Shown: positions 1 to 64,000 of the stretch, one piece after another
How the letters are laid out: every line of letters starts with the position of its first letter
How positions within the stretch are numbered: the stretch's first letter is position 1
Source of the DNA: Shouchella clausii
GTDB lineage: Bacteria > Bacillota > Bacilli > Bacillales > Bacillaceae_D
Reading direction: 5' to 3'
Length of the DNA: 64,000 nt
NCBI RefSeq assembly: GCF_002250115.1
Contig: NZ_CP019985.1
Coordinates: forward strand, 2,914,001 to 2,978,000
Translations under genes and position numbers: made by a program
Notes under the pieces: model-generated
Databases searched by the model: none
What the model was told of the DNA's origin: nothing
The model's input: only the letters and a program-made list of their open reading frames with translations

Positions 1-771
1 TACGACCAATTGATAAAAAAAGAAATCGTCTTAGTAGATGACATTTTAATCCCATTGCAGGATACGTACTATTTGACAGTGACGAATACGATTGGCAAAT
101 GGCAAGAGTTCAACGAGCGGACAGGGCATAGCCGTTACCCAGTTGTCGATGAGGCAATGAGGGTACAAGGAATGATTACAGCAAAGGATGTATTTGACAA
201 GCCTAAGCATTGGCTGATTGAAAAAGTGATGACTGGCGACCCGATAACGGTCAATGAGCGTACTTCTATAGCCGCCGTTGCCCATTTGATGGTTTGGCAA
301 GGGATTGAGTTGCTCCCTGTTGTCGACCAACAGCGAAAATTGATTGGCGTCGTTAGCCGCCAAGATGTATTGAAGGCCTTGCAAACAACGCAAAGGCAAC
401 CACATGTCGGAGAGACGATCGAAGAGATTGTGACAAGCCGGATGGAAGAAAAACGAAGTGGAAATGAGCTGCTTTTCACTTGTGACATTACCCCGCAAAT
501 GACTGACCATGTTGGAACCGTTTCTTACGGTGTGGTCATGACGTTGATGGTTGAAGCGGCAAGGCGAACGATGCGGAAGCACAAACGCGGGGATTTGGTG
601 CTAGAAAATGTCACGTTGTATTTTTTGAAGCCTGTACAAATTGATAGCCATATTTCCATCATGCCATCTATATTGGAAATTGGCCGAAAACATGGCAAGT
701 TTGATGTCGCCCTTTACCACGAAGGCGAACTTGTCGGAAAAGCAATGCTTACTGCCCAGTTGATTGAATAG
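1..771 (+). CDS. ytoI: CBS-domain/hotdog protein YtoI, 5' truncated by window edge
   Basis: The frame is open from base 1, so the first in-frame TTG at 10 is not a trustworthy start. What remains is a pair of CBS motifs (roughly residues 10-125) followed by a hotdog thioesterase-like domain (about 150-253). The B. subtilis counterpart is about 440 aa with an extra N-terminal DRTGG domain, so roughly 40% is probably missing upstream. CBS pairs usually bind adenine nucleotides; the substrate of the hotdog part is unknown. The position before ytpI and nrnA matches B. subtilis, which supports the name. The function is not established. Confidence 0.85.
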   Translation, partial: YDQLIKKEIVLVDDILIPLQDTYYLTVTNTIGKWQEFNERTGHSRYPVVDEAMRVQGMITAKDVFDKPKHWLIEKVMTGDPITVNERTSIAAVAHLMVWQGIELLPVVDQQRKLIGVVSRQDVLKALQTTQRQPHVGETIEEIVTSRMEEKRSGNELLFTCDITPQMTDHVGTVSYGVVMTLMVEAARRTMRKHKRGDLVLENVTLYFLKPVQIDSHISIMPSILEIGRKHGKFDVALYHEGELVGKAMLTAQLIE

Positions 772-774
772 TGA

Positions 775-795
775 AGCTTGCCAGTATGGCAAGCT
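775..795 (+). terminator. hairpin after ytoI, no T-tract
   Basis: AGCTTGCC and GGCAAGCT form an 8-bp stem around a 5-nt loop directly after the ytoI stop. No run of T follows, because the repeat element at 797 begins right after it. It may be a terminator separated from its T-tract by the element. Confidence 0.4.
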
Positions 796-796
796 C

Positions 797-863
797 CAGG
801 CTGTAGACAAACGCTCGCATTTCTTCGTGTCTCACCCGACTGACAAGCGTTGCGATCAGTCTG
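797..863 (-). repeat. CAGACTG element, short copy, inverted
   Basis: A 67-bp element beginning CAGGCTGTAGACAAACGC and ending CAGTCTG. Read on the minus strand it carries the family's right end (GCGAGCGTTTGTC then CAGCCTG). It lacks the ~55-bp middle part found in the full copies at 48391 and 55263. It lies between the converging ytoI and ytpI genes. Confidence 0.75.
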
Positions 864-874
864 AGTGATGTTGC

Positions 875-1159
875 CTAATCCAGTTGTGCTGCATAGTGTT
901 TATGAGCGCGAAACCCGTAAATAGCGTTAGCGAGGCCGAAGATGAGAAAGACGGCTCCGACAATGAGTTGGATGGCGGTGTAAAAAGAAAAAAAGGCTAA
1001 GTTAACGCCAAGGGCAGTCATCGTGGCGCCTAGAGCCAAGCGGGCCCGTGATTCGAGAATCCGTTTTTCAAGGGAATCTTGCAAACGGAAGGCACGGACA
1101 CGGGTAATTACATAAAACATAAATGCGGCAATCGCAATAATGATCAAAATACGGCCCAT
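875..1159 (-). CDS. ytpI: YtpI-like small membrane protein
   Basis: 94 aa, with hydrophobic segments at about residues 2-20, 42-62 and 65-85 and a basic stretch between the first two, so a small integral membrane protein. The ATG is preceded by a strong AGGAGG at good spacing. Its place between ytoI and nrnA, and its size, match B. subtilis YtpI (about 100 aa). No enzymatic motif is visible and the function is unknown. It converges with ytoI and is divergent from nrnA. Confidence 0.75.
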   Translation of the reverse strand: MGRILIIIAIAAFMFYVITRVRAFRLQDSLEKRILESRARLALGATMTALGVNLAFFSFYTAIQLIVGAVFLIFGLANAIYGFRAHKHYAAQLD

Positions 1160-1258
1160 ATAAACCTCCTGTTACGACTTGCATGACTAAATAAAGCGAT
1201 TTCTTTTATTGTATCGCGAATGGGAAGGTTTGACCAGCCGCACAAATAAGGAGGAACC

Positions 1259-2188
1259 ATGTTTTCGATCATCAGTGAACACATTCAAAAATATGAGACG
1301 ATTATTATACACCGTCATGTGCGGCCCGATCCTGACGCCCTCGGCTCACAGCTCGGGCTTAAAGCTTTGATAAAACAGGCGTTTCCTGAGAAAAAGGTCT
1401 ATGCTGTCGGTGAAGAGGAACCATCGCTGGCTTTTTTCGGGAAAATGGATACGATTGAAGATGATGTATACCAAGGGGCGCTTGTCATTGTTTGTGATAC
1501 CGCCAATACAGAGCGCATTAGCGACCAACGCTATAAATTAGGGGAAGTCGTTATCAAGTTTGACCATCACCCAAATGAAGAGCCATATGGCGATCTCGTT
1601 TATGTTGACACGACCGTTAGTTCCACAAGCGAGTTGGTCATTGCCTTTATAGAAGTAGCACGTGTATTCAAGCTGACAGAAGAGGCTGCTTTCTTGCTCT
1701 ATGGCGGCATTGTCGGCGATACAGGCCGTTTCCGCTTTCGCAACACGACCGCCGACACGCTCAGGAGAACAGCAACGCTACTTGAAACGGGATTTGACAG
1801 CAATGAATTTTATCGGAACTTGTACAAACGTTCATTGAACATGGTTCGCCTTGAAGGATACGTACTGCAAAACTTTGAAGTGATCCAAGGAAAGGTGGGC
1901 GTGATCAAGCTGACGGCAGAACAATTACACGGGTTTGGCGTTACAGCCAATGAGTCTTCATTGCTTGTCAATTGCTTTGCTGATGTGGAAGGGTTGGAAG
2001 CTTGGGCTTTCTTTGTCGAAGAATCAGAGACGAAAATCCGCTGCCGCTTACGGTCAAAATCAGTAGTGATAAATGAAATCGCTAAACGGCATGCTGGTGG
2101 TGGCCATCCAGTTGCAGCAGGGGCGACAGCCTACTCGTGGGAAGAAACAGAGGAAATTACGACTGAACTTGTTGAAGCTTGCACGTGA
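1259..2188 (+). CDS. nrnA: oligoribonuclease / pAp phosphatase NrnA (DHH family)
   Basis: 309 aa. It removes nucleotides from very short RNAs left by mRNA decay, and family members also dephosphorylate 3'-phosphoadenosine 5'-phosphate. Visible motifs are the H-x-x-PDPDALGS metal motif (residues 20-30), CD at 79-80, FDHH at 101-104 and the C-terminal DHHA1 signature HAGGGHPVAAGA near 280. These are the full DHH/DHHA1 set and the length is standard. An AGGAGG-type site precedes the ATG. The gene ends at a palindromic terminator shared with ytrI. Confidence 0.95.
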   Translation: MFSIISEHIQKYETIIIHRHVRPDPDALGSQLGLKALIKQAFPEKKVYAVGEEEPSLAFFGKMDTIEDDVYQGALVIVCDTANTERISDQRYKLGEVVIKFDHHPNEEPYGDLVYVDTTVSSTSELVIAFIEVARVFKLTEEAAFLLYGGIVGDTGRFRFRNTTADTLRRTATLLETGFDSNEFYRNLYKRSLNMVRLEGYVLQNFEVIQGKVGVIKLTAEQLHGFGVTANESSLLVNCFADVEGLEAWAFFVEESETKIRCRLRSKSVVINEIAKRHAGGGHPVAAGATAYSWEETEEITTELVEACT

Positions 2189-2200
2189 GAGAGGCAAGTA

Positions 2201-2230
2201 GCAAAAAACAGGCACGTGCCTGTTTTTTGC
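2201..2230. terminator. bidirectional terminator between nrnA and ytrI
   Basis: A perfect 30-bp palindrome with half-site GCAAAAAACAGGCAC. The stem is GC-rich in the centre and both strands end in a T-run, as expected for convergent genes. The loop must form by opening the central base pairs. Confidence 0.9.
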
Positions 2231-2241
2231 TATATAAGCGG

Positions 2242-2754
2242 TTAGCGAATGCTTTTTTCTTCAATAATTTCAACATTAAGCTCCATTTCCGTCATAGCAA
2301 AGAAGCTAATCGTTTTGACTCGGTATTCGTTGTTGTTGAGCGTGTATGTTTTATTTTCGACTGCGCTTAAGATCACTTCTTTTATGCTTGCGATTGTTTC
2401 GATGTTGGTTCCTTGCAAATGGCGCAGTTCCTTTAAAATTTGCTGTTTTAATTCATACACATTCAATTGGCTAAGGTGGTACTTGTCGCTATTCGTCAAG
2501 TTGACAGTCACGCTTTGGACAATTAGGTTCTTTAAGTTTTCCTCGTTATGCAACGTGATGTCGTTAATGAGCTGGTCATTCTTTGCTCGTAATTCATTGA
2601 TAATAATGCTCTGTTTGCCCATCTCATTATACAAGTGATCATACCGTTCGCCGTACTCAGCCAGAAAAAAGCCCCAACCAATCAATGTGCCAATAAGGAT
2701 ACCTGAAAAAAAGCGAAGCCAGCCTCGGTGTTTTCTGTAGTTTGGTATATACAT
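2242..2754 (-). CDS. ytrI: sporulation membrane protein YtrI
   Basis: 170 aa when started at the ATG at 2754. That codon overlaps the ytrH stop by one base (TAATG), which indicates translational coupling. A longer frame from 2811 exists but would run 57 bp into ytrH. One membrane segment lies near the N-terminus (about residues 14-32), then a coiled-coil-like stretch and a soluble tail. In B. subtilis, ytrH and ytrI are mother-cell sporulation genes needed for normal spore development. Neighbour order and topology support the assignment. Confidence 0.85.
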   Translation of the reverse strand: MYIPNYRKHRGWLRFFSGILIGTLIGWGFFLAEYGERYDHLYNEMGKQSIIINELRAKNDQLINDITLHNEENLKNLIVQSVTVNLTNSDKYHLSQLNVYELKQQILKELRHLQGTNIETIASIKEVILSAVENKTYTLNNNEYRVKTISFFAMTEMELNVEIIEEKSIR

Positions 2755-3089
2755 TAGACGGGGTCTCCAACAATCCACCGAAGTAAAATCGTTCCTGATT
2801 GGGCGCCGCAAAAAGCAACAAGCAGCATCGCTAGCGTTCGGTAAATGTCTTCATGGACGCCGCTGAACAAGCCCGTTTCAATTTTCGTGATCGCTTCAAA
2901 AGAGCCGCCAATCGCTGCGACAATTGCCCATATTTTTAAACTGTTGGAAAGGCTGTAAATTTCAATTAACACCGGTTTGCCGATTAAAAAAGCGCCAATG
3001 CCGCCAATTAGCGCTCCGCCGATCATCACGCCGAACGCAATAAAAAAGTTCATGACTAAATGCGCTAGCATTTCCTTTGTCAAAAGCAT
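2754..3089 (-). CDS. ytrH: sporulation membrane protein YtrH
   Basis: 111 aa, with three hydrophobic segments (about 10-38, 48-68 and 82-103), rich in Gly and Ala. It is the first gene of a two-gene unit with ytrI and divergent from dnaE. The start is preceded by GAGGTGAGC. In B. subtilis this gene is transcribed by sigma-E during sporulation. No convincing sigma-E promoter was found by eye in the 166-bp divergent gap. The biochemical role is unknown. Confidence 0.88.
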   Translation of the reverse strand: MLLTKEMLAHLVMNFFIAFGVMIGGALIGGIGAFLIGKPVLIEIYSLSNSLKIWAIVAAIGGSFEAITKIETGLFSGVHEDIYRTLAMLLVAFCGAQSGTILLRWIVGDPV

Positions 3090-3255
3090 AGGTTGCTCAC
3101 CTCGTCCAATAAAGCTTTACTTTCATATATAAGGCCGAGGGCGGGGAATTATGCAGGTCAATTGTGGACAAGTCTGGAAAGTTGCATAGGGCGCCCTTTT
3201 CCATTAAAGTCATTTTTATTAAGGATTGTAGCGAAAAATAAGAGGAAGTGGTTTC

Positions 3256-6200
3256 GTGGATGCCCTGATTACGAATGTTTACAGCGAATACAGCTTACTC
3301 CAGTCAACAAACCGGGTGGATGAGCTTGTACAAGCTGCTAAGGAAGCTGGCTACACAGCGCTTTCCCTTACAGATAGACATGTATTATATGGGGCTGTGC
3401 CTTTTTTTCAAAGCTGTAAGAAAGCAGGAATCAAGCCGCTGCTTGGCCTCGAAGTGACTGTCCGACTCGAGGAAAAGACAATACCGGTACGGATGGTCGC
3501 TAAAAATGAAGAAGGCTATCGCCAACTTGTTGCAAATAGTACATCGCTTGGCTTTCAAACAAAACAGGCGGCGATTGAGCTAGAAACATGGAAAGCAAAC
3601 AGCACCGCTTGTTTTATTTTTATCCCGAAAGAAGCCTTTATTGCGGCAAAAGGCAATTGGCTGCGCTTTTGGGAGCACCTAGCTGGCGGGCTTGAGGCGT
3701 TTATTGAGCTTGCAGGCGGCGAAAGCGACCACGAGTTCGCACAGTTTGCGAACGCCCACCAGATCCCGTGTGTGGCTGCTCCGCCGATCCGGTTTTTGCG
3801 CAAAGAGGATGCACCTGTTTACCAACTTGTGCGGGCGATAGGGGCAGGGACGACGACGACTCATCTTGAATTAGAAGAGGGCTGGCAACGCTTGTATCTG
3901 CCGACCGCAAACTCGCTGAAAGAACGTTTTCCCGAAAAAGCGCTTCTCCAGGCAAGGGCGCTTGCTGAAAAAGTCGCACCGTATTTGCCCGAAGAAAAGC
4001 CGCGGATACCTGCTTACGATGGGCTTACGGTCGAACAAGCAGACAAACGCTTAGAAACGTTATGTCGGCAAGGTTTGAAAGCACGATACAAGGCAGTGTC
4101 AATAGAGGCTGAAAGACGGTTGGAACATGAGTTAGCCATTATTGCAGAACGGGGGTATTCCTCGTATTTTTTAATTGTCGCTGACTTTGTCGGCTATGCC
4201 AAAAAATCAGGCATTTTAACAGGCCCAGGCAGGGGCTCGTCGGCTAGTTCCATCGTCGCTTATACGTTGTCCATTACCGACGTTGACCCACTAGCCCATG
4301 ATCTTTTATTCGAACGCTTTTTAAACCCTGAGCGTGCAAGTTTGCCTGATATCGATGTCGATTTTCCAGACTATCGTCGTGATGAAGTGATTGCTTATGT
4401 TAGAGAGCGGTTTGGCCATGATCGAGTTGCCCAAGTGTTAACGTTTGGCACGTTTGCAGCACGCGCTGCGATTCGCGACGTTGGAAAGGCGCTGTCGATC
4501 CGCCATACTTTTGTGGATCGCGTTGCGAAGTCGTTAACCCCTGCTTCTCTCAGCCTTAGCGAAGCACAGAAAAAAGGCGTCTTTCAAGGCCTTGAATCGC
4601 CTGAATTGGACGAGTTGCTTTTTTTCGCTAAGCAAATTGAAGGGTTGCCGAGGCACGCATCGACCCATGCTGCAGGGGTGATTATTAGCGACAAGCCACT
4701 CAACGATAAAACAGCGTTGCAGTTAGGGATCGACGGTCATGCAGTGACGCAAGCGGACATGGATAGTTTGGAGCGTCTAGGACTTGTGAAATTTGACTTT
4801 CTTGGGCTGCGCAATTTGACGTTGCTTGAACGGATGCTCAAAGTGATTGAACAAGAAGAGGGTGTCGCGCTAAACTTGCAGCACATCCCACTCAATGACA
4901 AAGCCACTTTCCAGTTGCTTCAACAAGGGAAATCAACGGGGATTTTCCAACTTGAGTCGGCAGGCATGAGGCAAGTGCTGAAACAGTTGCAGCCAAGCCA
5001 GTTTGAAGACATTGTTGCTACAAGTGCTCTTTATCGGCCAGGGCCAATGGCGTTTATTCCAGAATACATCCGTGGCAAACATGGGCACACGCAAGCGATT
5101 ATCCCCCATGAATCGCTGCGGCCAATTGTCGAGCCGACATTTGGCGTGCTCGTTTACCAAGAGCAAATTATGCAAGTGGTGCAGGCGACGGCCAATTATA
5201 GTTTAGCTGAAGCCGATTTGTTCCGGAGGGCCATTAGCAAAAAGCAACATGATGTCATCATTCAAGAAAAACGCCAATTTATTCACCGGGCAGTCGAAAA
5301 CGGATTTTTGCCCGAAGAGGCAGAGTCTATTTTTTCATTAATTGAGCGGTTTGCCAATTATGGCTTTCCTAAAAGCCATGCGACAGCTTACAGTTTTATT
5401 AGCTATTGGCTTGCTTATTTGCGTGTCCATTTTCCAGCTGCCTTTTTTGCTGCGCTCTTTTCCTCTGTTTGGCAAAATCACGAAAAATTGTATTCGTATA
5501 TAAACGAGGCGAAAAAAGAAGGCATTCATGTGCTGCCTCCGTCTGTTTGCAAAAGCGGTCTGCTATTTGAACTTGAAAATGGTCAAATTCGCTTTGGGCT
5601 TTTGCCAATCGCTGGAGTTAACGTCCAAGCGGTCAATGAAATCATAAGCAAGCGGGGAAAAAACAGCGACAGCAACTTGTTTATGTTTTACGCTCGTGTT
5701 GCCTCAACAGCTGTCAACCGTCGGGTAATGGAAGCTCTGATTAAAGCTGGGGCATTGGACGAGTTTGGCCAATCGCGAGCGACGCTGCTCGGCAATTTGG
5801 ATAAAGCAGAAGCTTTTGCTGAGCAAGTCCGTTCGTTTAAAGCATCTTCAGGGGGGCTGTTTACAATCAAGCCTGCCGTTCCAGCTTACTTGGATGTGAC
5901 GCCGTCTACGAAAATGGAAGATTTAGAAGGGGAGCGTGAAGTGCTTGGCTTTTATTTATCTGGCCACCCAATTGAAAATGAACTAGAGCGGCTAGAACCA
6001 TTCGGTCGTATCCCTTTAGCTGAATGTATCCCTTCAAGAAAAGCTGTTCGAATCGCCGGAATGGTCATCGATGTAAAAAAAATAGTAACGAAAAAAGGCG
6101 AAGCGATGGCCTTTTTGACACTGAGCGACGAATCGGGCGAGTGTAGTTGCGTAGCCTTCCCCCAAGCGTGGAAAGTATACGAAGGGCTGTTCGTCCCCCA

Positions 6201-6543
6201 CGCCTTAGTGTTTTTAGAAGGCGTATTAGAAGAACGGCAAGGAAAAACGCAGTTTATTATCCATAAAGCAGCTGATGTTTTGCAACTAAACAAGAACAAG
6301 AAAAAACAAACGCTCTATATTCGTCTAACGGCAGACAAAGATCAGCCGACACGCCTGAGCGACTTAAAATATGTGCTAAGCCAAGATGTCGGTTCGACAC
6401 AAGTGATTCTTTACAGAGAAAAAGAACAGGCGCGAACCCGCCTTGCAGATGAATACAGCGTCGCCCCAACAAGGAAGACGCTTCAGTTATTAAAACAAAT
6501 GTTTGGCGAAGAGAATATTGTGCTAAAAAGCGACGAAGAGTAA
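3256..6543 (+). CDS. dnaE: DNA polymerase III alpha subunit DnaE
   Basis: 1095 aa, GTG start after AAGAGGAAG. This is the error-prone replicative polymerase that extends RNA primers before handing over to PolC, so it acts mainly on the lagging strand. Features in order: an N-terminal PHP domain (about 1-280), the polymerase palm with PDIDVDFPD at about 364-372 carrying the catalytic Asp residues, fingers, tandem helix-hairpin-helix, and a C-terminal OB fold (about 940-1015). There is no embedded exonuclease, which separates it from PolC. Length is close to B. subtilis DnaE (1115 aa). Confidence 0.97.
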   Translation: MDALITNVYSEYSLLQSTNRVDELVQAAKEAGYTALSLTDRHVLYGAVPFFQSCKKAGIKPLLGLEVTVRLEEKTIPVRMVAKNEEGYRQLVANSTSLGFQTKQAAIELETWKANSTACFIFIPKEAFIAAKGNWLRFWEHLAGGLEAFIELAGGESDHEFAQFANAHQIPCVAAPPIRFLRKEDAPVYQLVRAIGAGTTTTHLELEEGWQRLYLPTANSLKERFPEKALLQARALAEKVAPYLPEEKPRIPAYDGLTVEQADKRLETLCRQGLKARYKAVSIEAERRLEHELAIIAERGYSSYFLIVADFVGYAKKSGILTGPGRGSSASSIVAYTLSITDVDPLAHDLLFERFLNPERASLPDIDVDFPDYRRDEVIAYVRERFGHDRVAQVLTFGTFAARAAIRDVGKALSIRHTFVDRVAKSLTPASLSLSEAQKKGVFQGLESPELDELLFFAKQIEGLPRHASTHAAGVIISDKPLNDKTALQLGIDGHAVTQADMDSLERLGLVKFDFLGLRNLTLLERMLKVIEQEEGVALNLQHIPLNDKATFQLLQQGKSTGIFQLESAGMRQVLKQLQPSQFEDIVATSALYRPGPMAFIPEYIRGKHGHTQAIIPHESLRPIVEPTFGVLVYQEQIMQVVQATANYSLAEADLFRRAISKKQHDVIIQEKRQFIHRAVENGFLPEEAESIFSLIERFANYGFPKSHATAYSFISYWLAYLRVHFPAAFFAALFSSVWQNHEKLYSYINEAKKEGIHVLPPSVCKSGLLFELENGQIRFGLLPIAGVNVQAVNEIISKRGKNSDSNLFMFYARVASTAVNRRVMEALIKAGALDEFGQSRATLLGNLDKAEAFAEQVRSFKASSGGLFTIKPAVPAYLDVTPSTKMEDLEGEREVLGFYLSGHPIENELERLEPFGRIPLAECIPSRKAVRIAGMVIDVKKIVTKKGEAMAFLTLSDESGECSCVAFPQAWKVYEGLFVPHALVFLEGVLEERQGKTQFIIHKAADVLQLNKNKKKQTLYIRLTADKDQPTRLSDLKYVLSQDVGSTQVILYREKEQARTRLADEYSVAPTRKTLQLLKQMFGEENIVLKSDEE

Positions 6544-6592
6544 AGAGAGCCCACCCAAATCAAGATTTTTACGGGAAACCTTTCGCTACCTA

Positions 6593-6621
6593 TTGGCGTT
6601 TGGACAGGAGTTGTTTATAAT
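6593..6621 (+). promoter_or_regulatory. sigma-A promoter for malic enzyme
   Basis: TTGGCG at 6593-6598, 17-bp spacer, TATAAT at 6616-6621; a perfect -10 and a four-of-six -35. It lies 58 bp before the GTG start. Confidence 0.7.
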
Positions 6622-6678
6622 AGGGAGCGTAGAATTGAGTGGTCTGACCAGTGAGCAAAACGAAAAGGAGAGAGATAC

Positions 6679-7911
6679 GTGCCAACGACGAGAGAAGAAG
6701 CGCTTCACATGCACCGGATAAACCAAGGAAAACTAGAATCAAAAGCGAAAGTCCCAGTAAAGGATGCCAGAGACTTAAGCTTAGCCTATTCCCCAGGTGT
6801 AGCCGAACCGTGCAAAGAAATTTTTGAAGATGTTGAAACGGTGTATGAGTACACGATGAAAGGGAATATGGTTGCTGTCGTCAGCAATGGCACAGCCGTA
6901 CTTGGCCTCGGCAACATTGGCCCTGAAGCTTCCCTCCCTGTTATGGAAGGAAAAGCGGTTTTATTTAAGTCGTTTGCCGGAGTAGATGCTTTTCCAATTT
7001 GCCTCCGTTCGAATGATGTCGATGAAATTGTCAATACGGTGAAGTTGCTTGAGCCGACGTTCGGCGGTGTCAACTTAGAAGATATTGCGGCGCCAGACTG
7101 CTTTGTAATTGAAGAGCGGCTAAAAAAGGAGACAAATATTCCAATTTTCCACGATGACCAGCATGGGACAGCGATTGTTACCCTTGCAGGCTTAATCAAC
7201 GCTCTTAAAATCAGCGGCAAAAAACTGTCAGAAATCAAAGTCGTCGCTAATGGCGCAGGAGCTGCTGGGATCGCCATCATTAAATTGATGCTCCGCATGG
7301 GTGTGCGCAACATTATTATGTGCGATACGAAAGGCGCTATCTATGAAGGACGCCCATACGGGATGAATGCAGTCAAAGAAACGGTTGCAAAACGGACAAA
7401 CATGAATAAAGAAGAAGGCAAGCTTGAAGATGTCATTAAAGGGGCCGACGTGTTTATCGGTGTATCCGTTGAAGGGGCAGTCACAAAAGAAATGGTTGAA
7501 AGCATGAATGACAACCCGATTATTTTTGCCATGGCCAACCCTGTTCCAGAAATTATGCCAGAAGATGCGAAAGCAGCAGGTGCTTCGGTTATTGGTACAG
7601 GTCGTTCTGACTTCCCGAACCAAGTGAATAATGTTTTGGCTTTTCCAGGAATTTTCCGCGGAGCGCTAGATGCCCGTGCTACCCATATTAACGAAGAGAT
7701 GAAAGTGGCGGCTGTTTATGCAATTGCCAATTTAGTTTCTGAAGAAGAATTGTCTGTTGATTATGTGATCCCGGCGCCATTTGACTCTCGCGTTGCCCCA
7801 GCAGTAGCGGCGGCAGTAGCTAAAAAAGCGATGGAAACAGGAGTTGCCCGCGTAAAAGTAGACCCGGAAGAAGTAGCTGAAAAAACACGGAAATTAGCGA
7901 TTATTGATTGA
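6679..7911 (+). CDS. ytsJ: NAD(P)-dependent malic enzyme
   Basis: 410 aa. It oxidatively decarboxylates malate to pyruvate, supplying NADPH and pyruvate. The GTG start follows AAGGAGAG. The N-terminal malic domain carries SPGVAEPC and DDQHGTAIV motifs. The NAD(P)-binding domain has NGAGAAGIAI at about 191-200. The ~400-aa length is that of the short bacterial malic enzymes, not the 560-aa MaeA/MalS type. In B. subtilis YtsJ sits at the same locus before accD and prefers NADP; cofactor choice here is inferred. Confidence 0.92.
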   Translation: MPTTREEALHMHRINQGKLESKAKVPVKDARDLSLAYSPGVAEPCKEIFEDVETVYEYTMKGNMVAVVSNGTAVLGLGNIGPEASLPVMEGKAVLFKSFAGVDAFPICLRSNDVDEIVNTVKLLEPTFGGVNLEDIAAPDCFVIEERLKKETNIPIFHDDQHGTAIVTLAGLINALKISGKKLSEIKVVANGAGAAGIAIIKLMLRMGVRNIIMCDTKGAIYEGRPYGMNAVKETVAKRTNMNKEEGKLEDVIKGADVFIGVSVEGAVTKEMVESMNDNPIIFAMANPVPEIMPEDAKAAGASVIGTGRSDFPNQVNNVLAFPGIFRGALDARATHINEEMKVAAVYAIANLVSEEELSVDYVIPAPFDSRVAPAVAAAVAKKAMETGVARVKVDPEEVAEKTRKLAIID

Positions 7912-7926
7912 TTGGGCGCGTGAAAA

Positions 7927-8592
7927 ATGGCAGCTGACCAGCCAAAAAGGTATATAGAAATCATTCGGGCCGTAAGTGAAATGATTCAAAACGATGGCTT
8001 AAAAAGTGGCGATAAGCTTCCTTCTGAACGAGAACTCAGCGACCGGCTTGATGTCGGTCGCTCCTCTATTCGCGAAGCCTTACGCGGCCTTGAGCTCCTC
8101 GACCTTATAGAAACAAGAAGAGGCGAAGGCACGTTTATGAAGGCGACGTCAAGCTATAAATTGGTCGACCTCTTGCTGTCTTTTGTCCTAAAAGACGAGC
8201 AGGCGAGGAAGGATTTGACTGAGACAAGGCGAATTATAGAGTTGGAAGCATTAAAACTCGCATGTGAGCGAATAACAGACGAACAAATTAGGAAGCTCGA
8301 CACATTGATTTTACGTTCCAAAAAAGAGTGGAACCAAGGAGACTTTCCTGTAGAAGAAGACTATCGTTTTCATAAAACGATTGTAAAATCATGCCAAAAC
8401 GTCCTGCTGTTCCACATTTGGAAATCACTCGTTGCTTTTAATAAAGAAGCGATCAAGGAATCCCTTGAACGGAGCGGCCGTCCTCCTATATCGATAAAAG
8501 AACACGAGCAAATTGTGGAGGCGTTAAAGAAGCGTGATAGTGAGCAGGCGCTAAAAGCGATGCGTCTTCATTTGCAAAATAGCCGATTTTAA
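7927..8592 (+). CDS. GntR-family regulator (FadR/FCD subfamily)
   Basis: 221 aa. The N-terminal winged helix-turn-helix (about 8-72) has the GntR signature [11 protein letters not shown]...[11 protein letters not shown]. The C-terminal alpha-helical FCD domain (about 90-215) has Asp/His candidates for a metal-bound carboxylate ligand. It starts 15 bp after the malic-enzyme stop and ends 40 bp before accD, so it is probably co-transcribed. FCD members such as LldR and PdhR sense lactate, pyruvate or related acids. The neighbours suggest a link between malate/pyruvate and fatty-acid precursor supply, but target and ligand are unknown. The ribosome site is weak (GCGTGAAAA). Confidence 0.85.
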
Positions 8593-8632
8593 GCAAGGTG
8601 CCGGCTTTAGCATCAAGTTAGGAGCGAATATC

Positions 8633-9475
8633 ATGTTAAAAGATATGTTCTCAAAGAAAAAAAGGTACGCGACGATTCCCTCTGAACGGGCTAAGCAGGA
8701 AGTGCCAGAAGGCATTATGACCAAATGCCCTTCGTGCCGCACGATTATGTATACAAAAGACTTAAAAAAGAACTTGAGTGTTTGCCGGACTTGCGGGCAT
8801 CACCACCGCATGAGTGCGAGAGAGCGAATTGACTCCATCATTGACGATGGCACATTTAAAGAAGCATTCGCCTCTGTCAAAGGAGGCAATCCACTCCAGT
8901 TTCCAAGTTATGAGGAAAAGCTTGAGAGCGACCGTAAAAAAACCGGTTTGAATGAAGCGGTGGTCACTGGTGAAGGAAAGATAAATGGATATCCCGTTGT
9001 CATTGCAGTTATGGACCCCAATTTTCGGATGGCGAGCATGGGCTCGGCGGTTGGCGAAAAGCTAACGAGGGCAATTGAATTGGCCACTGAGACGAGCGTT
9101 CCGTTGCTTATTTTTGCTGCCTCAGGGGGAGCGCGCATGCAAGAAGGCATGCTCAGCCTTATGCAAATGGCGAAAACGAGCGCCGCCCTTGAGCGTCTGA
9201 ACCGAGCAGGAGGGCTTTACATTTCGGTTATGACCAACCCGACGACGGGCGGCGTGTCCGCTAGTTTCGCGTCTCTTGGCGATTACAATTTTGCCGAGCC
9301 AAAAGCACTGATTGGCTTCGCTGGGAGGCGCATTATTGAACAGACCATTCGTCAGGAACTTCCTGAAGACTTTCAGACAGCAGAATTTCTCTTGGAGCAT
9401 GGCCAGCTTGATCGTGTCATTCCAAGGCTAGAAATGAAAGAAACGCTGACTAAGCTGTTGGCGATGCATCAGTAA
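8633..9475 (+). CDS. accD: acetyl-CoA carboxylase carboxyltransferase beta subunit AccD
   Basis: 280 aa. Together with AccA it transfers carboxyl from biotin carrier protein to acetyl-CoA, giving malonyl-CoA, the first committed step of fatty-acid synthesis. A four-Cys zinc finger is visible (C32, C35, C51, C54), followed by the crotonase-fold carboxyltransferase domain with SGGARMQEG and [10 protein letters not shown] oxyanion-hole loops. ATG start with TTAGGAGCG upstream. It is paired with accA 19 bp downstream, as is usual in Bacillaceae. Confidence 0.97.
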
Positions 9476-9494
9476 CAAAGGGAGGATATAACCA

Positions 9495-11578
<2,084 letters not shown>

Positions 11579-11605
11579 CAGCAGCACACCTATAAGGAGG
11601 AACGT

Positions 11606-13360
11606 ATGCGTAAAACAAAAATTGTTTGTACGATTGGACCAGCAAGTGAGTCGCTTGAAAAACTAACAGCACTCATTGAAGCAGGGATGAATGTAGCCCG
11701 TTTGAATTTTTCACACGGGGATTTTGAAGAGCACGGTGCCCGGATTAAAAACATTCGCGAAGCAGCAAAAAGGACTGGAAAAACGGTTGCTATTTTACTT
11801 GATACGAAAGGGCCAGAAATCCGCACACAAACAGTAGAAGGCGGAGCAGTTGAACTTGAGAAAGGGCAAGAGCTCATTGTGTCAATGAATGAAGTCCAAG
11901 GTACGAAAGAAAAGATCTCCATTACGTATCCAGGGCTTTGCGAGGATGTAGAAGTCGGAAGTACGATTTTGCTCGATGATGGCTTAATTGGGCTTGAGGT
12001 AAAGGAAATCCGCGACACTGAGCTGGTTACGATTGTTCGCAACAGTGGCGTGCTGAAAAACAAGAAAGGCGTCAACGTCCCAAATGTCAGCGTCAACCTA
12101 CCGGGGATGACTGAAAAAGATGCAGCCGACATTGTATTTGGGATTGAGCAAAAAGTCGACTTTATAGCCGCCTCCTTTGTGCGCCGCGCTTCTGATGTTC
12201 TAGAAATCCGCGAGCTCCTTGAAAAACATGGCGCTGCGGATACAGCGATTATTCCGAAAATCGAAAACCAAGAAGGCGTTGACAACATCGACGAAATTCT
12301 TGAAGTATCGGACGGCCTTATGGTCGCACGGGGAGACTTAGGCGTAGAAATTCCAGCAGAAGAAGTACCGCTTGTGCAAAAGCAGCTCATTAAAAAATGC
12401 AATGAGTTGGCTAAGCCGGTCATCACGGCGACGCAAATGCTTGATTCCATGCAACGCAACCCGCGTCCTACCCGAGCTGAAGCAAGCGACGTTGCCAACG
12501 CTATTTTTGACGGGACAGACGCCATTATGCTTTCTGGGGAAACCGCTGCTGGTGATTACCCTGTAGAATCGGTGCAAACGATGCACAATATTGCCGAACG
12601 AACAGAACAAGCCCTCAATTATGAAAACATGCTGCGTCGGAAAAGCAAAGAAGTGAAAACATCGATTACAAGTGCAATTGGCCAATCCGTTGCTTACACA
12701 GCCTCAAACTTGAATGCTGCTGCGATCTTAACAGCGACAGAAAGCGGCTATACAGCACGGATGACATCGCGTTTCCGGCCGAAATCGCCGATCTTGGCTG
12801 TAACGAGCAATGAGCGCGCCTACCGGAGAATGGCGCTTGTGTGGGGCGTTACGCCAATACTTGGAAAACAAGCAAACACAACTGACGAAATGTTAGATCG
12901 TACGGTTGAAGCGGCTGTCGCTACAGGAGTAGTGAAACAAGGTGACCTTGTTATCATTACGGCTGGTGTTCCTGTTGGGGAGTCAGGCACAACGAATTTA
13001 ATGAAAGTCCATATGCTTGGGGAAGTTGCAGCAAAAGGACAAGGCATCGGACGACGCTCTGCCTCAGGAAAAGTCGTTGTTGCCCGTGACGCAAAAGAAG
13101 CGATTGCAAAAGTAACGGAAGGCTCTGTGCTTGTAACGAAATCAACCGATAAAGACATGATCGAAGCGTTCGAAAAAGCTGCTGCTGTCGTGACTGTAGA
13201 AGGCGGTCTTACATCCCATGCAGCCGTTGTTGGTTTAAACTTGAGCACGCCTGTTATCGTTGGAGTAGCCAACGCTCTTGAACGTTTCCAAGACGGCGAT
13301 GAAGTGACTGTGGATTGCATTAGCGGAAACATTTACAGCGGCCAAGCCCGTGTATTATAA
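11606..13360 (+). CDS. pyk: pyruvate kinase with C-terminal PEP-utiliser domain
   Basis: 584 aa. It converts phosphoenolpyruvate and ADP to pyruvate and ATP. The start ATG has TAAGGAGGA. The barrel contains ARLNFSHGD, catalytic-Lys motif IPKIENQEG near 220, and [11 protein letters not shown]. After the allosteric C-domain comes an extra ~110-residue domain with [13 protein letters not shown], the mobile phosphohistidine domain seen in Bacillaceae pyruvate kinases but absent from the ~470-aa enterobacterial ones. It is second in the pfkA-pyk glycolytic operon. Confidence 0.97.
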
Positions 13361-13373
13361 TGGAAGAATCAAA

Positions 13374-13432
13374 CTGACTGATAGAAAATGCTTGGCAAAC
13401 AATGATGTATGCGAGCGTTTGTCTACAGTCTG
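13374..13432 (+). repeat. CAGACTG element, short copy
   Basis: Starts ACTGACTGATAGAAAATGC and ends GTCTACAGTCTG. The last ~26 bases are identical to the right end of the full copies at 48391 and 55263, and the central ~65 bp are missing. It sits directly between the pyk stop and the pyk terminator. Confidence 0.75.
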
Positions 13433-13460
13433 AAAAGGAGAGGTGAGCCTCTCCTTTTTT
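13433..13460 (+). terminator. terminator after pyk
   Basis: AAAAGGAGAGG pairs with CCTCTCCTTTT around TGAG, ending in a T-run. It begins at the first base after the repeat element. Confidence 0.9.
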
Positions 13461-13485
13461 ACAGTCGGCAAAGGTGGTACGAACA

Positions 13486-13881
13486 ATGAAGAAATCGATT
13501 GTCGTCGTTGCGATCGCGATTCCTGTATTGGAACTATTTATCATTACGGCCTTTGTCAATTGGCTAGGCATATGGCAAACGCTGCTTCTTATGTTTGCCA
13601 CGTCCATACTAGGCTTTGTTTTTGCCAGAAAGCAAGGGATGCAAGTGTACCGTCTTGCTCGTCTGCAAATGCAAAACAGCCAAATCCCAAGCCATGCTTT
13701 GCTCGATGGTTTGTGCATTTTGTTTGGTGGCATTTTACTTGTCATGCCAGGTTTTTTAACCGACGTCATTGGTTTATTTTGCCTTATTCCATGGACGCGC
13801 GCGATTGTAAAAGCACTTTTGCTGAAAATCGTTCATAGCAGCATGACAAAAGGGAACTGGACCGTGATCAAACGGCGCTAA
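13486..13881 (+). CDS. fxsA: FxsA-family membrane protein
   Basis: 131 aa from the ATG at 13486, which has AAGGTGG at good spacing; the GTG at 13474 would put that site inside the gene. Three or four membrane segments are visible (about 4-24, 27-46, 75-95 and 98-115). It matches the FxsA family, including the conserved MxGFLTDxxGLxxLxP signature. In E. coli FxsA relieves F-exclusion of phage T7; the native role in Bacillus is unknown. The position after pyk is as in B. subtilis. Confidence 0.85.
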   Translation: MKKSIVVVAIAIPVLELFIITAFVNWLGIWQTLLLMFATSILGFVFARKQGMQVYRLARLQMQNSQIPSHALLDGLCILFGGILLVMPGFLTDVIGLFCLIPWTRAIVKALLLKIVHSSMTKGNWTVIKRR

Positions 13882-13966
13882 GTTTGTCTGAATCTGTGGG
13901 ATATAGCCGAATTTGCAAAACTGTGTTATGATATGAATTGCCTAGTTTAAGCTGGAGGAGAAACCA

Positions 13967-14440
13967 TTGTTATCTCAGAGTACCTTGTTTTTGCTGCTAT
14001 TAATGGCTATAGCCCTTATTGCAAAGAACCAATCTTTAATCATCGCTATTTCCGTTTTGTTACTTATAAAATGGACAGGGCTTGGAGATAAAGTGTTTCC
14101 TCTCATGCAGGCAAAAGGAATCAACCTTGGCGTCACCATTATTACCATAGCTGTCCTTGTGCCGATTGCTACAGGGGATATTGGGTTCAAACAGCTGGGA
14201 GAAGCAACAAAATCATTGTATGCATGGGTTGCGCTTGGCAGCGGCATCGCTGTTGCGCTCGTAGCTGCAAGTGGGATTGACTTGCTGAAAAACGATCCGC
14301 ATATTACAGCTGCCCTCGTACTTGGCACCATCGTCGCTGTTTCTTTTTTAAACGGCGTTGCGGTCGGCCCTTTAATTGGTGCAGGCATTGCTTATTTGAC
14401 GATGCGCGCTATCCAATACATCGCCCAACTATGGGGATAA
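13967..14440 (+). CDS. ytwI: DUF441 membrane protein (YtwI-like)
   Basis: 157 aa, TTG start 6 bp after GGAGGAG. Four to five hydrophobic segments, with the DUF441 hallmarks KWTGLGDKVFPLM and VPIATGDIGF. B. subtilis YtwI is at the same locus upstream of citZ and has similar length. No catalytic residues are evident and the function is unknown. B. subtilis carries a further gene, ytvI, before citZ, which is not present here. Confidence 0.82.
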   Translation: MLSQSTLFLLLLMAIALIAKNQSLIIAISVLLLIKWTGLGDKVFPLMQAKGINLGVTIITIAVLVPIATGDIGFKQLGEATKSLYAWVALGSGIAVALVAASGIDLLKNDPHITAALVLGTIVAVSFLNGVAVGPLIGAGIAYLTMRAIQYIAQLWG

Positions 14441-14535
14441 GTGTCACGGCCGTATCATCCTTTACGACGTTTTTCGTAACCGCTTTACCAGGCGTTGTGC
14501 GCGAAGGGATCATATTTAGAGAAAAGGAGAGATAA
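14431..14535 (+). CDS. candidate 34-aa ORF between ytwI and citZ
   Basis: ATG at 14431 overlaps the end of the DUF441 gene in another frame, and TAA lies 2 bp before the citZ start. The peptide (MGISVTAVSS...REKER) begins uncharged and hydrophobic and ends charged. There is no clear ribosome site, so translation would depend on coupling. It may be a chance frame across a promoter region, or a leader peptide. I do not recognise it. Confidence 0.25.
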   Translation: MGISVTAVSSFTTFFVTALPGVVREGIIFREKER

Positions 14536-14537
14536 AG

Positions 14538-15653
14538 GTGACTACAACTCGCGGTTTAGAAGGTATTGTGGCAACACAATCGAGCGTCAGCTCTATTATT
14601 GATGATGAATTAACGTACCATGGTTATGGCATTGACGACCTGGCCGAAAATGCCAGTTTTGAAGAGGTCGTTTATTTGCTGTGGAATGGTGAATTACCTA
14701 CGAAAGAAGAATTGGAATCGTTTTCAAAAGAGCTTGCTGAACAAGCGGGCGTACCCGATGAAATTTTCGCACAAATGAAAGCCTATCCAATTGATAGCGT
14801 CCATCCAATGGCTGCCCTGCGTACATCTGTTTCGATGCTAGGTTTGTTTGATGACGAAGCAGAATCAGTCGAGGAAGAAAAGAATTACCGCAAAGCGATT
14901 AAACTTCAAGCAAAAATTCCTACAATTGTCGCCGGCTTTGAGCGGATCCGTTCTGGCAAAGAACCGATTGCTCCAAACAAGGAGTTATCGTTTGCAGCGA
15001 ATTTCCTATACATGTTAACGGGCGAAAATCCAGATGCGATTTCAGTAGAAGCTTTTAATAAAGCGCTTGTGCTCCATGCGGATCATGAACTGAACGCCTC
15101 AACGTTTACGGCGCGTGTTTGTGTGGCTACGCTGTCTGATATTTATTCAGGCATTACAGCGGCGATCGGGGCATTGAAAGGACCACTACATGGCGGTGCA
15201 AATGAAGGCGTCATGAAAATGCTCCTTGAAATCGAAGAATTTGACCGAGTGGAACCGTATATCCAGAAAGCGCTTGATAATAAAGAGAAAATCATGGGCT
15301 TTGGCCATCGTGTATATAAAAATGGCGATCCACGGGCCAAGCATTTGCGGGAAATGTCAAAACAACTAACAGACGTTATTAAAGAATCAAAATGGTACGA
15401 CATGTCTTTGCGGATTGAAGAATTGGTCACCGATCAAAAAGGCTTGCTGCCAAACGTTGATTTTTATTCAGCGACTGTATACCATAGTCTTGGGATTAAA
15501 CATGATTTGTTCACGCCGATTTTTGCGATCAGCCGCACGTCTGGCTGGATTGCCCATATCCTCGAACAGTATGCAAACAACCGCCTGATTCGTCCGCGTG
15601 CTGAGTATGTTGGCCCGAACAAACGCAGCTACAAACCAGTAGAATCACGATAG
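14538..15653 (+). CDS. citZ: citrate synthase
   Basis: 371 aa, GTG start preceded by AAGGAGAGA. It condenses acetyl-CoA with oxaloacetate at the entry of the TCA cycle. Catalytic regions are clear: GPLHGGANEGVMKML, GFGHRVYKNGDPRAK and NVDFYSATVYHSLGI, containing the expected two His and one Asp. Length fits the type found in Bacillus. It is first in the citZ-icd-mdh operon. In B. subtilis this gene is controlled by CcpC and CcpA; I could not identify either site with confidence here. Confidence 0.97.
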   Translation: MTTTRGLEGIVATQSSVSSIIDDELTYHGYGIDDLAENASFEEVVYLLWNGELPTKEELESFSKELAEQAGVPDEIFAQMKAYPIDSVHPMAALRTSVSMLGLFDDEAESVEEEKNYRKAIKLQAKIPTIVAGFERIRSGKEPIAPNKELSFAANFLYMLTGENPDAISVEAFNKALVLHADHELNASTFTARVCVATLSDIYSGITAAIGALKGPLHGGANEGVMKMLLEIEEFDRVEPYIQKALDNKEKIMGFGHRVYKNGDPRAKHLREMSKQLTDVIKESKWYDMSLRIEELVTDQKGLLPNVDFYSATVYHSLGIKHDLFTPIFAISRTSGWIAHILEQYANNRLIRPRAEYVGPNKRSYKPVESR

Positions 15654-15705
15654 TCCTAGGCGGAGGAAACTCCGTTCTACATAAACATCTTTAGGAGGTT
15701 TTATC

Positions 15706-16971
15706 ATGGCAGCAGAAAAAATCCAAACTCAAAACGGTGTTTTAAACGTTCCAAACGAGCCAATCGTTCCATTCATTGAAGGCGACGGTACAGGCCCAGA
15801 CATTTGGGCAGCAGCCTCTCGTGTTCTTGATGCTGCAGTTGAGAAAGCATACAACGGCGAGCGCAAAATCCACTGGAAAGAAATTCTTGCCGGAGAAAAG
15901 GCGTACAACCAAACAGGAGAATGGCTTCCAGCAGAAACGCTTGACGCTGTCCGCGAGTATTTAATTGCGATTAAAGGACCTTTAACTACGCCAATTGGCG
16001 GCGGCATTCGCTCATTAAACGTAGCACTCCGCCAAGAGCTTGATTTGTTCACGTGTCTCCGTCCAGTCCGTTATTTTACAGGAGTGCCATCTCCAGTGAA
16101 ACGTCCTGAAGATACGGATATGGTCATCTTCCGGGAAAATACAGAAGACATTTATGCAGGGATTGAATTTAAAGAAGGCTCTGACGAAGTGAAAAAGCTT
16201 ATTGCCTTTTTGCAAGATGAGCTTGGTGCAACCAATATCCGTTTCCCTGAAACTTCCGGCATTGGCGTAAAGCCTGTATCGAAGGAAGGCACAGAGCGCC
16301 TCGTCCGTTCTGCCATCCAATATGCGCTTGATGAAGGCCGCAAGAGCGTTACGCTTGTCCATAAAGGCAACATCATGAAATTTACGGAAGGCGCGTTTAA
16401 AAACTGGGGTTACGAACTGGCTGAGCGTGAGTTCGGCGATAAAGTATTTACATGGGCTGAATACGATAAAATTGTGGAAGAAAGTGGCCGCGAAGCTGCC
16501 GATAAAGCGCAAAGCGAAGCAGAAGCTGCTGGCAAAATCATCGTGAAAGATGCAATTGCCGACATTTTCTTGCAGCAAATTTTGACTCGCCCGAAAGAGT
16601 TTGATGTCGTTGCGACGATGAACTTAAACGGCGATTACATTTCCGATGCTCTTGCTGCCCAAGTAGGCGGAATCGGCATTGCTCCAGGAGCAAACATCAA
16701 CTATGATACAGGTCATGCCATTTTTGAAGCGACACATGGCACAGCGCCAAAATATGCAGGACTCGACAAAGTTAACCCTTCCTCAGTCTTGTTGTCAGGA
16801 GAACTGCTTTTGCGTCACCTTGGCTGGACAGAAGCAGCAGACTTGATTATGGCATCAATGGACAAAACGATTGCCAGCAAAGTTGTTACCTATGATTTTG
16901 CCCGCTTGATGGATGGCGCAACAGAAGTGTCTTGCTCAGGATTTGCAGACGAATTGATCAAAAATCTATAA
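15706..16971 (+). CDS. icd: NADP-dependent isocitrate dehydrogenase
   Basis: 421 aa, ATG after TTAGGAGGT. It converts isocitrate to 2-oxoglutarate with NADPH formation. Substrate-site motif [13 protein letters not shown] contains the Ser that is phosphorylated in the E. coli enzyme. Other motifs include [13 protein letters not shown] and [22 protein letters not shown]. It is the second gene of the TCA operon, 52 bp after citZ with no obvious terminator between. Confidence 0.97.
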
Positions 16972-17021
16972 ATCTATTTCGTGATAAGCAGATGGACTAC
17001 ACACGTTGAGGAGTGTTTGGC

Positions 17022-17966
17022 ATGGCAATTAAACGAAGAAAAATTTCTGTAATCGGCGGTGGCTTTACAGGGGCTACCACTGCGCTTATGGTCGCCCAAA
17101 AAGAGCTAGGGGATGTTGTTTTATTGGATATTCCAAACATGGAAGGTCCTACGAAAGGAAAGGCCCTTGATATGCTTGAATCGACACCTGTCCAAGGCGT
17201 CGATTCAACGATCACGGGTACCTCTAGCTACGAAGATACGAAAGATTCGGATGTCGTTGTCATTACGGCTGGCATTGCGCGCAAACCAGGAATGAGCCGT
17301 GATGATCTTGTAGCCACAAATGCAAAAATCATGAAGTCTGTTACACAAGAAGTTGTTAAGTATTCGCCTAACAGCTATATTATCGTTTTGACCAACCCGG
17401 CTGACGCGATGACTTATACGGTTTATAAAGAATCTGGCTTTCCGAAAAACCGTGTCATCGGCCAGTCTGGCGTTCTTGACACAGCACGTTTCCGCACGTT
17501 TGTGGCCCAAGAACTAAATGTCTCCGTAGAGGACGTCACTGGTTTTGTTTTAGGCGGCCATGGAGATGATATGGTGCCGCTTATCCGCTATTCAGCAGCG
17601 GGCGGTGTGCCGTTAACAAAACTGATCGCTCCAGAACGGATTGAAGAAATTGTTGAACGCACCCGCAAAGGTGGCGGCGAAATCGTCAGCTTGTTAGGAA
17701 ATGGCAGCGCCTACTACGCGCCAGCTGCTTCGCTTACACAAATGGTGGAAGCGATCTTAAAAGACAAAAAACGCATTATCCCAACAATTGCCTACCTCGA
17801 AGGCGAATATGGCCAACATGACCTGTACTTGGGCGTACCGACCATTCTTGGCGGTGACGGCATTGAGAAAGTCATAGAGCTCGACTTGACAGAGGAAGAA
17901 AAGGCACAACTAGACAAATCGGTGCAATCCGTTCGCAATGTAATGGCGGCATTGCCAGCGGAGTAA
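17022..17966 (+). CDS. mdh: malate dehydrogenase
   Basis: 314 aa from the ATG at 17022, preceded by TGAGGAG; an in-frame GTG nine bases earlier is possible but less well spaced. It oxidises malate to oxaloacetate with [13 protein letters not shown] is the Rossmann glycine motif, [16 protein letters not shown] is the mobile loop with substrate Arg, and [10 protein letters not shown] holds the catalytic His. It belongs to the LDH-like MDH group. Last gene of citZ-icd-mdh, closed by the terminator at 18007. Confidence 0.97.
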
Positions 17967-17977
17967 TAGGAAAGCAG

Positions 17978-18047
17978 AGGCTATCCCAAAAGCCTAAAAA
18001 ATGAACAATGGGAGTAGAGATTTGACATAAGCTCTACTCCCATTTTC
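17978..18047 (+). terminator. terminator after mdh, within an IS-end-like sequence
   Basis: AATGGGAGTAGAG (18007-18019) pairs perfectly with CTCTACTCCCATT (18032-18044), followed by TT. Just before it, AGGCT/AGCCT form a small hairpin around ATCCCAAA (17978-17995). GAGGCTATCCCAAAAG is reminiscent of the outer ends of some Bacillus insertion sequences. No transposase fragment was recognised nearby. Confidence 0.7.
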
Positions 18048-18444
18048 TTGAGCGATTGTTTTTCTAGCGATGTTGTTTTGCTTGGCATACCCGTGTGGGT
18101 TTGATTATTTGGCAATGGTTTTGCATTTCCCGTACAGCCTGCTTTGCACGGACCATTCCGATTCATAAATCAGCTAATCCGTGTCGATCTGTACGTCGGC
18201 TATAGACTATAGCCACGCAATGGTTAGCCAACATTAATAAAAGTGGTTTTCGAGCATGCTTATAAATGTGGGCTGCTCTTTTTCACGTCATGCATTGTTG
18301 TCATCCTATCACCTTCGATCGGGCTATTATTGAATAAGACATTTAAAGAGTTTTGCTTACCAACTAGAAGGATGTTGTGATTTATGGTTTAATGAATGAA
18401 GTGTTTACTATTCATTTTGATTCAATTTGAAAAAGGTGACTGAA
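18048..18444. other. intergenic region without a recognised gene
   Basis: About 400 bp with no convincing coding frame. It contains a short perfect inverted repeat, GGCTATAG/CTATAGCC, at 18198-18214, and an AATGAAT...ATTCATT inverted repeat with a 12-bp gap at about 18393-18418, just before the Lrp-type gene. The latter could be an operator for that regulator but has no independent support. Confidence 0.5.
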
Positions 18445-18894
18445 ATGGATAAAATGGATCGCGATATTCTGAAGCTGTTGCAGGAGAATGCGCGAATGAC
18501 AATCAGTGAATTATCAAAAGAATTGTCGCTAAGCCGCCCTAGCATGTCGGAAAGGCTGCTGCGGCTTCAAGAGAAAGGCATTATTGAAAATTTCACGACA
18601 CGCGTCTCACTGAAAAAAATTGGCAAAGATATACTATTGCTGATCCAAGTCAGTGGTTTAAAAGTGCCTGTTGCGGAATTTGAAGAAATGGTGCGACAGG
18701 AGCATGACATTATTGAATGCCACCGGGTAACAGGGGAAGTGAGCTACTTTATTAAAGCGGCTGTATCAGATGTAGGCAGCATGAGAAAATTAATTGACCG
18801 CCTTATTCCGTATGGAACGATCAATACGTCTACTGTATTAAATTCCCCGGTGCCTTATCGGATTATTTTGCCTGATGAAGAGGGATATGAGTAA
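18445..18894 (+). CDS. Lrp/AsnC-family transcriptional regulator
   Basis: 149 aa from the ATG at 18445, 5-6 bp after AAAGGTGA. N-terminal helix-turn-helix (about 1-60: MDRDILKLLQENARMTISELSKELSLSRPSMSERL). A C-terminal RAM/ligand-binding domain follows (about 68-140), with the HRVTGEVSYFIKA stretch typical of the effector fold. Such proteins form octamers and respond to amino acids. It stands alone upstream of phoPR, so no target is suggested by context. Specific member unknown. Confidence 0.9.
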   Translation: MDKMDRDILKLLQENARMTISELSKELSLSRPSMSERLLRLQEKGIIENFTTRVSLKKIGKDILLLIQVSGLKVPVAEFEEMVRQEHDIIECHRVTGEVSYFIKAAVSDVGSMRKLIDRLIPYGTINTSTVLNSPVPYRIILPDEEGYE

Positions 18895-18966
18895 AAAGTT
18901 TGCTATACTAGCATTATAAAGAGAGAGACCGTTCAAATCAAAAAGTTAGGAGTGTAGGAAGCACCT

Positions 18967-19689
18967 ATGGCAAAGCGGATACTCGTAGTTGATGACGAAC
19001 CGTCCATCTCGACGCTCTTGCAATACAATTTAGAGCAAGCGGGCTTTGAAGTCGAAACCAAATTGGATGGCCAAGCAGGTTTTGACCGAGCAAAAGAAGC
19101 AGATTTTGACCTCATTATCCTGGACCTCATGCTCCCTGGAATGGATGGCATGGATGTATGTCGGCAGCTAAGACAAGAACAAATTTTTGTGCCGATTCTC
19201 ATGCTTACCGCCAAAGATGATGAGTTTGATAAAGTTCTTGGCTTAGAACTTGGGGCTGACGATTATATGACAAAGCCGTTCTCGCCACGGGAAGTGACCG
19301 CGCGGGTGCGGGCAATCCTTCGTCGAATTGAACAAACAGGCGGAGCCGTAGCGAAGAATGAGCAAGGAAAAGGCAAAAGCATTCAAATTGCCGATTTGAC
19401 GATTTACCCGCAAAACTACGAAGTTTATGTTAAAAAAGAACTGCTCACATTAACGCCAAAAGAATTTGAACTGCTTGTTTATTTGGCAGACCATAAAGGG
19501 CGGGTGCTTACACGAGATCAGCTTCTGAACGCTGTATGGAACTATGAATTTGTTGGCGATACGCGAATTGTGGATGTGCATATTAGCCACCTCCGCGACA
19601 AGATTGAGCCTAATTCTAAAAAACCAGTCTATATTAAAACGATTCGCGGCCTTGGCTATAAGCTAGAGGAACCGGCAAAGAATGAATAA
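18967..19689 (+). CDS. phoP: phosphate response regulator PhoP
   Basis: 240 aa. Receiver domain (1-120) with acidic pocket DD at 9-10 and phosphoacceptor Asp53 in LIILDLMLPGMDG, Lys near 105. OmpR-type winged helix (about 135-235). Start ATG after TTAGGAG. It overlaps phoR by 8 bp. The pair sits upstream of polA, the same context as B. subtilis phoPR, which controls the phosphate-starvation response. The assignment rests on this context and on a PhoP-box-like array directly after phoR. Confidence 0.93.
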   Translation: MAKRILVVDDEPSISTLLQYNLEQAGFEVETKLDGQAGFDRAKEADFDLIILDLMLPGMDGMDVCRQLRQEQIFVPILMLTAKDDEFDKVLGLELGADDYMTKPFSPREVTARVRAILRRIEQTGGAVAKNEQGKGKSIQIADLTIYPQNYEVYVKKELLTLTPKEFELLVYLADHKGRVLTRDQLLNAVWNYEFVGDTRIVDVHISHLRDKIEPNSKKPVYIKTIRGLGYKLEEPAKNE

Positions 19690-21454
19690 ACTCCGCAACC
19701 GTTTTATTTTCAGCATTATGCTCGTTATCACGCTTGTTCTCCTAGTATTAGGATTAACGCTTGGTTCCTGGTCAAACGAGCGCTATGTTGACTTTGTTTC
19801 AGAGCGTGTTAAAAATGAAGCCGCACTGGCCGTTTGGGCAGTTATGCGCGAGGGCTATCCAAGTGGCGCGCAAGCCCAGCAAATTGCAGAAGAAATTGGT
19901 GCTGAAATTGAAGCACGGCTAACGATCATTGATGCTGAAGGGAACGTCATTGGCGATTCATGGGCTGATCCGAAAAAAATGGAAAACCATCTCGATCGTC
20001 CAGAAATCCAGCGAGCTCGCCTCGATGATGAATTGGAGTTGCGCTTTAGTGAAACGATTGGTGAAGAATTGCTTTATTACGCACTTCCTTTAGAAGAAGG
20101 CAGGGAAATGTTCGGCTATGTCCGTGTCGGTGTGTCTGTAGAGCCATTGAACCAAATGAATCGGACGGTATGGACGGTTATTGGCGTCAGCTTTTTAGGA
20201 GCATTCATTTTTATTTTGTTTTTAATTACACGCATTACCAAACAAATTATCCATCCAATTGACCAAGCGACCAAAGCGGCTATTCGCCTAGCTGAGGGTG
20301 ATTATCAGACTAGGACGTATGAAGATCACCATAAAGAACTTGGGCTGTTAGGCCGTTCTATTAATGCGCTTGCGTATAACTTGGAGCAATTATCAAGACG
20401 CCACCAGGCACAGCAAGACCGAATGGCTGCGCTCATTGACCATATGGGAAGTGCGCTCTTGTTTATGAATGTTCGTGGCGATGTGGTGCTGCTGAACCAA
20501 ACGACGGAGCAAGTTTTTGAAGTCGATAGCAGTGATTGGCTTTCAAAACCATACTACCATGTATTTCCGAGCCAACCCCTTATCCAGTTTGTGCAATTGG
20601 TTTATATGACAGAGAAGAAACAGCGAAGTCTAATCGAATGGACGAAGCATTTTTCAACTCGCGTCTATGATGTATACGGCGCACCGGTGATGGCAGATTC
20701 AGGTAGGCTCAGAGGTGTAACGCTTGTCATGCATGACATTACTGAACAGAAAAAGCTAGAGCAAGTTCGCAAAGACTTTGTTGCCAACGTTTCCCATGAG
20801 TTAAAAACGCCCGTTACATCGATTAAAGGTTTTGCAGAAACGCTCCTTGACGGGGCTATAGACGATCCTGTGCTTTCGAAACAGTTTACGGAAATCATAT
20901 GGAAAGAAAGCGACAGGCTGCAAATGCTGATCGTCGATTTGTTGGAGCTGTCGAAAATTGAGAATGCCCAGTTTAAGCTTGATTTGGAAGACATGTCACT
21001 GAAAGACATTACGGAAGATGTGTTTGAACTAGTGCGGGGCAAAGCTGAAGAAAAAGACATGCACTTGCATATACAAGAACAAGGCAGCTCCGTGATTGAA
21101 GGGGATTGGCAACGGCTGAAGCAAGTCGTTTTGAACCTAGTTTCCAATGCGATCGCCTATACGCCATCAGGCGGCCATGTAACGGTCACACTCAAAGAAC
21201 AAAGGGACGCTGTTGTTCTAAAAGTGCAAGATACAGGAATTGGCATCGACCCAAAAGAAACATTGCGGATTTTTGAACGTTTTTACCGAGTTGACCGGGC
21301 GAGAAGCCGCAATTCGGGAGGGACGGGTTTGGGCCTTGCAATCGTTAAGCATTTGGCCGAAGCGCACCATGCAAAAATAGAAGTGCAGAGCGAAGAGGGC
21401 AAAGGAACCGAGTTTTCCTTGACGTTCCCAAAAAAACAGCCAAGAACACTTTAA
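19682..21454 (+). CDS. phoR: phosphate sensor histidine kinase PhoR
   Basis: 590 aa. Membrane segment about 9-29, extracytoplasmic domain about 30-160, second membrane segment about 163-185, HAMP, PAS (about 240-350), then the kinase core: H-box VSHELKTPVTSIKG with His372, N-box NLVSNAIAYTP, G-boxes DTGIGI and GTGLGLAI. It phosphorylates PhoP when phosphate is scarce. Translation is likely coupled to phoP because the genes overlap. Confidence 0.95.
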   Translation: MNKLRNRFIFSIMLVITLVLLVLGLTLGSWSNERYVDFVSERVKNEAALAVWAVMREGYPSGAQAQQIAEEIGAEIEARLTIIDAEGNVIGDSWADPKKMENHLDRPEIQRARLDDELELRFSETIGEELLYYALPLEEGREMFGYVRVGVSVEPLNQMNRTVWTVIGVSFLGAFIFILFLITRITKQIIHPIDQATKAAIRLAEGDYQTRTYEDHHKELGLLGRSINALAYNLEQLSRRHQAQQDRMAALIDHMGSALLFMNVRGDVVLLNQTTEQVFEVDSSDWLSKPYYHVFPSQPLIQFVQLVYMTEKKQRSLIEWTKHFSTRVYDVYGAPVMADSGRLRGVTLVMHDITEQKKLEQVRKDFVANVSHELKTPVTSIKGFAETLLDGAIDDPVLSKQFTEIIWKESDRLQMLIVDLLELSKIENAQFKLDLEDMSLKDITEDVFELVRGKAEEKDMHLHIQEQGSSVIEGDWQRLKQVVLNLVSNAIAYTPSGGHVTVTLKEQRDAVVLKVQDTGIGIDPKETLRIFERFYRVDRARSRNSGGTGLGLAIVKHLAEAHHAKIEVQSEEGKGTEFSLTFPKKQPRTL

Positions 21455-21504
21455 CAAAATCTTTACACAATGTTCATCAAGGCTTAATGGGGCGCGCTTA
21501 CACT
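21451..21504 (+). promoter_or_regulatory. PhoP-box array and -10 element after phoR
   Basis: Four TTNANN hexamers at an exact 11-bp period: TTAACA (21451), TTTACA (21462), TTCATC (21473) and TTAATG (21484). The first two match the B. subtilis PhoP repeat TT(A/C/T)ACA with 5-bp gaps; the others are weaker. A -10-like TACACT lies at 21499-21504. With a start near 21511 the array covers about -60 to -22, the position of PhoP-activated promoters. Inferred by eye. Confidence 0.55.
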
Positions 21505-21510
21505 AAGGGA

Positions 21511-21592
21511 GAACGGTCAGTAATGAGATCGGTATCCCTCTTCCGATCAGCCCTTTTTAAAAGGCAAGAGTTTCACTCTTGCCTTCTTTTTG
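21511..21592 (+). ncRNA. candidate PhoP-controlled small RNA
   Basis: Between the PhoP-box promoter and a strong terminator there is room for an RNA of only about 80 nt. It would hold a first hairpin (GATCGG pairing with CCGATC at about 21527-21548) and end in the hairpin at 21561-21585 plus T-run. The only ATG frame inside reads through the terminator, so a protein product is unlikely. Existence of the transcript is inference. Confidence 0.35.
21561..21592 (+). terminator. terminator upstream of polA
   Basis: AAGGCAAGAG pairs with CTCTTGCCTT around TTTCA, followed by CTTTTT. It separates the phoR side from polA. Confidence 0.9.
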
Positions 21593-21689
21593 GTTGGCTA
21601 AACACGTATCCTGCGTTCTCATATAGCAACTAGCCTCGAATCATCAGCAATTCTTTCTGTCTCCCTGCGTACGTTCGTTCGCATATGCT

Positions 21690-21718
21690 TTTTTCTTTTC
21701 CAGTGACTATGGTACAAT
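21690..21718 (+). promoter_or_regulatory. likely extended -10 promoter for polA
   Basis: TACAAT at 21713-21718 with an upstream TGG (extended -10); the -35 region is a T/C-rich stretch without a good hexamer. It lies after the terminator and 39 bp before the polA start. Confidence 0.45.
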
Positions 21719-21756
21719 ATGAATACATGTATAGATCGAGAAAGGGGCTCTCCTGC

Positions 21757-24390
21757 TTGAAAAAATTAGTGCTTATTGACGGCAACAGCATTGCTTACCG
21801 TGCATTTTTTGCGTTGCCGCTTTTAAATAATGAAAAAGGCGAATATACAAATGCCGTCTACGGCTTTACGACCATGTTGCTGAAAGTTCTCGAAGACGAA
21901 AAACCGACCCATATGCTCGTCGCCTTTGATGCAGGAAAATCGACGTTTCGCCATCAGACGTATGCAGCTTATAAAGGCACGAGGCAGAAAACGCCATCAG
22001 AGCTATCTGGGCAAATTCCAATGATTCACCAAGTGCTAGATGCGTTTTCGATTAAGCGTTATGAAGTAGACGAATACGAAGCAGACGACATTATCGGCAC
22101 GGCGGCAACGAATGCAGCAAAAGAAGGTTTTGACGTTGTCGTCATTACAGGTGATAAAGATTTGCTTCAATTGGTTGATGACCGTGTTGAAGTCGTGCTG
22201 ACGAAAAAAGGCATTTCTGAAGTCGATCGCTATAATCGCGAGAAAGTGGCTGAACGCTACGGGCTTGAACCGAAACAAATTATTGATTTAAAAGGGTTAA
22301 TGGGCGATTCGTCTGATAACATTCCAGGTGTTCCCGGTGTAGGTGAGAAAACAGCGCTAAAATTGCTTGCTGAATTCCACGACGTAGAAACGGTGCTTGA
22401 TTCGATTGATGCGATCTCTGGGAAAAAGCTGAAAGAACGTCTCCAAGAGAATAAAGACCAAGCCCTCCTTAGCAAAAAACTCGCCACAATTGCCCTTGAC
22501 GTGCCACTTGCCGAAACGCTTGACTCGTTCGAGTATGGCGGATATGAGTATAAACAAGTTAAAGAAGCGTTTAAAGAGCTGTCTTTTCATTCGTTGCTTA
22601 GCCGCATTGACGCTAACGGCGATGAAGAAAGTGCGCCGCAGCAATTGACGGAACTGGATTTTGACATCGTTGAAGAACCGTTGCCTGAACATTTTTCCAG
22701 CCCATCAGCTTTAGTCGTCGAAGTGTTAGCGGAAAACTACCATCAAGCCGAAATTGCCGGTATAGCGGTGGCGAACGAGAAAGGCTGCTTTTATTTCCCG
22801 ACTGAGAAAGCAGTGAAGTCAGACGCGTTTAGGGCATTTGCCCGTTCGCAAGAAAAAAAGAAATGGCTGTTTGACGCAAAGCGTGCTGTCGTCGCTTTAG
22901 CCTGGCATGGGGTTGACTTAAACGGCGTTGATTTTGACTTGCAAATGGCTTCCTATTTGCTCGATCCATCGCTGTCATCCCATGAAATTAGCGATATTGC
23001 TACCCGTAAAGGGACAGGTGGCGTGGCTGAAGATGAAACTGTATACGGCAAAGGAGCCAAGCGCTCTCTTCCAGAAGAGACCGCCCTTGCCGAACATCTT
23101 TGCCGTAAAGCCAATGCCATGTTTACGTTAAAAAGCACATTAGAAGATGAACTAGCGCAAAATGAGCAGCTTGAATTGCTCAAGAAGTTAGAAATGCCTT
23201 TGTCTGTTGTGCTTGGCCGTATGGAAAAAGAAGGTGTCTGTGTCGACCGAGAACAACTTGAGGAAATGGGCAAAGATTTATCGGACCGTCTGAACACTCT
23301 AGAAGGGGCGATCCATAAAGAAGCTGGAGAACCATTTAATATTAATTCACCGAAACAGCTTGGCGTTATCCTGTTTGAAAAATTAGGATTGCCGCCTGTG
23401 AAAAAAACAAAAACGGGTTATTCCACTAGTGCTGATGTATTGGAAAAACTTGCAGGCACACACCCAATTATTGAACATCTTCTCCTTTACCGGCAACTTG
23501 GCAAACTCTATTCAACATACATCGAAGGGTTGCTTAAAGTGATCGATAAGGAAACAGGCAAAGTCCATACCCGCTTTAATCAAGCTTTAACGCAAACGGG
23601 ACGCCTTTCTTCGACAGACCCGAATTTGCAAAACATTCCTATCCGTCTAGAGGAAGGAAGAAAAATCCGCAAAGCATTCGTTGCCTCAAAGGAAGGCTGG
23701 AAAATGGTTGCGGCTGATTACTCGCAAATTGAGCTGCGTGTCCTCGCCCATATTTCTGGCGATGAACGAATGAAGGAGGCGTTTTTAACTGGGATGGACA
23801 TCCATACAAAAACGGCAATGGATGTTTTCCATGTAGAACGCGAAGAAGTAACAGATTTGATGAGAAGGAGCGCGAAGGCCGTCAATTTTGGGATTGTCTA
23901 CGGCATAAGCGATTATGGGCTCTCACAAAGCCTAGGCATTACGAGAAAAGAAGCGAAAGACTTTATTGACCGCTATTTAGCAAGTTATCCACAAGTAAAA
24001 GCTTATATGGAAAATGTGGTGAAAGAAGCAAAGGAAAAGGGGTATGTCCAAACACTGCTTGCGAGAAGGCGTTATTTGCCTGAACTGAAAAGCCGCAATT
24101 TCAACCAGCGCAGTTTTGCAGAACGGACAGCGATGAACACACCAATCCAAGGGACCGCAGCTGACATTATTAAACGGGCGATGGTGCAAATGAGTGAAGC
24201 GTTAGAGGAAACAGGACTTAAAGCAAACATGTTGCTCCAAGTCCATGACGAACTCATTTTTGAAGTGGCGCCTGACGATGTGGAACCGTTAAAAGAGCTT
24301 GTCACAGAAGTAATGGAACAGGCGCTTGAGCTTGATGTGCCTTTACAAGTGGATGTCTCTAGCGGAAATTCATGGTTTGACGCGAAATAA
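21757..24390 (+). CDS. polA: DNA polymerase I
   Basis: 877 aa from the TTG at 21757 (AAAGGGG upstream); an in-frame extension to 21685 overlaps the promoter and is rejected. Domains: 5' nuclease (about 1-290) with GDKDLLQL and GDSSDNIPGVPGVGEKTA; a degenerate 3'-5' exonuclease region (about 310-470) without the usual catalytic acids; polymerase (about 480-877) with motif A DYSQIELRVLAH near 653, motif B RRSAKAVNFGIVYG and motif C QVHDELIFEV near 829. It fills gaps in repair and removes RNA primers. It begins a run with mutM. Confidence 0.97.
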   Translation: MKKLVLIDGNSIAYRAFFALPLLNNEKGEYTNAVYGFTTMLLKVLEDEKPTHMLVAFDAGKSTFRHQTYAAYKGTRQKTPSELSGQIPMIHQVLDAFSIKRYEVDEYEADDIIGTAATNAAKEGFDVVVITGDKDLLQLVDDRVEVVLTKKGISEVDRYNREKVAERYGLEPKQIIDLKGLMGDSSDNIPGVPGVGEKTALKLLAEFHDVETVLDSIDAISGKKLKERLQENKDQALLSKKLATIALDVPLAETLDSFEYGGYEYKQVKEAFKELSFHSLLSRIDANGDEESAPQQLTELDFDIVEEPLPEHFSSPSALVVEVLAENYHQAEIAGIAVANEKGCFYFPTEKAVKSDAFRAFARSQEKKKWLFDAKRAVVALAWHGVDLNGVDFDLQMASYLLDPSLSSHEISDIATRKGTGGVAEDETVYGKGAKRSLPEETALAEHLCRKANAMFTLKSTLEDELAQNEQLELLKKLEMPLSVVLGRMEKEGVCVDREQLEEMGKDLSDRLNTLEGAIHKEAGEPFNINSPKQLGVILFEKLGLPPVKKTKTGYSTSADVLEKLAGTHPIIEHLLLYRQLGKLYSTYIEGLLKVIDKETGKVHTRFNQALTQTGRLSSTDPNLQNIPIRLEEGRKIRKAFVASKEGWKMVAADYSQIELRVLAHISGDERMKEAFLTGMDIHTKTAMDVFHVEREEVTDLMRRSAKAVNFGIVYGISDYGLSQSLGITRKEAKDFIDRYLASYPQVKAYMENVVKEAKEKGYVQTLLARRRYLPELKSRNFNQRSFAERTAMNTPIQGTAADIIKRAMVQMSEALEETGLKANMLLQVHDELIFEVAPDDVEPLKELVTEVMEQALELDVPLQVDVSSGNSWFDAK

Positions 24391-24401
24391 GGAGAAGAGA
24401 A

Positions 24402-25232
24402 ATGCCAGAATTACCGGAAGTAGAAACGGTACGCCGAACACTTTTGCAGTTGGTTAAGAACAAGACCATTGCGGACGTCGACGTCGGCTGGCCGAAAATG
24501 ATTAAGGAACCAGATGATGTAGAACGTTTTGTACAGCTATTAAAGGGGCAAACAATCGAAGACATTGGGCGCAGAGGCAAATTTTTGCTGTTTGTGCTGA
24601 ACGACTATGTACTTGTCTCCCATTTGCGGATGGAAGGACGCTATGGTTTGTATCAACCAACTGACGAAAAAACGAAGCATACGCATGTCGTGTTTTCATT
24701 TACAGATGGGTCTGAATTACGTTATGCGGATGTGCGCAAATTCGGTACGATGCATTTGTTTGCTAAAGGGGCCGAACACGTTGCCATGCCCCTTGCCCAG
24801 CTAGGCGTTGAACCTTTTTCCGAACAGTTTACGGTCGAATTGCTGGAACAAGCGTATGCAAAAACCACAAGAGCGATTAAAACAGCATTGCTTGACCAGA
24901 AAACAGTCGTCGGGCTCGGCAATATTTATGTCGATGAAGCGCTCTTTCGTTCAGGGATCCATCCTGAGCGGACGGCCTCGTCACTGTCGAAGGAAGAGTA
25001 TCAGAACCTTCATAAGGAAATTAAAAGAACGCTTAAAGAAGCGATTGAGGCAGGGGGCAGCTCGATAAAATCGTATGTAAATGGCCAAGGGGAAATAGGC
25101 ATGTTCCAACAACAGCTCCATGTTTATGGCCGTAAACAACAACCGTGCCATCATTGCGACACAGTGATTGAAAAGATAGTCGTTGGCGGGCGCGGAACCC
25201 ACTATTGCCCTAATTGCCAACCACGGTGGTGA
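24402..25232 (+). CDS. mutM: formamidopyrimidine-DNA glycosylase MutM (Fpg)
   Basis: 276 aa. It excises 8-oxoguanine and formamidopyrimidines and cuts the resulting abasic site. The mature N-terminus PELPEVETVRRTL supplies the catalytic Pro2 and Glu3. Helix-two-turn-helix region with GLGNIYVDEALF, then a C-terminal zinc finger C-x2-C ... YCPNCQ. ATG after GGAGAAGAG, 11 bp behind polA, so the two are co-transcribed as in B. subtilis. Confidence 0.97.
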   Translation: MPELPEVETVRRTLLQLVKNKTIADVDVGWPKMIKEPDDVERFVQLLKGQTIEDIGRRGKFLLFVLNDYVLVSHLRMEGRYGLYQPTDEKTKHTHVVFSFTDGSELRYADVRKFGTMHLFAKGAEHVAMPLAQLGVEPFSEQFTVELLEQAYAKTTRAIKTALLDQKTVVGLGNIYVDEALFRSGIHPERTASSLSKEEYQNLHKEIKRTLKEAIEAGGSSIKSYVNGQGEIGMFQQQLHVYGRKQQPCHHCDTVIEKIVVGGRGTHYCPNCQPRW

Positions 25233-25293
25233 ACAATGACAAAGTCCTTTCCATATACTAATGGCAACGAACATTAGACGGGAGGGGCTTCTA

Positions 25294-25917
25294 TTGGCAA
25301 CATTGGTTATGCTGGCCGCAGCAGTTAGCCTTGATAGTTTTGGCGTCGGGTTTGCCTATGGCACTCGTCGTATCAAAATACCACTTATATCGCTTTTATT
25401 TATTGCAGCTTGTTCAGGTGTCTCTATTTTAATCGCTATGTCAGTTGGTTCAGCCTTTTCGATGTGGTTGTCGCCTGATGTGGCCGAATTGCTCGGGGCG
25501 ATCATTTTAATAGGCCTTGGCTGTTGGGCTGTTTATGCAGCATACCGGCCGAAAAAAGAGCGAAGGCCGAGTGTTAAACAGACGAAAATGGATTTTACGA
25601 TTCGCTTATTCGGGTTTGTTATCCATATTTTACGGGAACCGGAAAGCGCCGACATCGACCGTTCCGGCACAGTGACTGGAAAAGAAGCCCTTTTACTTGG
25701 CCTCGCCCTATCACTTGATGCCTTTGGCGCTGGGATTGGCGCTGCGTTAATGGGCCTTTCCCCTCTTGGCCTTGCTACATGTACGGCTATTTTAAGCGCC
25801 TTGTTTGTCACACTAGGAATGACGTTCGGCTACCGGACAGCACGGTTGAAGTGGGTGCAGAAAATGGCCTTCATTCCAGGTTGCTTGCTGCTCATTATCG
25901 GCGTGATGAAATTGTAG
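25294..25917 (+). CDS. ytaF: sporulation membrane protein YtaF (MntP-like)
   Basis: 207 aa from the TTG at 25294, six bases after GGGAGGGG; an ATG at 25261 would place that site within the gene. Six hydrophobic segments in two repeats of three, each repeat carrying an SLD(S/A)FG motif, which is the MntP/YtaF family signature. A soluble loop lies between (about 85-130). In B. subtilis ytaF lies between mutM and coaE, as here. Family relatives export manganese; the role in sporulation is not defined. Confidence 0.88.
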   Translation: MATLVMLAAAVSLDSFGVGFAYGTRRIKIPLISLLFIAACSGVSILIAMSVGSAFSMWLSPDVAELLGAIILIGLGCWAVYAAYRPKKERRPSVKQTKMDFTIRLFGFVIHILREPESADIDRSGTVTGKEALLLGLALSLDAFGAGIGAALMGLSPLGLATCTAILSALFVTLGMTFGYRTARLKWVQKMAFIPGCLLLIIGVMKL

Positions 25918-25932
25918 GAGGAGCATGTACTT

Positions 25933-26526
25933 ATGAGAATTGGCTTAACTGGCGGGATTGCCAGCGGGAAATCGCTTGTGGCAACCTATTTGGAGAAACA
26001 GGGCATTCCGGTTGTTGATGCAGATAAACTTGCACGTCAGGTTGTAGAGCCTGGCGAGCCGGCGCTTGCCCAAATCGTCGCGACATTTGGCCAAAACGTT
26101 CTCCAGACTGACGGCACGTTAGACCGGAAACAGTTAGGGGCGATCATTTTTGGTGATGAACAAAAAAGGAAGCAGTTGAATCAAATCGTTCATCCAGCTG
26201 TACGGCAATTGATGAAAAAACAGGCCGAACTATACGAACAAAGGGGCTACACTCGAGTTGTTCTCGACATTCCCTTGTTATACGAAAGCAACTTGTTTCA
26301 TATGGTCAACCAAGTTTGGCTCGTTTATGTAGACGAAGCAACTCAGCTTCGGCGTTTGATTGAGCGAGATGGCTTAACTGAAACAGAGGCAAATCAACGA
26401 ATTGCTGCGCAAATGCCATTAACCGCCAAAAAAGCACAGGCCGACGTGCTCATAGACAATAATGGAACGAAGGAAAACACCTATCGACAAGTAGACAATG
26501 CGTTGGCTAAGACCGCCCACGAATAG
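25933..26526 (+). CDS. coaE: dephospho-CoA kinase
   Basis: 197 aa. It phosphorylates the 3'-hydroxyl of dephospho-CoA, the last step of CoA synthesis. The P-loop GLTGGIASGKS is at 4-14, the substrate lid contains DADKLARQVVEPG, and LDIPLLYE is the Walker-B-like motif. ATG after TAGGAGGAG. The last codons (KTAHE-stop) lie inside a terminator stem that reappears 120 bp downstream as KTAIE-stop. This shows a duplication of the 3' end around a repeat element. Confidence 0.95.
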   Translation: MRIGLTGGIASGKSLVATYLEKQGIPVVDADKLARQVVEPGEPALAQIVATFGQNVLQTDGTLDRKQLGAIIFGDEQKRKQLNQIVHPAVRQLMKKQAELYEQRGYTRVVLDIPLLYESNLFHMVNQVWLVYVDEATQLRRLIERDGLTETEANQRIAAQMPLTAKKAQADVLIDNNGTKENTYRQVDNALAKTAHE

Positions 26527-26532
26527 GCGGTC
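26508..26532 (+). repeat. first copy of duplicated coaE terminator hairpin
   Basis: GACCGCC and GGCGGTC form a 7-bp stem overlapping the coaE stop codon. The same 25-bp block, differing only in the loop (cac versus att), recurs at 26628-26652. This upstream copy has no T-tract. Confidence 0.85.
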
Positions 26533-26533
26533 A

Positions 26534-26627
26534 CAGACTGAAGACAAGCGCTCGCATACGTCGTTGCTCACCTCGTCTGACAAACGCTTTCTTTCAGTCT
26601 GGACAGTTGTCGACTCTGTCGACAACT
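26534..26627 (-). repeat. CAGACTG element with GTTGTCGAC hairpin, inverted short copy
   Basis: 26534-26601 is a 68-bp element bounded by CAGACTG and CAGTCTG, internally deleted relative to the full copies and in inverse orientation. It is followed by a perfect hairpin, AGTTGTCGAC with its complement around TCT (26604-26626). A related hairpin lies on the same relative side of the element at 55235. The whole unit is enclosed by the two terminator copies. Confidence 0.8.
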
Positions 26628-26658
26628 TAAGACCGCCATTGAATAGGCGGTCTTTTTT
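26628..26658 (+). terminator. functional copy of the coaE terminator
   Basis: GACCGCC/GGCGGTC stem followed by six T. It retains a relic of the coaE end (AAG ACC GCC ATT GAA TAG), so it is probably the part of the original gene end displaced by the repeat element. Confidence 0.88.
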
Positions 26659-26696
26659 GTGCCTAAATTGAAATTGGTTCACGTTTTTGGTTTATT

Positions 26697-26719
26697 TATG
26701 TTATACTATTTCGTATAAT
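26697..26719 (+). promoter_or_regulatory. gapB promoter region with CcpN-like operator
   Basis: TATGTTATACT at 26697-26707 fits the B. subtilis CcpN consensus TRTGHYATAYW at all positions. TATAAT at 26714-26719 is a probable -10. A second near-match on the minus strand overlaps about 26728-26737. CcpN represses gapB during glycolysis in B. subtilis. The ccpN gene is not in this window, so the regulator is inferred. Confidence 0.5.
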
Positions 26720-26763
26720 ATTGATAAAAAGGATAACATAATAACCTGAAGGGGCTGGACTTT

Positions 26764-27798
26764 ATGAATGTGAAAATGGCAATCAACGGGTTTGGGCGAA
26801 TTGGTCGAATGGTGTTTCGAAAAGCTTTTCTAGAAGGGAAAGTGGACATTACTGCGATTAATGCTTCTTACCCTGCAGACACATTGGCTCATTTAATCAA
26901 ATACGATTCCATTCATGGGCCATTCATGGCCGACGTTTTTGCGAAAGATGGGCAGTTATTCGTAAATGGAAAGAAGATTGAATTGCTCGCTGAACGGGAT
27001 CCGCGGCGTTTGCCTTGGGAAGAGTTAGGGATTGATATTGTCATTGAAGCAACCGGAAAATTTAAAACAAAAGAAGCGGCTGGCGCTCATTTGCAAGCAG
27101 GAGCGAAAAAGGTAATTATTACAGCTCCGGCAACGGGCGAAGATGCAACGATTGTCGTCGGTGTAAATGAAAGCGACTACAACCCACAGGAAGACCACAT
27201 TCTCTCGAATGCCTCATGTACAACCAATTGCCTAGCCCCAGTTGCGAAAGTCCTCGACGAAAAATTTGGGATTGAATCAGGGATGATGACAACGGTGCAT
27301 TCGTATACGAATGACCAGAAAAACATTGACAACCCTCATAAAGATTTGCGTCGAGCCCGTGCATGTGGACAGTCCATCATCCCGACATCGACTGGAGCAG
27401 CTAAGGCCATATCGAAAGTGTTGCCGAATTTGGACGGCAAACTAACAGGAATGGCGCTCCGTGTGCCAACGCCAAATGTTTCGTTAGTTGATTTAGTTGT
27501 GAATTTAAAAACAGAAACTACTGCAGAAGCCATTAACAATGCCTTTTGGGAAGCTTCACAAGGGACGCTTAAAGGCATCTTAGGAATTACAGATGAACCC
27601 CTCGTTTCAATCGACTTTAATGGCGAGGAACAATCGGCGGTTGTAGACGGTCAATCAACGGCAGTTTTAAACAATCGCCAGGCAAAAGTCCTTGCTTGGT
27701 ATGATAATGAATGGGGCTATTCATGCAGAGTAGTGGATTTAATGAATCATGTCGCAGCCCAGATGTCGGCAAAAGAAGAAATCCATTCTGCGTCGTAA
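26764..27798 (+). CDS. gapB: gluconeogenic glyceraldehyde-3-phosphate dehydrogenase GapB
   Basis: 344 aa. NINGFGRIGR-type Rossmann start (MAINGFGRIGRMVF), catalytic Cys152 in SNASCTTNCLAP, substrate-site residues in PTSTGAAKA. After the second beta strand it reads AINASYPADT, where glycolytic GapA has an Asp that fixes NAD. The substitution is the GapB pattern and fits NADP use in gluconeogenesis. The sequence IDNPHKDLRRARACG is also GapB-like. ATG follows AAGGGG. Regulation by CcpN is suggested by the upstream site. Confidence 0.93.
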   Translation: MNVKMAINGFGRIGRMVFRKAFLEGKVDITAINASYPADTLAHLIKYDSIHGPFMADVFAKDGQLFVNGKKIELLAERDPRRLPWEELGIDIVIEATGKFKTKEAAGAHLQAGAKKVIITAPATGEDATIVVGVNESDYNPQEDHILSNASCTTNCLAPVAKVLDEKFGIESGMMTTVHSYTNDQKNIDNPHKDLRRARACGQSIIPTSTGAAKAISKVLPNLDGKLTGMALRVPTPNVSLVDLVVNLKTETTAEAINNAFWEASQGTLKGILGITDEPLVSIDFNGEEQSAVVDGQSTAVLNNRQAKVLAWYDNEWGYSCRVVDLMNHVAAQMSAKEEIHSAS

Positions 27799-27856
27799 GC
27801 ACGCTGTAAAATTGTTTAGAAATCCAGTTGCAATCGTGGTGTAAACCAAGTATACT

Positions 27857-27896
27857 GAATCCCGTGAGTTCGTTTAAAAACGGGATTCGTTTTTCT
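27857..27896 (+). terminator. terminator after gapB
   Basis: GAATCCCGT pairs with ACGGGATTC around a 14-nt loop, followed by GTTTTTCTT. It separates gapB from speD. Confidence 0.85.
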
Positions 27897-28004
27897 TGCA
27901 GCATGGGTTAGGACCTCTTTGGACTAACTTTCCCCCCTGTACGAAGACGATCCTACATGCATGCTTTTGCTGCATGGCGAATTACCGAAAAGGGGGAAGT
28001 TCAT

Positions 28005-28394
28005 ATGGATACAATGGGACGTCATGTCATTTCTGAGCTTTGGGGTTGTGACACAAACAAGTTAAACAACATGGAATTTATTGAACAAGTATTTGTAAAT
28101 GCAGCTTTAAGAGCCGGAGCAGAAGTGAGGGAAGTAGCGTTTCATAAGTTTGCCCCACAAGGGGTGAGCGGAGTTGTGATCATTTCTGAGTCGCATTTAA
28201 CGATTCACAGTTTCCCGGAACATGGCTATGCGAGCATAGACGTTTATACATGTGGTCCAGTTATAGACCCAAACGTTGCAGCTGAGTTTATTGCAAGAGA
28301 ATTGGATGCAACAACAAGCGAAGTGCTTGAATTGCCACGAGGAATGGGACCGATTAAGCCTGAAAAACGATTAAGCCACAGTGCTGTTAAATAA
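28005..28394 (+). CDS. speD: S-adenosylmethionine decarboxylase proenzyme
   Basis: 129 aa from the ATG at 28005, which has AGGGGGAAG upstream; the in-frame extension to 27957 lacks such a site. It supplies decarboxylated AdoMet for spermidine synthesis. [23 protein letters not shown] contains the self-cleavage Ser63 that becomes the pyruvoyl group, His68 and Cys83. The size matches the class 1B bacterial enzyme (B. subtilis 126 aa). It follows gapB as in B. subtilis. Confidence 0.96.
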
Positions 28395-28400
28395 ATTGGA

Positions 28401-28437
28401 GAAACCGCCGAGCATACTGCTTGGCGGTTTCTTTTTG
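28401..28437 (+). terminator. terminator after speD
   Basis: GAAACCGCC pairs with GGCGGTTTC around 13 nt, followed by TTTTT. Confidence 0.92.
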
Positions 28438-28507
28438 CTATAAATGGATGCGCTTTCGTCATTTATGGTATGATAAAGGCAACGTTTACACAGGGGGAGA
28501 GAGCAGG

Positions 28508-28909
28508 ATGGGTTTTCGTGAAACAATGAGCCGAATTTTCAGCACACGTACTGAAACCGGGGAAGAGCACCCAGTGAAAGAGTTGCAAACACGCTATTAT
28601 AAAACAACGAAAGACAAGGCTATGCGCACAATTGAACAAGTGCTTACACAACAAGGATTGACGATAAAGCGGAGCGAAGATGACAGAGGGGAAATTGTGG
28701 CACAAACGAAATCAGGGAAAAAACTACTGTTAGTTGCATCGATTATTACTGTAAAACCGTACCGGACCGCGGTCGATTTTTCTTGTGCAACGGAAACCGT
28801 GCTTCCAAGCGATTTTGGCTACAGCCGGAAATTTATTTTAGCTCTTTACCAAAAACTTGACCAGGAATTAACGTATGTCGGTTCAGCGCTAGGCCACGAG
28901 CTGCTGTAA
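28508..28909 (+). CDS. conserved-looking protein of unknown function
   Basis: 133 aa from the ATG at 28508, preceded by GGGGGAGAG; an earlier in-frame start at 28421 runs into the speD terminator and is rejected. It is a soluble alpha/beta protein with no signal peptide or membrane segment. Residues about 24-110 are the best-ordered part ([18 protein letters not shown] ... [13 protein letters not shown]). I do not recognise the family. It stands between speD and nrdR, where I recall no B. subtilis counterpart. Codon use resembles the neighbours, so it is probably a real native gene. Confidence 0.7.
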
Positions 28910-29003
28910 GAGGCTTGCCACAGGCGCCCTTTTTTTATATGATAGAAGAAACCAATCTCGTTTTGGTATTCACGTCCTTTGGGCACAGATGGAGATGATT
29001 GCA

Positions 29004-29459
29004 ATGCGCTGTCCCAAATGTCAGCATAACGGAACAAGAGTGCTCGATTCCAGGCCAAGTGATGAAAGCCGCTCAATCAAACGGAGGCGGGAGTGCGAAA
29101 AATGTTTGCAACGTTTTACCACCTATGAGACAGTGGAAGAACGGCCTCTTCTCATCATTAAAAAAGACGGTATGCGTGAGGAATTTAGCAGCGATAAAAT
29201 GCTGCGCGGTCTTGTGCGTGCCTGTGAGAAACGTCCCGTTCCCCTTGAAACGCTTGAAGAAATGGTATTGGACGTAGAGCGCACGCTTCGCAATGAAGGG
29301 AAACAAGAAGTGCGAAGCCAGGATGTGGGCGAACTCGTCATGGAACGGCTAGCGAAAATTGACGATGTGGCTTACGTTCGTTTTGCTTCTGTTTACAGAC
29401 AGTTTAAAGACATCAATGTATTTATAAAAGAATTGACTGAGTTAATGAATAAAAATTAA
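29004..29459 (+). CDS. nrdR: transcriptional repressor NrdR
   Basis: 151 aa from the ATG at 29004 ([17 protein letters not shown]). An ATG five codons earlier is possible, but GGAG is correctly spaced for 29004. It represses ribonucleotide reductase genes in response to ATP/dATP. N-terminal zinc ribbon (CPKC...CEKCLQRF) and C-terminal ATP-cone (about 48-138). Length matches B. subtilis NrdR (152 aa). It lies directly before dnaB, linking dNTP supply with replication initiation. Confidence 0.96.
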
Positions 29460-29462
29460 AAG

Positions 29463-29499
29463 GAGCTATAAACGCATGGAGCGTTTTAAGCTCTTTTTT
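29463..29499 (+). terminator. terminator between nrdR and dnaB
   Basis: GAGCTATAAACGC pairs with GCGTTTTAAGCTC with one mismatch around ATGGA, followed by six T. It ends 21 bp before the dnaB start, so dnaB expression may depend on readthrough or on a promoter overlapping this region. Confidence 0.75.
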
Positions 29500-29519
29500 A
29501 GCGAAAGGGGATAAGGGCC

Positions 29520-30962
29520 ATGCCTTGGCATTGGAAAGAAGTTCTTCCTGTAGACCAGTTCACAGTGCGGCTGGCCGGTTTTATCACAGACATGGATAGC
29601 CATGTACTTACCCTTTTGTATCAGCCTTTGATTGGCGCTGAAGCAGTTGGCCTGTACAATAGTTTGAGATCGCAGCTTCCTTCAGGGAAGTACCAAGGCG
29701 ATATCCATACTCACCATCAACTTAGCGTCCTCCTTGACTTGGGTTTGCCTAAGCTGCTCGAAGCGCGGAAAAAGTTAGAAGCGATTGATTTGCTCAGGAC
29801 ATACCGAAAAAAAACAGACGACGTCCGCTTTTTTATGTATGAATTACAGCCGCCAATGAAACCGCACCGTTTTTTCCGAGATGATGTTCTTAGCGTTTTT
29901 TTGTATAACAGGCTAGGCAAACAAGGATACCGAGCAGTAAGGGAACGCTTTGCTCTGCCCGAGTTGGACAGTAGCGAGTTTGAAGAAGTGACTGAATCCT
30001 TTTCTAGTGTATTTACCTCTTTAACTCATTCAGAAATGCAGCCAGCGTTAATGAACGAACAAGACGGTGCATTGAAAGGAGCAAATGGAGAGGCGCTAAT
30101 TGGCAAGGACAGCGATGGCCTTCGCTTTGATGATTTTGACGTTGAATTAATGAAACAAGCGTTGTCTAGCTTTATTGTTCCGCCAGAAGTGTTGACTGAT
30201 CGATTGATCGACTTGATCAAAAAACTAGCCTTTGTTTACCAAGTTGAGCCGTTAACAATGGCGAATTTAGTTGAGCAAGCTTCTCGAGGCGACATGTTGG
30301 ATGAAGACGACTTACGTAAAACGATCAAAGAGTGGTACCGCCTTGAAAATGGCACAAAACCGCCTGCGCTTGGTTTAAAAACACAGCCACAGTCGGCGCG
30401 AACGATGACGAAAGAGCCGGAAACAGAAGAAGAACGGTCGATCCAGTTTTACGAGCAAACACCGCCGATCACACTCTTGGAAATGCGCCAAGAAGGGGCA
30501 GCGGTTTCTCCAGCTGACGCCCGCTTGATTGAAGAACTCATCGTTGACTATAAATTGCATCCAGGTGTGGCGAACGTGCTGATTGATTATGTCCTATTCC
30601 AACATGATATGAAGCTTTCCCGCGGCTTTATGTTAAAAATTGCTGGCCATTGGAAGCGAAAAAAAGTAAAAACGGTGCCAGGCGCTATGGGGCTTGTGAA
30701 GGAAGACAAACAAAAACAGGCCAATGCATCGCCGCGGCAAACATATAAGCGAAATGCGCGCCAAGACAAACTACCAAAGTGGCTAATGGCTGAGCAAGAA
30801 AAGGGAAATAGTCAAGAAGGCAAACAAGCTGGCGGTGTGGATGAAGCGACTGAATCAAAAACAAGCGCAAGTCAAACAGAGTCAAAAAAACGGATTGCTG
30901 CATTAATGGAGGAACGAAAACGACTAAGGGAAAAAAAGGATGAGGGCGAATGGAACCAATAG
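29520..30962 (+). CDS. dnaB: replication initiation and membrane attachment protein DnaB
   Basis: 480 aa. In Bacillus this is a helicase co-loader acting with DnaD and DnaI at oriC; it is not the replicative helicase that bears the name DnaB in E. coli. It contains a winged-helix N-terminal region (about 1-150) and two DnaD/DnaB2-type helical modules (about 185-290 and 315-385), with a Lys/Glu-rich low-complexity C-terminus (about 400-480). B. subtilis DnaB is 472 aa. The stop overlaps the dnaI start by 13 bp, indicating coupling. Confidence 0.94.
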   Translation: MPWHWKEVLPVDQFTVRLAGFITDMDSHVLTLLYQPLIGAEAVGLYNSLRSQLPSGKYQGDIHTHHQLSVLLDLGLPKLLEARKKLEAIDLLRTYRKKTDDVRFFMYELQPPMKPHRFFRDDVLSVFLYNRLGKQGYRAVRERFALPELDSSEFEEVTESFSSVFTSLTHSEMQPALMNEQDGALKGANGEALIGKDSDGLRFDDFDVELMKQALSSFIVPPEVLTDRLIDLIKKLAFVYQVEPLTMANLVEQASRGDMLDEDDLRKTIKEWYRLENGTKPPALGLKTQPQSARTMTKEPETEEERSIQFYEQTPPITLLEMRQEGAAVSPADARLIEELIVDYKLHPGVANVLIDYVLFQHDMKLSRGFMLKIAGHWKRKKVKTVPGAMGLVKEDKQKQANASPRQTYKRNARQDKLPKWLMAEQEKGNSQEGKQAGGVDEATESKTSASQTESKKRIAALMEERKRLREKKDEGEWNQ

Positions 30963-31879
30963 AACAGGCGCTGAAAGCTTTTGACCAGGATGGGCGCCTG
31001 CAAAAACGGATTGAGCGCCAAAGGCAGGAGCTGCTAGATAGCGCGATTGTACAAGCCTTTTTGCAAGAGCATCCTGATGTAACCCGCTCGATGATCGACC
31101 GTGCCCTTAGCAAACTATACGAGTTTAAAAAGGAACGAGGGAACTGCCAAACTTGCCCTGGATTAGACCATTGTCCGAATATGATTAAAGGGTTTCAACC
31201 GGTGCTTTATACAGAAAGAGGCAGCATTGAGATTTCTTATAGCCGCTGCCAACTAAAACGGGAGCGAGAGGCGGAGCAAGCCAAACTACAGCTAATCCAG
31301 TCGCTTTATATTCCTAAAGATATCCTTAAAGCAACGTTTGACGATATGGAACAAAATGAGGAACGGGCAGAGGCGCTAAGTGAAGGGCTTGAATTTGCTT
31401 TATCTGCCAATCCAGGAGAAAAGGGCAAGGGCCTATACTTATACGGGAAATTTGGCGTAGGAAAGACCTATTTATTAGGGGCTATCGCAAATGAATTAAA
31501 AACAAAAAACATCCAATCCTATTTGATTTATACACCTGACTTCTTTAGGGAAATGAAGCAAGCCATTGGCGATGGGTCCTTTCAAGAAAAGCTGGAAGCT
31601 GTCCGAAAAGCCCCTGTTCTGATGCTAGATGACATTGGAGCGGAAACAACAACTGCTTGGACCCGTGACGAAGTTTTAGGCCCAATTCTTCAGTACAGAA
31701 TGGCTGAGAAACTGCCAACGTTGTTTACTTCAAATTACGATTACGATGAGTTAGAAGAGCAGCTTGCCTATTCGGAAAAAGGCGGGATCGAACGGCTAAA
31801 AGCAAAACGGATTATGGAAAGGATCAAACATTTTACCACATTCGTAGAAGTGGGCGGACAAAATCGGCGCAGTATGTAG
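30950..31879 (+). CDS. dnaI: primosomal helicase loader DnaI
   Basis: 309 aa. An AAA+ ATPase that loads the replicative helicase DnaC onto DNA. The N-terminal helicase-binding domain carries a Cys cluster (CQTCPGLDHCPNM at about 65-77). The C-terminal ATPase has Walker A YGKFGVGKTYLL near 165-176 and Walker B APVLMLDDIGAE near 221-232. Length is normal (B. subtilis 311 aa). It overlaps dnaB and ends inside a terminator stem. Confidence 0.96.
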   Translation: MEPIEQALKAFDQDGRLQKRIERQRQELLDSAIVQAFLQEHPDVTRSMIDRALSKLYEFKKERGNCQTCPGLDHCPNMIKGFQPVLYTERGSIEISYSRCQLKREREAEQAKLQLIQSLYIPKDILKATFDDMEQNEERAEALSEGLEFALSANPGEKGKGLYLYGKFGVGKTYLLGAIANELKTKNIQSYLIYTPDFFREMKQAIGDGSFQEKLEAVRKAPVLMLDDIGAETTTAWTRDEVLGPILQYRMAEKLPTLFTSNYDYDELEEQLAYSEKGGIERLKAKRIMERIKHFTTFVEVGGQNRRSM

Positions 31880-31890
31880 CGCCGATTTTT
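31861..31890 (+). terminator. terminator overlapping the dnaI stop
   Basis: AAATCGGCGC pairs with GCGCCGATTT around AGTATGTA; the TAG stop lies at the edge of the loop. A short T-run follows. Confidence 0.85.
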
Positions 31891-31893
31891 ATA

Positions 31894-31990
31894 TTGTCGA
31901 TTTTTCGACAACATCGTCTCAGGCGGGGAGATGCTGCTTGGCAAGCGAGTGGAATTACGGAAAGTATAGGGGTTCACGAGCGACGTATGT
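31894..31990 (+). repeat. probable diverged CAGACTG-family element
   Basis: Begins with a TTGTCGA/TCGACAA hairpin (31894-31911), as in the composite units at coaE and pheT. It continues with CTTGGCAAGCGAG and GGGGTTCACGAGC, which align with CTTGTCAGACGAG and GGGGTTCATGAGC of the full copies. The CAGACTG and CAGTCTG ends are not recognisable. Call rests on eye alignment. Confidence 0.4.
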
Positions 31991-32086
31991 AAGGTTTTAG
32001 AGCAATGCTTGCTCATTGGATGTTTAAGGATAACTATGGTACGATGTATAGAGAATACTAGATTACTTGTGCTTGGGGGTACAACA

Positions 32087-33199
32087 ATGAGCATAGATGC
32101 CATATTAGAACGGGCAGTAAACGGCGAGCGCATTTCGATGGCCGATGCCGTTAAGCTTTACGAGAGCGACGATCTCGATAAACTTGGCAAAGCAGCTGAT
32201 ACGATTATGAAAAAATGGCACCCTGAGCCAATAACGACATTTGTGATCGGTCGCAATGTGAACTACACGAACTTTTGCGATACATATTGTTCGTTTTGCG
32301 CCTTTTACCGACCGCCTAACCATAAAGATGGCTACGTTCTTGATGATGAAGTCATTTTTCAAAAAATCAAGGAAACACAAGACGTTGGCGGGACAGAAAT
32401 ATTAATGCAGGGCGGAACCAACCCTAACTTAAAGCTTGATTACTATACAAACTTGCTAAAAGGCATTAAAGAACGTTTTCCAGATATTTGGATGCATTCC
32501 TTTTCCCCTGCGGAAATCTGGAAAATCGCTGAAGTGATGGACATGTCGATTGAAGACGTGCTTCGGGAACTCCACAAAGCGGGGCTTGACAGTATGCCAG
32601 GCGGAGGCGCTGAAATTTTGACTGAAGAGACACGGATGCGTGTCAGCCGTTTAAAAGTGACGGCCGATCAGTGGCTTGATGCGATGAAGACAGCGAAAAA
32701 AGTCGGCATGTTTGGAACGGCAACAATGGTCATTGGCTTTGGTGAATCGTTTGAAGAACGGGCCTTGCATTTGCAGCGCGTTCGTGATGCCCAAGACGAA
32801 ACAGAATGTTTCACGGCTTTCATTTCTTGGCTGCTACAACCGGAAAATACAGGGTTGAGAAGGCTGAAAAAATTGACGCCAGAAGATTATTTGAAAAACG
32901 TAGCGATTTCAAGGATTTTCCTCGATAATATCGCCAATTTCCAATCTTCCTGGGTGACTATGGGGCCTGAGGTCGGCAAAAAATCGCTTCATTTTGGCTG
33001 TAACGATTTTGGTAGCACAATGATGGAAGAAAATGTTGTATCTGCTGCAAATACGACACACAAAGTCAATTCAAACTTGACGCTTAAATTGATTCGTGAA
33101 GCTGGAAAAATACCAGCCCAACGTAACACAAAATATGAGATATTAAGGACGTTTTCAGAAAACGAAAACGTTGAGAAAGACTTTATCATGCAAAATTGA
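32087..33199 (+). CDS. mqnC: radical SAM enzyme MqnC of the futalosine menaquinone pathway
   Basis: 370 aa from the ATG at 32087, preceded by TTGGGGG; a longer frame to 32009 lies in repeat-like DNA. It is the cyclic dehypoxanthinyl futalosine synthase, a step in the alternative route to menaquinone. The [4Fe-4S] motif is C64-x3-C68-x2-C71, followed by GGTEILMQGGTNP and SMPGGGAEILTEE, typical of the MqnC/MqnE group. It stands as a single gene between dnaI and ytxC with its own terminator. B. subtilis uses the classical men pathway and has no counterpart here. MqnE is the closest alternative, but the sequence fits MqnC better. Confidence 0.88.
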   Translation: MSIDAILERAVNGERISMADAVKLYESDDLDKLGKAADTIMKKWHPEPITTFVIGRNVNYTNFCDTYCSFCAFYRPPNHKDGYVLDDEVIFQKIKETQDVGGTEILMQGGTNPNLKLDYYTNLLKGIKERFPDIWMHSFSPAEIWKIAEVMDMSIEDVLRELHKAGLDSMPGGGAEILTEETRMRVSRLKVTADQWLDAMKTAKKVGMFGTATMVIGFGESFEERALHLQRVRDAQDETECFTAFISWLLQPENTGLRRLKKLTPEDYLKNVAISRIFLDNIANFQSSWVTMGPEVGKKSLHFGCNDFGSTMMEENVVSAANTTHKVNSNLTLKLIREAGKIPAQRNTKYEILRTFSENENVEKDFIMQN

Positions 33200-33206
33200 C
33201 CTGTTT

Positions 33207-33233
33207 GCTCCGGAGCCACTCCGGAGCTTTTTT
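33207..33233 (+). terminator. terminator after mqnC
   Basis: GCTCCGGAG pairs perfectly with CTCCGGAGC around CCA, followed by six T. The mqnC stop is 8 bp upstream. Confidence 0.95.
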
Positions 33234-33339
33234 GCATGCAACTAGCATGTTTTTGTGCCACCAACATAAATTGATAATAAGCCTGTCTGGCTTCTAGTGA
33301 GCTTTAGGTAAGGTTTTGATATGTTAGGGGGAGTCATGC

Positions 33340-34188
33340 GTGATTGCCATTCATTTTGAAGAGCGCGGCAACTGCTCGCGCCTGTTTGATGAATTGAGGG
33401 GCTATATGGCAACCTATGAGCCATATGGTTTTGGCGGGGCAGTGGAAAAAAACAGTGAAGCGACGATCACCGTCCGTTATGAAAACAAAGACGTCGATTT
33501 TTATGAGTCGTTCCATCCTTTTTTGGCCTCGATCTTTGCAGAATATGTCATAGAAACAAAGGAAGATGAATGGTTAATGGACATTGCTGAGAACCTTTTT
33601 TATTTTACCGACGAAGAGGAAAAGCAGCAAATTGTCGCCATTGCCCAAGCCATTCTTCAAGGGGATCGGAATGATATCCCATCTGTTAAGCCGCATTTTG
33701 ATAGACGTGCATTTCTATATGACGCCTTCGCCTCACACCTCAACCCGGATACGACATTTTATTACGAACCATTTCTGACATTCCGGCTAAAAGAATATGG
33801 AGAAATGTTAATTGATTGTATCGAGCTTGCCATTGACGAATATTTAATGGAACAAGATTACCAGGCAATGGTTGAAAATTTGCGCCATTATATCCGTATC
33901 ACACCTGCACGGTTGCCAATGATCTACCTCGTTCACAAGGACATGTTTACGTTTTATGATGAACATTTCCGGGAGTTGACTGCTGAAGAAATGGCTTATT
34001 ATTTAAAGCAAGAGCTTGTATTTGAAACAGGTCTTGATTTTTCTGAAATGGTCATTAGCCCGCTCGTTAGCATGGCGCCAGGACATGTCCATGTATTTAC
34101 TGACGAACCAGACCATGGCGTCATTTTAACGATTCAAGCGATCTTTCAAGAACGGCTGACGATTTTCCCTTTGCAAGAACGCCATTAA
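33340..34188 (+). CDS. ytxC: putative sporulation protein YtxC
   Basis: 282 aa, GTG start after TAGGGGGAG. A soluble, acidic, mostly helical protein without a signal peptide. The central part (about 125-200: RRAFLYDAFASHL ... EYLMEQDYQAMVENLRHYI) fits the YtxC family, which is found in spore formers. B. subtilis ytxC also lies between dnaI and thrS. Its molecular role is unknown. Confidence 0.85.
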   Translation: MIAIHFEERGNCSRLFDELRGYMATYEPYGFGGAVEKNSEATITVRYENKDVDFYESFHPFLASIFAEYVIETKEDEWLMDIAENLFYFTDEEEKQQIVAIAQAILQGDRNDIPSVKPHFDRRAFLYDAFASHLNPDTTFYYEPFLTFRLKEYGEMLIDCIELAIDEYLMEQDYQAMVENLRHYIRITPARLPMIYLVHKDMFTFYDEHFRELTAEEMAYYLKQELVFETGLDFSEMVISPLVSMAPGHVHVFTDEPDHGVILTIQAIFQERLTIFPLQERH

Positions 34189-34207
34189 ACGATTACAACG
34201 AACAAGC

Positions 34208-34237
34208 TTGCATTTTTGGCTTTGTTTTTTGTATAAT
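34208..34237 (+). promoter_or_regulatory. sigma-A promoter for thrS
   Basis: TTGCAT at 34208-34213, 18-bp spacer, TATAAT at 34232-34237. The transcript would start just before the T-box leader. Confidence 0.75.
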
Positions 34238-34244
34238 GGCTGTA

Positions 34245-34469
34245 TGAAAAGTGATGAGAAGGACACCGCATTCAAGTAAGGCGTTTTTTAGAGAATGGGG
34301 CATTGGCTGGGACCCCTAAACGCGACTCGATTGTGACCACCTTTGAACTGCCCTGGGGAATCACAGTATCCAGTGCCGGCCCGCAGCCGTTATCTGTATG
34401 TAGAGCATGTAAGTAGGGTGGAACCACGAAACCACACTCGTCCCTTCGACTAAGGGACGAGTGTTTTTT
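34245..34469 (+). promoter_or_regulatory. T-box riboswitch leader of thrS
   Basis: The conserved T-box AGGGTGGAACCACG lies at 34415-34428. It is followed by an intrinsic terminator, CACTCGTCCC with its complement and T-run (34435-34469). Binding of uncharged tRNA-Thr to the leader would favour the antiterminator. A Thr codon ACC followed by A at 34336-34338 is the likely specifier, chosen by position and not by folding. Confidence 0.93.
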
Positions 34470-34495
34470 ATTTTAATGCGAAAGGAAGATCAACT

Positions 34496-36427
34496 ATGAC
34501 GGACAAACGGATGTTTACGTTTCCTGATGGAACAGTAAAATCATTTCCAATTGAAACGAACACTGAAGCGATTGCTGCTTCTATTAGCCCAGGATTAAAG
34601 AAAAAAGCATTGGCTGGAAAACTAAACGGGACACTGTATGATTTGAAAACGCCACTCCCTGAAGATGGAAATATTGAAATTGTCACCGCGGGATCAGACG
34701 AAGGATTAGACATCATGAGGCACAGTACAGCCCATGTGCTTGCCCAAGCAGTCAAGCGATTGTTTCCAGGTGTTAAGTTAGGTGTCGGACCCGTCATTGA
34801 GGACGGCTTTTACTATGACATCGATGCCGACGAATCGATTACGGCAGAAGACTTGCCACGGATCGAAAAGGAAATGAAAAAAATCATTGGCGAAAATTTA
34901 GAGATCATACGCGAAGAAGTGAGCCGTGACGAAGCGATTGCCCGTTTTAAAGAAATCAATGATCCTTATAAACTAGAGTTGATTGAAGCGATTCCAGCTG
35001 GAGAAACGGTCACGATTTACAAACAAGGCGAATTTTTTGATCTGTGTCGTGGCGTCCATGTGCCATCGACGAATAAAATCAAGGAGTTTAAGTTACTGTC
35101 CACCGCAGGAGCTTACTGGCGCGGCGACGCAAAAAACAAAATGTTGCAGCGTATTTACGGAACGGCATTTTTTAACAAAGATGAACTAAACGAACATTTG
35201 CGTTTGCTCGAAGAAGCAAAAGAACGGGATCACCGCAAACTTGGCAAGGAACTCGGCATTTTTGCGCTTTCACCTAAAGTAGGACAAGGCTTGCCTTTAT
35301 GGCTGCCAAAAGGAGCAACAATCCGCCGTATCATCGAGCGCTACATTGTCGATAAAGAGGAGCGCCTTGGTTATCAGCATGTTTATACGCCGATCCTTGC
35401 TTCCTCTGAGCTCTACAAAACATCTGGGCACTGGGACCATTATCAAGACGATATGTTCCCGCCGATGGAAATGGATAATGAAACGCTTGTGTTACGGCCG
35501 ATGAACTGCCCTCATCATATGATGGTATATAAGCAAGACATGCGCAGTTACCGGCAATTGCCGCTAAGAATTGCCGAACTTGGCATGATGCACCGTTACG
35601 AAATGTCAGGCGCCGTATCAGGACTCCAGCGTGTTCGGGGAATGACGTTAAACGATGCCCACATTTTCTGCCGCCCTGACCAAATTAAAGATGAATTCGT
35701 TCGCGTCGTACGTCTTATCCAAGAAGTGTACAATGATTTTGGCTTAAACGACTATAAATTTCGGCTGTCGTACCGTGATCCAGAAGACAAGGAAAAATAT
35801 TTCGATGATGATGACATGTGGAACAAAGCGCAAGCGATGCTCAAAGAAGCAATGGATACGTTAGGGTCGCCATACTATGAGGCAATTGGTGAAGCTGCTT
35901 TTTACGGGCCAAAATTGGATGTGCAAGTGAAAACGGCCCTTGGCAAAGAAGAGACGCTCTCGACTGTGCAGCTTGATTTTCTCCTTCCTGAGCGCTTTGA
36001 TTTAACCTATGTCGGCGAAGACGGAAAGCTGCACCGCCCCGTTGTCGTTCACCGTGGCGTTGTCTCAACGATGGAACGATTCGTTGCTTTCTTGTTAGAA
36101 GAATACAAAGGCGCGCTGCCAACTTGGCTTGCGCCTGTCCAAGTGCAAGTGATTCCTGTTTCTAATGAAGTCCACTTGGATTACGCTAAACGTGTCATTG
36201 AGCAATTGCAGCAGGCAGGTGTCCGTGTCGAGATCGACGACCGTGACGAAAAACTTGGCTATAAAATTCGTGAAGCGCAAATCCAAAAGATCCCTTATAT
36301 GCTCGTTCTTGGCGACAAGGAAGTGGCTGCTGAAGCAGTCAATGTCCGTAAATACGGAGAGCAAGCTTCTTCTTCACAACCGCTCTCTGCCTTTGTCGAC
36401 GAGATTGCCAAAGAAGCGAGAAAATAA
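34496..36427 (+). CDS. thrS: threonyl-tRNA synthetase
   Basis: 643 aa, ATG after AAAGGAAG. It charges tRNA-Thr. Domains: TGS (about 1-63), editing domain (about 65-235) with the zinc-like HSTAH motif, class II catalytic core (about 240-535) with motif 2 [19 protein letters not shown] and DAHIFC, anticodon-binding domain (about 540-640). Length equals B. subtilis ThrS (643 aa). Controlled by the T-box directly upstream and closed by its own terminator. Confidence 0.98.
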
Positions 36428-36437
36428 AGGCTACATC

Positions 36438-36478
36438 AACGTTCCAGCTACGTCAAACCGTGGCTGGAACGTTTATTT
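36438..36478 (+). terminator. terminator after thrS
   Basis: AACGTTCCAGC pairs perfectly with GCTGGAACGTT around a 14-nt loop, followed by TATTT. Confidence 0.88.
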
Positions 36479-36576
36479 CAATTTGGTTACATTGCTTTGA
36501 AAGGCGCACATGCCTATGAATTTATGCTAAGCTAGTGGAGAATTTTTAGATTTGTATGAAATGGAGGAATGGCAGT

Positions 36577-37575
36577 TTGCATACAGAAGCTTTGAAATGG
36601 GGCATTTTAGGGACAGCTTCAATTGCAAAACGAGCAATTATCCCTGGAATCGCTGCATCCGAAAGCGGCGAAGTGGTAGCAATCGCGAGCCGTTCACTTG
36701 GAAAAGCGCAGGCATTTGCGGCTGAGCATGACATTAAAACAGCGTACGGTTCTTATGAGGAGTTATTGGCAGATGAGGAAATTGAAGCCGTTTACATTCC
36801 GTTGCCGAATCACTTGCATAAGGAGTGGGTCATAAAAGCTGCCGAAGCCGGAAAGCATGTCCTGTGCGAAAAGCCGATTGCTTTACATGCAGAGGAAGCC
36901 CAGGAAATGAAAGAGGCATGCGAGCAGCATCGCGTAGTCCTCGCTGAAGCTTTTATGTACCGTTACCAAACACGGTACAAAGACATATTAGCCCATATCG
37001 ATAATGGCGACATTGGCGAAATTCGCGGCATTCGTGCAGTATTTACGTTCAATAATGCAAGCGCTTTCGATAATTTCCGTATGAAACGAGCATATGGTGG
37101 CGGCGGCCTTTATGACGTCGGCGTCTATCCACTCTCATTAGCGCGGTTGGTCTTTGGCGAGGAACCCGAAGCAGTGACGGTGCATAGCTTTATGCCTGAT
37201 TCCCATGACCAAGTCGATATGGTAGCAGCAGGATTAGTCGAATTTTCGAATGGCCGCTACCTGACATTTGATTGTGGAATGTGGGCCGCATTTCGTGATG
37301 AAGCCGAAATTATTGGTACAGAAGGTCGGATCACCATCCCAACTGCTTTTACAAATGAAGCGAATGGATATGATTTGTATACGAACGATGGCCACACTCA
37401 TTTCAGTGGCAATCCAGTGGATCACTATGCTTTGCAGGCAGATGCGTTTGCGGCAACAGTCCGCAACGAAAAGCCGTTGCCTTTTTCAGCAGAAGATGCT
37501 GTGTTAAACATGAAAGTGCTAGACGCATGCTTGAAGTCACAACTTGAACGAAAACGAATAGAAGTGGAGCGGTGA
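36577..37575 (+). CDS. Gfo/Idh/MocA-family sugar oxidoreductase
   Basis: 332 aa from the TTG at 36577, nine bases after GGAGG; the ATG at 36556 precedes that site. N-terminal Rossmann domain with GILGTASIAKRAIIPG, then the family motif GKHVLCEKPIAL (catalytic Lys of EKP). The C-terminal GFO domain carries GGGGLYDVGVYPLSLARLVFG. These enzymes use NAD(P) to oxidise or reduce sugars or inositols; the substrate cannot be read from sequence. The next gene, an aldo/keto reductase, starts 2 bp after its stop, so they form a two-gene unit. Confidence 0.9.
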   Translation: MHTEALKWGILGTASIAKRAIIPGIAASESGEVVAIASRSLGKAQAFAAEHDIKTAYGSYEELLADEEIEAVYIPLPNHLHKEWVIKAAEAGKHVLCEKPIALHAEEAQEMKEACEQHRVVLAEAFMYRYQTRYKDILAHIDNGDIGEIRGIRAVFTFNNASAFDNFRMKRAYGGGGLYDVGVYPLSLARLVFGEEPEAVTVHSFMPDSHDQVDMVAAGLVEFSNGRYLTFDCGMWAAFRDEAEIIGTEGRITIPTAFTNEANGYDLYTNDGHTHFSGNPVDHYALQADAFAATVRNEKPLPFSAEDAVLNMKVLDACLKSQLERKRIEVER

Positions 37576-37577
37576 CA

Positions 37578-38504
37578 ATGAAAGCAATCCCTTTCGAAGG
37601 CATAACGAAGCCTGTATCCGCCCTCATAATGGGCAGTGACTATTTTTCTCCAGATCATCAGGAGTCTGTAAACAACATTCTTGAGCAGTATGTTTCGATC
37701 GGTGGCAATACAATTGATACAGCATTTATTTACAATGGCGGCAAAAGTGAGGCCGCTATTGGGAACTGGCTTGACGCAGGCAACCGGTCGCGAATGAATG
37801 TTTTAACAAAAGGGGGCCACCCGAATGAGAAGGGACATACGATTAATAAACACGACATTGACGAACAATTAAAAATTAGTTTAGACCGTTTGCAAACAGA
37901 TGCAGTTGAGTTGTATGCCCTTCACCGAGATGATCCAACAGTGCCAGTTGGCGCCATTTTAGAATGGCTTAATGAACATAAAGAAGCAGGGCGGATAGGC
38001 GCGTTTGGTGGTTCAAATTGGTCGTTAGCAAGGCTGGCCGAAGCAAACGAATATGCTGAAAAACATGGGCTTGTTGGTTTTTCTTTTTCCAGCCCCAATT
38101 TAAGTCTTGCCAAAGCCCAACAGCCTTACTGGCCTGGCTGCATTAGCCTTGACCAAACAGCGATGGAATGGCACGGGGAAACGAAGCTGCCTGTGTTCTC
38201 GTGGTCCTCCCAAGCACGTGGATTTTTTACAGGCCGCTTTTCTCGAGATGACCGGAGCAATGAAGATTTGGTTCGTGTGTTTTACAATGACGACAATTGG
38301 CAGCGCTATGACCGGGCAGAAGCGTTAGGAAAACAAAAAGGGGCAACGACGATTGAGGTCGCTTTAGCCTATGTCTTAAACCAACCTTTCCCTACCGCTG
38401 CGATCATTGGACCGCAAAATCAACAAGAAATGCAGTCTTGCGCAAAAGGGGCAGCATTGACATTAACTGCTGACGAAGTTGCTTGGCTCGATTTACAAAA
38501 ATAA
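37578..38504 (+). CDS. aldo/keto reductase family protein
   Basis: 308 aa from the ATG at 37578; a GTG two codons earlier is also in frame and overlaps the previous stop. TIM-barrel reductase using NADPH. Visible features: GGNTIDTAFIYNGGKSEAAIGNWL (Asp and Tyr of the catalytic tetrad), TKGGHP (Lys), LYALHRDD (His), and cofactor-binding residues in VALAYVLNQP. Coupling to the Gfo/Idh gene suggests a shared sugar or polyol substrate, which is inference. Confidence 0.88.
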   Translation: MKAIPFEGITKPVSALIMGSDYFSPDHQESVNNILEQYVSIGGNTIDTAFIYNGGKSEAAIGNWLDAGNRSRMNVLTKGGHPNEKGHTINKHDIDEQLKISLDRLQTDAVELYALHRDDPTVPVGAILEWLNEHKEAGRIGAFGGSNWSLARLAEANEYAEKHGLVGFSFSSPNLSLAKAQQPYWPGCISLDQTAMEWHGETKLPVFSWSSQARGFFTGRFSRDDRSNEDLVRVFYNDDNWQRYDRAEALGKQKGATTIEVALAYVLNQPFPTAAIIGPQNQQEMQSCAKGAALTLTADEVAWLDLQK

Positions 38505-38517
38505 TGATTGGCATGTA

Positions 38518-38553
38518 GAAGTTGTTCCTTTTATAGAGGGCAGCTTCTTTTTT
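38518..38553 (+). terminator. probable terminator after aldo/keto reductase
   Basis: GAAGTTGTTCC pairs imperfectly with GGGCAGCTTC around 9 nt, then six T. Confidence 0.65.
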
Positions 38554-38614
38554 AGGTTTATTTTGAAGAGAGTGGAATAAACTGAACGTAGCATCTCTAA
38601 AGGAGGGGAAACCA

Positions 38615-40084
38615 GTGAAAAAGAATTGGCGTTTAGCATTGTTGGCAATTGTTGTGGTTTTGCTTGTATTTCCTCTAACAACCTCATTCCAGGCAAAAGA
38701 AAAAACGCCGCATTTTGGAGAAGAAATCGCTGCGATATTGGAACATGAACGTTTGGCTGGCGCATCTGTTGCCGTGAGTGTCCGGGACGGTGCTACGAAT
38801 GAACTGTTGTTTGAACACAATGGGAACATGTTGCTCCATCCAGCCTCTTCGATGAAAGTGTTAACTGCTGTTGCTGCTTTAACGGAACTAGGCACTGACC
38901 ATACGTTCAAAACGACCGTGTTTACAGACGGCAAAATAAGCAAACGCACTCTCCATGGAAATGTATACATAAAAGGGGGTGGCGACCCTACGCTCATGGA
39001 AGCAGAATTAAATGAGCTTGCACAGGAGCTGCGCAACAAAGGCATCAAAAAAATAAATGGCGATATAATCGCCGATGAATCACGTTATGATGACGTACGG
39101 CTATCCCAAGATTTAAATTGGTCGGATGAATCGTTTTATACAGGGGCGCAAGTATCAGCATTAACTCTTTCTCCGACAGACGACTATGATGCAGGAACCA
39201 TCTTGGTTGAAGTGACAGCGGCAAAAAAAGCAGGCCAAAAACCAATTGTCACGACGCAGCCTGACACTAAAGCAGTGCCTATTATGAATGAGGCGTTGAC
39301 AGTAGCAGCTGGAGAACAGAAATCGTTAAAAATAGAAAGAGAACACGGCAAAGCGGACATCCGCATCACCGGCAATATGCCTATTGGTGCAAGCGCAACA
39401 AGAAGTTGGGTAGCTGTATGGGAGCCGGCTCAATATACAACTGCTGTATTTAAGCAGGCTCTTAACAATGCGGGGATCGACATAAAAAAGGCGGAGGAGA
39501 CAATAGGGTACGTGCCTAAACAAGCAGTAAAACAAGCTGAACGAGAGTCGATGCCTTTGCGTGAACTGCTTGTGCCATTTTTAAAGCTTAGCAATAATGG
39601 CCATGGAGAAGTGCTTGTAAAAGAAATTGGTTATGTAAAAGAAGGAGAAGGGAGCTGGGATGCGGGGTTGCCTCTTGTCGCAGAAAGCACCGAGCAGCTT
39701 GGGGCAAGCGGTCCTTTTTTACTGCGTGATGGCTCAGGCATGTCCCATAAGACGCTCGTTGCGGCAAATGATTTAACGAGCGTGCTCTATCACGCTCAGC
39801 AGCAGCATTGGTTTGCTGATTTTTACAATGGGCTACCAGTTGCTGGAGAAAAAGAGCGGCTTATTGGCGGAACGATGCGGAATCGTTTAGGCGGGATAGA
39901 AGGTGAAGTGAGAGCGAAAACAGGCTCCCTTACAGGGGTTTCAAGCTTAACTGGCTATGCAAGGACAAATGACGGCGATAGCTATTTGTTTACGATTATG
40001 GTAAATAATTTCATTGGCGAAAGCCAAACGATTCGACATATTGAAGATGAGATCGTGTTGGCGATTCTTGGCGAATCATCCTAA
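38615..40084 (+). CDS. dacC: D-alanyl-D-alanine carboxypeptidase, S13 family (PBP4a type)
   Basis: 489 aa, GTG start after GGAGGGGAAA. The N-terminal signal peptide (about 1-27) indicates export to the cell wall. It trims the terminal D-Ala from peptidoglycan stem peptides. Active-site motifs: S78-S-M-K81, SNNGHGEVL in the second position and KTGSLTG in the third. The large insert between the first two motifs is the hallmark of the S13/PBP4 family. It resembles B. subtilis DacC (PBP4a, 491 aa) closely along its length. It is followed by a GC-rich hairpin. Confidence 0.93.
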   Translation: MKKNWRLALLAIVVVLLVFPLTTSFQAKEKTPHFGEEIAAILEHERLAGASVAVSVRDGATNELLFEHNGNMLLHPASSMKVLTAVAALTELGTDHTFKTTVFTDGKISKRTLHGNVYIKGGGDPTLMEAELNELAQELRNKGIKKINGDIIADESRYDDVRLSQDLNWSDESFYTGAQVSALTLSPTDDYDAGTILVEVTAAKKAGQKPIVTTQPDTKAVPIMNEALTVAAGEQKSLKIEREHGKADIRITGNMPIGASATRSWVAVWEPAQYTTAVFKQALNNAGIDIKKAEETIGYVPKQAVKQAERESMPLRELLVPFLKLSNNGHGEVLVKEIGYVKEGEGSWDAGLPLVAESTEQLGASGPFLLRDGSGMSHKTLVAANDLTSVLYHAQQQHWFADFYNGLPVAGEKERLIGGTMRNRLGGIEGEVRAKTGSLTGVSSLTGYARTNDGDSYLFTIMVNNFIGESQTIRHIEDEIVLAILGESS

Positions 40085-40095
40085 TGAATACGAGG

Positions 40096-40127
40096 GGCGC
40101 GCGGCTAAAGAAAGCCGCGCGCCTTCT
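40096..40127 (+). terminator. GC-rich hairpin after dacC
   Basis: GGCGCGCGGCT pairs perfectly with AGCCGCGCGCC around AAAGAA. The following CTTCT is a poor T-tract, but the very stable stem 11 bp after the stop suggests a terminator. Confidence 0.7.
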
Positions 40128-40144
40128 AACCGTGCGGTTTGTTT

Positions 40145-40172
40145 TCAAACAACTGCGTTCGACTAACGTGTT
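40145..40172 (+). promoter_or_regulatory. possible ECF-sigma (SigW-like) promoter for the yknWXYZ-type operon
   Basis: TCAAAC, 16-bp spacer, CGTGTT. The B. subtilis SigW consensus is TGAAAC-N16-CGTATA, so one mismatch in the -35 and two in the -10. A sigma-A-like TATAAT at 40249-40254 with a weak -35 (CTGGTT) is the alternative. B. subtilis yknWXYZ is SigW-controlled, which makes the ECF reading reasonable. Confidence 0.35.
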
Positions 40173-40303
40173 CTTGAGAACGACGAGATTATCCAACAAA
40201 AAATTCTAAAGTTTTTATAAAGTACCTGGTTTTTCTAGTATTTAGCAGTATAATAGAAAAATAGATATGTACCGAATTTCTAGTTATCGAAGGAGAACGA
40301 GAG

Positions 40304-41059
40304 ATGGAACAATTCAAGGAGGCACACCAGCCTGAAGAGTTCGCTTTTTCAAAAAAGCCCAATATTTTCGCCTTTCTTTTTAACCCAAGTAAACAGTTTG
40401 TGCGCATGAAAGTGGAACCGTCCGTCGGCTTTCCGATGTTTATCATCCTCTGCCTCGTCTTACTTGGCCTGCTTTTTCCCGTTTTTACTGGACAAGGAGG
40501 GCTAATCGACTTAGATGCGGTTGCCTATGACGGCGACATGGATGGGATGATGATGGAAGAAGGAATCTACATGGAGGATGCTATGTATGAAGAAGAGGCG
40601 CCGCTGTTTGCTAGCTTTAACATAGATGGCCTCGTTTCAGGGATTATAATTGGAATGATTATGCTGGTTGCATATGCGGCCGGACCGCCTCTGCTTGCGC
40701 TTATCTTGTTTGCGATTTCGAAAATGCAAAACAACCAGACGCCCTATAAGGCAATTTATTCAATGACTGTTTTTGCCACACTCGCAAGCGCCATTGGCTT
40801 TCTGTATTTGATGATTGTCAATGCGGCAAACGGAACGTACGGCTATATTTATACGGCGCCATCTGTGTTTGTCAATGAAACACACCCATTCTATTCTCTG
40901 TTACAAAGCTTGGAAATCTCTACGCTTGCGTTTGTTGCTTTTATTTCGCTGGGGCTCATTAAGACAGCCAACTTTAAAAAATTCCCAGCAATTGCGATTG
41001 GGGCGGGCATATTTGCATTGGTGTTAATTGTCAATTTACTAGGGGGGCTTTTGCGTTGA
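40304..41059 (+). CDS. yknW: Yip1-domain membrane protein, YknW-like
   Basis: 251 aa. Cytoplasmic N-terminus (about 1-40), first membrane segment (about 43-62), then an outside-facing loop (about 66-108) unusually rich in Asp, Glu and Met (AYDGDMDGMMMEEGIYMEDA). Four more membrane segments follow. Yip1 domain. First of four genes with the order membrane protein, membrane-fusion protein, ATPase, permease, as in B. subtilis yknWXYZ, which protects against the SdpC toxin. The acidic loop is not expected from B. subtilis and may reflect an alkaline habitat. ATG after AAGGAGAAC. Confidence 0.8.
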   Translation: MEQFKEAHQPEEFAFSKKPNIFAFLFNPSKQFVRMKVEPSVGFPMFIILCLVLLGLLFPVFTGQGGLIDLDAVAYDGDMDGMMMEEGIYMEDAMYEEEAPLFASFNIDGLVSGIIIGMIMLVAYAAGPPLLALILFAISKMQNNQTPYKAIYSMTVFATLASAIGFLYLMIVNAANGTYGYIYTAPSVFVNETHPFYSLLQSLEISTLAFVAFISLGLIKTANFKKFPAIAIGAGIFALVLIVNLLGGLLR

Positions 41060-41061
41060 GT

Positions 41062-42393
41062 ATGAAAAAAGCAATCATTGGTGGAGTGGTTGTTGTATCT
41101 ATTGCCACATTTACTTATTTTGGACTATCTAAAGCCCGAGAGACAGGTGGCGGAGTGGCAGGATACACGGTCGATTTGGTTACACCGATGAATGAAGTAA
41201 TGGACTCCACCGTAATGGTTCCAGGGAAGTTAGAGTTAGTGGATCGCCAGTTAGTGACAGAACTGGCTGAGCATAGCGGGTTCGAAATATTAGTCGATGT
41301 CGGCGATGAAGTCGAAGAAGGGACGCCGCTCGTCCAATATGACACATCTGAGCTTGATTTTGAGCAACAGGACGTTGAACTGCAAATTGAAAAAGCCAAT
41401 GGGGTAATTGCGGAACTTTCGAAGCAAGAAGAGGATGTGAAGAAGCGTAAAAATGGGCCTGATGTCAAACCGACCTACGAGACGGACGAGGAGACAGGTG
41501 AAAAAACAGAAATTGAACCGGTCGTGACCGTTGCTGAGCTTGACGCTGAATTGGCCGAGCTTGCCGCACAGAAAAAAGAAGAAGCGTTTGAATTGACGCG
41601 GCTAAAAAACCAATTAGAAAGCATTAAAGAGCAAAAAGCACAATTGACCGTGAAAAGCAAAATTGCAGGAACGGTCATTAAGAGAAACGATACGGCAGAG
41701 GACAGCAATGAAGGCCTCGGTGAAAGTGCGACAAACACGTTGCTTGAAGTGGCCGACACGAGCCAATTTACGATTACAGGCAACATTTCTGAGCAGCAAT
41801 CCCTTGAAGTCGAGCCTGGCCATCCTGTTATGATTACATCTGATACAGTGGAAGATGGTTTTTGGGAAGGGGAAGTAGTCGATGTCTCTTATTTCCCGAC
41901 TGAAAGCGATGAATGGTACGGAGATTCGTCGAGCTCTCAATACCCCGTTACGATTAAAATGACCGAAGGCGATACGGACAAGCTCCGGCCAGGTTACCAA
42001 GTTTATGCTGAAATTATAACGATGGAACATGAAGGACTCGCTTTGCCTATGGAAGCGATCCAATATGATGAGTTTTCCTCATTTGTTTACGTTTATGAAG
42101 ACGGTATCGCTGTACGTAGGGACGTGGAAATTGGGATTGCAACTGAATATTCGATCGAGATTTTAGAGGGCGTGACAGAAGCTGATGAGGTCATTCTCGA
42201 TTACATGGGAGAAGTGCATGATGGCATGACTGTTACGCCTGCCGTTTACGAAGATGGCGACTTTGAAGAAGGGCTTGACGGGGTCGATGAACAGTTTGAA
42301 GAAGGGGAAGAACCGTTAGAAGCGCCAATTGACGGGGAAGAAGGCGAAGTGATTGAAGGCGTCGAGATTATTGAAGAGGACGATGATGTATGA
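41062..42393 (+). CDS. yknX: periplasmic-adaptor (membrane-fusion) subunit, YknX-like
   Basis: 443 aa from the ATG at 41062; TTG two codons earlier is possible. N-terminal membrane anchor (about 4-24), barrel-sandwich halves (about 45-95 and 200-240), long coiled-coil hairpin between (about 100-200), beta-barrel domain (about 245-340). It is the HlyD/MacA-like adaptor of a MacB-type exporter. The last 49 residues hold 24 Asp/Glu and no Lys/Arg, an exceptional acidic tail outside the cell. It overlaps the next gene by 4 bp. Confidence 0.87.
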   Translation: MKKAIIGGVVVVSIATFTYFGLSKARETGGGVAGYTVDLVTPMNEVMDSTVMVPGKLELVDRQLVTELAEHSGFEILVDVGDEVEEGTPLVQYDTSELDFEQQDVELQIEKANGVIAELSKQEEDVKKRKNGPDVKPTYETDEETGEKTEIEPVVTVAELDAELAELAAQKKEEAFELTRLKNQLESIKEQKAQLTVKSKIAGTVIKRNDTAEDSNEGLGESATNTLLEVADTSQFTITGNISEQQSLEVEPGHPVMITSDTVEDGFWEGEVVDVSYFPTESDEWYGDSSSSQYPVTIKMTEGDTDKLRPGYQVYAEIITMEHEGLALPMEAIQYDEFSSFVYVYEDGIAVRRDVEIGIATEYSIEILEGVTEADEVILDYMGEVHDGMTVTPAVYEDGDFEEGLDGVDEQFEEGEEPLEAPIDGEEGEVIEGVEIIEEDDDV

Positions 42394-43064
42394 TTGTGCT
42401 CAAACAGGTGACTAAATCGTTCCGCGTGGGCCAAGCTTGGTCACAAGTGTTAGCTCCCATCGATTTAACGATTGAACAAGAAAGCTTTATGTCAATTATG
42501 GGCCCGTCTGGTTCTGGGAAATCGACGCTAATGAATATCATTGGCTGTCTTGACAAGCCGACAACAGGCGAATATTTACTTGATGGCCAGATGATCGGCA
42601 CACTAAGCGAAAAAGAACTTGCCAAGATCCGCAACGAAAAAATCGGGTTTGTATTCCAGCAATTTCACCTATTGCCGCGGCTTTCGGCATGGAAAAACGT
42701 TGAACTGCCGATGGTGTATGCCGGCATCAAAAAAAGCGAGCGAAAAGAGCGGGCATATGAGGCATTGAAAAAAGTGGGCCTTGGCGACCGTGCTACATAC
42801 AAGCCTGCTTCCCTTTCAGGCGGTCAGAAACAACGAGTTGCCATCGCCCGGGCGCTAGTTAACAATCCGTCGATTATTTTGGCGGACGAGCCGACTGGCG
42901 CTCTCGATTCGAAAACGAGCGAATCGATTATGGAATTGCTCCGTGGATTAAATGAAGAAGGGGTAACCATTTCGATTATTACGCACGAAACGGAAATTGC
43001 GGAAAAAACAGACCGGACTGTTTTTGTAAAGGATGGCAAAATCCAGGAGGCAACAGCATCCTGA
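42390..43064 (+). CDS. yknY: ABC transporter ATP-binding subunit, YknY-like
   Basis: 224 aa. Belongs to the MacB/LolD group of ATPases. Walker A GPSGSGKST near 34-42, Q-loop FVFQQFHLLPRL, signature LSGGQKQRVAIARAL, Walker B IILADEPTGAL, H-loop ITHE. ATG overlaps the yknX stop (ATGTATGA), indicating coupling. It powers the permease encoded next. Confidence 0.93.
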   Translation: MIVLKQVTKSFRVGQAWSQVLAPIDLTIEQESFMSIMGPSGSGKSTLMNIIGCLDKPTTGEYLLDGQMIGTLSEKELAKIRNEKIGFVFQQFHLLPRLSAWKNVELPMVYAGIKKSERKERAYEALKKVGLGDRATYKPASLSGGQKQRVAIARALVNNPSIILADEPTGALDSKTSESIMELLRGLNEEGVTISIITHETEIAEKTDRTVFVKDGKIQEATAS

Positions 43065-43098
43065 TAAGCTGCTTGTTTTCCGGAAAGGAACGAGGCCT

Positions 43099-44292
43099 GT
43101 GAACATCATTGAAAACATCAAAATGGCGTTTCATTCGATTGCTGCGCAAAAATTGCGGGCGCTATTAACAACGCTTGGCATTATTATTGGTGTTGCTGCC
43201 GTCATCATGGTAGTGGCAATTGGGCAAGGTGCTGAACAAAAGTTAAAAGCACAAATCGTAGGCGTAGAGAACATTCGGGAGATTTATTTCGAACCATCGG
43301 AATTCGATGAACAGGAAAATCCGAACATTTACGCCTTCTGGCAGTACTCGGAACAAGACGTAACAGACATTCAAGCGTTGCCTTCCGTTCAATCGGTCGT
43401 CGCTTCTAGTGCCGAACACACGACGATTTTGGCGGGCGATGAACAGGTTGAAACGGAAGTTAACGGAATCAACATGCACTATATGGATCTTTACGATTAT
43501 GAAGCTTTAGAAGGGAATTTGCTTCATCCAGTTGACTATTTAACGGGGACGAGGAAAGCCGTCATTACATCCGTGCTGGCTGAACAACTGTTTCCTTACG
43601 AGTCAGCTGTCGGGCAAACGGTAAAAGTTGGCGCTTATCCGATCGAAATTGTCGGCGTATTAGCGCCGTCTGACAGCATTATTAATTTTGAAAGGGAACA
43701 ATTGTTGCTTCCCTATGAAACGTGGAAACAAATTTTCTTCCGTGATGGATTTGACTCCATCCATATTAAGGCGGAAACAGTCGAAGACGTTGAATTGGCT
43801 GTAGCGGATGCAGCTGCAATTTTAAATGAAAACCACAGCACATTTGATGCCTATAAAAGCTATGATATGAGCGAATTTTTGGAAACAGACTCAACGATTA
43901 CCCGTGTCATGACCGTCATTATTGGTGGCATCGCTGGCATTTCGCTTCTTGTTGGCGGAATTGGCGTCATGAATATTATGCTTGTTTCAGTAACAGAACG
44001 AACGAGAGAAATTGGCATCCGCAAGTCAATGGGGGCCACTAGAGGACAAATCCTGTTCCAATTTTTAATTGAATCAATTGTGTTGACCGTGCTTGGTGGG
44101 GCAGCAGGCATTTTGCTTGGGGCGCTGCTCGTACAGCTAATCGGCAACGCATTTGATATGGAGGTCGTTTTGTCTGGAATGGTTGTCTTAATTGCGACTG
44201 CTTTCTCCCTTGGGGTTGGCATCCTGTTTGGCATATTGCCAGCCAATAAAGCGGCGAAGTTAGACCCAGTTGAATCACTGCGGTATGAATAA
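43099..44292 (+). CDS. yknZ: MacB-type ABC transporter permease, YknZ-like
   Basis: 397 aa from the GTG at 43099, after GGAACGAGG; an ATG at 43033 lies inside yknY and lacks a site. Equal in length to B. subtilis YknZ. N-terminal membrane helix (about 20-42), large extracytoplasmic MacB periplasmic core (about 45-250), then three helices with the FtsX/MacB motif VTERTREIGIRKSMGATRGQI. Last gene of the unit; no strong terminator precedes the infC promoter. Confidence 0.9.
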   Translation: MNIIENIKMAFHSIAAQKLRALLTTLGIIIGVAAVIMVVAIGQGAEQKLKAQIVGVENIREIYFEPSEFDEQENPNIYAFWQYSEQDVTDIQALPSVQSVVASSAEHTTILAGDEQVETEVNGINMHYMDLYDYEALEGNLLHPVDYLTGTRKAVITSVLAEQLFPYESAVGQTVKVGAYPIEIVGVLAPSDSIINFEREQLLLPYETWKQIFFRDGFDSIHIKAETVEDVELAVADAAAILNENHSTFDAYKSYDMSEFLETDSTITRVMTVIIGGIAGISLLVGGIGVMNIMLVSVTERTREIGIRKSMGATRGQILFQFLIESIVLTVLGGAAGILLGALLVQLIGNAFDMEVVLSGMVVLIATAFSLGVGILFGILPANKAAKLDPVESLRYE

Positions 44293-44318
44293 ATGCAGGC
44301 GAAAATCAGCAACGTGCA

Positions 44319-44347
44319 TTGACAGGGACCATTCACCATGGTAAGAT
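44319..44347 (+). promoter_or_regulatory. sigma-A promoter of infC-rpmI-rplT
   Basis: TTGACA at 44319-44324 (perfect), 17-bp spacer, TAAGAT at 44342-44347 (five of six). Confidence 0.85.
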
Positions 44348-44364
44348 ACGTCTTGTGTTAGTTA

Positions 44365-44479
44365 ATAAAGCAAGAAGAAGCGCCCGCTTCTCACCTGTAC
44401 GACATTAGTTGCCAGGTTAGAAACCGTCAGTTTGTTAAAATGCTGATTAAGTGTGGGTGCCGTGCGTCCACACTTTTTT
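44365..44479 (+). promoter_or_regulatory. L20-type autoregulatory leader with attenuator upstream of infC
   Basis: A structured leader with inverted segments (GAAGCGCCCGCTTCTCACCTG ... CCAGGT) ends in a clear intrinsic terminator: AAGTGTGG pairs with CCACACTT (44449-44475) followed by T-run to 44479. In B. subtilis ribosomal protein L20 binds this leader and promotes premature termination. rplT is third in the operon here. The L20-binding fold was not verified. Confidence 0.75.
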
Positions 44480-44536
44480 CACGTTTAGACGCGTAAATTG
44501 CTTTAGCTGCATCACAAAATCCACTGGAGGTGGCTC

Positions 44537-45055
44537 ATTATTAGCAAGGACATGTTGGTCAATGAAGGGATTCGGGCTCGTGAAGTACGTCTGGTTGGCG
44601 CTAACGGCGACCAAATTGGCGTCAAGTCAAAGCATGAAGCACTGGAAATGGCACAAAGAGTAAATCTTGACCTTGTCTGTGTGGCGCCAAATGCAAAACC
44701 GCCTGTTTGCCGGATTATGGATTACGGGAAATACCGCTATGAACAGCAAAAGAAAGAAAAAGAAGCGCGCAAAAATCAAAAAGTTATTACAATCAAAGAA
44801 GTGCGTTTAAGCCCGACGATTGAAGACAATGACTTTAATACAAAGCTTCGCAATGCCCGTAAATTCCTAGAAAAAGGCGATAAGGTGAAAGCATCCATTC
44901 GTTTCCGTGGTCGTGCAATTACGCACTCACAAATCGGGCGTGACGTACTTGAACGTCTCGCGAAAGAATGCGAGGACATCGCAACGATTGAGGCCCGCCC
45001 AAAAATGGAAGGCCGCAGCATGTTTCTCGTTATGGCACCTAAAACCGAGAAATAA
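44537..45055 (+). CDS. infC: translation initiation factor IF-3, AUU start
   Basis: 172 aa when started at the ATT at 44537, six bases after GGAGG. The first ATG (44552) is 21 bases from that site and would remove MISKD, which is conserved in Bacillus IF-3. IF-3 binds the 30S subunit and rejects non-canonical starts, so an AUU start gives negative autoregulation. N-domain (about 1-80, with [28 protein letters not shown]), linker, and C-domain (about 85-172, with RFRGRAITH). First of infC-rpmI-rplT. Confidence 0.95.
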
Positions 45056-45086
45056 GGGCAGGAATTAGTTAAAGGAGGACGTTGTT

Positions 45087-45290
45087 ATGCCTAAAATGAA
45101 AACACACCGCGGCGCTGCTAAGCGTTTTAAGAAAACAGGAACTGGCAAGCTTAAGCGCTCGCATGCTTACACAAGCCATATGTTCCGCAATAAATCACAG
45201 AAACAAAAACGCAAACTCCGCAAAGCAGCAATTGTGCATTCTGGAGATTTTAAACGCATTCATCAAATGCTCACTTACAAGAAAAAATAA
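45087..45290 (+). CDS. rpmI: ribosomal protein L35
   Basis: 67 aa, very basic. [24 protein letters not shown] is the L35 signature. ATG follows AAAGGAGGA. It lies between infC and rplT, the standard bacterial order. Component of the 50S subunit. Confidence 0.98.
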
Positions 45291-45320
45291 CTGTTCGGAT
45301 AGATTAAGGAGGGATTTGCG

Positions 45321-45680
45321 ATGCCAAGAGTAAAAGGCGGTTATGTCGCTCGTCGTCGTCGTAAAAAAGTATTAAAATTAGCAAAAGGTTACTACGGTTC
45401 GAAGCATACGCTTTTTAAATCAGCACAAGGCCAGGTCATGAAATCTTTGCAATATGCATACCGTGATCGCCGTCAGAAGAAACGTGATTTCCGCAAACTT
45501 TGGATCACGCGTATCAATGCAGCTGCACGCTTAAATGGCCTGTCTTATAGCCGTTTAATGCATGGCCTAAAGCTAGCTGAAATTAACGTTAACCGCAAAA
45601 TGCTTGCTGATCTAGCAGTTAACGATGAAAAAGCATTTGCTCAACTTGCTGATAAAGCAAAAGAAAGCTTAAATAGCTAA
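45321..45680 (+). CDS. rplT: ribosomal protein L20
   Basis: 119 aa, highly basic. [29 protein letters not shown] is the N-terminal extension that threads into 23S rRNA. The C-terminal globular part (about 60-119) is also the segment that, in B. subtilis, recognises the operon leader. ATG follows AAGGAGG. Required early in 50S assembly. Confidence 0.98.
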
Positions 45681-45689
45681 AAACACACG

Positions 45690-45719
45690 CAGCCAACGAT
45701 TACATTGGCTGCTTTTTTG
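45690..45719 (+). terminator. terminator after rplT
   Basis: GCAGCCAA pairs with TTGGCTGC around CGATTACA, followed by six T. Confidence 0.95.
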
Positions 45720-45798
45720 TGTGTTCGTCACGATTTTAAGAATACGACTGAAAACAACGTTGTTTTATGAGTAAAGTCTATTTGCAGAAAGTTTGTAA

Positions 45799-45827
45799 TT
45801 GACAATATGGTAGCGTTTTCATATGAT
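45799..45827 (+). promoter_or_regulatory. promoter with embedded cre site for symporter operon
   Basis: TTGACA at 45799-45804, 17-bp spacer, TATGAT at 45822-45827. The spacer contains a cre: on the minus strand ATGAAAACGCTACCAT (45807-45822) fits WTGNAANCGNWWNCAW. CcpA bound between -35 and -10 would repress transcription when preferred sugars are present. Confidence 0.75.
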
Positions 45828-45862
45828 AATGACATACTGATAAACGTAGGAGGGGAAGCAGT

Positions 45863-46198
45863 ATGCCACGAAAAAAAGGCGAAACGGAGTATGAGCGCAT
45901 AACGAAAAGCGCATCCTTTGCGGAGCTGATGAAAAAGAAAAAAGCGTTTTTAGTGCCTAGTATTCTATTTTTTATGGTCTTTTACTTTTCCTTGCCAGTA
46001 CTCGCCGTTTATACCACTGTTTTGGAAACGCCGGTTATTGGCGAAATCACATGGGCATGGGTGCTTGCAATTGCGCAATTTATTATGACATGGACGTTTT
46101 GCATTTTGTATGTAAAAAAATCAGCGCGGTTTGATAAGCTAGCTGAAAAGGTAGTAAGCGAGCAAGACACTGACAGGAAAGAAGGGGCGGGTTTATGA
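45863..46198 (+). CDS. DUF485 membrane protein, partner of the symporter
   Basis: 111 aa. Cytoplasmic N-terminus, two membrane segments (about 28-52 and 65-87), charged C-terminus. It has the DUF485 pattern (ITKSASFAELMKKKKAFLVPSILFFMVFYFSLPVLA). Genes of this family are almost always next to an acetate-type solute:sodium symporter, as here. The ATG of the next gene overlaps its stop (ATGA). Probably a small accessory subunit; exact role unknown. ATG after TAGGAGGGG. Confidence 0.88.
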   Translation: MPRKKGETEYERITKSASFAELMKKKKAFLVPSILFFMVFYFSLPVLAVYTTVLETPVIGEITWAWVLAIAQFIMTWTFCILYVKKSARFDKLAEKVVSEQDTDRKEGAGL

Positions 46199-47721
46199 AC
46201 ATTACTGTCATTTCTCTATTTCTAGCGATCGTTATATTGACGCTTGTCATCACTTACTATGCGGCGAAACGGACAAAGACAGCAAGTGAATTTTATACAG
46301 CTGGAGGCGGTTTGACTGGCTGGCAAAACGGGCTTGCGATTGCAGGCGATTACTTGTCTGCAGCCTCGTTTTTAGGGATAGCAGGTGCCATTGCTTTGTT
46401 TGGCTTTGACGGGTTCTTTTACAGCATTGGCTATTTAGTTGCCTACTTGGTCGTAATGTTTGTTGTTGCAGAACCACTCCGAAACTTAGGGAAATATACG
46501 CTTGCCGACATGATCCATTCTCGTTTTGATGCGAGGAAAGTCCGCGGTGTTGCTGCAGGGAGCACGATTACAATCGTGATCTTCTACATGATCGCCCAAT
46601 TGGTTGGAGCTGGAGCGCTCATTCAATTGTTGTTTCAAATTCCATATACATACGCTGTGCTGTTAGTAGGCGTTATGATGACCATTTATGTGTTGTTTGG
46701 CGGAATGACAGCGACAAGTTGGGTGCAAATTGTCAAGGCTACACTGCTAATGGTCGCGACTGCAGCGATTTCGATCATGGTGTTGGTCCGGTTTAACTTT
46801 AACATTTTGGACATGTTTGCCTCTGTTGGCGCTTCCCAAGAAGAAGGGTTTTTGCATCCTGGAATGCAAGGGAGAGCTCCACTTGACTCCATTTCGCTCA
46901 TGCTCGCTCTCGTATTAGGAACGGCAGGCTTGCCACATATTTTGATGCGCTTTTTTACCGTAAAGGATGCGAAGACAGCGCGCAGTTCCGTTGTTACTGC
47001 AACTTGGATTGTCGGAATCTTTTATATTCTAACGATTTTCCTTGGATTCGGTGCAGCTGCATTTGTCGGTTCCGCCGATATTATTGCTGCCAATCCAGCT
47101 GGAAATATGGCGGCTCCATTATTAGCAGAACGCCTTGGCGGCGATTTGTTTATGTCATTTGTCGCTGCTGTCGCTTTTGCCACGATTCTAGCGGTTGTAG
47201 CAGGGCTCGTGCTTTCAGGCGCTTCGGCGTTTGCCCATGATGTTTATGGGCAAATCATAAAAAAAGGGAAAATTACGGAGAAGCAACAAGTTGTAGCAGC
47301 CCGAATTGCCTCGGTTACAGTAGCGGGTCTATCGATTGTGCTGGCGCTGTTTGCGCAAAATATGAATGTCGCCTTTCTCGTTGCCCTTGCTTTCTGTGTG
47401 GCGGCAAGCGCCAACTTGCCTGTCATTGTTTACACTATTTATTGGAAAAGGTTCAATACGGCTGGTGCAGTATCAGCGATGTTGTCAGGCTTGTTCTCTG
47501 CTTTGATACTCGTTGCAATCAGTCCGAATGTCCTATCGCCGACAGGTGATGCATTTATTACAGCAGAACCGCTAATTTCATTAACGAATCCGGCCATTAT
47601 TTCTGTTCCGATTGGCTTTATCGGCGGCGTAGTAGGGACGTTGTTGTCTAAAGAACGGGACGATGCCAAATACGCAGAAGTGAAAGTGCGGGCAAACATT
47701 GGCTACCGAAAAGCGGAATAA
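46195..47721 (+). CDS. solute:sodium symporter, acetate/monocarboxylate type (ActP/YwcA-like)
   Basis: 508 aa with about 13 hydrophobic segments. SSS-family features: YTAGGGLTGWQNGLAIAGDYLSAASFLGIAG, GMTATSWVQIVKA and GTAGLPHILMRFFTVKDAK. These resemble E. coli ActP and B. subtilis YwcA. It likely imports acetate, pyruvate or similar acids with sodium. Coupled to the DUF485 gene and under a cre-containing promoter, consistent with use of organic acids only when sugars run out. The precise substrate is inferred from the subfamily. Confidence 0.88.
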   Translation: MNITVISLFLAIVILTLVITYYAAKRTKTASEFYTAGGGLTGWQNGLAIAGDYLSAASFLGIAGAIALFGFDGFFYSIGYLVAYLVVMFVVAEPLRNLGKYTLADMIHSRFDARKVRGVAAGSTITIVIFYMIAQLVGAGALIQLLFQIPYTYAVLLVGVMMTIYVLFGGMTATSWVQIVKATLLMVATAAISIMVLVRFNFNILDMFASVGASQEEGFLHPGMQGRAPLDSISLMLALVLGTAGLPHILMRFFTVKDAKTARSSVVTATWIVGIFYILTIFLGFGAAAFVGSADIIAANPAGNMAAPLLAERLGGDLFMSFVAAVAFATILAVVAGLVLSGASAFAHDVYGQIIKKGKITEKQQVVAARIASVTVAGLSIVLALFAQNMNVAFLVALAFCVAASANLPVIVYTIYWKRFNTAGAVSAMLSGLFSALILVAISPNVLSPTGDAFITAEPLISLTNPAIISVPIGFIGGVVGTLLSKERDDAKYAEVKVRANIGYRKAE

Positions 47722-47754
47722 ATGGAGAAATTGATGTAGCCGACAACATCAATC

Positions 47755-47887
47755 ACACTTGCTAAAAGAGGAAAAGAAAGTGGTGAATAGAAAGGCTGTT
47801 CCAAGAGTGATTTTCTTGCTCATGGACGCTTGTATCGGAACAAAGATTGCGCAAACACAACGTATGTAAGCATGTGTCGACAGTGTA
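47755..47887 (+). repeat. diverged full-length CAGACTG-family element
   Basis: Blocks align in order with the full copies: CTTGCTAAAAGAGGA with CTTGTCAGACGAGGA; GTGAATAGAAAGG then GTTC with GCGAATAGAACGG then GTTC; and a right end GCAAAC...GTATGTAAGC...TGTCGACAGT with GCAAAC...GTATGCGAGC...TGTCTACAGT. A TTGATGT/ACATCAA hairpin lies at the start. It falls between the converging symporter and ysdB genes. Confidence 0.5.
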
Positions 47888-47915
47888 TGAGGAGCGCTAA
47901 GATTAGCGCTCCTCA
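47888..47915. terminator. palindrome at the ysdB 3' end
   Basis: TGAGGAGCGCTAA pairs perfectly with TTAGCGCTCCTCA around GA. It overlaps the ysdB stop codon. T-tracts are absent on both sides, so termination is possible but not certain. Confidence 0.55.
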
Positions 47916-48304
47916 GGTTGTTTGGCTTGTTTCATAAATTCTTTAATCGGCGATGCCCATTCAATTGTCGCCTCTGGATAACGTAAGAGGACTTCTTCTT
48001 CAATAAAATGGAAGTCAGAAAAAGTTAAGCCGCGGAGTCTATCTGTATCTGCTTTTATATAAACGCGAATGACTTCAAATGATTCCTTTGTCGCTTCTAA
48101 ATACTTTTCTCCTTCAAACATAATTCCTTTAAACGTTAGTTGGAAATTTTTGCGCACATTCGTGCTATCGTCCAAAAAATAAAACTGATGCGCGTTCTGG
48201 GCTTTTTTTAGCTTTCGTTCAGGCTGCAATGTATATTTTATTAAACTATAGGAAATGACAACAATGGTAGCTACTATCAGTAGCCGAAAGATTAGGACGA
48301 GCAC
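47903..48304 (-). CDS. ysdB: YsdB-like membrane-anchored protein
   Basis: 133 aa. N-terminal membrane segment (about 3-22), then a soluble domain beginning with a basic patch (PERKLKKAQ). B. subtilis YsdB (130 aa), annotated as a sigma-W pathway protein, has the same size, topology and location near rplT and ysdC. ATG at 48304. It is divergent from ysdC and convergent with the symporter. Function unknown. Confidence 0.72.
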   Translation of the reverse strand: MLVLIFRLLIVATIVVISYSLIKYTLQPERKLKKAQNAHQFYFLDDSTNVRKNFQLTFKGIMFEGEKYLEATKESFEVIRVYIKADTDRLRGLTFSDFHFIEEEVLLRYPEATIEWASPIKEFMKQAKQPEER

Positions 48305-48390
48305 GGGCTAAACCCCCTTTTTTTGCATAATTGTTTTCAATATATACGGCACTGCAACAAAAAAGGTTTCACTTTTATTAATAAAAGTTT

Positions 48391-48514
48391 CAGAGTGATA
48401 GAAAACGCTTGCCAGACGAGGAGTGCAGCCGAGGGAAGATGCGAATAGAACGGGGGTTCATGAGCATATGAGTGAGGCAAACGACGAAGTATGCGAGCGT
48501 TTGTCTACAGTCTG
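48391..48514 (+). repeat. CAGACTG element, full copy
   Basis: 124 bp, starting CAGAGTGATAGAAAACGC and ending GTCTACAGTCTG. By eye only two differences from the copy at 55263, 7 kb away. The ends form imperfect inverted repeats (AAACGCTTGYC against GAGCGTTTGTC). The centre carries CGGGGGTTCATGAGCATATG. It lies between the divergent ysdB and ysdC genes. Confidence 0.92.
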
Positions 48515-48598
48515 AGTTTCTATTTGGCTTTTAAACATTTGTTGGCTGCTGTTGTTTTCGCTATACTAGGAAGGAATTCATAAAAGGAGTGGAACAAT

Positions 48599-49666
48599 TT
48601 GGATCAACAATTGCAAATGCTAAAAGCGCTAACTGATGCAAACGGGGTTTCCGGTTTTGAAAAAGAAGCACGGGACGTCATGAAGTCATATATTGCTCCT
48701 TTTGCCGATTCTGTGGAAACGGACCATTTGGGCAGTTTGATTGCAAAAAAAACGGGCAATGCAGATGGTCCGAAAATTATGGTCGCTGGCCACTTAGATG
48801 AAATTGGGTTTATGGTGAAAAGCATTGATGAAAAAGGATTTTTGCGTTTCCAAACCATCGGCGGCTGGTGGGGCCAAGTTTTGCTAGCAAGCCGTGTAAC
48901 AGTCATCACAGACAACGGGCCGATTCCTGGCGTTATCGGTTCTAAACCGCCCCATGTGCTGTCGCCAGAAGCACGGAAAAAACCAGTCGAGATTGACGAC
49001 ATGTTTATTGACATCGGCGCCACATCAAAAGAGGAAGCACAAGAGTTTGGCATCAAGCCTGGAAACCCAATTGCGCCTGTGTGCGAATTTACAGTGATGA
49101 AAAATGAGAAATTGTTGATGGCAAAAGCATGGGATAATCGTATCGGCTGCGCCATCGCCATTGACGTACTCAAATCATTACACGAGGTCGAACACCCCAA
49201 TGTTGTCTACGGAGTTGGAACGATACAAGAGGAAGTCGGTTTGCGCGGGGCAAAAACGAGTGCACATGCAATACAGCCAGACATCGGCTTCGCAATTGAT
49301 GTTGGCATTGGTGCAGACACGCCGAACACGAAGGGCGAAGGCACGCTTGGAGCTGGCCCGCAAATTATTTTATACGACGGTTCGATGATTGGCCATAAAA
49401 ACCTCAGAGATTTTGTCGTCAAAACAGCAGAGGACAACAACATTCCTTTCCAATATGATACTATTCCAGGAGGAGGGACAGATGCAGGCGCCATCCATTT
49501 AACTGCCAATGGCGTTCCGGCTTTGTCGATTACGATTGCAACCCGCTACATCCATACCCACGCAGGTTTACTTCATCGAGATGATTACAACAACACAGTC
49601 AAACTGCTCGTTGAGTTGATTAAACGGCTGGATGGGGAAACGGTTAAAAACATCACATTTGCTTAA
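48599..49666 (+). CDS. ysdC: M42-family aminopeptidase YsdC
   Basis: 355 aa, TTG start 8 bp after AAAGGAGTGG. A cytoplasmic dinuclear-metal aminopeptidase (glutamyl aminopeptidase / endoglucanase M family). Metal and catalytic residues in [10 protein letters not shown] (about 65-74), [30 protein letters not shown] and [14 protein letters not shown]. Length and synteny after rplT-ysdB match B. subtilis ysdC. Family members form large tetrahedral complexes that degrade peptides. Confidence 0.93.
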
Positions 49667-49681
49667 AAACGGAGGAACAGA

Positions 49682-49969
49682 ATGAATAAGTTCGGGAAAT
49701 GGTCATTCTTTCTCGCCATGATTTCACTTGTGTTGTTTATTGCCTTTGCGCTCTTGCTAATTACAGGCTATGCGTTGCAACTTTCGCCAAGCACAACGAG
49801 CGCGGTCGGCACCATTGCCGTTGTTGTTCTAGTGGCAAGCGTGATTGTTAGTTTGGTGTCTCTTGCAAAAGGGGAAACTGGCAAGTGGAAGCTCGCACCG
49901 TGGCTCTTAATTGGCGCAAGTGTGCTCGTGCTCGTTATCTTGCTTAATGTAGTGTGGATGAGTGGTTGA
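49682..49969 (+). CDS. small membrane protein of unknown function
   Basis: 95 aa with three hydrophobic segments (about 8-30, 38-62 and 72-92) and short charged connections (AKGETGKWK). GGAGGAAC precedes the ATG, 16 bp after the ysdC stop, so it is probably co-transcribed with ysdC. I do not recognise the family. It could be a small permease-like or stress membrane protein, but no function is supported. Confidence 0.7.
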   Translation: MNKFGKWSFFLAMISLVLFIAFALLLITGYALQLSPSTTSAVGTIAVVVLVASVIVSLVSLAKGETGKWKLAPWLLIGASVLVLVILLNVVWMSG

Positions 49970-49989
49970 ATGTAGAATATTCAAACAAA

Positions 49990-50178
49990 TCATCTTGTGA
50001 GCTCATTGCGGACGATATCTACTCCATATAAGAAAATGCTAACATGGAGTAAAAACAAAAAGTGGCGAAATCCTCTCAACCCAAATTGGTCAACCGGGTG
50101 AGCGAACATAAAGAAGAGTCCATAGACGATTAAGCAGAGTGCGATAAGAGAAAATCCCCAACGTAAAATCATTGCCAT
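49990..50178 (-). CDS. small two-segment membrane protein, unknown
   Basis: 62 aa with hydrophobic segments at about 3-28 and 36-55. On the minus strand AAGGAGTGG precedes the ATG at about 6 bp, a good ribosome site. It converges with the small gene at 49682. Codon use looks normal. Not recognised; the good start signal is the main reason to accept it. Confidence 0.6.
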   Translation of the reverse strand: MAMILRWGFSLIALCLIVYGLFFMFAHPVDQFGLRGFRHFLFLLHVSIFLYGVDIVRNELTR

Positions 50179-50265
50179 TGGCCACTCCTTCCACTGTAAT
50201 AGTCTAGTGTATGGGACAGCACGTCCGTTTATTATACAAGCTGCTGTCCTCGGCTAAAGCGATTA

Positions 50266-50297
50266 TGAAAAAAGCGAACAGGAAAATCCTGCTCGCT
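50266..50297 (-). terminator. terminator of sspI
   Basis: On the minus strand AGCGAGCAGGA pairs with TCCTGTTCGCT (one G-T pair) around TTT, followed by a run of five to six T. Confidence 0.88.
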
Positions 50298-50506
50298 TAT
50301 TCATTAAGCCCTTTGCTAATCTCAGCACAAAGCTCGTCTTTTTGGGATTCATCTGCATGTTTCCAGTAGACTTCAAACAGCACGCCGAGTCCCGGCAACA
50401 TTTTTTCTTCGCCACTTTCCATGGCATCGACGATGGTTGCTTCCACTTCTTGTTGGGAACTGCCTTGTATATTCGCCATAATCGCGTTGCGCAAATTAAA
50501 GCTCAT
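50297..50506 (-). CDS. sspI: small acid-soluble spore protein SspI
   Basis: 69 aa from the ATG at 50506, preceded on the minus strand by AAAGGGGG; the longer frame to 50581 lacks such a site. [48 protein letters not shown] is a clear SspI match. It is a minor spore-core protein, made in the forespore late in sporulation under sigma-G. The upstream AATACTA could be the -10, but a matching -35 was not found. B. subtilis also has sspI next to ysgA. Confidence 0.95.
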
Positions 50507-50631
50507 TGAAATAACCCCCTTTAAAATGGTGAATCGACTAGTAGTATTCCCGAACCAAGGTGGATTATAAATGGAAAACAAGCTATTCTGTTAGTAAATG
50601 TCGACAACAGCATAAAAAGGGGCCATTGGTC

Positions 50632-51372
50632 ATGAAACGGATAGAATCAGTCAAAAATGAACGTGTTAAAGCATGGAAAAAATTACATAGCAAAAAAGGA
50701 CGTGACCAGACAGGACGGTTTTTAATAGAAGGGGAACATTTAATTGAAGAAGCGTGGAAATCAGATTGGAAAGTGGAAACGGTACTAACGACTGCAGACG
50801 ATGAAAACTTATTTCCCGGGGAATGCATAGGCGTTTCTGAAGCCGTCATGAAGGAGTTATCGGAAACAAAAAGCCCTCAAGGCATTGTAGCTGTATGCCA
50901 AAAAAAACAGTGGCATACCCCTGAACAGTTGAAAGGGCGTTTTGTTCTTCTTGACCGGGTTCAAGACCCAGGCAATGTCGGCACGATTATCCGCACGGCA
51001 TTGGCTGCTGATGCAGCAGGAGTTGTTTTAGGCAGTGGTTGTGCTGATTTATTCAATGCAAAAGTGATCCGAGCAACACAAGGGGCATTGTTTCATTTAC
51101 CTGTTTATATGGGCGATTTGGCTACCTGGATAAAGATGCTCAAAGAAAGCGACATTCCGGTTTACGGGACATCTTTACATGATGCCACGCCATATGAACA
51201 GTTCCAGCCACAAGAACAGTTTGCGCTTTTGCTTGGAAATGAAGGGGAAGGCGTACAAAGCCATTTGTTGGATGCTGCTACGGAAAACCTATATATCCGC
51301 CAAAACAAGAAAGCAGAATCATTAAACGTTTCTGTAGCTGCTGGGATTTTGTTATTTGCCTTGAAAAGTTAA
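50632..51372 (+). CDS. ysgA: TrmH/SpoU-family RNA 2'-O-methyltransferase (YsgA-like)
   Basis: 246 aa from the ATG at 50632 (AAAGGGG upstream); an in-frame ATG at 50560 overlaps the sspI promoter region. N-terminal RNA substrate-binding domain (about 1-85, KNERVKAWKKLHSKKGRDQTGRFLIEGEHLIEEA). C-terminal SPOUT knot with motif 1 DRVQDPGNVGTIIRTA, motif 2 LLGNEGEGV and motif 3 LNVSVAAGILLF. It methylates a ribose in rRNA or tRNA, using AdoMet. The target base is unknown. Placed before pheST as in B. subtilis. Confidence 0.92.
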   Translation: MKRIESVKNERVKAWKKLHSKKGRDQTGRFLIEGEHLIEEAWKSDWKVETVLTTADDENLFPGECIGVSEAVMKELSETKSPQGIVAVCQKKQWHTPEQLKGRFVLLDRVQDPGNVGTIIRTALAADAAGVVLGSGCADLFNAKVIRATQGALFHLPVYMGDLATWIKMLKESDIPVYGTSLHDATPYEQFQPQEQFALLLGNEGEGVQSHLLDAATENLYIRQNKKAESLNVSVAAGILLFALKS

Positions 51373-51374
51373 GC

Positions 51375-51403
51375 TTGCAGCTTGTGTGGCAATTGATTAT
51401 AAT
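51375..51403 (+). promoter_or_regulatory. sigma-A promoter for pheST
   Basis: TTGCAG at 51375-51380, 17-bp spacer, TATAAT at 51398-51403. Confidence 0.75.
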
Positions 51404-51409
51404 AAAAAG

Positions 51410-51666
51410 CAATTGTAATTGTATAGGATAAAAAGCGTTGATAGAGAGTAGTAAGCTTAAAACCGCCTTTCAGGGAGGAAATGCCAAAGACTGGAAGCGT
51501 TTCTATGGTAGGATGGGCCGAATTCACTCTTGAGCTGGCATCTCTAAAGGATGTTCCCGGTTTAGAGCCGTTATGGACAATGAAGTTGCACTTTTTTAGC
51601 AAGTGTAAACGAAGGGTGGTACCACGGAGCTTTCGTCCCTTTTTAGGGAGTAGAAGGCTTTTTTTA
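51410..51666 (+). promoter_or_regulatory. T-box riboswitch leader of pheS
   Basis: T-box AGGGTGGTACCACGG at 51613-51627, followed by the terminator (AGCTTTCGTCCCT with its partly complementary strand, T-run to 51666). A TTC codon followed by A at 51523-51525 is the likely Phe specifier. An open frame starting at 51481 runs through the leader into pheS, but this is not a start site. Confidence 0.92.
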
Positions 51667-51705
51667 TTGTTTAAAAGGAAAGAAAGGATACAAGGAGGCA
51701 TTGCC

Positions 51706-52740
51706 ATGCAAGAACAGCTAACGGCATTAAAGCATGAGGCGTTGGACAAAGCCGAGGAAGCGAAATCAGAGCAAGATATTCAAGCGATTCGCGTTGCCTA
51801 TTTAGGGAAAAAGGGGCCGATTACCGAAGTCCTTCGCGGCATGGGGAAATTGTCAGCGGAAGAACGCCCAATTATTGGTGCCCTCGCCAATGAAGTGCGT
51901 GATGAAATTAAGAACAAATTGGATGAAAAAAGTAAAAAACTTCAAGAAGCTGCGATTAAACAGCAGCTCGAACAAGAATCAATCGACGTGACATTGCCAG
52001 GTCGCCCGGCGCTTCAAGGTGCAATTCATCCGTTGACTGCGGTTATCACGGAAATCGAAGAAATCTTTTTAGGGCTTGGTTTTTCGATTGGGGAAGGGCC
52101 AGAAATCGAAACCGATTATTACAACTTTGAAGCAATGAATTTGCCAAAAGACCACCCAGCAAGAGATATGCAGGATTCGTTTTATGTGACAGAGGACTTG
52201 CTGTTGCGGACGCAAACGTCGCCAGTCCAGGCGCGGACAATGGAAAAATTTGCAGGAAAAGGCCCAGTTAAAGTTGTTGTCCCTGGGAAAGTGTTTCGCC
52301 GCGACGATGACGATGCAACCCACTCGCATCAATTCATGCAAGTGGAAGGGCTATATGTTGATAAAAAAGTGCGTATGAGCGACTTGAAAGGGGTACTTGA
52401 AACGTTCGCGAAACAATTTTTTGGTCAAGACCGTTCCATTCGCCTGCGCCCAAGTTTCTTTCCATTTACGGAACCATCAGTCGAAGTCGATGTATCTTGT
52501 GGAATATGTAGCGGAAAAGGTTGCCGAGTATGCAAACAATCTGGTTGGATTGAAGTGCTTGGGGCAGGAATGGTCCACCCCCGTGTCCTTGAGATGAGCG
52601 GCTTTGATGCCAATGAGTATAGCGGATTTGCCTTCGGTATGGGCGTAGAGCGTTTGGCTATGTTGAAATATGATATAGACGACATCCGCCAATTTTATGC
52701 AAATGATCTTCGGTTTTTAATGCAATTTAAAGACGTTTAA
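51706..52740 (+). CDS. pheS: phenylalanyl-tRNA synthetase alpha subunit
   Basis: 344 aa from the ATG at 51706 (AAGGAGG upstream), equal to B. subtilis PheS. N-terminal coiled coil (about 1-85) contacts tRNA. Class II catalytic core (about 100-344) with [31 protein letters not shown] (motif 2), [13 protein letters not shown] and [16 protein letters not shown] (motif 3). It works as an alpha2-beta2 tetramer with PheT. Expression controlled by the upstream T-box. Confidence 0.98.
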
Positions 52741-52753
52741 GGAGGGCGACACA

Positions 52754-55180
52754 TTGCTCGTTTCATATAAATGGCTACAAGAATATATAGAGATTGGTGA
52801 TATTAGCCCGCAAGAGATTGCCGAGAAAATGACGCGGAGCGGTATAGAAATTGACTTTATTCATGAACGGAACAAAGGGGCAACCAATGTGGTTGTCGGT
52901 TATGTGGCTGAAGTAGCACCTCATCCTGATGCGGACAAGCTAAATGTATGTCAAGTTGATATTAGCGAGGAAGAGCGTGTCCAAATTGTTTGCGGAGCGC
53001 CAAATGTTAGCTCTGGCCAGTATGTCGCCGTTGCCAAAGTAGGGGCGCGCTTGCCTGGTGGCATTAAAATTAAAAAAGCGAAATTGCGTGGACAGCACTC
53101 CGAAGGGATGATTTGCTCTTTGCAAGAGCTCGGCGTTGACAACAAACTAGTGCCTAAGGGCTATGTTGACGGGATTTATGTATTCCCGGAAACACAAAGC
53201 GTTGAACCTGGACAAGATGCGTTAGCACTTTTCGAGTTAAACGATAGTGTGCTGGAACTTGATTTAACACCGAATCGTTCTGATTGCATGCATATGCTTG
53301 GCGTTGCTTATGAGTTGGCTGCCCTTTATGATCGGCCAATAAAAATGCCGAAAACTAAAGTGAAGGAAGTCATTGAATCTGCTGACGGTTATATCGATGT
53401 CAGCGTTGAAAATGGCGAAGACACACCGTTTTATCAAGCCCTTGTAATAAAAGATGTTAAAATCGGACCATCGCCTTCATGGCTGCAAAACCGGCTAATG
53501 GCAGCAGGTATCCGTCCTATCAGCAACGTTGTTGATGTCACCAACTACGTGCTTCTCGAATATGGGCAACCATTGCATGCGTTTGACTACCATGCCCTTG
53601 GCTCGAAATCAATCCATGTGCGTCGTGCAAATGCAGAAGAGGCGTTTACTACACTAGATGGGGAGAAGCGGACACTATCGCCTGAACAGTTAGTAGTCAC
53701 AAATGGGCGCGAACCAGTCGCGCTTGCCGGTGTAATGGGCGGCCTTCATTCAGAGGTGACAGCGGCAACAACGACGATCGTATTAGAGGCTGCGGCCTTC
53801 CATCCGACAGTGGTTAGACGCTCGGCTCGTCTTGCCGGTTTACGCAGTGATTCTAGCGCTCGATTTGAAAAAGGCATTAACCAGGAACGGGTGTCAGAGG
53901 CAGCACGCCGAGCTGCTTACTTAATCCAAGAAATAGCTGGAGGGATCGTGTTAAGCGGAGCTGCCATTGCGGATGCGCGTGTTCGCTCGGAGAAAGTGAT
54001 TGCCCTTGATTTGGACAAAATGAATGAGCGCATTGGGACAGATTTGTCCATCATGGAAGTTGCGGCATTAATGAGACGTCTCCAGTTTCCGTGTGAAAAA
54101 GTCGGCTCCGACCTACATGTAACCGTTCCACATCGCCGCGGCGATATTACGATTCCAGAGGATTTGTATGAAGAAGTGGCACGTCTGTACGGATATGACC
54201 AGCTTCCTTCGACATTACCTGTTGGCAACACTACACAAGGGAAGCGGACCGCTGAACAGGCAAAACGTCGGAAAATGGAGGCCTATTTAAGAAGTGCGGG
54301 CCTTTCTGAAGCGATTTCGTATGCGTTAACCAGTTCAGAGAAAGCAGCGTTGTTTGCTGAGGAAACGATTAAGCCGATCCAAGTAGCCATGCCAATGAGC
54401 GAAGAACGGAGCACAATGCGTACAAGTTTGCTTCCTCATTTATACGATATTTGCGCGTACAATTTGAATCGGAAAAACAATGACGTCCTCCTGTATGAAC
54501 GTGGCTCAGTGTTTTTGAGCGAGCAAGAAACGTTGACGGAACTACCTAAAGAACAGGAACGTCTTGCTGTCCTGTTAAGTGGGACGTATATGAGTCATCC
54601 GTGGCAAGGCGAGAAAAAAGCAGTCGACTTTTATGTGCTAAAAGGGATTGCCGAAGGCTTAATGGAATCGCTTGGCCTCAGTGAACAAATTGAATACAAG
54701 CCGGATGTGCGCCCAGGTTTCCATCCAGGTCGTACTGCCAATGTGTTGCTCAAAGGCGAGTCAATTGGTTTTCTAGCCCAAGTCCATCCGAGTACGCAAA
54801 AAACACTTGATTTAAATGAGACATACGTGTTGGAACTAAATGTAGATGCGCTCTTTGCCGCTGAGACGGAGGCGCTTATATACAAAGGGATTCCACGCTA
54901 TCCAGCGATTACCCGCGATATGGCTCTAGTTGTTTCAAAAGAAACGACGGCAGCTGAATTGATGGCAATTATCCGTGAAACTGGCGGCGAATTAGTAGAA
55001 ACAGTTACCATTTTCGATGTGTACGAAGGCGAGCATATGGAAAGCGGAAAGAAATCAATCGCCTTTTCTCTCACTTACCGCCATGCTGAACGGACATTAA
55101 CCGACGAAGAAGCATCTTTGGCTCATGAAAGGATAGTAGCAGAAGTGCAAAAGCAAACGGGTGCCGTGTTGCGGGCATAG
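52754..55180 (+). CDS. pheT: phenylalanyl-tRNA synthetase beta subunit
   Basis: 808 aa, TTG start after GGAGGG. Domains: B1/tRNA-binding OB fold (about 40-150), B3/B4 editing domain (about 210-400, with SNVVDVTNYVLLEYGQPLHAFD), B5 (about 405-480), catalytic-like core (about 490-690), C-terminal ferredoxin-like anticodon-binding domain (about 715-808). Normal length (B. subtilis 804 aa). The 3' side carries a duplicated terminator with a repeat element in between. Confidence 0.97.
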   Translation: MLVSYKWLQEYIEIGDISPQEIAEKMTRSGIEIDFIHERNKGATNVVVGYVAEVAPHPDADKLNVCQVDISEEERVQIVCGAPNVSSGQYVAVAKVGARLPGGIKIKKAKLRGQHSEGMICSLQELGVDNKLVPKGYVDGIYVFPETQSVEPGQDALALFELNDSVLELDLTPNRSDCMHMLGVAYELAALYDRPIKMPKTKVKEVIESADGYIDVSVENGEDTPFYQALVIKDVKIGPSPSWLQNRLMAAGIRPISNVVDVTNYVLLEYGQPLHAFDYHALGSKSIHVRRANAEEAFTTLDGEKRTLSPEQLVVTNGREPVALAGVMGGLHSEVTAATTTIVLEAAAFHPTVVRRSARLAGLRSDSSARFEKGINQERVSEAARRAAYLIQEIAGGIVLSGAAIADARVRSEKVIALDLDKMNERIGTDLSIMEVAALMRRLQFPCEKVGSDLHVTVPHRRGDITIPEDLYEEVARLYGYDQLPSTLPVGNTTQGKRTAEQAKRRKMEAYLRSAGLSEAISYALTSSEKAALFAEETIKPIQVAMPMSEERSTMRTSLLPHLYDICAYNLNRKNNDVLLYERGSVFLSEQETLTELPKEQERLAVLLSGTYMSHPWQGEKKAVDFYVLKGIAEGLMESLGLSEQIEYKPDVRPGFHPGRTANVLLKGESIGFLAQVHPSTQKTLDLNETYVLELNVDALFAAETEALIYKGIPRYPAITRDMALVVSKETTAAELMAIIRETGGELVETVTIFDVYEGEHMESGKKSIAFSLTYRHAERTLTDEEASLAHERIVAEVQKQTGAVLRA

Positions 55181-55205
55181 TGTAAAATGGAAAGAAATAG
55201 AACAA

Positions 55206-55232
55206 TGGAGCGATTGCATTTAGCAATCGCTT
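55206..55232 (+). repeat. first copy of duplicated pheT terminator hairpin
   Basis: GAGCGATTGC pairs with GCAATCGCTT around ATTTA. The 27-bp block is repeated exactly at 55385-55411. This upstream copy is followed by GAGG and so lacks a T-tract. Confidence 0.9.
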
Positions 55233-55386
55233 GAGGTTGTCGACAAAGTCGATAACCGCCCTCAGACTGATAGAAAACGCTTGTCAGACGAGGAGTGCAG
55301 CCGAGGGAAGATGCGAATAGAACGGGGGTTCATGAGCATATGAGTGAGGCAAACGACGAAGTATGCGAGCGTTTGTCTACAGTCTG
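55233..55386 (+). repeat. CAGACTG element, full copy, with GTTGTCGAC hairpin
   Basis: A GGTTGTCGAC hairpin (complement with one mismatch, loop AAA, 55235-55258) is followed by the full 124-bp element from CAGACTG (55263) to CAGTCTG (55386). The element differs from the copy at 48391 at only two positions. The unit is enclosed by identical terminator blocks. Confidence 0.92.
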
Positions 55387-55416
55387 GAGCGATTGCATTT
55401 AGCAATCGCTTTTTAG
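55387..55416 (+). terminator. functional copy of the pheT terminator
   Basis: GAGCGATTGC/GCAATCGCTT stem followed by TTTTT. This copy, downstream of the element, keeps the T-run, so it is probably the working terminator. Confidence 0.85.
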
Positions 55417-55500
55417 CAGTTTCCAATTTTGCTCTCGCATGGTATGATGAACATTAGTTTTAGGGTAGGGCACAATCAATGTGCGCTAGGAGGTTCTTTC

Positions 55501-55737
55501 GTGGAGAAGAACAATAATAAAAAAAGGACAACTGTCCGTATACAAGGACAAACTTACAAAGTGGTGAGCAGTGAGGAACCAGCTCATGTAAAAGAAGTAG
55601 CCTCCTACATGAATGAAAAAATGGAGGAGCTAAAGAAGCGTAATCCTTATTTGGATTCAGCAAAACTAGCTGTTCTCACTGCCTTAAACATTGCTGATGA
55701 ATACTTAAAATTGAAACGCCAATACGAAGGAGAATAA
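55501..55737 (+). CDS. zapA: cell-division protein ZapA
   Basis: 78 aa from the GTG at 55501, preceded by AGGAGG; an ATG at 55429 is too far upstream. It binds and bundles FtsZ filaments at the division site. The N-terminal part has the ZapA pattern (TTVRIQGQTYKVVSSEEPAHVKEVASYMNEKM), and the helical C-terminus would form the dimeric coiled coil. B. subtilis ZapA is 85 aa and likewise precedes the cvpA-like yshB. Confidence 0.92.
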   Translation: MEKNNNKKRTTVRIQGQTYKVVSSEEPAHVKEVASYMNEKMEELKKRNPYLDSAKLAVLTALNIADEYLKLKRQYEGE

Positions 55738-55738
55738 C

Positions 55739-56278
55739 ATGGTTAGTGCAGTTATTATGCTGTTGCTTCTAGTTGGCTTTTTAATTGGCCGGCGTAGAGG
55801 TTTTATTTTACAGTTTATCCATCTGGTTAGCTTTTTTGTAGCGATATTTGTCGCTTGGAATTACTATGAGCCTCTTGCCCGTACGATCCGCCTCTATATT
55901 CCATATCCGGAATTTTCGTCTGATGGGGCATTCGGCATGATTATCCAAGCCTTTGATGCAGAAAGCGTCTATTATTCGGCGATTGCGTTTGCGATTTTAT
56001 TTTTTGGGACAAAAATCTTGCTTCACATTATTGGATCAATGCTTGATTTTGTTTCCCATTTGCCGATATTGCATACACTCAACCGCTTGCTTGGCGGCAT
56101 GCTCGGCTTCGTTGAGTTTTACTTGCTGCTGTTTGTATTGCTTTTTGTAGCAACAGCATTGCCAATAAACGAAGTGCAATCGGCGTTGCAATCGTCTGTT
56201 GTCGCAGAATTTATGATTAACCATACACCTTATCTGTCTGATTGGTTAAATGACTTATGGGTAAGGCCAACGTTTTAA
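55739..56278 (+). CDS. yshB: CvpA-family membrane protein (YshB)
   Basis: 179 aa with four hydrophobic segments (about 2-20, 26-46, 78-100 and 118-142). N-terminal GFLIGRRRGFILQFIHLVSFFVA is the CvpA signature. It starts 1 bp after the zapA stop, so translation is coupled. E. coli CvpA is linked to colicin V production and stress; in Bacillus the role is unknown. Its terminator is at 56283. Confidence 0.88.
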   Translation: MVSAVIMLLLLVGFLIGRRRGFILQFIHLVSFFVAIFVAWNYYEPLARTIRLYIPYPEFSSDGAFGMIIQAFDAESVYYSAIAFAILFFGTKILLHIIGSMLDFVSHLPILHTLNRLLGGMLGFVEFYLLLFVLLFVATALPINEVQSALQSSVVAEFMINHTPYLSDWLNDLWVRPTF

Positions 56279-56282
56279 TTGG

Positions 56283-56308
56283 CAGCTCGCTACGGCGGGC
56301 TGTTTTTT
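56283..56308 (+). terminator. terminator after yshB
   Basis: CAGCTCGC pairs with GCGGGCTG (one G-T pair) around TACG, followed by six T. A second hairpin, CCACCTA/TAGGTGG, lies at 56313-56329. Confidence 0.88.
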
Positions 56309-56368
56309 GGCTCCACCTAGTTTAGGTGGCGTTTTCCGCTGGAACCACTCGATTTTTGTGGTTGCTGT

Positions 56369-56398
56369 TTGCGTTTGAAGAGCAAAAGTCGGTATGAT
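56369..56398 (+). promoter_or_regulatory. sigma-A promoter for polX-mutS2
   Basis: TTGCGT at 56369-56374, 18-bp spacer, TATGAT at 56393-56398; 30 bp before the polX start. Confidence 0.7.
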
Positions 56399-56427
56399 AG
56401 GGAAGGAGTAAGAAGGAGAGGACGCTA

Positions 56428-58143
56428 ATGGACAAAAAACAAGCGATCCAAGTGTTAGAAACTATCGCGACTTACATGGAAATAAAAGGGGAAAACCCTT
56501 TTAAAATAGCTGCTTACCGGAGAGCAGCCCAGGCATTGGAACAAGACGGCCGCACGTTAGCGGAAATGGATGACCCAAAAGCGATTCCTGGAATCGGCCA
56601 AGCAACGGCCGATGTCATCCAGGAGCTGAAGGAAACAGGAGCGTCATCGTTGCTAAATGAATTGGCACAACAATTGCCGGCAGGATTATTGCCGCTTCTA
56701 ACGATTCCTGGACTTGGTGGCAAAAAGGTTGGCAAGCTTTACCGAGAACTTGGCATTACTGACGCAGAAAGCTTGCTTCAGGCAGCCAAAGCCGGGCAAA
56801 TTCGCGCGCTTGCAGGATTTGGCAAAAAATCAGAAGACAACATGATTGAAGCGCTTGCCGTTTGGAATGTGCGGCCAGAACGCCTTCCTGTTGCCGACGT
56901 GCTGCCGTTTTCCGAGCAACTTGAACAACAGATTGCCGACTTTCACGATGTAATACGCTTTTCTCGAGCAGGCAGTTTACGAAGAATGCGGGAAACGGTC
57001 AAAGACTTAGACTATATCATTGCGACTGACAACCCATCTTCGGTTAAGGACCAAATTTTGCAGCTTGAAGGGATTGCCAACATTATTGCAAAAGGAAATG
57101 GCAAAGTATCTGTTGAACTTGACCTTGAAGAACATACGATTTCTGTTGATTTTCGCCTTGTCCCTAATGAAGCATTTGCAACAGCGCTGCACCATTTTAC
57201 TGGCTCCAAAGACCACAATGTCCGTATGCGGCAACTCGCCAAGAAACGCGGCGAAAAAATTAATGAATATGGAATTGAAACGGTGGAGACAGGTGCAATC
57301 AAAACATTCCCCGATGAGCGAGCTTTCTTTGCCCATTTTGGTTTGCCTTATATTTCACCGGAGGCAAGAGAAGATGGCAGCGAACTAGAGCGCTATCGCG
57401 AGACGGCAGAAGAGGTTTCTTTCATCGATGCGAAAGCGGATTTGCATATGCATACGACGTGGAGCGATGGCGCCCATTCGCTTGAAGAAATGGCGGAAGC
57501 AGCAAAGAAGCGTGGTTATACCCATATTGCCATTACTGACCATTCCCGCTACCTAAAAGTAGCCAACGGCTTATCGATTGAACGCTTAAAACAACAACAT
57601 GAATACATCAGGGAGTACAATCAACAAAATAACGGAATCACGATATTAACAGGAATTGAGATGGACATTCTCCCTAGTGGGGAGCTGGATTATCCAGACG
57701 AGCTGTTAAGTGAAATCGATTTTGTAATCGCCTCGATCCATTCTGCTTTTTCGCAAAGTGAGGAGAAACTGATGGAACGATTGCAAGCAGCGATTTTCAA
57801 CCCCCATGTGGACCTCGTTGCTCATCCAACAGGTCGCCTTATTGGCAAGCGCAAAGGCTATGCTGTTGATGTACCCACACTTATTCAATGGGCGAGTGAA
57901 GCTGGTTGCGCACTCGAATTGAATGCAAGTCCGAGGCGTCTGGATTTAGAAGTTACATGGTTAAAGTTAGCAGCAGAAACAGGTGTGCCGATTGCTATTA
58001 ATTCAGACGCACATCGAATCGGTACGCTTGCAAATGTTGAATATGGCTATGCCCATGCAAGAAAAGCGATGTTGTTGCCTGACCAAGTGTTGAATACTTG
58101 GCCATTGGAAAAATTGCAACATTGGCTTAAACGCAAGCATTAG
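56428..58143 (+). CDS. polX: DNA polymerase/3'-5' exonuclease PolX
   Basis: 571 aa. Family X polymerase used in base-excision repair. N-terminal 8-kDa-like domain (about 1-80) and helix-hairpin-helix motifs (IPGIGQATADVIQEL, IPGLGGKKVGKLY). The Pol-beta palm has GSLRRMRETVKDLDYIIA near 183-200 with catalytic Asp residues. The C-terminal PHP domain (about 335-571) has ADLHMHTTWSDGAHS and supplies metal-dependent nuclease activity. Length equals B. subtilis PolX (about 570 aa). It is followed at 23 bp by mutS2. Confidence 0.96.
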   Translation: MDKKQAIQVLETIATYMEIKGENPFKIAAYRRAAQALEQDGRTLAEMDDPKAIPGIGQATADVIQELKETGASSLLNELAQQLPAGLLPLLTIPGLGGKKVGKLYRELGITDAESLLQAAKAGQIRALAGFGKKSEDNMIEALAVWNVRPERLPVADVLPFSEQLEQQIADFHDVIRFSRAGSLRRMRETVKDLDYIIATDNPSSVKDQILQLEGIANIIAKGNGKVSVELDLEEHTISVDFRLVPNEAFATALHHFTGSKDHNVRMRQLAKKRGEKINEYGIETVETGAIKTFPDERAFFAHFGLPYISPEAREDGSELERYRETAEEVSFIDAKADLHMHTTWSDGAHSLEEMAEAAKKRGYTHIAITDHSRYLKVANGLSIERLKQQHEYIREYNQQNNGITILTGIEMDILPSGELDYPDELLSEIDFVIASIHSAFSQSEEKLMERLQAAIFNPHVDLVAHPTGRLIGKRKGYAVDVPTLIQWASEAGCALELNASPRRLDLEVTWLKLAAETGVPIAINSDAHRIGTLANVEYGYAHARKAMLLPDQVLNTWPLEKLQHWLKRKH

Positions 58144-58166
58144 CTTTGAATAAAGGAGGTTGCACA

Positions 58167-60530
58167 ATGGAACGTGTGCAGCGCGTTTTAGAATACAACA
58201 AAATGAAACAGCAACTGCTTGAACATGTTGCTTCTTCCCTTGGCAGGCAGAAAGTCAACGAGCTTGTACCTTCTACGTCTTTAGAAGAAGTCCGCCATCT
58301 CCAAGATGAAACAGCTGAAGCAGCAAATGTTTTGCGGTTAAAGGGACATGTCCCGCTCGGAGGCATTTCAGATGTCCGCCCCCATATTAAGCGAGCAGCG
58401 ATTGGCGGGGTGTTGTCGGCAACAGAATTGATTGAAATTGCTTCGACATTATATGGTGGAAAAAGGGTGAAGCAGTTTATCGAAACGATCATTGACGACG
58501 GTCATATCGAAGTGCCGATTTTAGCAGGGCATGTGGAGCAAATTGAGCCCCTTTCACCAATTGAAAAAGCCATTAAACAATGCATCGATGATAACGGCTA
58601 CGTCCTTGACTCAGCCAGCACGAGTTTACGGACAGTGCGGCATCAAATCCGCAGCTATGAATCAGGGATCAAGTCCAAGCTTGATCAATTAACGCGTTCG
58701 TCCAATACACGTAAAATGTTGTCTGATGCAATTGTGACCATCCGTAGTGACCGTTATGTGCTCCCTGTTAAACAAGAATACAGGGGGACATTTGGCGGCA
58801 TCGTCCATGACCAATCATCCTCTGGGGCGACGCTGTTTATCGAACCGGCAGCGATTGTGACGTTAAACAACCAATTAACAGAAGCAAAGGCAAAAGAAAA
58901 ACGGGAAATTGAACGGATTTTAAGAGAACTGTCGGCAAAAGTGGCAGAGGAAAGCGAGCAGCTGCTCCTTAATGTCGATAAGCTGGCGCAACTTGATTTC
59001 ATATGTGCGAAAGCCTATTATGCCAAAGCCGTTAAGGCAGTGAAGCCAACATTAAATGACCGTGGGTATTTGGATTTGCGGCAAGCCCGTCACCCGCTTT
59101 TGCCTCCAAACGAAGTCGTACCGAGTGATATGGCGATCGGCGACCAGGTCCGTTCACTAGTCATTACTGGACCAAATACAGGCGGCAAGACGGTCACGCT
59201 GAAAACGATTGGATTGCTGACGTTAATGGCCCAGTCTGGTCTGTTTGTTCCTGCTGCTGAAGAAACGGAGCTTGCCGTTTTTGAACATATTTTTGCAGAC
59301 ATTGGCGACGAGCAGTCCATAGAACAGAGCTTGAGCACATTTTCGTCCCATATGAAAAACATTGTCTCGATTTTAAATGAAATGAATGAAAATAGCCTCA
59401 TTTTGTTTGACGAGCTAGGAGCAGGCACAGATCCAACTGAAGGGGCAGCATTAGCGATTTCTATATTAGACCATGTCTATAAACGGGGAGCGCTTGCTGT
59501 GGCAACTACCCACTATAGCGAGTTGAAAGGCTATGCCTACAACCGCGAAGGCGCGTTAAATGCGAGTGTTGAATTTGATGTCGAGACGCTGCGGCCAACG
59601 TATCGCTTGCTTGTCGGTGTTCCTGGGCGCAGCAATGCGTTTGCGATTTCAAGGCGCCTCGGGCTAGACGAACGTATTATCGATCAGGCCAAACTGCAAA
59701 TTGACAGCGATTCGTCCCAAGTAGAAAAAATGATCGCCTCCCTGGAAGATAGTCAAAAGTCAGCACAAAGCGAATGGAGCCGAGCGGAGGCTGTCCGCCG
59801 TGAAGCGGAAGCATTAAAACGAGACTTGGAAAAACGGATGGCTTCTTTTGAAGAAATGAAAGAAGCGGCTTTGCAAAAAGCCGAACAAAAGGCGGAAAAA
59901 CTAGTTGCTGCCGCACAAGAAAAAGCAGAATTGATCATTTCCGAGCTGCGCGATTTGCAAAAGCAAGGGGTAGCTGTCAAAGAGCACCAACTGATTGAAG
60001 CGCGGAAACAACTGGAGGAAGCGGCGCCAAAACTTGTCTCTAAAAAGCGCAAGCAAGTAAAAAAGCAGGCTGAAAAGGCGAAACGTCTTCCAGAGCCAGG
60101 CGACGAAGTCAAAGTGTTAAGCTTTAACCAAAAAGGCACAGTCGTGAAAAAAATAGGCGATAATGAGTACCAAGTACAGCTTGGCATTATGAAAATGGCC
60201 GTCCCTGTTGATGATATCCAATTGCTTGAGCAGGAGCGACGCCAGCCAGAAAAAGCGATTACGACGATTCGTGGAAATGATGCACACGTCAAAGCGGAGC
60301 TCGACCTTCGTGGGGAACGGTATGAAGACGCGATGCGCCGGGTCGAAAAATACATTGACGATGCGTTGCTTGCTGGATACCATCAAGTCTCGATTATTCA
60401 TGGAAAAGGGACAGGCGCATTGCGCAAAGGCGTGAAACAGTTCGTTGCCAACCATCCACGTGTTAAATCTGCTCGTGACGGCGGCATGAATGAAGGCGGA
60501 CTTGGCAATACAGTAATCGAGCTTAAATAG
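58167..60530 (+). CDS. mutS2: endonuclease MutS2
   Basis: 787 aa from the ATG at 58167 (AAAGGAGG upstream). Core clamp domain (about 1-300), ATPase with Walker A GPNTGGKTVTLK near 333-344 and LILFDELGAGTDPTEGAAL, a long coiled coil (about 510-630), a KOW-like segment, and the C-terminal Smr nuclease domain with ELDLRGERYEDAM and HGKGTGALRKGV. In B. subtilis MutS2 splits collided ribosomes; other roles in recombination have been proposed. No mismatch-recognition domain, as expected. Confidence 0.96.
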   Translation: MERVQRVLEYNKMKQQLLEHVASSLGRQKVNELVPSTSLEEVRHLQDETAEAANVLRLKGHVPLGGISDVRPHIKRAAIGGVLSATELIEIASTLYGGKRVKQFIETIIDDGHIEVPILAGHVEQIEPLSPIEKAIKQCIDDNGYVLDSASTSLRTVRHQIRSYESGIKSKLDQLTRSSNTRKMLSDAIVTIRSDRYVLPVKQEYRGTFGGIVHDQSSSGATLFIEPAAIVTLNNQLTEAKAKEKREIERILRELSAKVAEESEQLLLNVDKLAQLDFICAKAYYAKAVKAVKPTLNDRGYLDLRQARHPLLPPNEVVPSDMAIGDQVRSLVITGPNTGGKTVTLKTIGLLTLMAQSGLFVPAAEETELAVFEHIFADIGDEQSIEQSLSTFSSHMKNIVSILNEMNENSLILFDELGAGTDPTEGAALAISILDHVYKRGALAVATTHYSELKGYAYNREGALNASVEFDVETLRPTYRLLVGVPGRSNAFAISRRLGLDERIIDQAKLQIDSDSSQVEKMIASLEDSQKSAQSEWSRAEAVRREAEALKRDLEKRMASFEEMKEAALQKAEQKAEKLVAAAQEKAELIISELRDLQKQGVAVKEHQLIEARKQLEEAAPKLVSKKRKQVKKQAEKAKRLPEPGDEVKVLSFNQKGTVVKKIGDNEYQVQLGIMKMAVPVDDIQLLEQERRQPEKAITTIRGNDAHVKAELDLRGERYEDAMRRVEKYIDDALLAGYHQVSIIHGKGTGALRKGVKQFVANHPRVKSARDGGMNEGGLGNTVIELK

Positions 60531-60543
60531 AAAGGAGCTAAAC

Positions 60544-60954
60544 ATGGACGTTCTCCTTCAAAACGAATGGGTTCAAACCGTAGCAAACTACAGTGTAACG
60601 ATCTTAATGCTAGTCGTCTTTCTTGCCGTTTTTGAAACAGTGACGCGCTATAATAACTGGGAAGAGATCAAGAGAGGCAACGTTGCCGTTGCGATGGCTA
60701 CAGGCGGGAAAATTGTCGGGACAGCGAACATTTTTGCTGCGACGATTCAGCATTCGGATGGTTTACTAGTCATGCTGATGTGGGGAATTTTTGGGTTTGC
60801 GTTATTGTTATTTAGCTACTTTATTTTTGAATTTCTAACACCAGGTTTTAAAGTCGACGAGGAAATCAAAAACGACAACCGCGCAGTTGGCTTGCTGTCA
60901 CTGCTGCTGTCTGTCGGCCTTTCGTTTGTCATTAGTGCAAGTATAACCGCTTAG
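60544..60954 (+). CDS. yshE: DUF350 membrane protein (YshE-like)
   Basis: 136 aa with four hydrophobic segments (about 14-34, 52-72, 78-100 and 113-135). The segment NWEEIKRGNVAVAMATGGKIVGTANIF is typical of DUF350. ATG after AAGGAGC, 13 bp behind mutS2. B. subtilis yshE lies in the same place between mutS2 and lcfA. Function unknown. Confidence 0.87.
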   Translation: MDVLLQNEWVQTVANYSVTILMLVVFLAVFETVTRYNNWEEIKRGNVAVAMATGGKIVGTANIFAATIQHSDGLLVMLMWGIFGFALLLFSYFIFEFLTPGFKVDEEIKNDNRAVGLLSLLLSVGLSFVISASITA

Positions 60955-60972
60955 AGAATAGGTTGTGAGTGC

Positions 60973-61056
60973 ATGGAACGGTTGATACGAATTTTATACA
61001 TTAGTTGTGGGTTATTTGCCATTGCTGGAATCGTGTTCTTAATTTTATACGCATAG
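60973..61056 (+). CDS. candidate 27-aa membrane peptide
   Basis: ATG at 60973, 18 bp after the DUF350 stop, with a weak AGGTTGTGAG site. The product MERLIRILYISCGLFAIAGI... is a positively charged start followed by one hydrophobic helix ending at the stop. A terminator follows directly (61064), so the frame lies inside the transcript. The form suits a small membrane peptide; I know no homologue. Confidence 0.4.
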   Translation: MERLIRILYISCGLFAIAGIVFLILYA

Positions 61057-61063
61057 CAAGAAG

Positions 61064-61096
61064 AAGCGTTTCCCTCTCGCTGGGGGAGGCGCTTTT
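61064..61096 (+). terminator. terminator after the DUF350 unit
   Basis: AAGCGTTTCCCTC pairs with GGGGGAGGCGCTT using G-T pairs, followed by TTTT. Confidence 0.75.
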
Positions 61097-61151
61097 GCCA
61101 TTTGCAACAAATGATGACCTGTAATAAATGTACAAAAAAAGAAAAAAACAT

Positions 61152-61181
61152 TTGAAATAATGTAAGCGATTACAATACAAT
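61152..61181 (+). promoter_or_regulatory. lcfA promoter with perfect cre site
   Basis: TTGAAA at 61152-61157, 18-bp spacer, TACAAT at 61176-61181. Within it, 61160-61176 (ATGTAAGCGATTACAAT) matches the cre consensus WTGNAARCGNWWWCAWW at every position. CcpA bound here would block lcfA in the presence of glucose, as reported for B. subtilis lcfA. Confidence 0.85.
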
Positions 61182-61231
61182 GGAAGAGAGGAGAATTTCT
61201 TGCGAAAGGGGCCTTCATAAGGAGGAGAACC

Positions 61232-62932
61232 ATGGCGAGCGATGAAAAAAGGTGGTTTCAGCATTATCCGAAGCAAGTCCGCCCCTTTTTGGACTACGAG
61301 GATGTGCCGTTGCAGCATTTTTTCAAGCAATCAGCTAACAGGTTTCCGCAACACGAGGCAATCCACTTCTTAGGAAAAACATTAAGCTACGAGGAATTGT
61401 ATGACCAAACGCTCCGGTTTGCGAATCGACTGCAAAAACTGGGCGTGAAAAAAGGCGACCGTGTGGCGATCATGCTCGCCAATAGCCCCCAATCGGTGAT
61501 TGGTTACTATGGGGTGCTCATGGTGGGGGGCGTCGTCGTTCAAACGAACCCACTCTATGTCGAAAGGGAACTGGAGCACCAGCTCGCTGACGCTAGGGCA
61601 AAAGTCATTTTGTGCCTTGATTCGGTCTTGCCTAAAGTCGAAAAGGTGATGGCGCGTACGTCACTTGAATTGGTGATTGTGACGAGCATCGCCGAATACC
61701 TTCCTTTTCCAAAAAATATACTCTTTCCCCTTGTGCAAAAAAAGCAAGGCATTCCAAAAGTGAAAGTGACGTATTCGGAGCGGGTATTGCCGTTTGCTCG
61801 GCTTGTAAAAGAGGGAGAAGCGTTGGAGCCTGAAGTTGAAATGAACGCAGACGACTTGGCGTTGCTCCAATATACTGGAGGGACAACAGGGCTTGCCAAA
61901 GGCGTGATGCTCACACATCGGAATTTGGTTGTCAATGCAGTGCAATGTGATGCTTGGCTTTACAAAACAGAAGAGGGAAGTGAACGGGTGCTTGGCGTCA
62001 TGCCGTTTTTCCATGTGTACGGGATGACGACAGTGATGAATTTCGCCGTTAAAACGGCAGCAACAATGGTGCTATTGCCGAAATTCAAGCCAGAAGAAGT
62101 TTTAAGAACGATTGAAAAGCAAAGAATTACACTTTTCCCTGGAGCGCCGACGATGTATGTAGCCCTCGTAAACAATGAACATATTCATCAATACGATTTG
62201 ACTTCGATAAAAGCGTGCATTAGCGGTGCGTCCGCATTACCCCTTGAAGTACAGCAAAAGTTCGAAGCACAAACGAAGGGCAGAATCGTAGAAGGATATG
62301 GGTTAACTGAGACGTCGCCAGTTGTCTGCGCCAATCCGATCTGGGAAAAGCGGAAAACAGGCAGTGTCGGTATTCCTTGGCCAGACACAGATGTAATGGT
62401 GTATTCACTTGAAAAAGACGGGGAAGCAGAAATCGGCGAGGTTGGCGAACTGTTTGTCCGCGGCCCGCAAGTGATGAAAGGATACTGGATGCGGCCTGAA
62501 GAAACGGCGCAAACGTTTCATGGCGAGTGGCTAAAAACAGGGGATATGGCTCGAATGGATGAAGAGGGTTATGTGTATATCGTTGATCGGAAGAAAGAAA
62601 TCATTATTGCAGGTGGATTTAACATTTATCCCCGTGAAGTAGAAGAAGTGTTGTTTGAACATGAAGCGGTTGTCCAAGCAGCCGTAATTGGTGTTCCTGA
62701 CGAGTATCGGGGCGAAACGGTGAAAGCGTTTATTGTGTTGAAAGCAGGCGAAACGATCTCTGAAAAAGAGATGGAGGCGTACTGTCGCCAAAAATTGGCC
62801 GCTTATAAAATTCCACGACTGTATGAATTTAGGGATGAGCTGCCAACAACGCTGACAGGGAAAATTTTAAAACGGGTGCTCATTAGTGAAGAACAAGCAC
62901 GCAAGGAAGAACAAGCGCAGCAGGAAGCATAA
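61232..62932 (+). CDS. lcfA: long-chain acyl-CoA synthetase LcfA
   Basis: 566 aa. It activates fatty acids to acyl-CoA for beta-oxidation, using ATP and CoA. AMP-binding motif YTGGTTGLAKGVMLTH near 212-227, VEGYGLTETSPVV (linker/adenine site), KTGDMARMDEEGYVYIVDRKKEIIIAGGFNIYPREVEE, and terminal TLTGKILKR with the catalytic Lys. ATG after AAGGAGGAG. It heads a fatty-acid degradation cluster with fadR and an enoyl-CoA hydratase, in the B. subtilis order. Confidence 0.96.
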   Translation: MASDEKRWFQHYPKQVRPFLDYEDVPLQHFFKQSANRFPQHEAIHFLGKTLSYEELYDQTLRFANRLQKLGVKKGDRVAIMLANSPQSVIGYYGVLMVGGVVVQTNPLYVERELEHQLADARAKVILCLDSVLPKVEKVMARTSLELVIVTSIAEYLPFPKNILFPLVQKKQGIPKVKVTYSERVLPFARLVKEGEALEPEVEMNADDLALLQYTGGTTGLAKGVMLTHRNLVVNAVQCDAWLYKTEEGSERVLGVMPFFHVYGMTTVMNFAVKTAATMVLLPKFKPEEVLRTIEKQRITLFPGAPTMYVALVNNEHIHQYDLTSIKACISGASALPLEVQQKFEAQTKGRIVEGYGLTETSPVVCANPIWEKRKTGSVGIPWPDTDVMVYSLEKDGEAEIGEVGELFVRGPQVMKGYWMRPEETAQTFHGEWLKTGDMARMDEEGYVYIVDRKKEIIIAGGFNIYPREVEEVLFEHEAVVQAAVIGVPDEYRGETVKAFIVLKAGETISEKEMEAYCRQKLAAYKIPRLYEFRDELPTTLTGKILKRVLISEEQARKEEQAQQEA

Positions 62933-62936
62933 AGGG

Positions 62937-62975
62937 AAGGTTTCTTTACATGCTCCCATGTAGAGAAACCTTTTT
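62937..62975 (+). terminator. terminator after lcfA
   Basis: AAGGTTTCTTTACATG pairs with CATGTAGAGAAACCTT with one mismatch around CTCC, then T-run. Confidence 0.92.
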
Positions 62976-62990
62976 AAACGCCGTTATCAT

Positions 62991-63019
62991 TTGACAATCG
63001 CCCTTTCCCGTACTATACT
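62991..63019 (+). promoter_or_regulatory. sigma-A promoter of fadR
   Basis: TTGACA at 62991-62996, exactly 17 bp, TATACT at 63014-63019. The expected start (about 63026) lies inside the FadR operator. Confidence 0.9.
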
Positions 63020-63023
63020 AAAT

Positions 63024-63049
63024 AACATGAATGAACATTCATTCATGTT
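63024..63049. promoter_or_regulatory. FadR operator
   Basis: A perfect 26-bp palindrome with core TGAATGAACATTCATTCA, fitting the B. subtilis FadR site TGAATGANTANTCATTCA closely. It overlaps the expected transcription start, so FadR would repress its own operon until long-chain acyl-CoA releases it. Confidence 0.9.
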
Positions 63050-63072
63050 ATGGAGTTAAGGAGAGATGGTTT

Positions 63073-63660
63073 TTGAGTAAAAAGAGAGGTCAAAAGTATG
63101 ACCAAATCATTGATGCAGCGGTCAAAGTGATCGCCAAGCACGGTTTCCATCAAGCACAAGTATCAAAAATAGCAAAAGAAGCAGGCGTTGCTGATGGGAC
63201 GATTTATTTGTATTTTAAAAACAAGGAAGACTTGCTCGTATCGCTATTTGACAAGAAGCTAGGCGCTTTTGTCGAAAGAAGCAGGAGAAGATTGGCCAAG
63301 GAACACTCAATAGAAGCGAAATTCCGCCTTTTAGTTGAATCTCATTTCTCGCAGCTAGAAGACAATTACGATCTTGCAGTGGTGACACAGCTTGAATTGC
63401 GCCAATCAAAATCGGAGTTACGCCAACGAATCAATCAAGTTTTAAAAGGATATTTGACACTTTTAGATGAATTAATAGCAGAAGGAAAAGCAGAAGGTTG
63501 CTTTCATCCTGAACTGGACCCGCTTTTAGCAAGACAAATGGTATTTGGTGTTATGGATGAAGTTGTCTCCAATTGGGTCATGGCAGAAGGCAAGTTTCCG
63601 TTGAAGAAACAAGCTGAAAACGTCCATCACTTGCTCCTCCATGGGTTGCGAGGGAAGTAA
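63073..63660 (+). CDS. fadR: TetR-family fatty-acid degradation repressor FadR
   Basis: 195 aa from the TTG at 63073, after AAGGAGAG; the ATG at 63031 lies in the operator and is rejected. N-terminal TetR helix-turn-helix (about 5-52: YDQIIDAAVKVIAKHGFHQAQVSKIAKEAGVADGTIYLYFKNKEDLL). The C-terminal helical domain binds acyl-CoA in relatives. Length agrees with B. subtilis FadR (194 aa). Context (lcfA before, enoyl-CoA hydratase after) and the autoregulatory palindrome support the name. Confidence 0.94.
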   Translation: MSKKRGQKYDQIIDAAVKVIAKHGFHQAQVSKIAKEAGVADGTIYLYFKNKEDLLVSLFDKKLGAFVERSRRRLAKEHSIEAKFRLLVESHFSQLEDNYDLAVVTQLELRQSKSELRQRINQVLKGYLTLLDELIAEGKAEGCFHPELDPLLARQMVFGVMDEVVSNWVMAEGKFPLKKQAENVHHLLLHGLRGK

Positions 63661-63715
63661 CGTTTGGTCGCAAGGTGACTGCATCGTCGCTAACGAGTAC
63701 GGATTGACTTGCTTA

Positions 63716-63738
63716 AAAAAAGGGCAATTGCTCTTTTC
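63716..63738 (+). terminator. possible weak terminator between fadR and fadB
   Basis: AAAAGGGCAA and TTGCTCTTTT form an imperfect self-complementary stem. It may only attenuate, because the fadB gene follows 29 bp later without a clear promoter. Confidence 0.45.
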
Positions 63739-63766
63739 ATAGGTTTATAGTAAAGGAGGACTACTA

Positions 63767-64000
63767 GTGGAAAACATAACATGGAAAGTCACAGACGGCA
63801 TCGCAGAGATCGCGCTAAAGCGGCCCCCTGCCAATGCGCTTGCACGGTCTGTGATTGAAGAGCTGAGCGATGTTTTTGAAAACGTATACAAAGATGATGC
63901 AATTAAAGTGGCAATCATTTACGGAGAAGGCCGTTTTTTTGCGGCAGGGGCAGATATTAAGGAATTTACAGAAGTAAGCGACAGCAAAGAGTTTGCCCAA
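63767..64000 (+). CDS. fadB: enoyl-CoA hydratase, 3' end outside window
   Basis: First 78 codons only, GTG start after AAAGGAGGA. The crotonase fold begins with VTDGIAEIALKRPPANAL and the oxyanion-hole motif GEGRFFAAGADIKEFTEV is present. It hydrates trans-2-enoyl-CoA in beta-oxidation. In B. subtilis fadB follows fadR, so the three genes lcfA, fadR and fadB keep their usual order. The frame is open to the window end. Confidence 0.9.
   Translation, partial: MENITWKVTDGIAEIALKRPPANALARSVIEELSDVFENVYKDDAIKVAIIYGEGRFFAAGADIKEFTEVSDSKEFAQ

Follow-up and report, generated by a model that had tools for sequence, protein, structure and literature searches.

Insertion of a 154-bp miniature element at terminator hairpins of Shouchella clausii goes with duplication of the whole hairpin and points to a short-branch IS1182 transposase

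The 154-bp repeat found behind pheT in Shouchella clausii is very probably a miniature, non-autonomous transposable element that an IS1182 transposase of the short branch (ca. 450–480 amino acids) mobilises in trans. Comparison of copies, flanks and empty sites shows that it sits at terminator-like hairpins which differ from site to site, and that its insertion goes with duplication of the whole hairpin. The length of this duplication is that of the hairpin and has no fixed value; transposition itself we infer.

The window, i.e., the whole stretch of 64,000 nucleotides analysed here, covers positions 2914001–2978000 of the 4.52-Mb single contig (C1) that makes up the host genome (G000). The features at pheT, followed by the other copies in the window, are listed below in window coordinates.

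52754–55180, plus strand: pheT (phenylalanyl-tRNA synthetase beta chain), the gene whose terminator is the target (Pfam tRNA_synthFbeta, B3_4, FDX-ACB, tRNA_bind and B5).
55208–55232, plus strand: target-site duplication, upstream copy, the whole terminator hairpin with its T-run cut off (sequence repeat; empty sites in relatives).
55233–55386, plus strand: putative 154-bp miniature element (MITE-like), GAGGTTGTCGAC...CAGTCTG (genome copies, flank alignment, empty sites).
55233–55247, plus strand: left terminal inverted repeat GAGGTTGTCGACAAA, agreeing with the right end at 11 of 15 positions by hand count; pattern found here, to be compared with the left end of the 1537-bp insertion sequence (IS).
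55235–55257, plus strand: small hairpin of the left end, GGTTGTCGAC-AAA-GTCGATAACC (folding; to be compared with the left end of the 1537-bp IS).
55263–55386, plus strand: inner body of 124 bp, a long imperfect hairpin and the sole remainder in several truncated copies (folding, copy comparison).
55372–55386, minus strand: right terminal inverted repeat, CAGACTGTAGACAAA in minus-strand reading (pattern search; comparison with the 1537-bp IS).
55387–55411, plus strand: target-site duplication, downstream copy, with the T-run kept (to 55414) (sequence repeat; empty sites in relatives).
55501–55737, plus strand: zapA, the next gene downstream of the element (Pfam ZapA).
26628–26652, minus strand: hairpin duplicate upstream of the second element copy in the window (sequence repeat).
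26533–26627, minus strand: second copy, internally shortened element of ~95 bp (folding, flank alignment).
26508–26532, minus strand: hairpin duplicate downstream of the second copy, reaching into the last codons of coaE (sequence repeat, Pfam).
48390–48514, plus strand: old copy, inner body only, hairpin duplication not seen (folding, sequence reading).
13376–13432, plus strand: short remnant immediately 5′ of a terminator-like hairpin (folding, sequence reading).
796–865, minus strand: short remnant immediately before a hairpin (folding, sequence reading).

The original prediction had described a terminator block of 27 bp, repeated without mismatch, with a separate hairpin and a 124-bp element between the two copies. 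The identity is exact, the 27-nt block TGGAGCGATTGCATTTAGCAATCGCTT at 55206–55232 being 100% identical to that at 55385–55411, but the true duplication comprises the 25 bp of GAGCGATTGCATTTAGCAATCGCTT (55208–55232 and 55387–55411), which form a complete hairpin; the TG preceding the second hairpin copy is part of the element’s own CAGTCTG end and matches over 2 bp by chance. Likewise, the GTTGTCGAC hairpin and the 124-bp CAGACTG...CAGTCTG stretch are both present, but as one unit of 154 bp (55233–55386). Many genome matches span query base ~50 to 210, so the mobile unit is longer than 124 bp and includes the GTTGTCGAC hairpin. The ends of the element read GAGGTTGTCGACAAAGTC on the left and CAGACTGTAGACAAACGC on the right, and the first base of the left end varies among 41 different copies (34 G, 4 A, 2 T and 1 C). 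Read from the sequence, pheT keeps a complete terminator, since the downstream hairpin retains its T-run, and the element would become a folded part of the 3′ UTR.

As in MITEs, the element is short, carries no gene and is present in many dispersed copies, with a target-site duplication and with empty sites in relatives. At least 43 matches to the element region occur in its own genome (40 of 160 candidates scored); among the 40 best-matching genome loci, 29 include the element’s first bases and with them the small hairpin as well as the inner body, and 11 are without the left part. The right end, searched in the same genome with a 22-base pattern at up to 3 mismatches, was found at 86 places, while the reversed pattern, used as control, was found at 0. 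Two of these places, 3620 and 4501855, lie near both contig ends in stretches 99.94% identical over 3367 bp (C1:3200–6600, L079, and C1:4501400–4504800, L086), probably an untrimmed assembly overlap or else a real duplication, and 85 places is therefore the safer figure. The standard length is 154 bp; a longer form has ~38 extra bases, a stretch located mid-body in L036, L079, L080, L083 and L088, and short forms have a body of ~60–75 bp. Two adjoining copies each are present at L039 (G000:C1:1195842–1196086) and, in the relative G011, at C28:47293–47548, so that one element can lie directly next to another. The shortened second copy of the window, together with its hairpins (26508–26652), sits between coaE and a glyceraldehyde-3-phosphate dehydrogenase gene. 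A search for a larger element with matching ends, by right- and left-end patterns, led at the places read to truncated, short or decayed copies and to no IS.

Duplication of the hairpin was assessed by local alignment of the left against the right flank and called at a score of at least 12, using 79 own-genome elements found by their right end, 37 of which have a left-end candidate. Flanks of the same site reach this score in 31 of the 37 copies and flanks paired across sites in 1 of 1332 pairings, so the duplication is not a matter of chance and the hairpins are site-specific. Some of the six candidate copies without duplication are weak left-end calls. A lack of duplications in most copies, named in the original prediction as speaking against insertion, is thus not seen where a left-end candidate exists, but the other 42 of the 79 elements have none and are read as older, truncated copies. 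Aligned duplications are 13–30 bp long with a median of 25, as measured on 47 sequence-distinct copies from G000 and relatives, which are partly orthologous.

Hairpins are also found beside right ends generally, a stem of score ≥7 lying within 8 nt of 60 of 78 right ends compared with 214 of 5000 random window positions. At least 5 T in the next 8 nt follow 24 of these 60 strong hairpins; among the 18 remaining right ends, several show a hairpin by eye and a few, e.g., L032 and L107, do not. The target hairpins appear to be terminators, terminator-like as they are by sequence. The earlier remark that a T-tract follows only the downstream copy is correct at pheT but fails as a general rule: T after the right copy exceeds A before the left in 23 of 47 duplicated copies and the reverse applies in 19, with 5 ties. 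A rule by which the right end of the element always faces the T-run was dropped on these counts.

Empty sites in relatives provide an independent view of the same junctions. Fifteen sites were tried (pheT and 14 others), and an empty ortholog could be read at ten of them, 17 orthologs in all: in three genomes each for pheT and L021, in two for L036, L012 and L010, and in one for L046, L013, L017, L009 and L026. The remaining five stand outside this count, L020 being occupied in G006, L024 giving two-piece matches and L011, L015 and L016 partial ones. A single hairpin is present in 17 of 17 empty orthologs, hence at all ten sites read. At pheT, the empty site of G006, G010 and G011 consists of AACAATG, GAGCGATTGCATTTAGCAATCGCTT and TTTAGCAG in succession, with a single hairpin, and the full empty sequence common to the three is AACAATGGAGCGATTGCATTTAGCAATCGCTTTTTAGCAG; in G000 the element stands between two copies of this hairpin. 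The proposal that the element entered the terminator and produced a duplication of ~25 bp is borne out by these ten sites, together with the 31 site-specific duplications above, and none of the relatives read has both terminator copies without the element, the finding that was named as its refutation.

At the L017 site, the flanks of G010 (L222) and G011 (L221) show no difference over 421 and 328 bp (100% identity); the element is present in G010 and absent in G011, the difference being exact to the 25-bp hairpin. The G000 element at this site is 98.7% identical, and the G006 element 95.5%. The simplest reading of G011 is a precise loss, as by recombination between two hairpin copies. Repeated insertion is a possible alternative, because the G006 element is no closer to that of G000 than are some elements from other sites (L013, 96.1%). 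At the L013 site (L013, L219 and L220), G000, G010 and G011 share an element of 100% identity, in a stretch where G000 and G010 are ~96% identical, and it is absent from G006; this pattern may reflect transfer, conversion or repeated insertion.

A partner IS was found in the same genome through the Pfam PF13751 loci of the genus. It is 1537 bp long, exists in five copies in G000 and encodes an IS1182 family transposase (NF033551, 484.9 bits at a cut-off of 270) with the Pfam domains DDE_Tnp_1_6, DDE_Tnp_1 and DUF772. Four of the five copies lie between duplicated hairpins, each between its own, and L135 is without duplication. The IS ends read CAGCCTGTCGACAAAGTC on the left and CAGACCGTAGACAAAACGC on the right. 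By hand count, element and IS agree at 15 of 18 positions on the left and at 14 of the first 15 on the right, left end matching left and right matching right; they have only their ends in common, with no convincing match in the interior. This IS is the likely mobiliser of the element. By eye, a hairpin with a T-run behind it can be folded from its left end, and the IS thus seems to bring along a terminator that would shield it from transcription coming from outside.

Within 13 genomes of the genus, the full-length partner IS is present only in G000, while its relatives in G006 and G008 are partial or broken and G010 and G011 give no match. Element matches number 45 in G006, 31 in G008, 43 in G010 and 42 in G011; G005 has 3 weak ones and seven other relatives have none. 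G006, G008, G010 and G011 are draft genomes (about 10 to 290 contigs each), and since drafts can lose repeats, the IS is possibly missing from these assemblies; otherwise, the IS that spread the element in those genomes would have been lost or would be a different one. A decayed IS1182 relative with a CAGACCATAGACAAAACGC end, located at ~219.9–220.4 kb in G000 (L192) and also present in G006 (L193), is a possible former mobiliser of the element. Furthermore, contig C1 of G000 harbors a long-type IS1182 element with an open frame of more than 600 codons at L119 (~1921 kb) and L127 (~4245 kb), identical over at least 1841 bp, and in the short flanks compared no flanking duplication was seen.

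A scan of genome contigs gave 20 loci from relatives, 12 of which carry hairpin repeats at both ends (imperfect in L186): ten from Halalkalibacter urbisdiaboli, one from Fictibacillus phosphorivorans and one from Secundilactobacillus kimchicus. The other eight have no exact gene-flanking repeat of at least 14 bp; six of them are without one or both recognisable ends, and L187, also among the eight, resembles a decayed pair by eye. Exact hairpin duplications surround eight H. urbisdiaboli copies (L174, L175, L178–L181, L183 and L184), with 583–1462 bp between repeat starts. Several of these are clearly shortened inside and therefore provide a precedent for natural non-autonomous derivatives.

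The wider order was surveyed in 299 genomes, with the IS1182 family detected in 197 and above the cut-off in 95, and the best 30 loci were taken by score, not by flanks. A flanking repeat of at least 13 bp is present in 19 of 21 short-transposase elements vs. 0 of 9 long-transposase elements (Fisher p 3.8e-6), with the provisos that decayed repeats can be missed because the search needed exact 13-mers and that the absence at the long-type L252, which has little flank, says little. All 19 short-type repeats are hairpin-like, those of L235, L236 and L251 being imperfect, and L247 and L249 are without a repeat; L235 is the own genome’s L133, i.e., one locus. A transposase tree of 35 rows (23 short and 12 long, with loci below 350 amino acids and most named loci left out) places the 23 short rows, 21 with duplication, on one side of a 100/100 branch and the 12 long rows, all without, on the opposite side, long branches meeting in this tree.

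The geometry of the repeats was analysed in 32 rows, equal to 31 distinct loci (L133 and L235 being one locus; L186 and L251 dropped). The repeat is centred on the hairpin dyad in 26 of the 31 loci and off by one step in 5; it is 19–42 bp long, with A and T as end bases in 23, and the stem often runs on into the outer A and T runs. The joining points are thus placed symmetrically around the palindrome, tending to fall close to where the hairpin passes into its A/T tracts. Among the long-type loci, likely ends could be assigned in L228, L233, L255 and L257, such as GGCTGTCCCAAAAG or TGGGACAAAAC in place of CAGACTGTAGACAAA. Beside these ends no full hairpin is seen by eye, and L233 shows no more than two short arms facing each other (aaaacg / cgtttt), the expected remainder of a replaced hairpin. 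Taken together, the comparison supports the existence of a branch within the IS1182 family that duplicates hairpins. The family probably consists of two branches with the same target, terminator hairpins, and opposite outcomes: the short branch duplicates the whole hairpin, symmetrically about the dyad and over 19–42 bp as set by the hairpin, whereas the long branch, in which IS1272 would be placed by its published size and behaviour, removes it.

In most DDE transposons the transposase determines the size of the duplication, which is short and almost constant. Here the target’s own palindrome sets the length of the duplication, which indicates recognition of DNA structure. In the proposed mechanism, the transposase would recognise the palindrome as a structure, either hairpin or cruciform, and the two 3′ ends of the element would be joined at the 5′ feet of the hairpin, one per strand. 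Gap repair would then copy the hairpin, giving rise to the duplication, and recombination between the two hairpin copies could subsequently excise the element cleanly.

An alternative route is spread by recombination between hairpins, as raised by the original prediction, or by gene conversion; the second terminator copy would then be a by-product. Both flanks are palindromic, and the L013 element, more alike in three genomes than the stretch around it, could be a case of conversion or transfer. However, flanking hairpins of different sites are unrelated (1 of 1332 pairings alike), what the empty sites read lack is the element plus one hairpin, and the transposase-coding IS with matching ends shows the same type of junction, with duplication in 4 of 5 copies, which leaves this route highly improbable. 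Left-truncated copies, common at 11 of the 40 best loci, might instead suggest a retro-type insertion, namely target-primed reverse transcription at terminators in the manner of group IIC introns, which insert at intrinsic terminators; the 3′ end would meet the hairpin and 5′ truncation would result. Yet the truncated copies L025 and L043, which are without the left part, keep remains of the small hairpin’s right arm while the upstream terminator is absent, the pattern of a later deletion, which is expected to take out the upstream hairpin. Truncation at the 5′ side was rejected as a sign of retro-insertion, since truncated copies fit later deletion. In addition, both ends of the element carry terminal repeats that match a DDE transposon’s, group IIC introns are not known to make hairpin duplications, and an Rfam search of 54900–55700 at up to E 1 matched no described structured RNA family; a retro-type origin is very unlikely.

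The element could also be a regulatory RNA element under selection in 3′ UTRs, its positions reflecting function more than mobility. It folds strongly and sits before hairpins, and its gene context is skewed, with a sense gene upstream only in 16 copies vs. a convergent gene downstream only in 6 (p 0.05; both in 12, neither in 13), a bias that appears to be a weak signal. Against this, its presence varies between close relatives, copies decay and truncate, and the A/T-run polarity of the targets is nearly even, so that selection for function as the source of its distribution is improbable. The element may nevertheless act on mRNA after insertion, which is compatible with a mobile origin.

Movement by a short-branch transposase stands as the preferred reading and, if the two-branch division of the family is true, the short branch would be a “terminator-sparing” transposon lineage. 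Miniature elements could then accumulate by the dozens, because insertion leaves a complete terminator and is exactly revertible, and this would explain dozens of gene-end insertions, pheT included, without terminator loss. Related transposases are now available for comparing duplication with replacement, and identical tandem terminators around a short repeat offer an annotation signature of hairpin-duplicating insertion. The ISfinder summary table reportedly gives IS1182 direct repeats of widely varying length, and part of the finding may be known there.

Open-licence PMC papers yielded no description of the miniature element and none of an observed whole-hairpin duplication in IS1182 elements. 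The suggestion of an undescribed terminator-targeting family therefore holds for the miniature element but not beyond it: the element is a new miniature family within a known transposon family, its ends tying it to IS1182, whose member IS1272 is published as hairpin-targeting. Duplication of the whole stem-loop has been drawn as an alternative pathway (pathway b) beside the observed replacement (Wan et al., 2017, PMC5678879), and the same authors point out that palindromic targets in the IS1182 family are mentioned, with no detailed data, by Siguier et al. Because the whole hairpin is duplicated, the loci described here correspond to the product predicted by pathway b (Wan et al., 2017, PMC5678879), which they show in many genomes and place on one tree branch. 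The insertion mode is accordingly a variant drawn earlier, with no demonstration found within the literature searched.

Beyond the review considered here, Correia, RUP, BOX/SPRITE and QMITE repeats are not known for terminator insertion that duplicates a whole hairpin. Group IIC introns are like the element in their insertion at intrinsic terminators but differ in being RNA-based and kilobase-sized, as well as in the missing hairpin duplication and Rfam match noted above. According to the available parts of a review (PMC10969869), Correia, RUP, BOX/SPRITE and QMITE resemble the element in being short, mostly intergenic, hairpin-folding and present in many copies, and differ from it in that these parts describe no terminator insertion with whole-hairpin duplication. 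The short-branch IS1182 IS of Bacillales and kin (H. urbisdiaboli, F. phosphorivorans and S. kimchicus) share with the element CAG-type terminal repeats and palindromic duplications as long as the hairpin, but encode a transposase or are shortened derivatives, whereas the element has 154 bp and only the ends in common with them. IS1272 (TnSha1) shares the family name with the partner IS, which is assigned by NCBI NF033551, and resembles the element in targeting stem-loops without sequence consensus, several of them terminators, five having been confirmed as such by RNA-seq (Furi et al., 2016, PMC4923244). IS1272 is reported to replace the stem-loop wholly or in part and to leave the target unduplicated (Furi et al., 2016, PMC4923244; Wan et al., 2017, PMC5678879). 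Neither the element nor the partner IS shows such replacement: where IS1272 takes the hairpin out, the insertions described here duplicate it whole.
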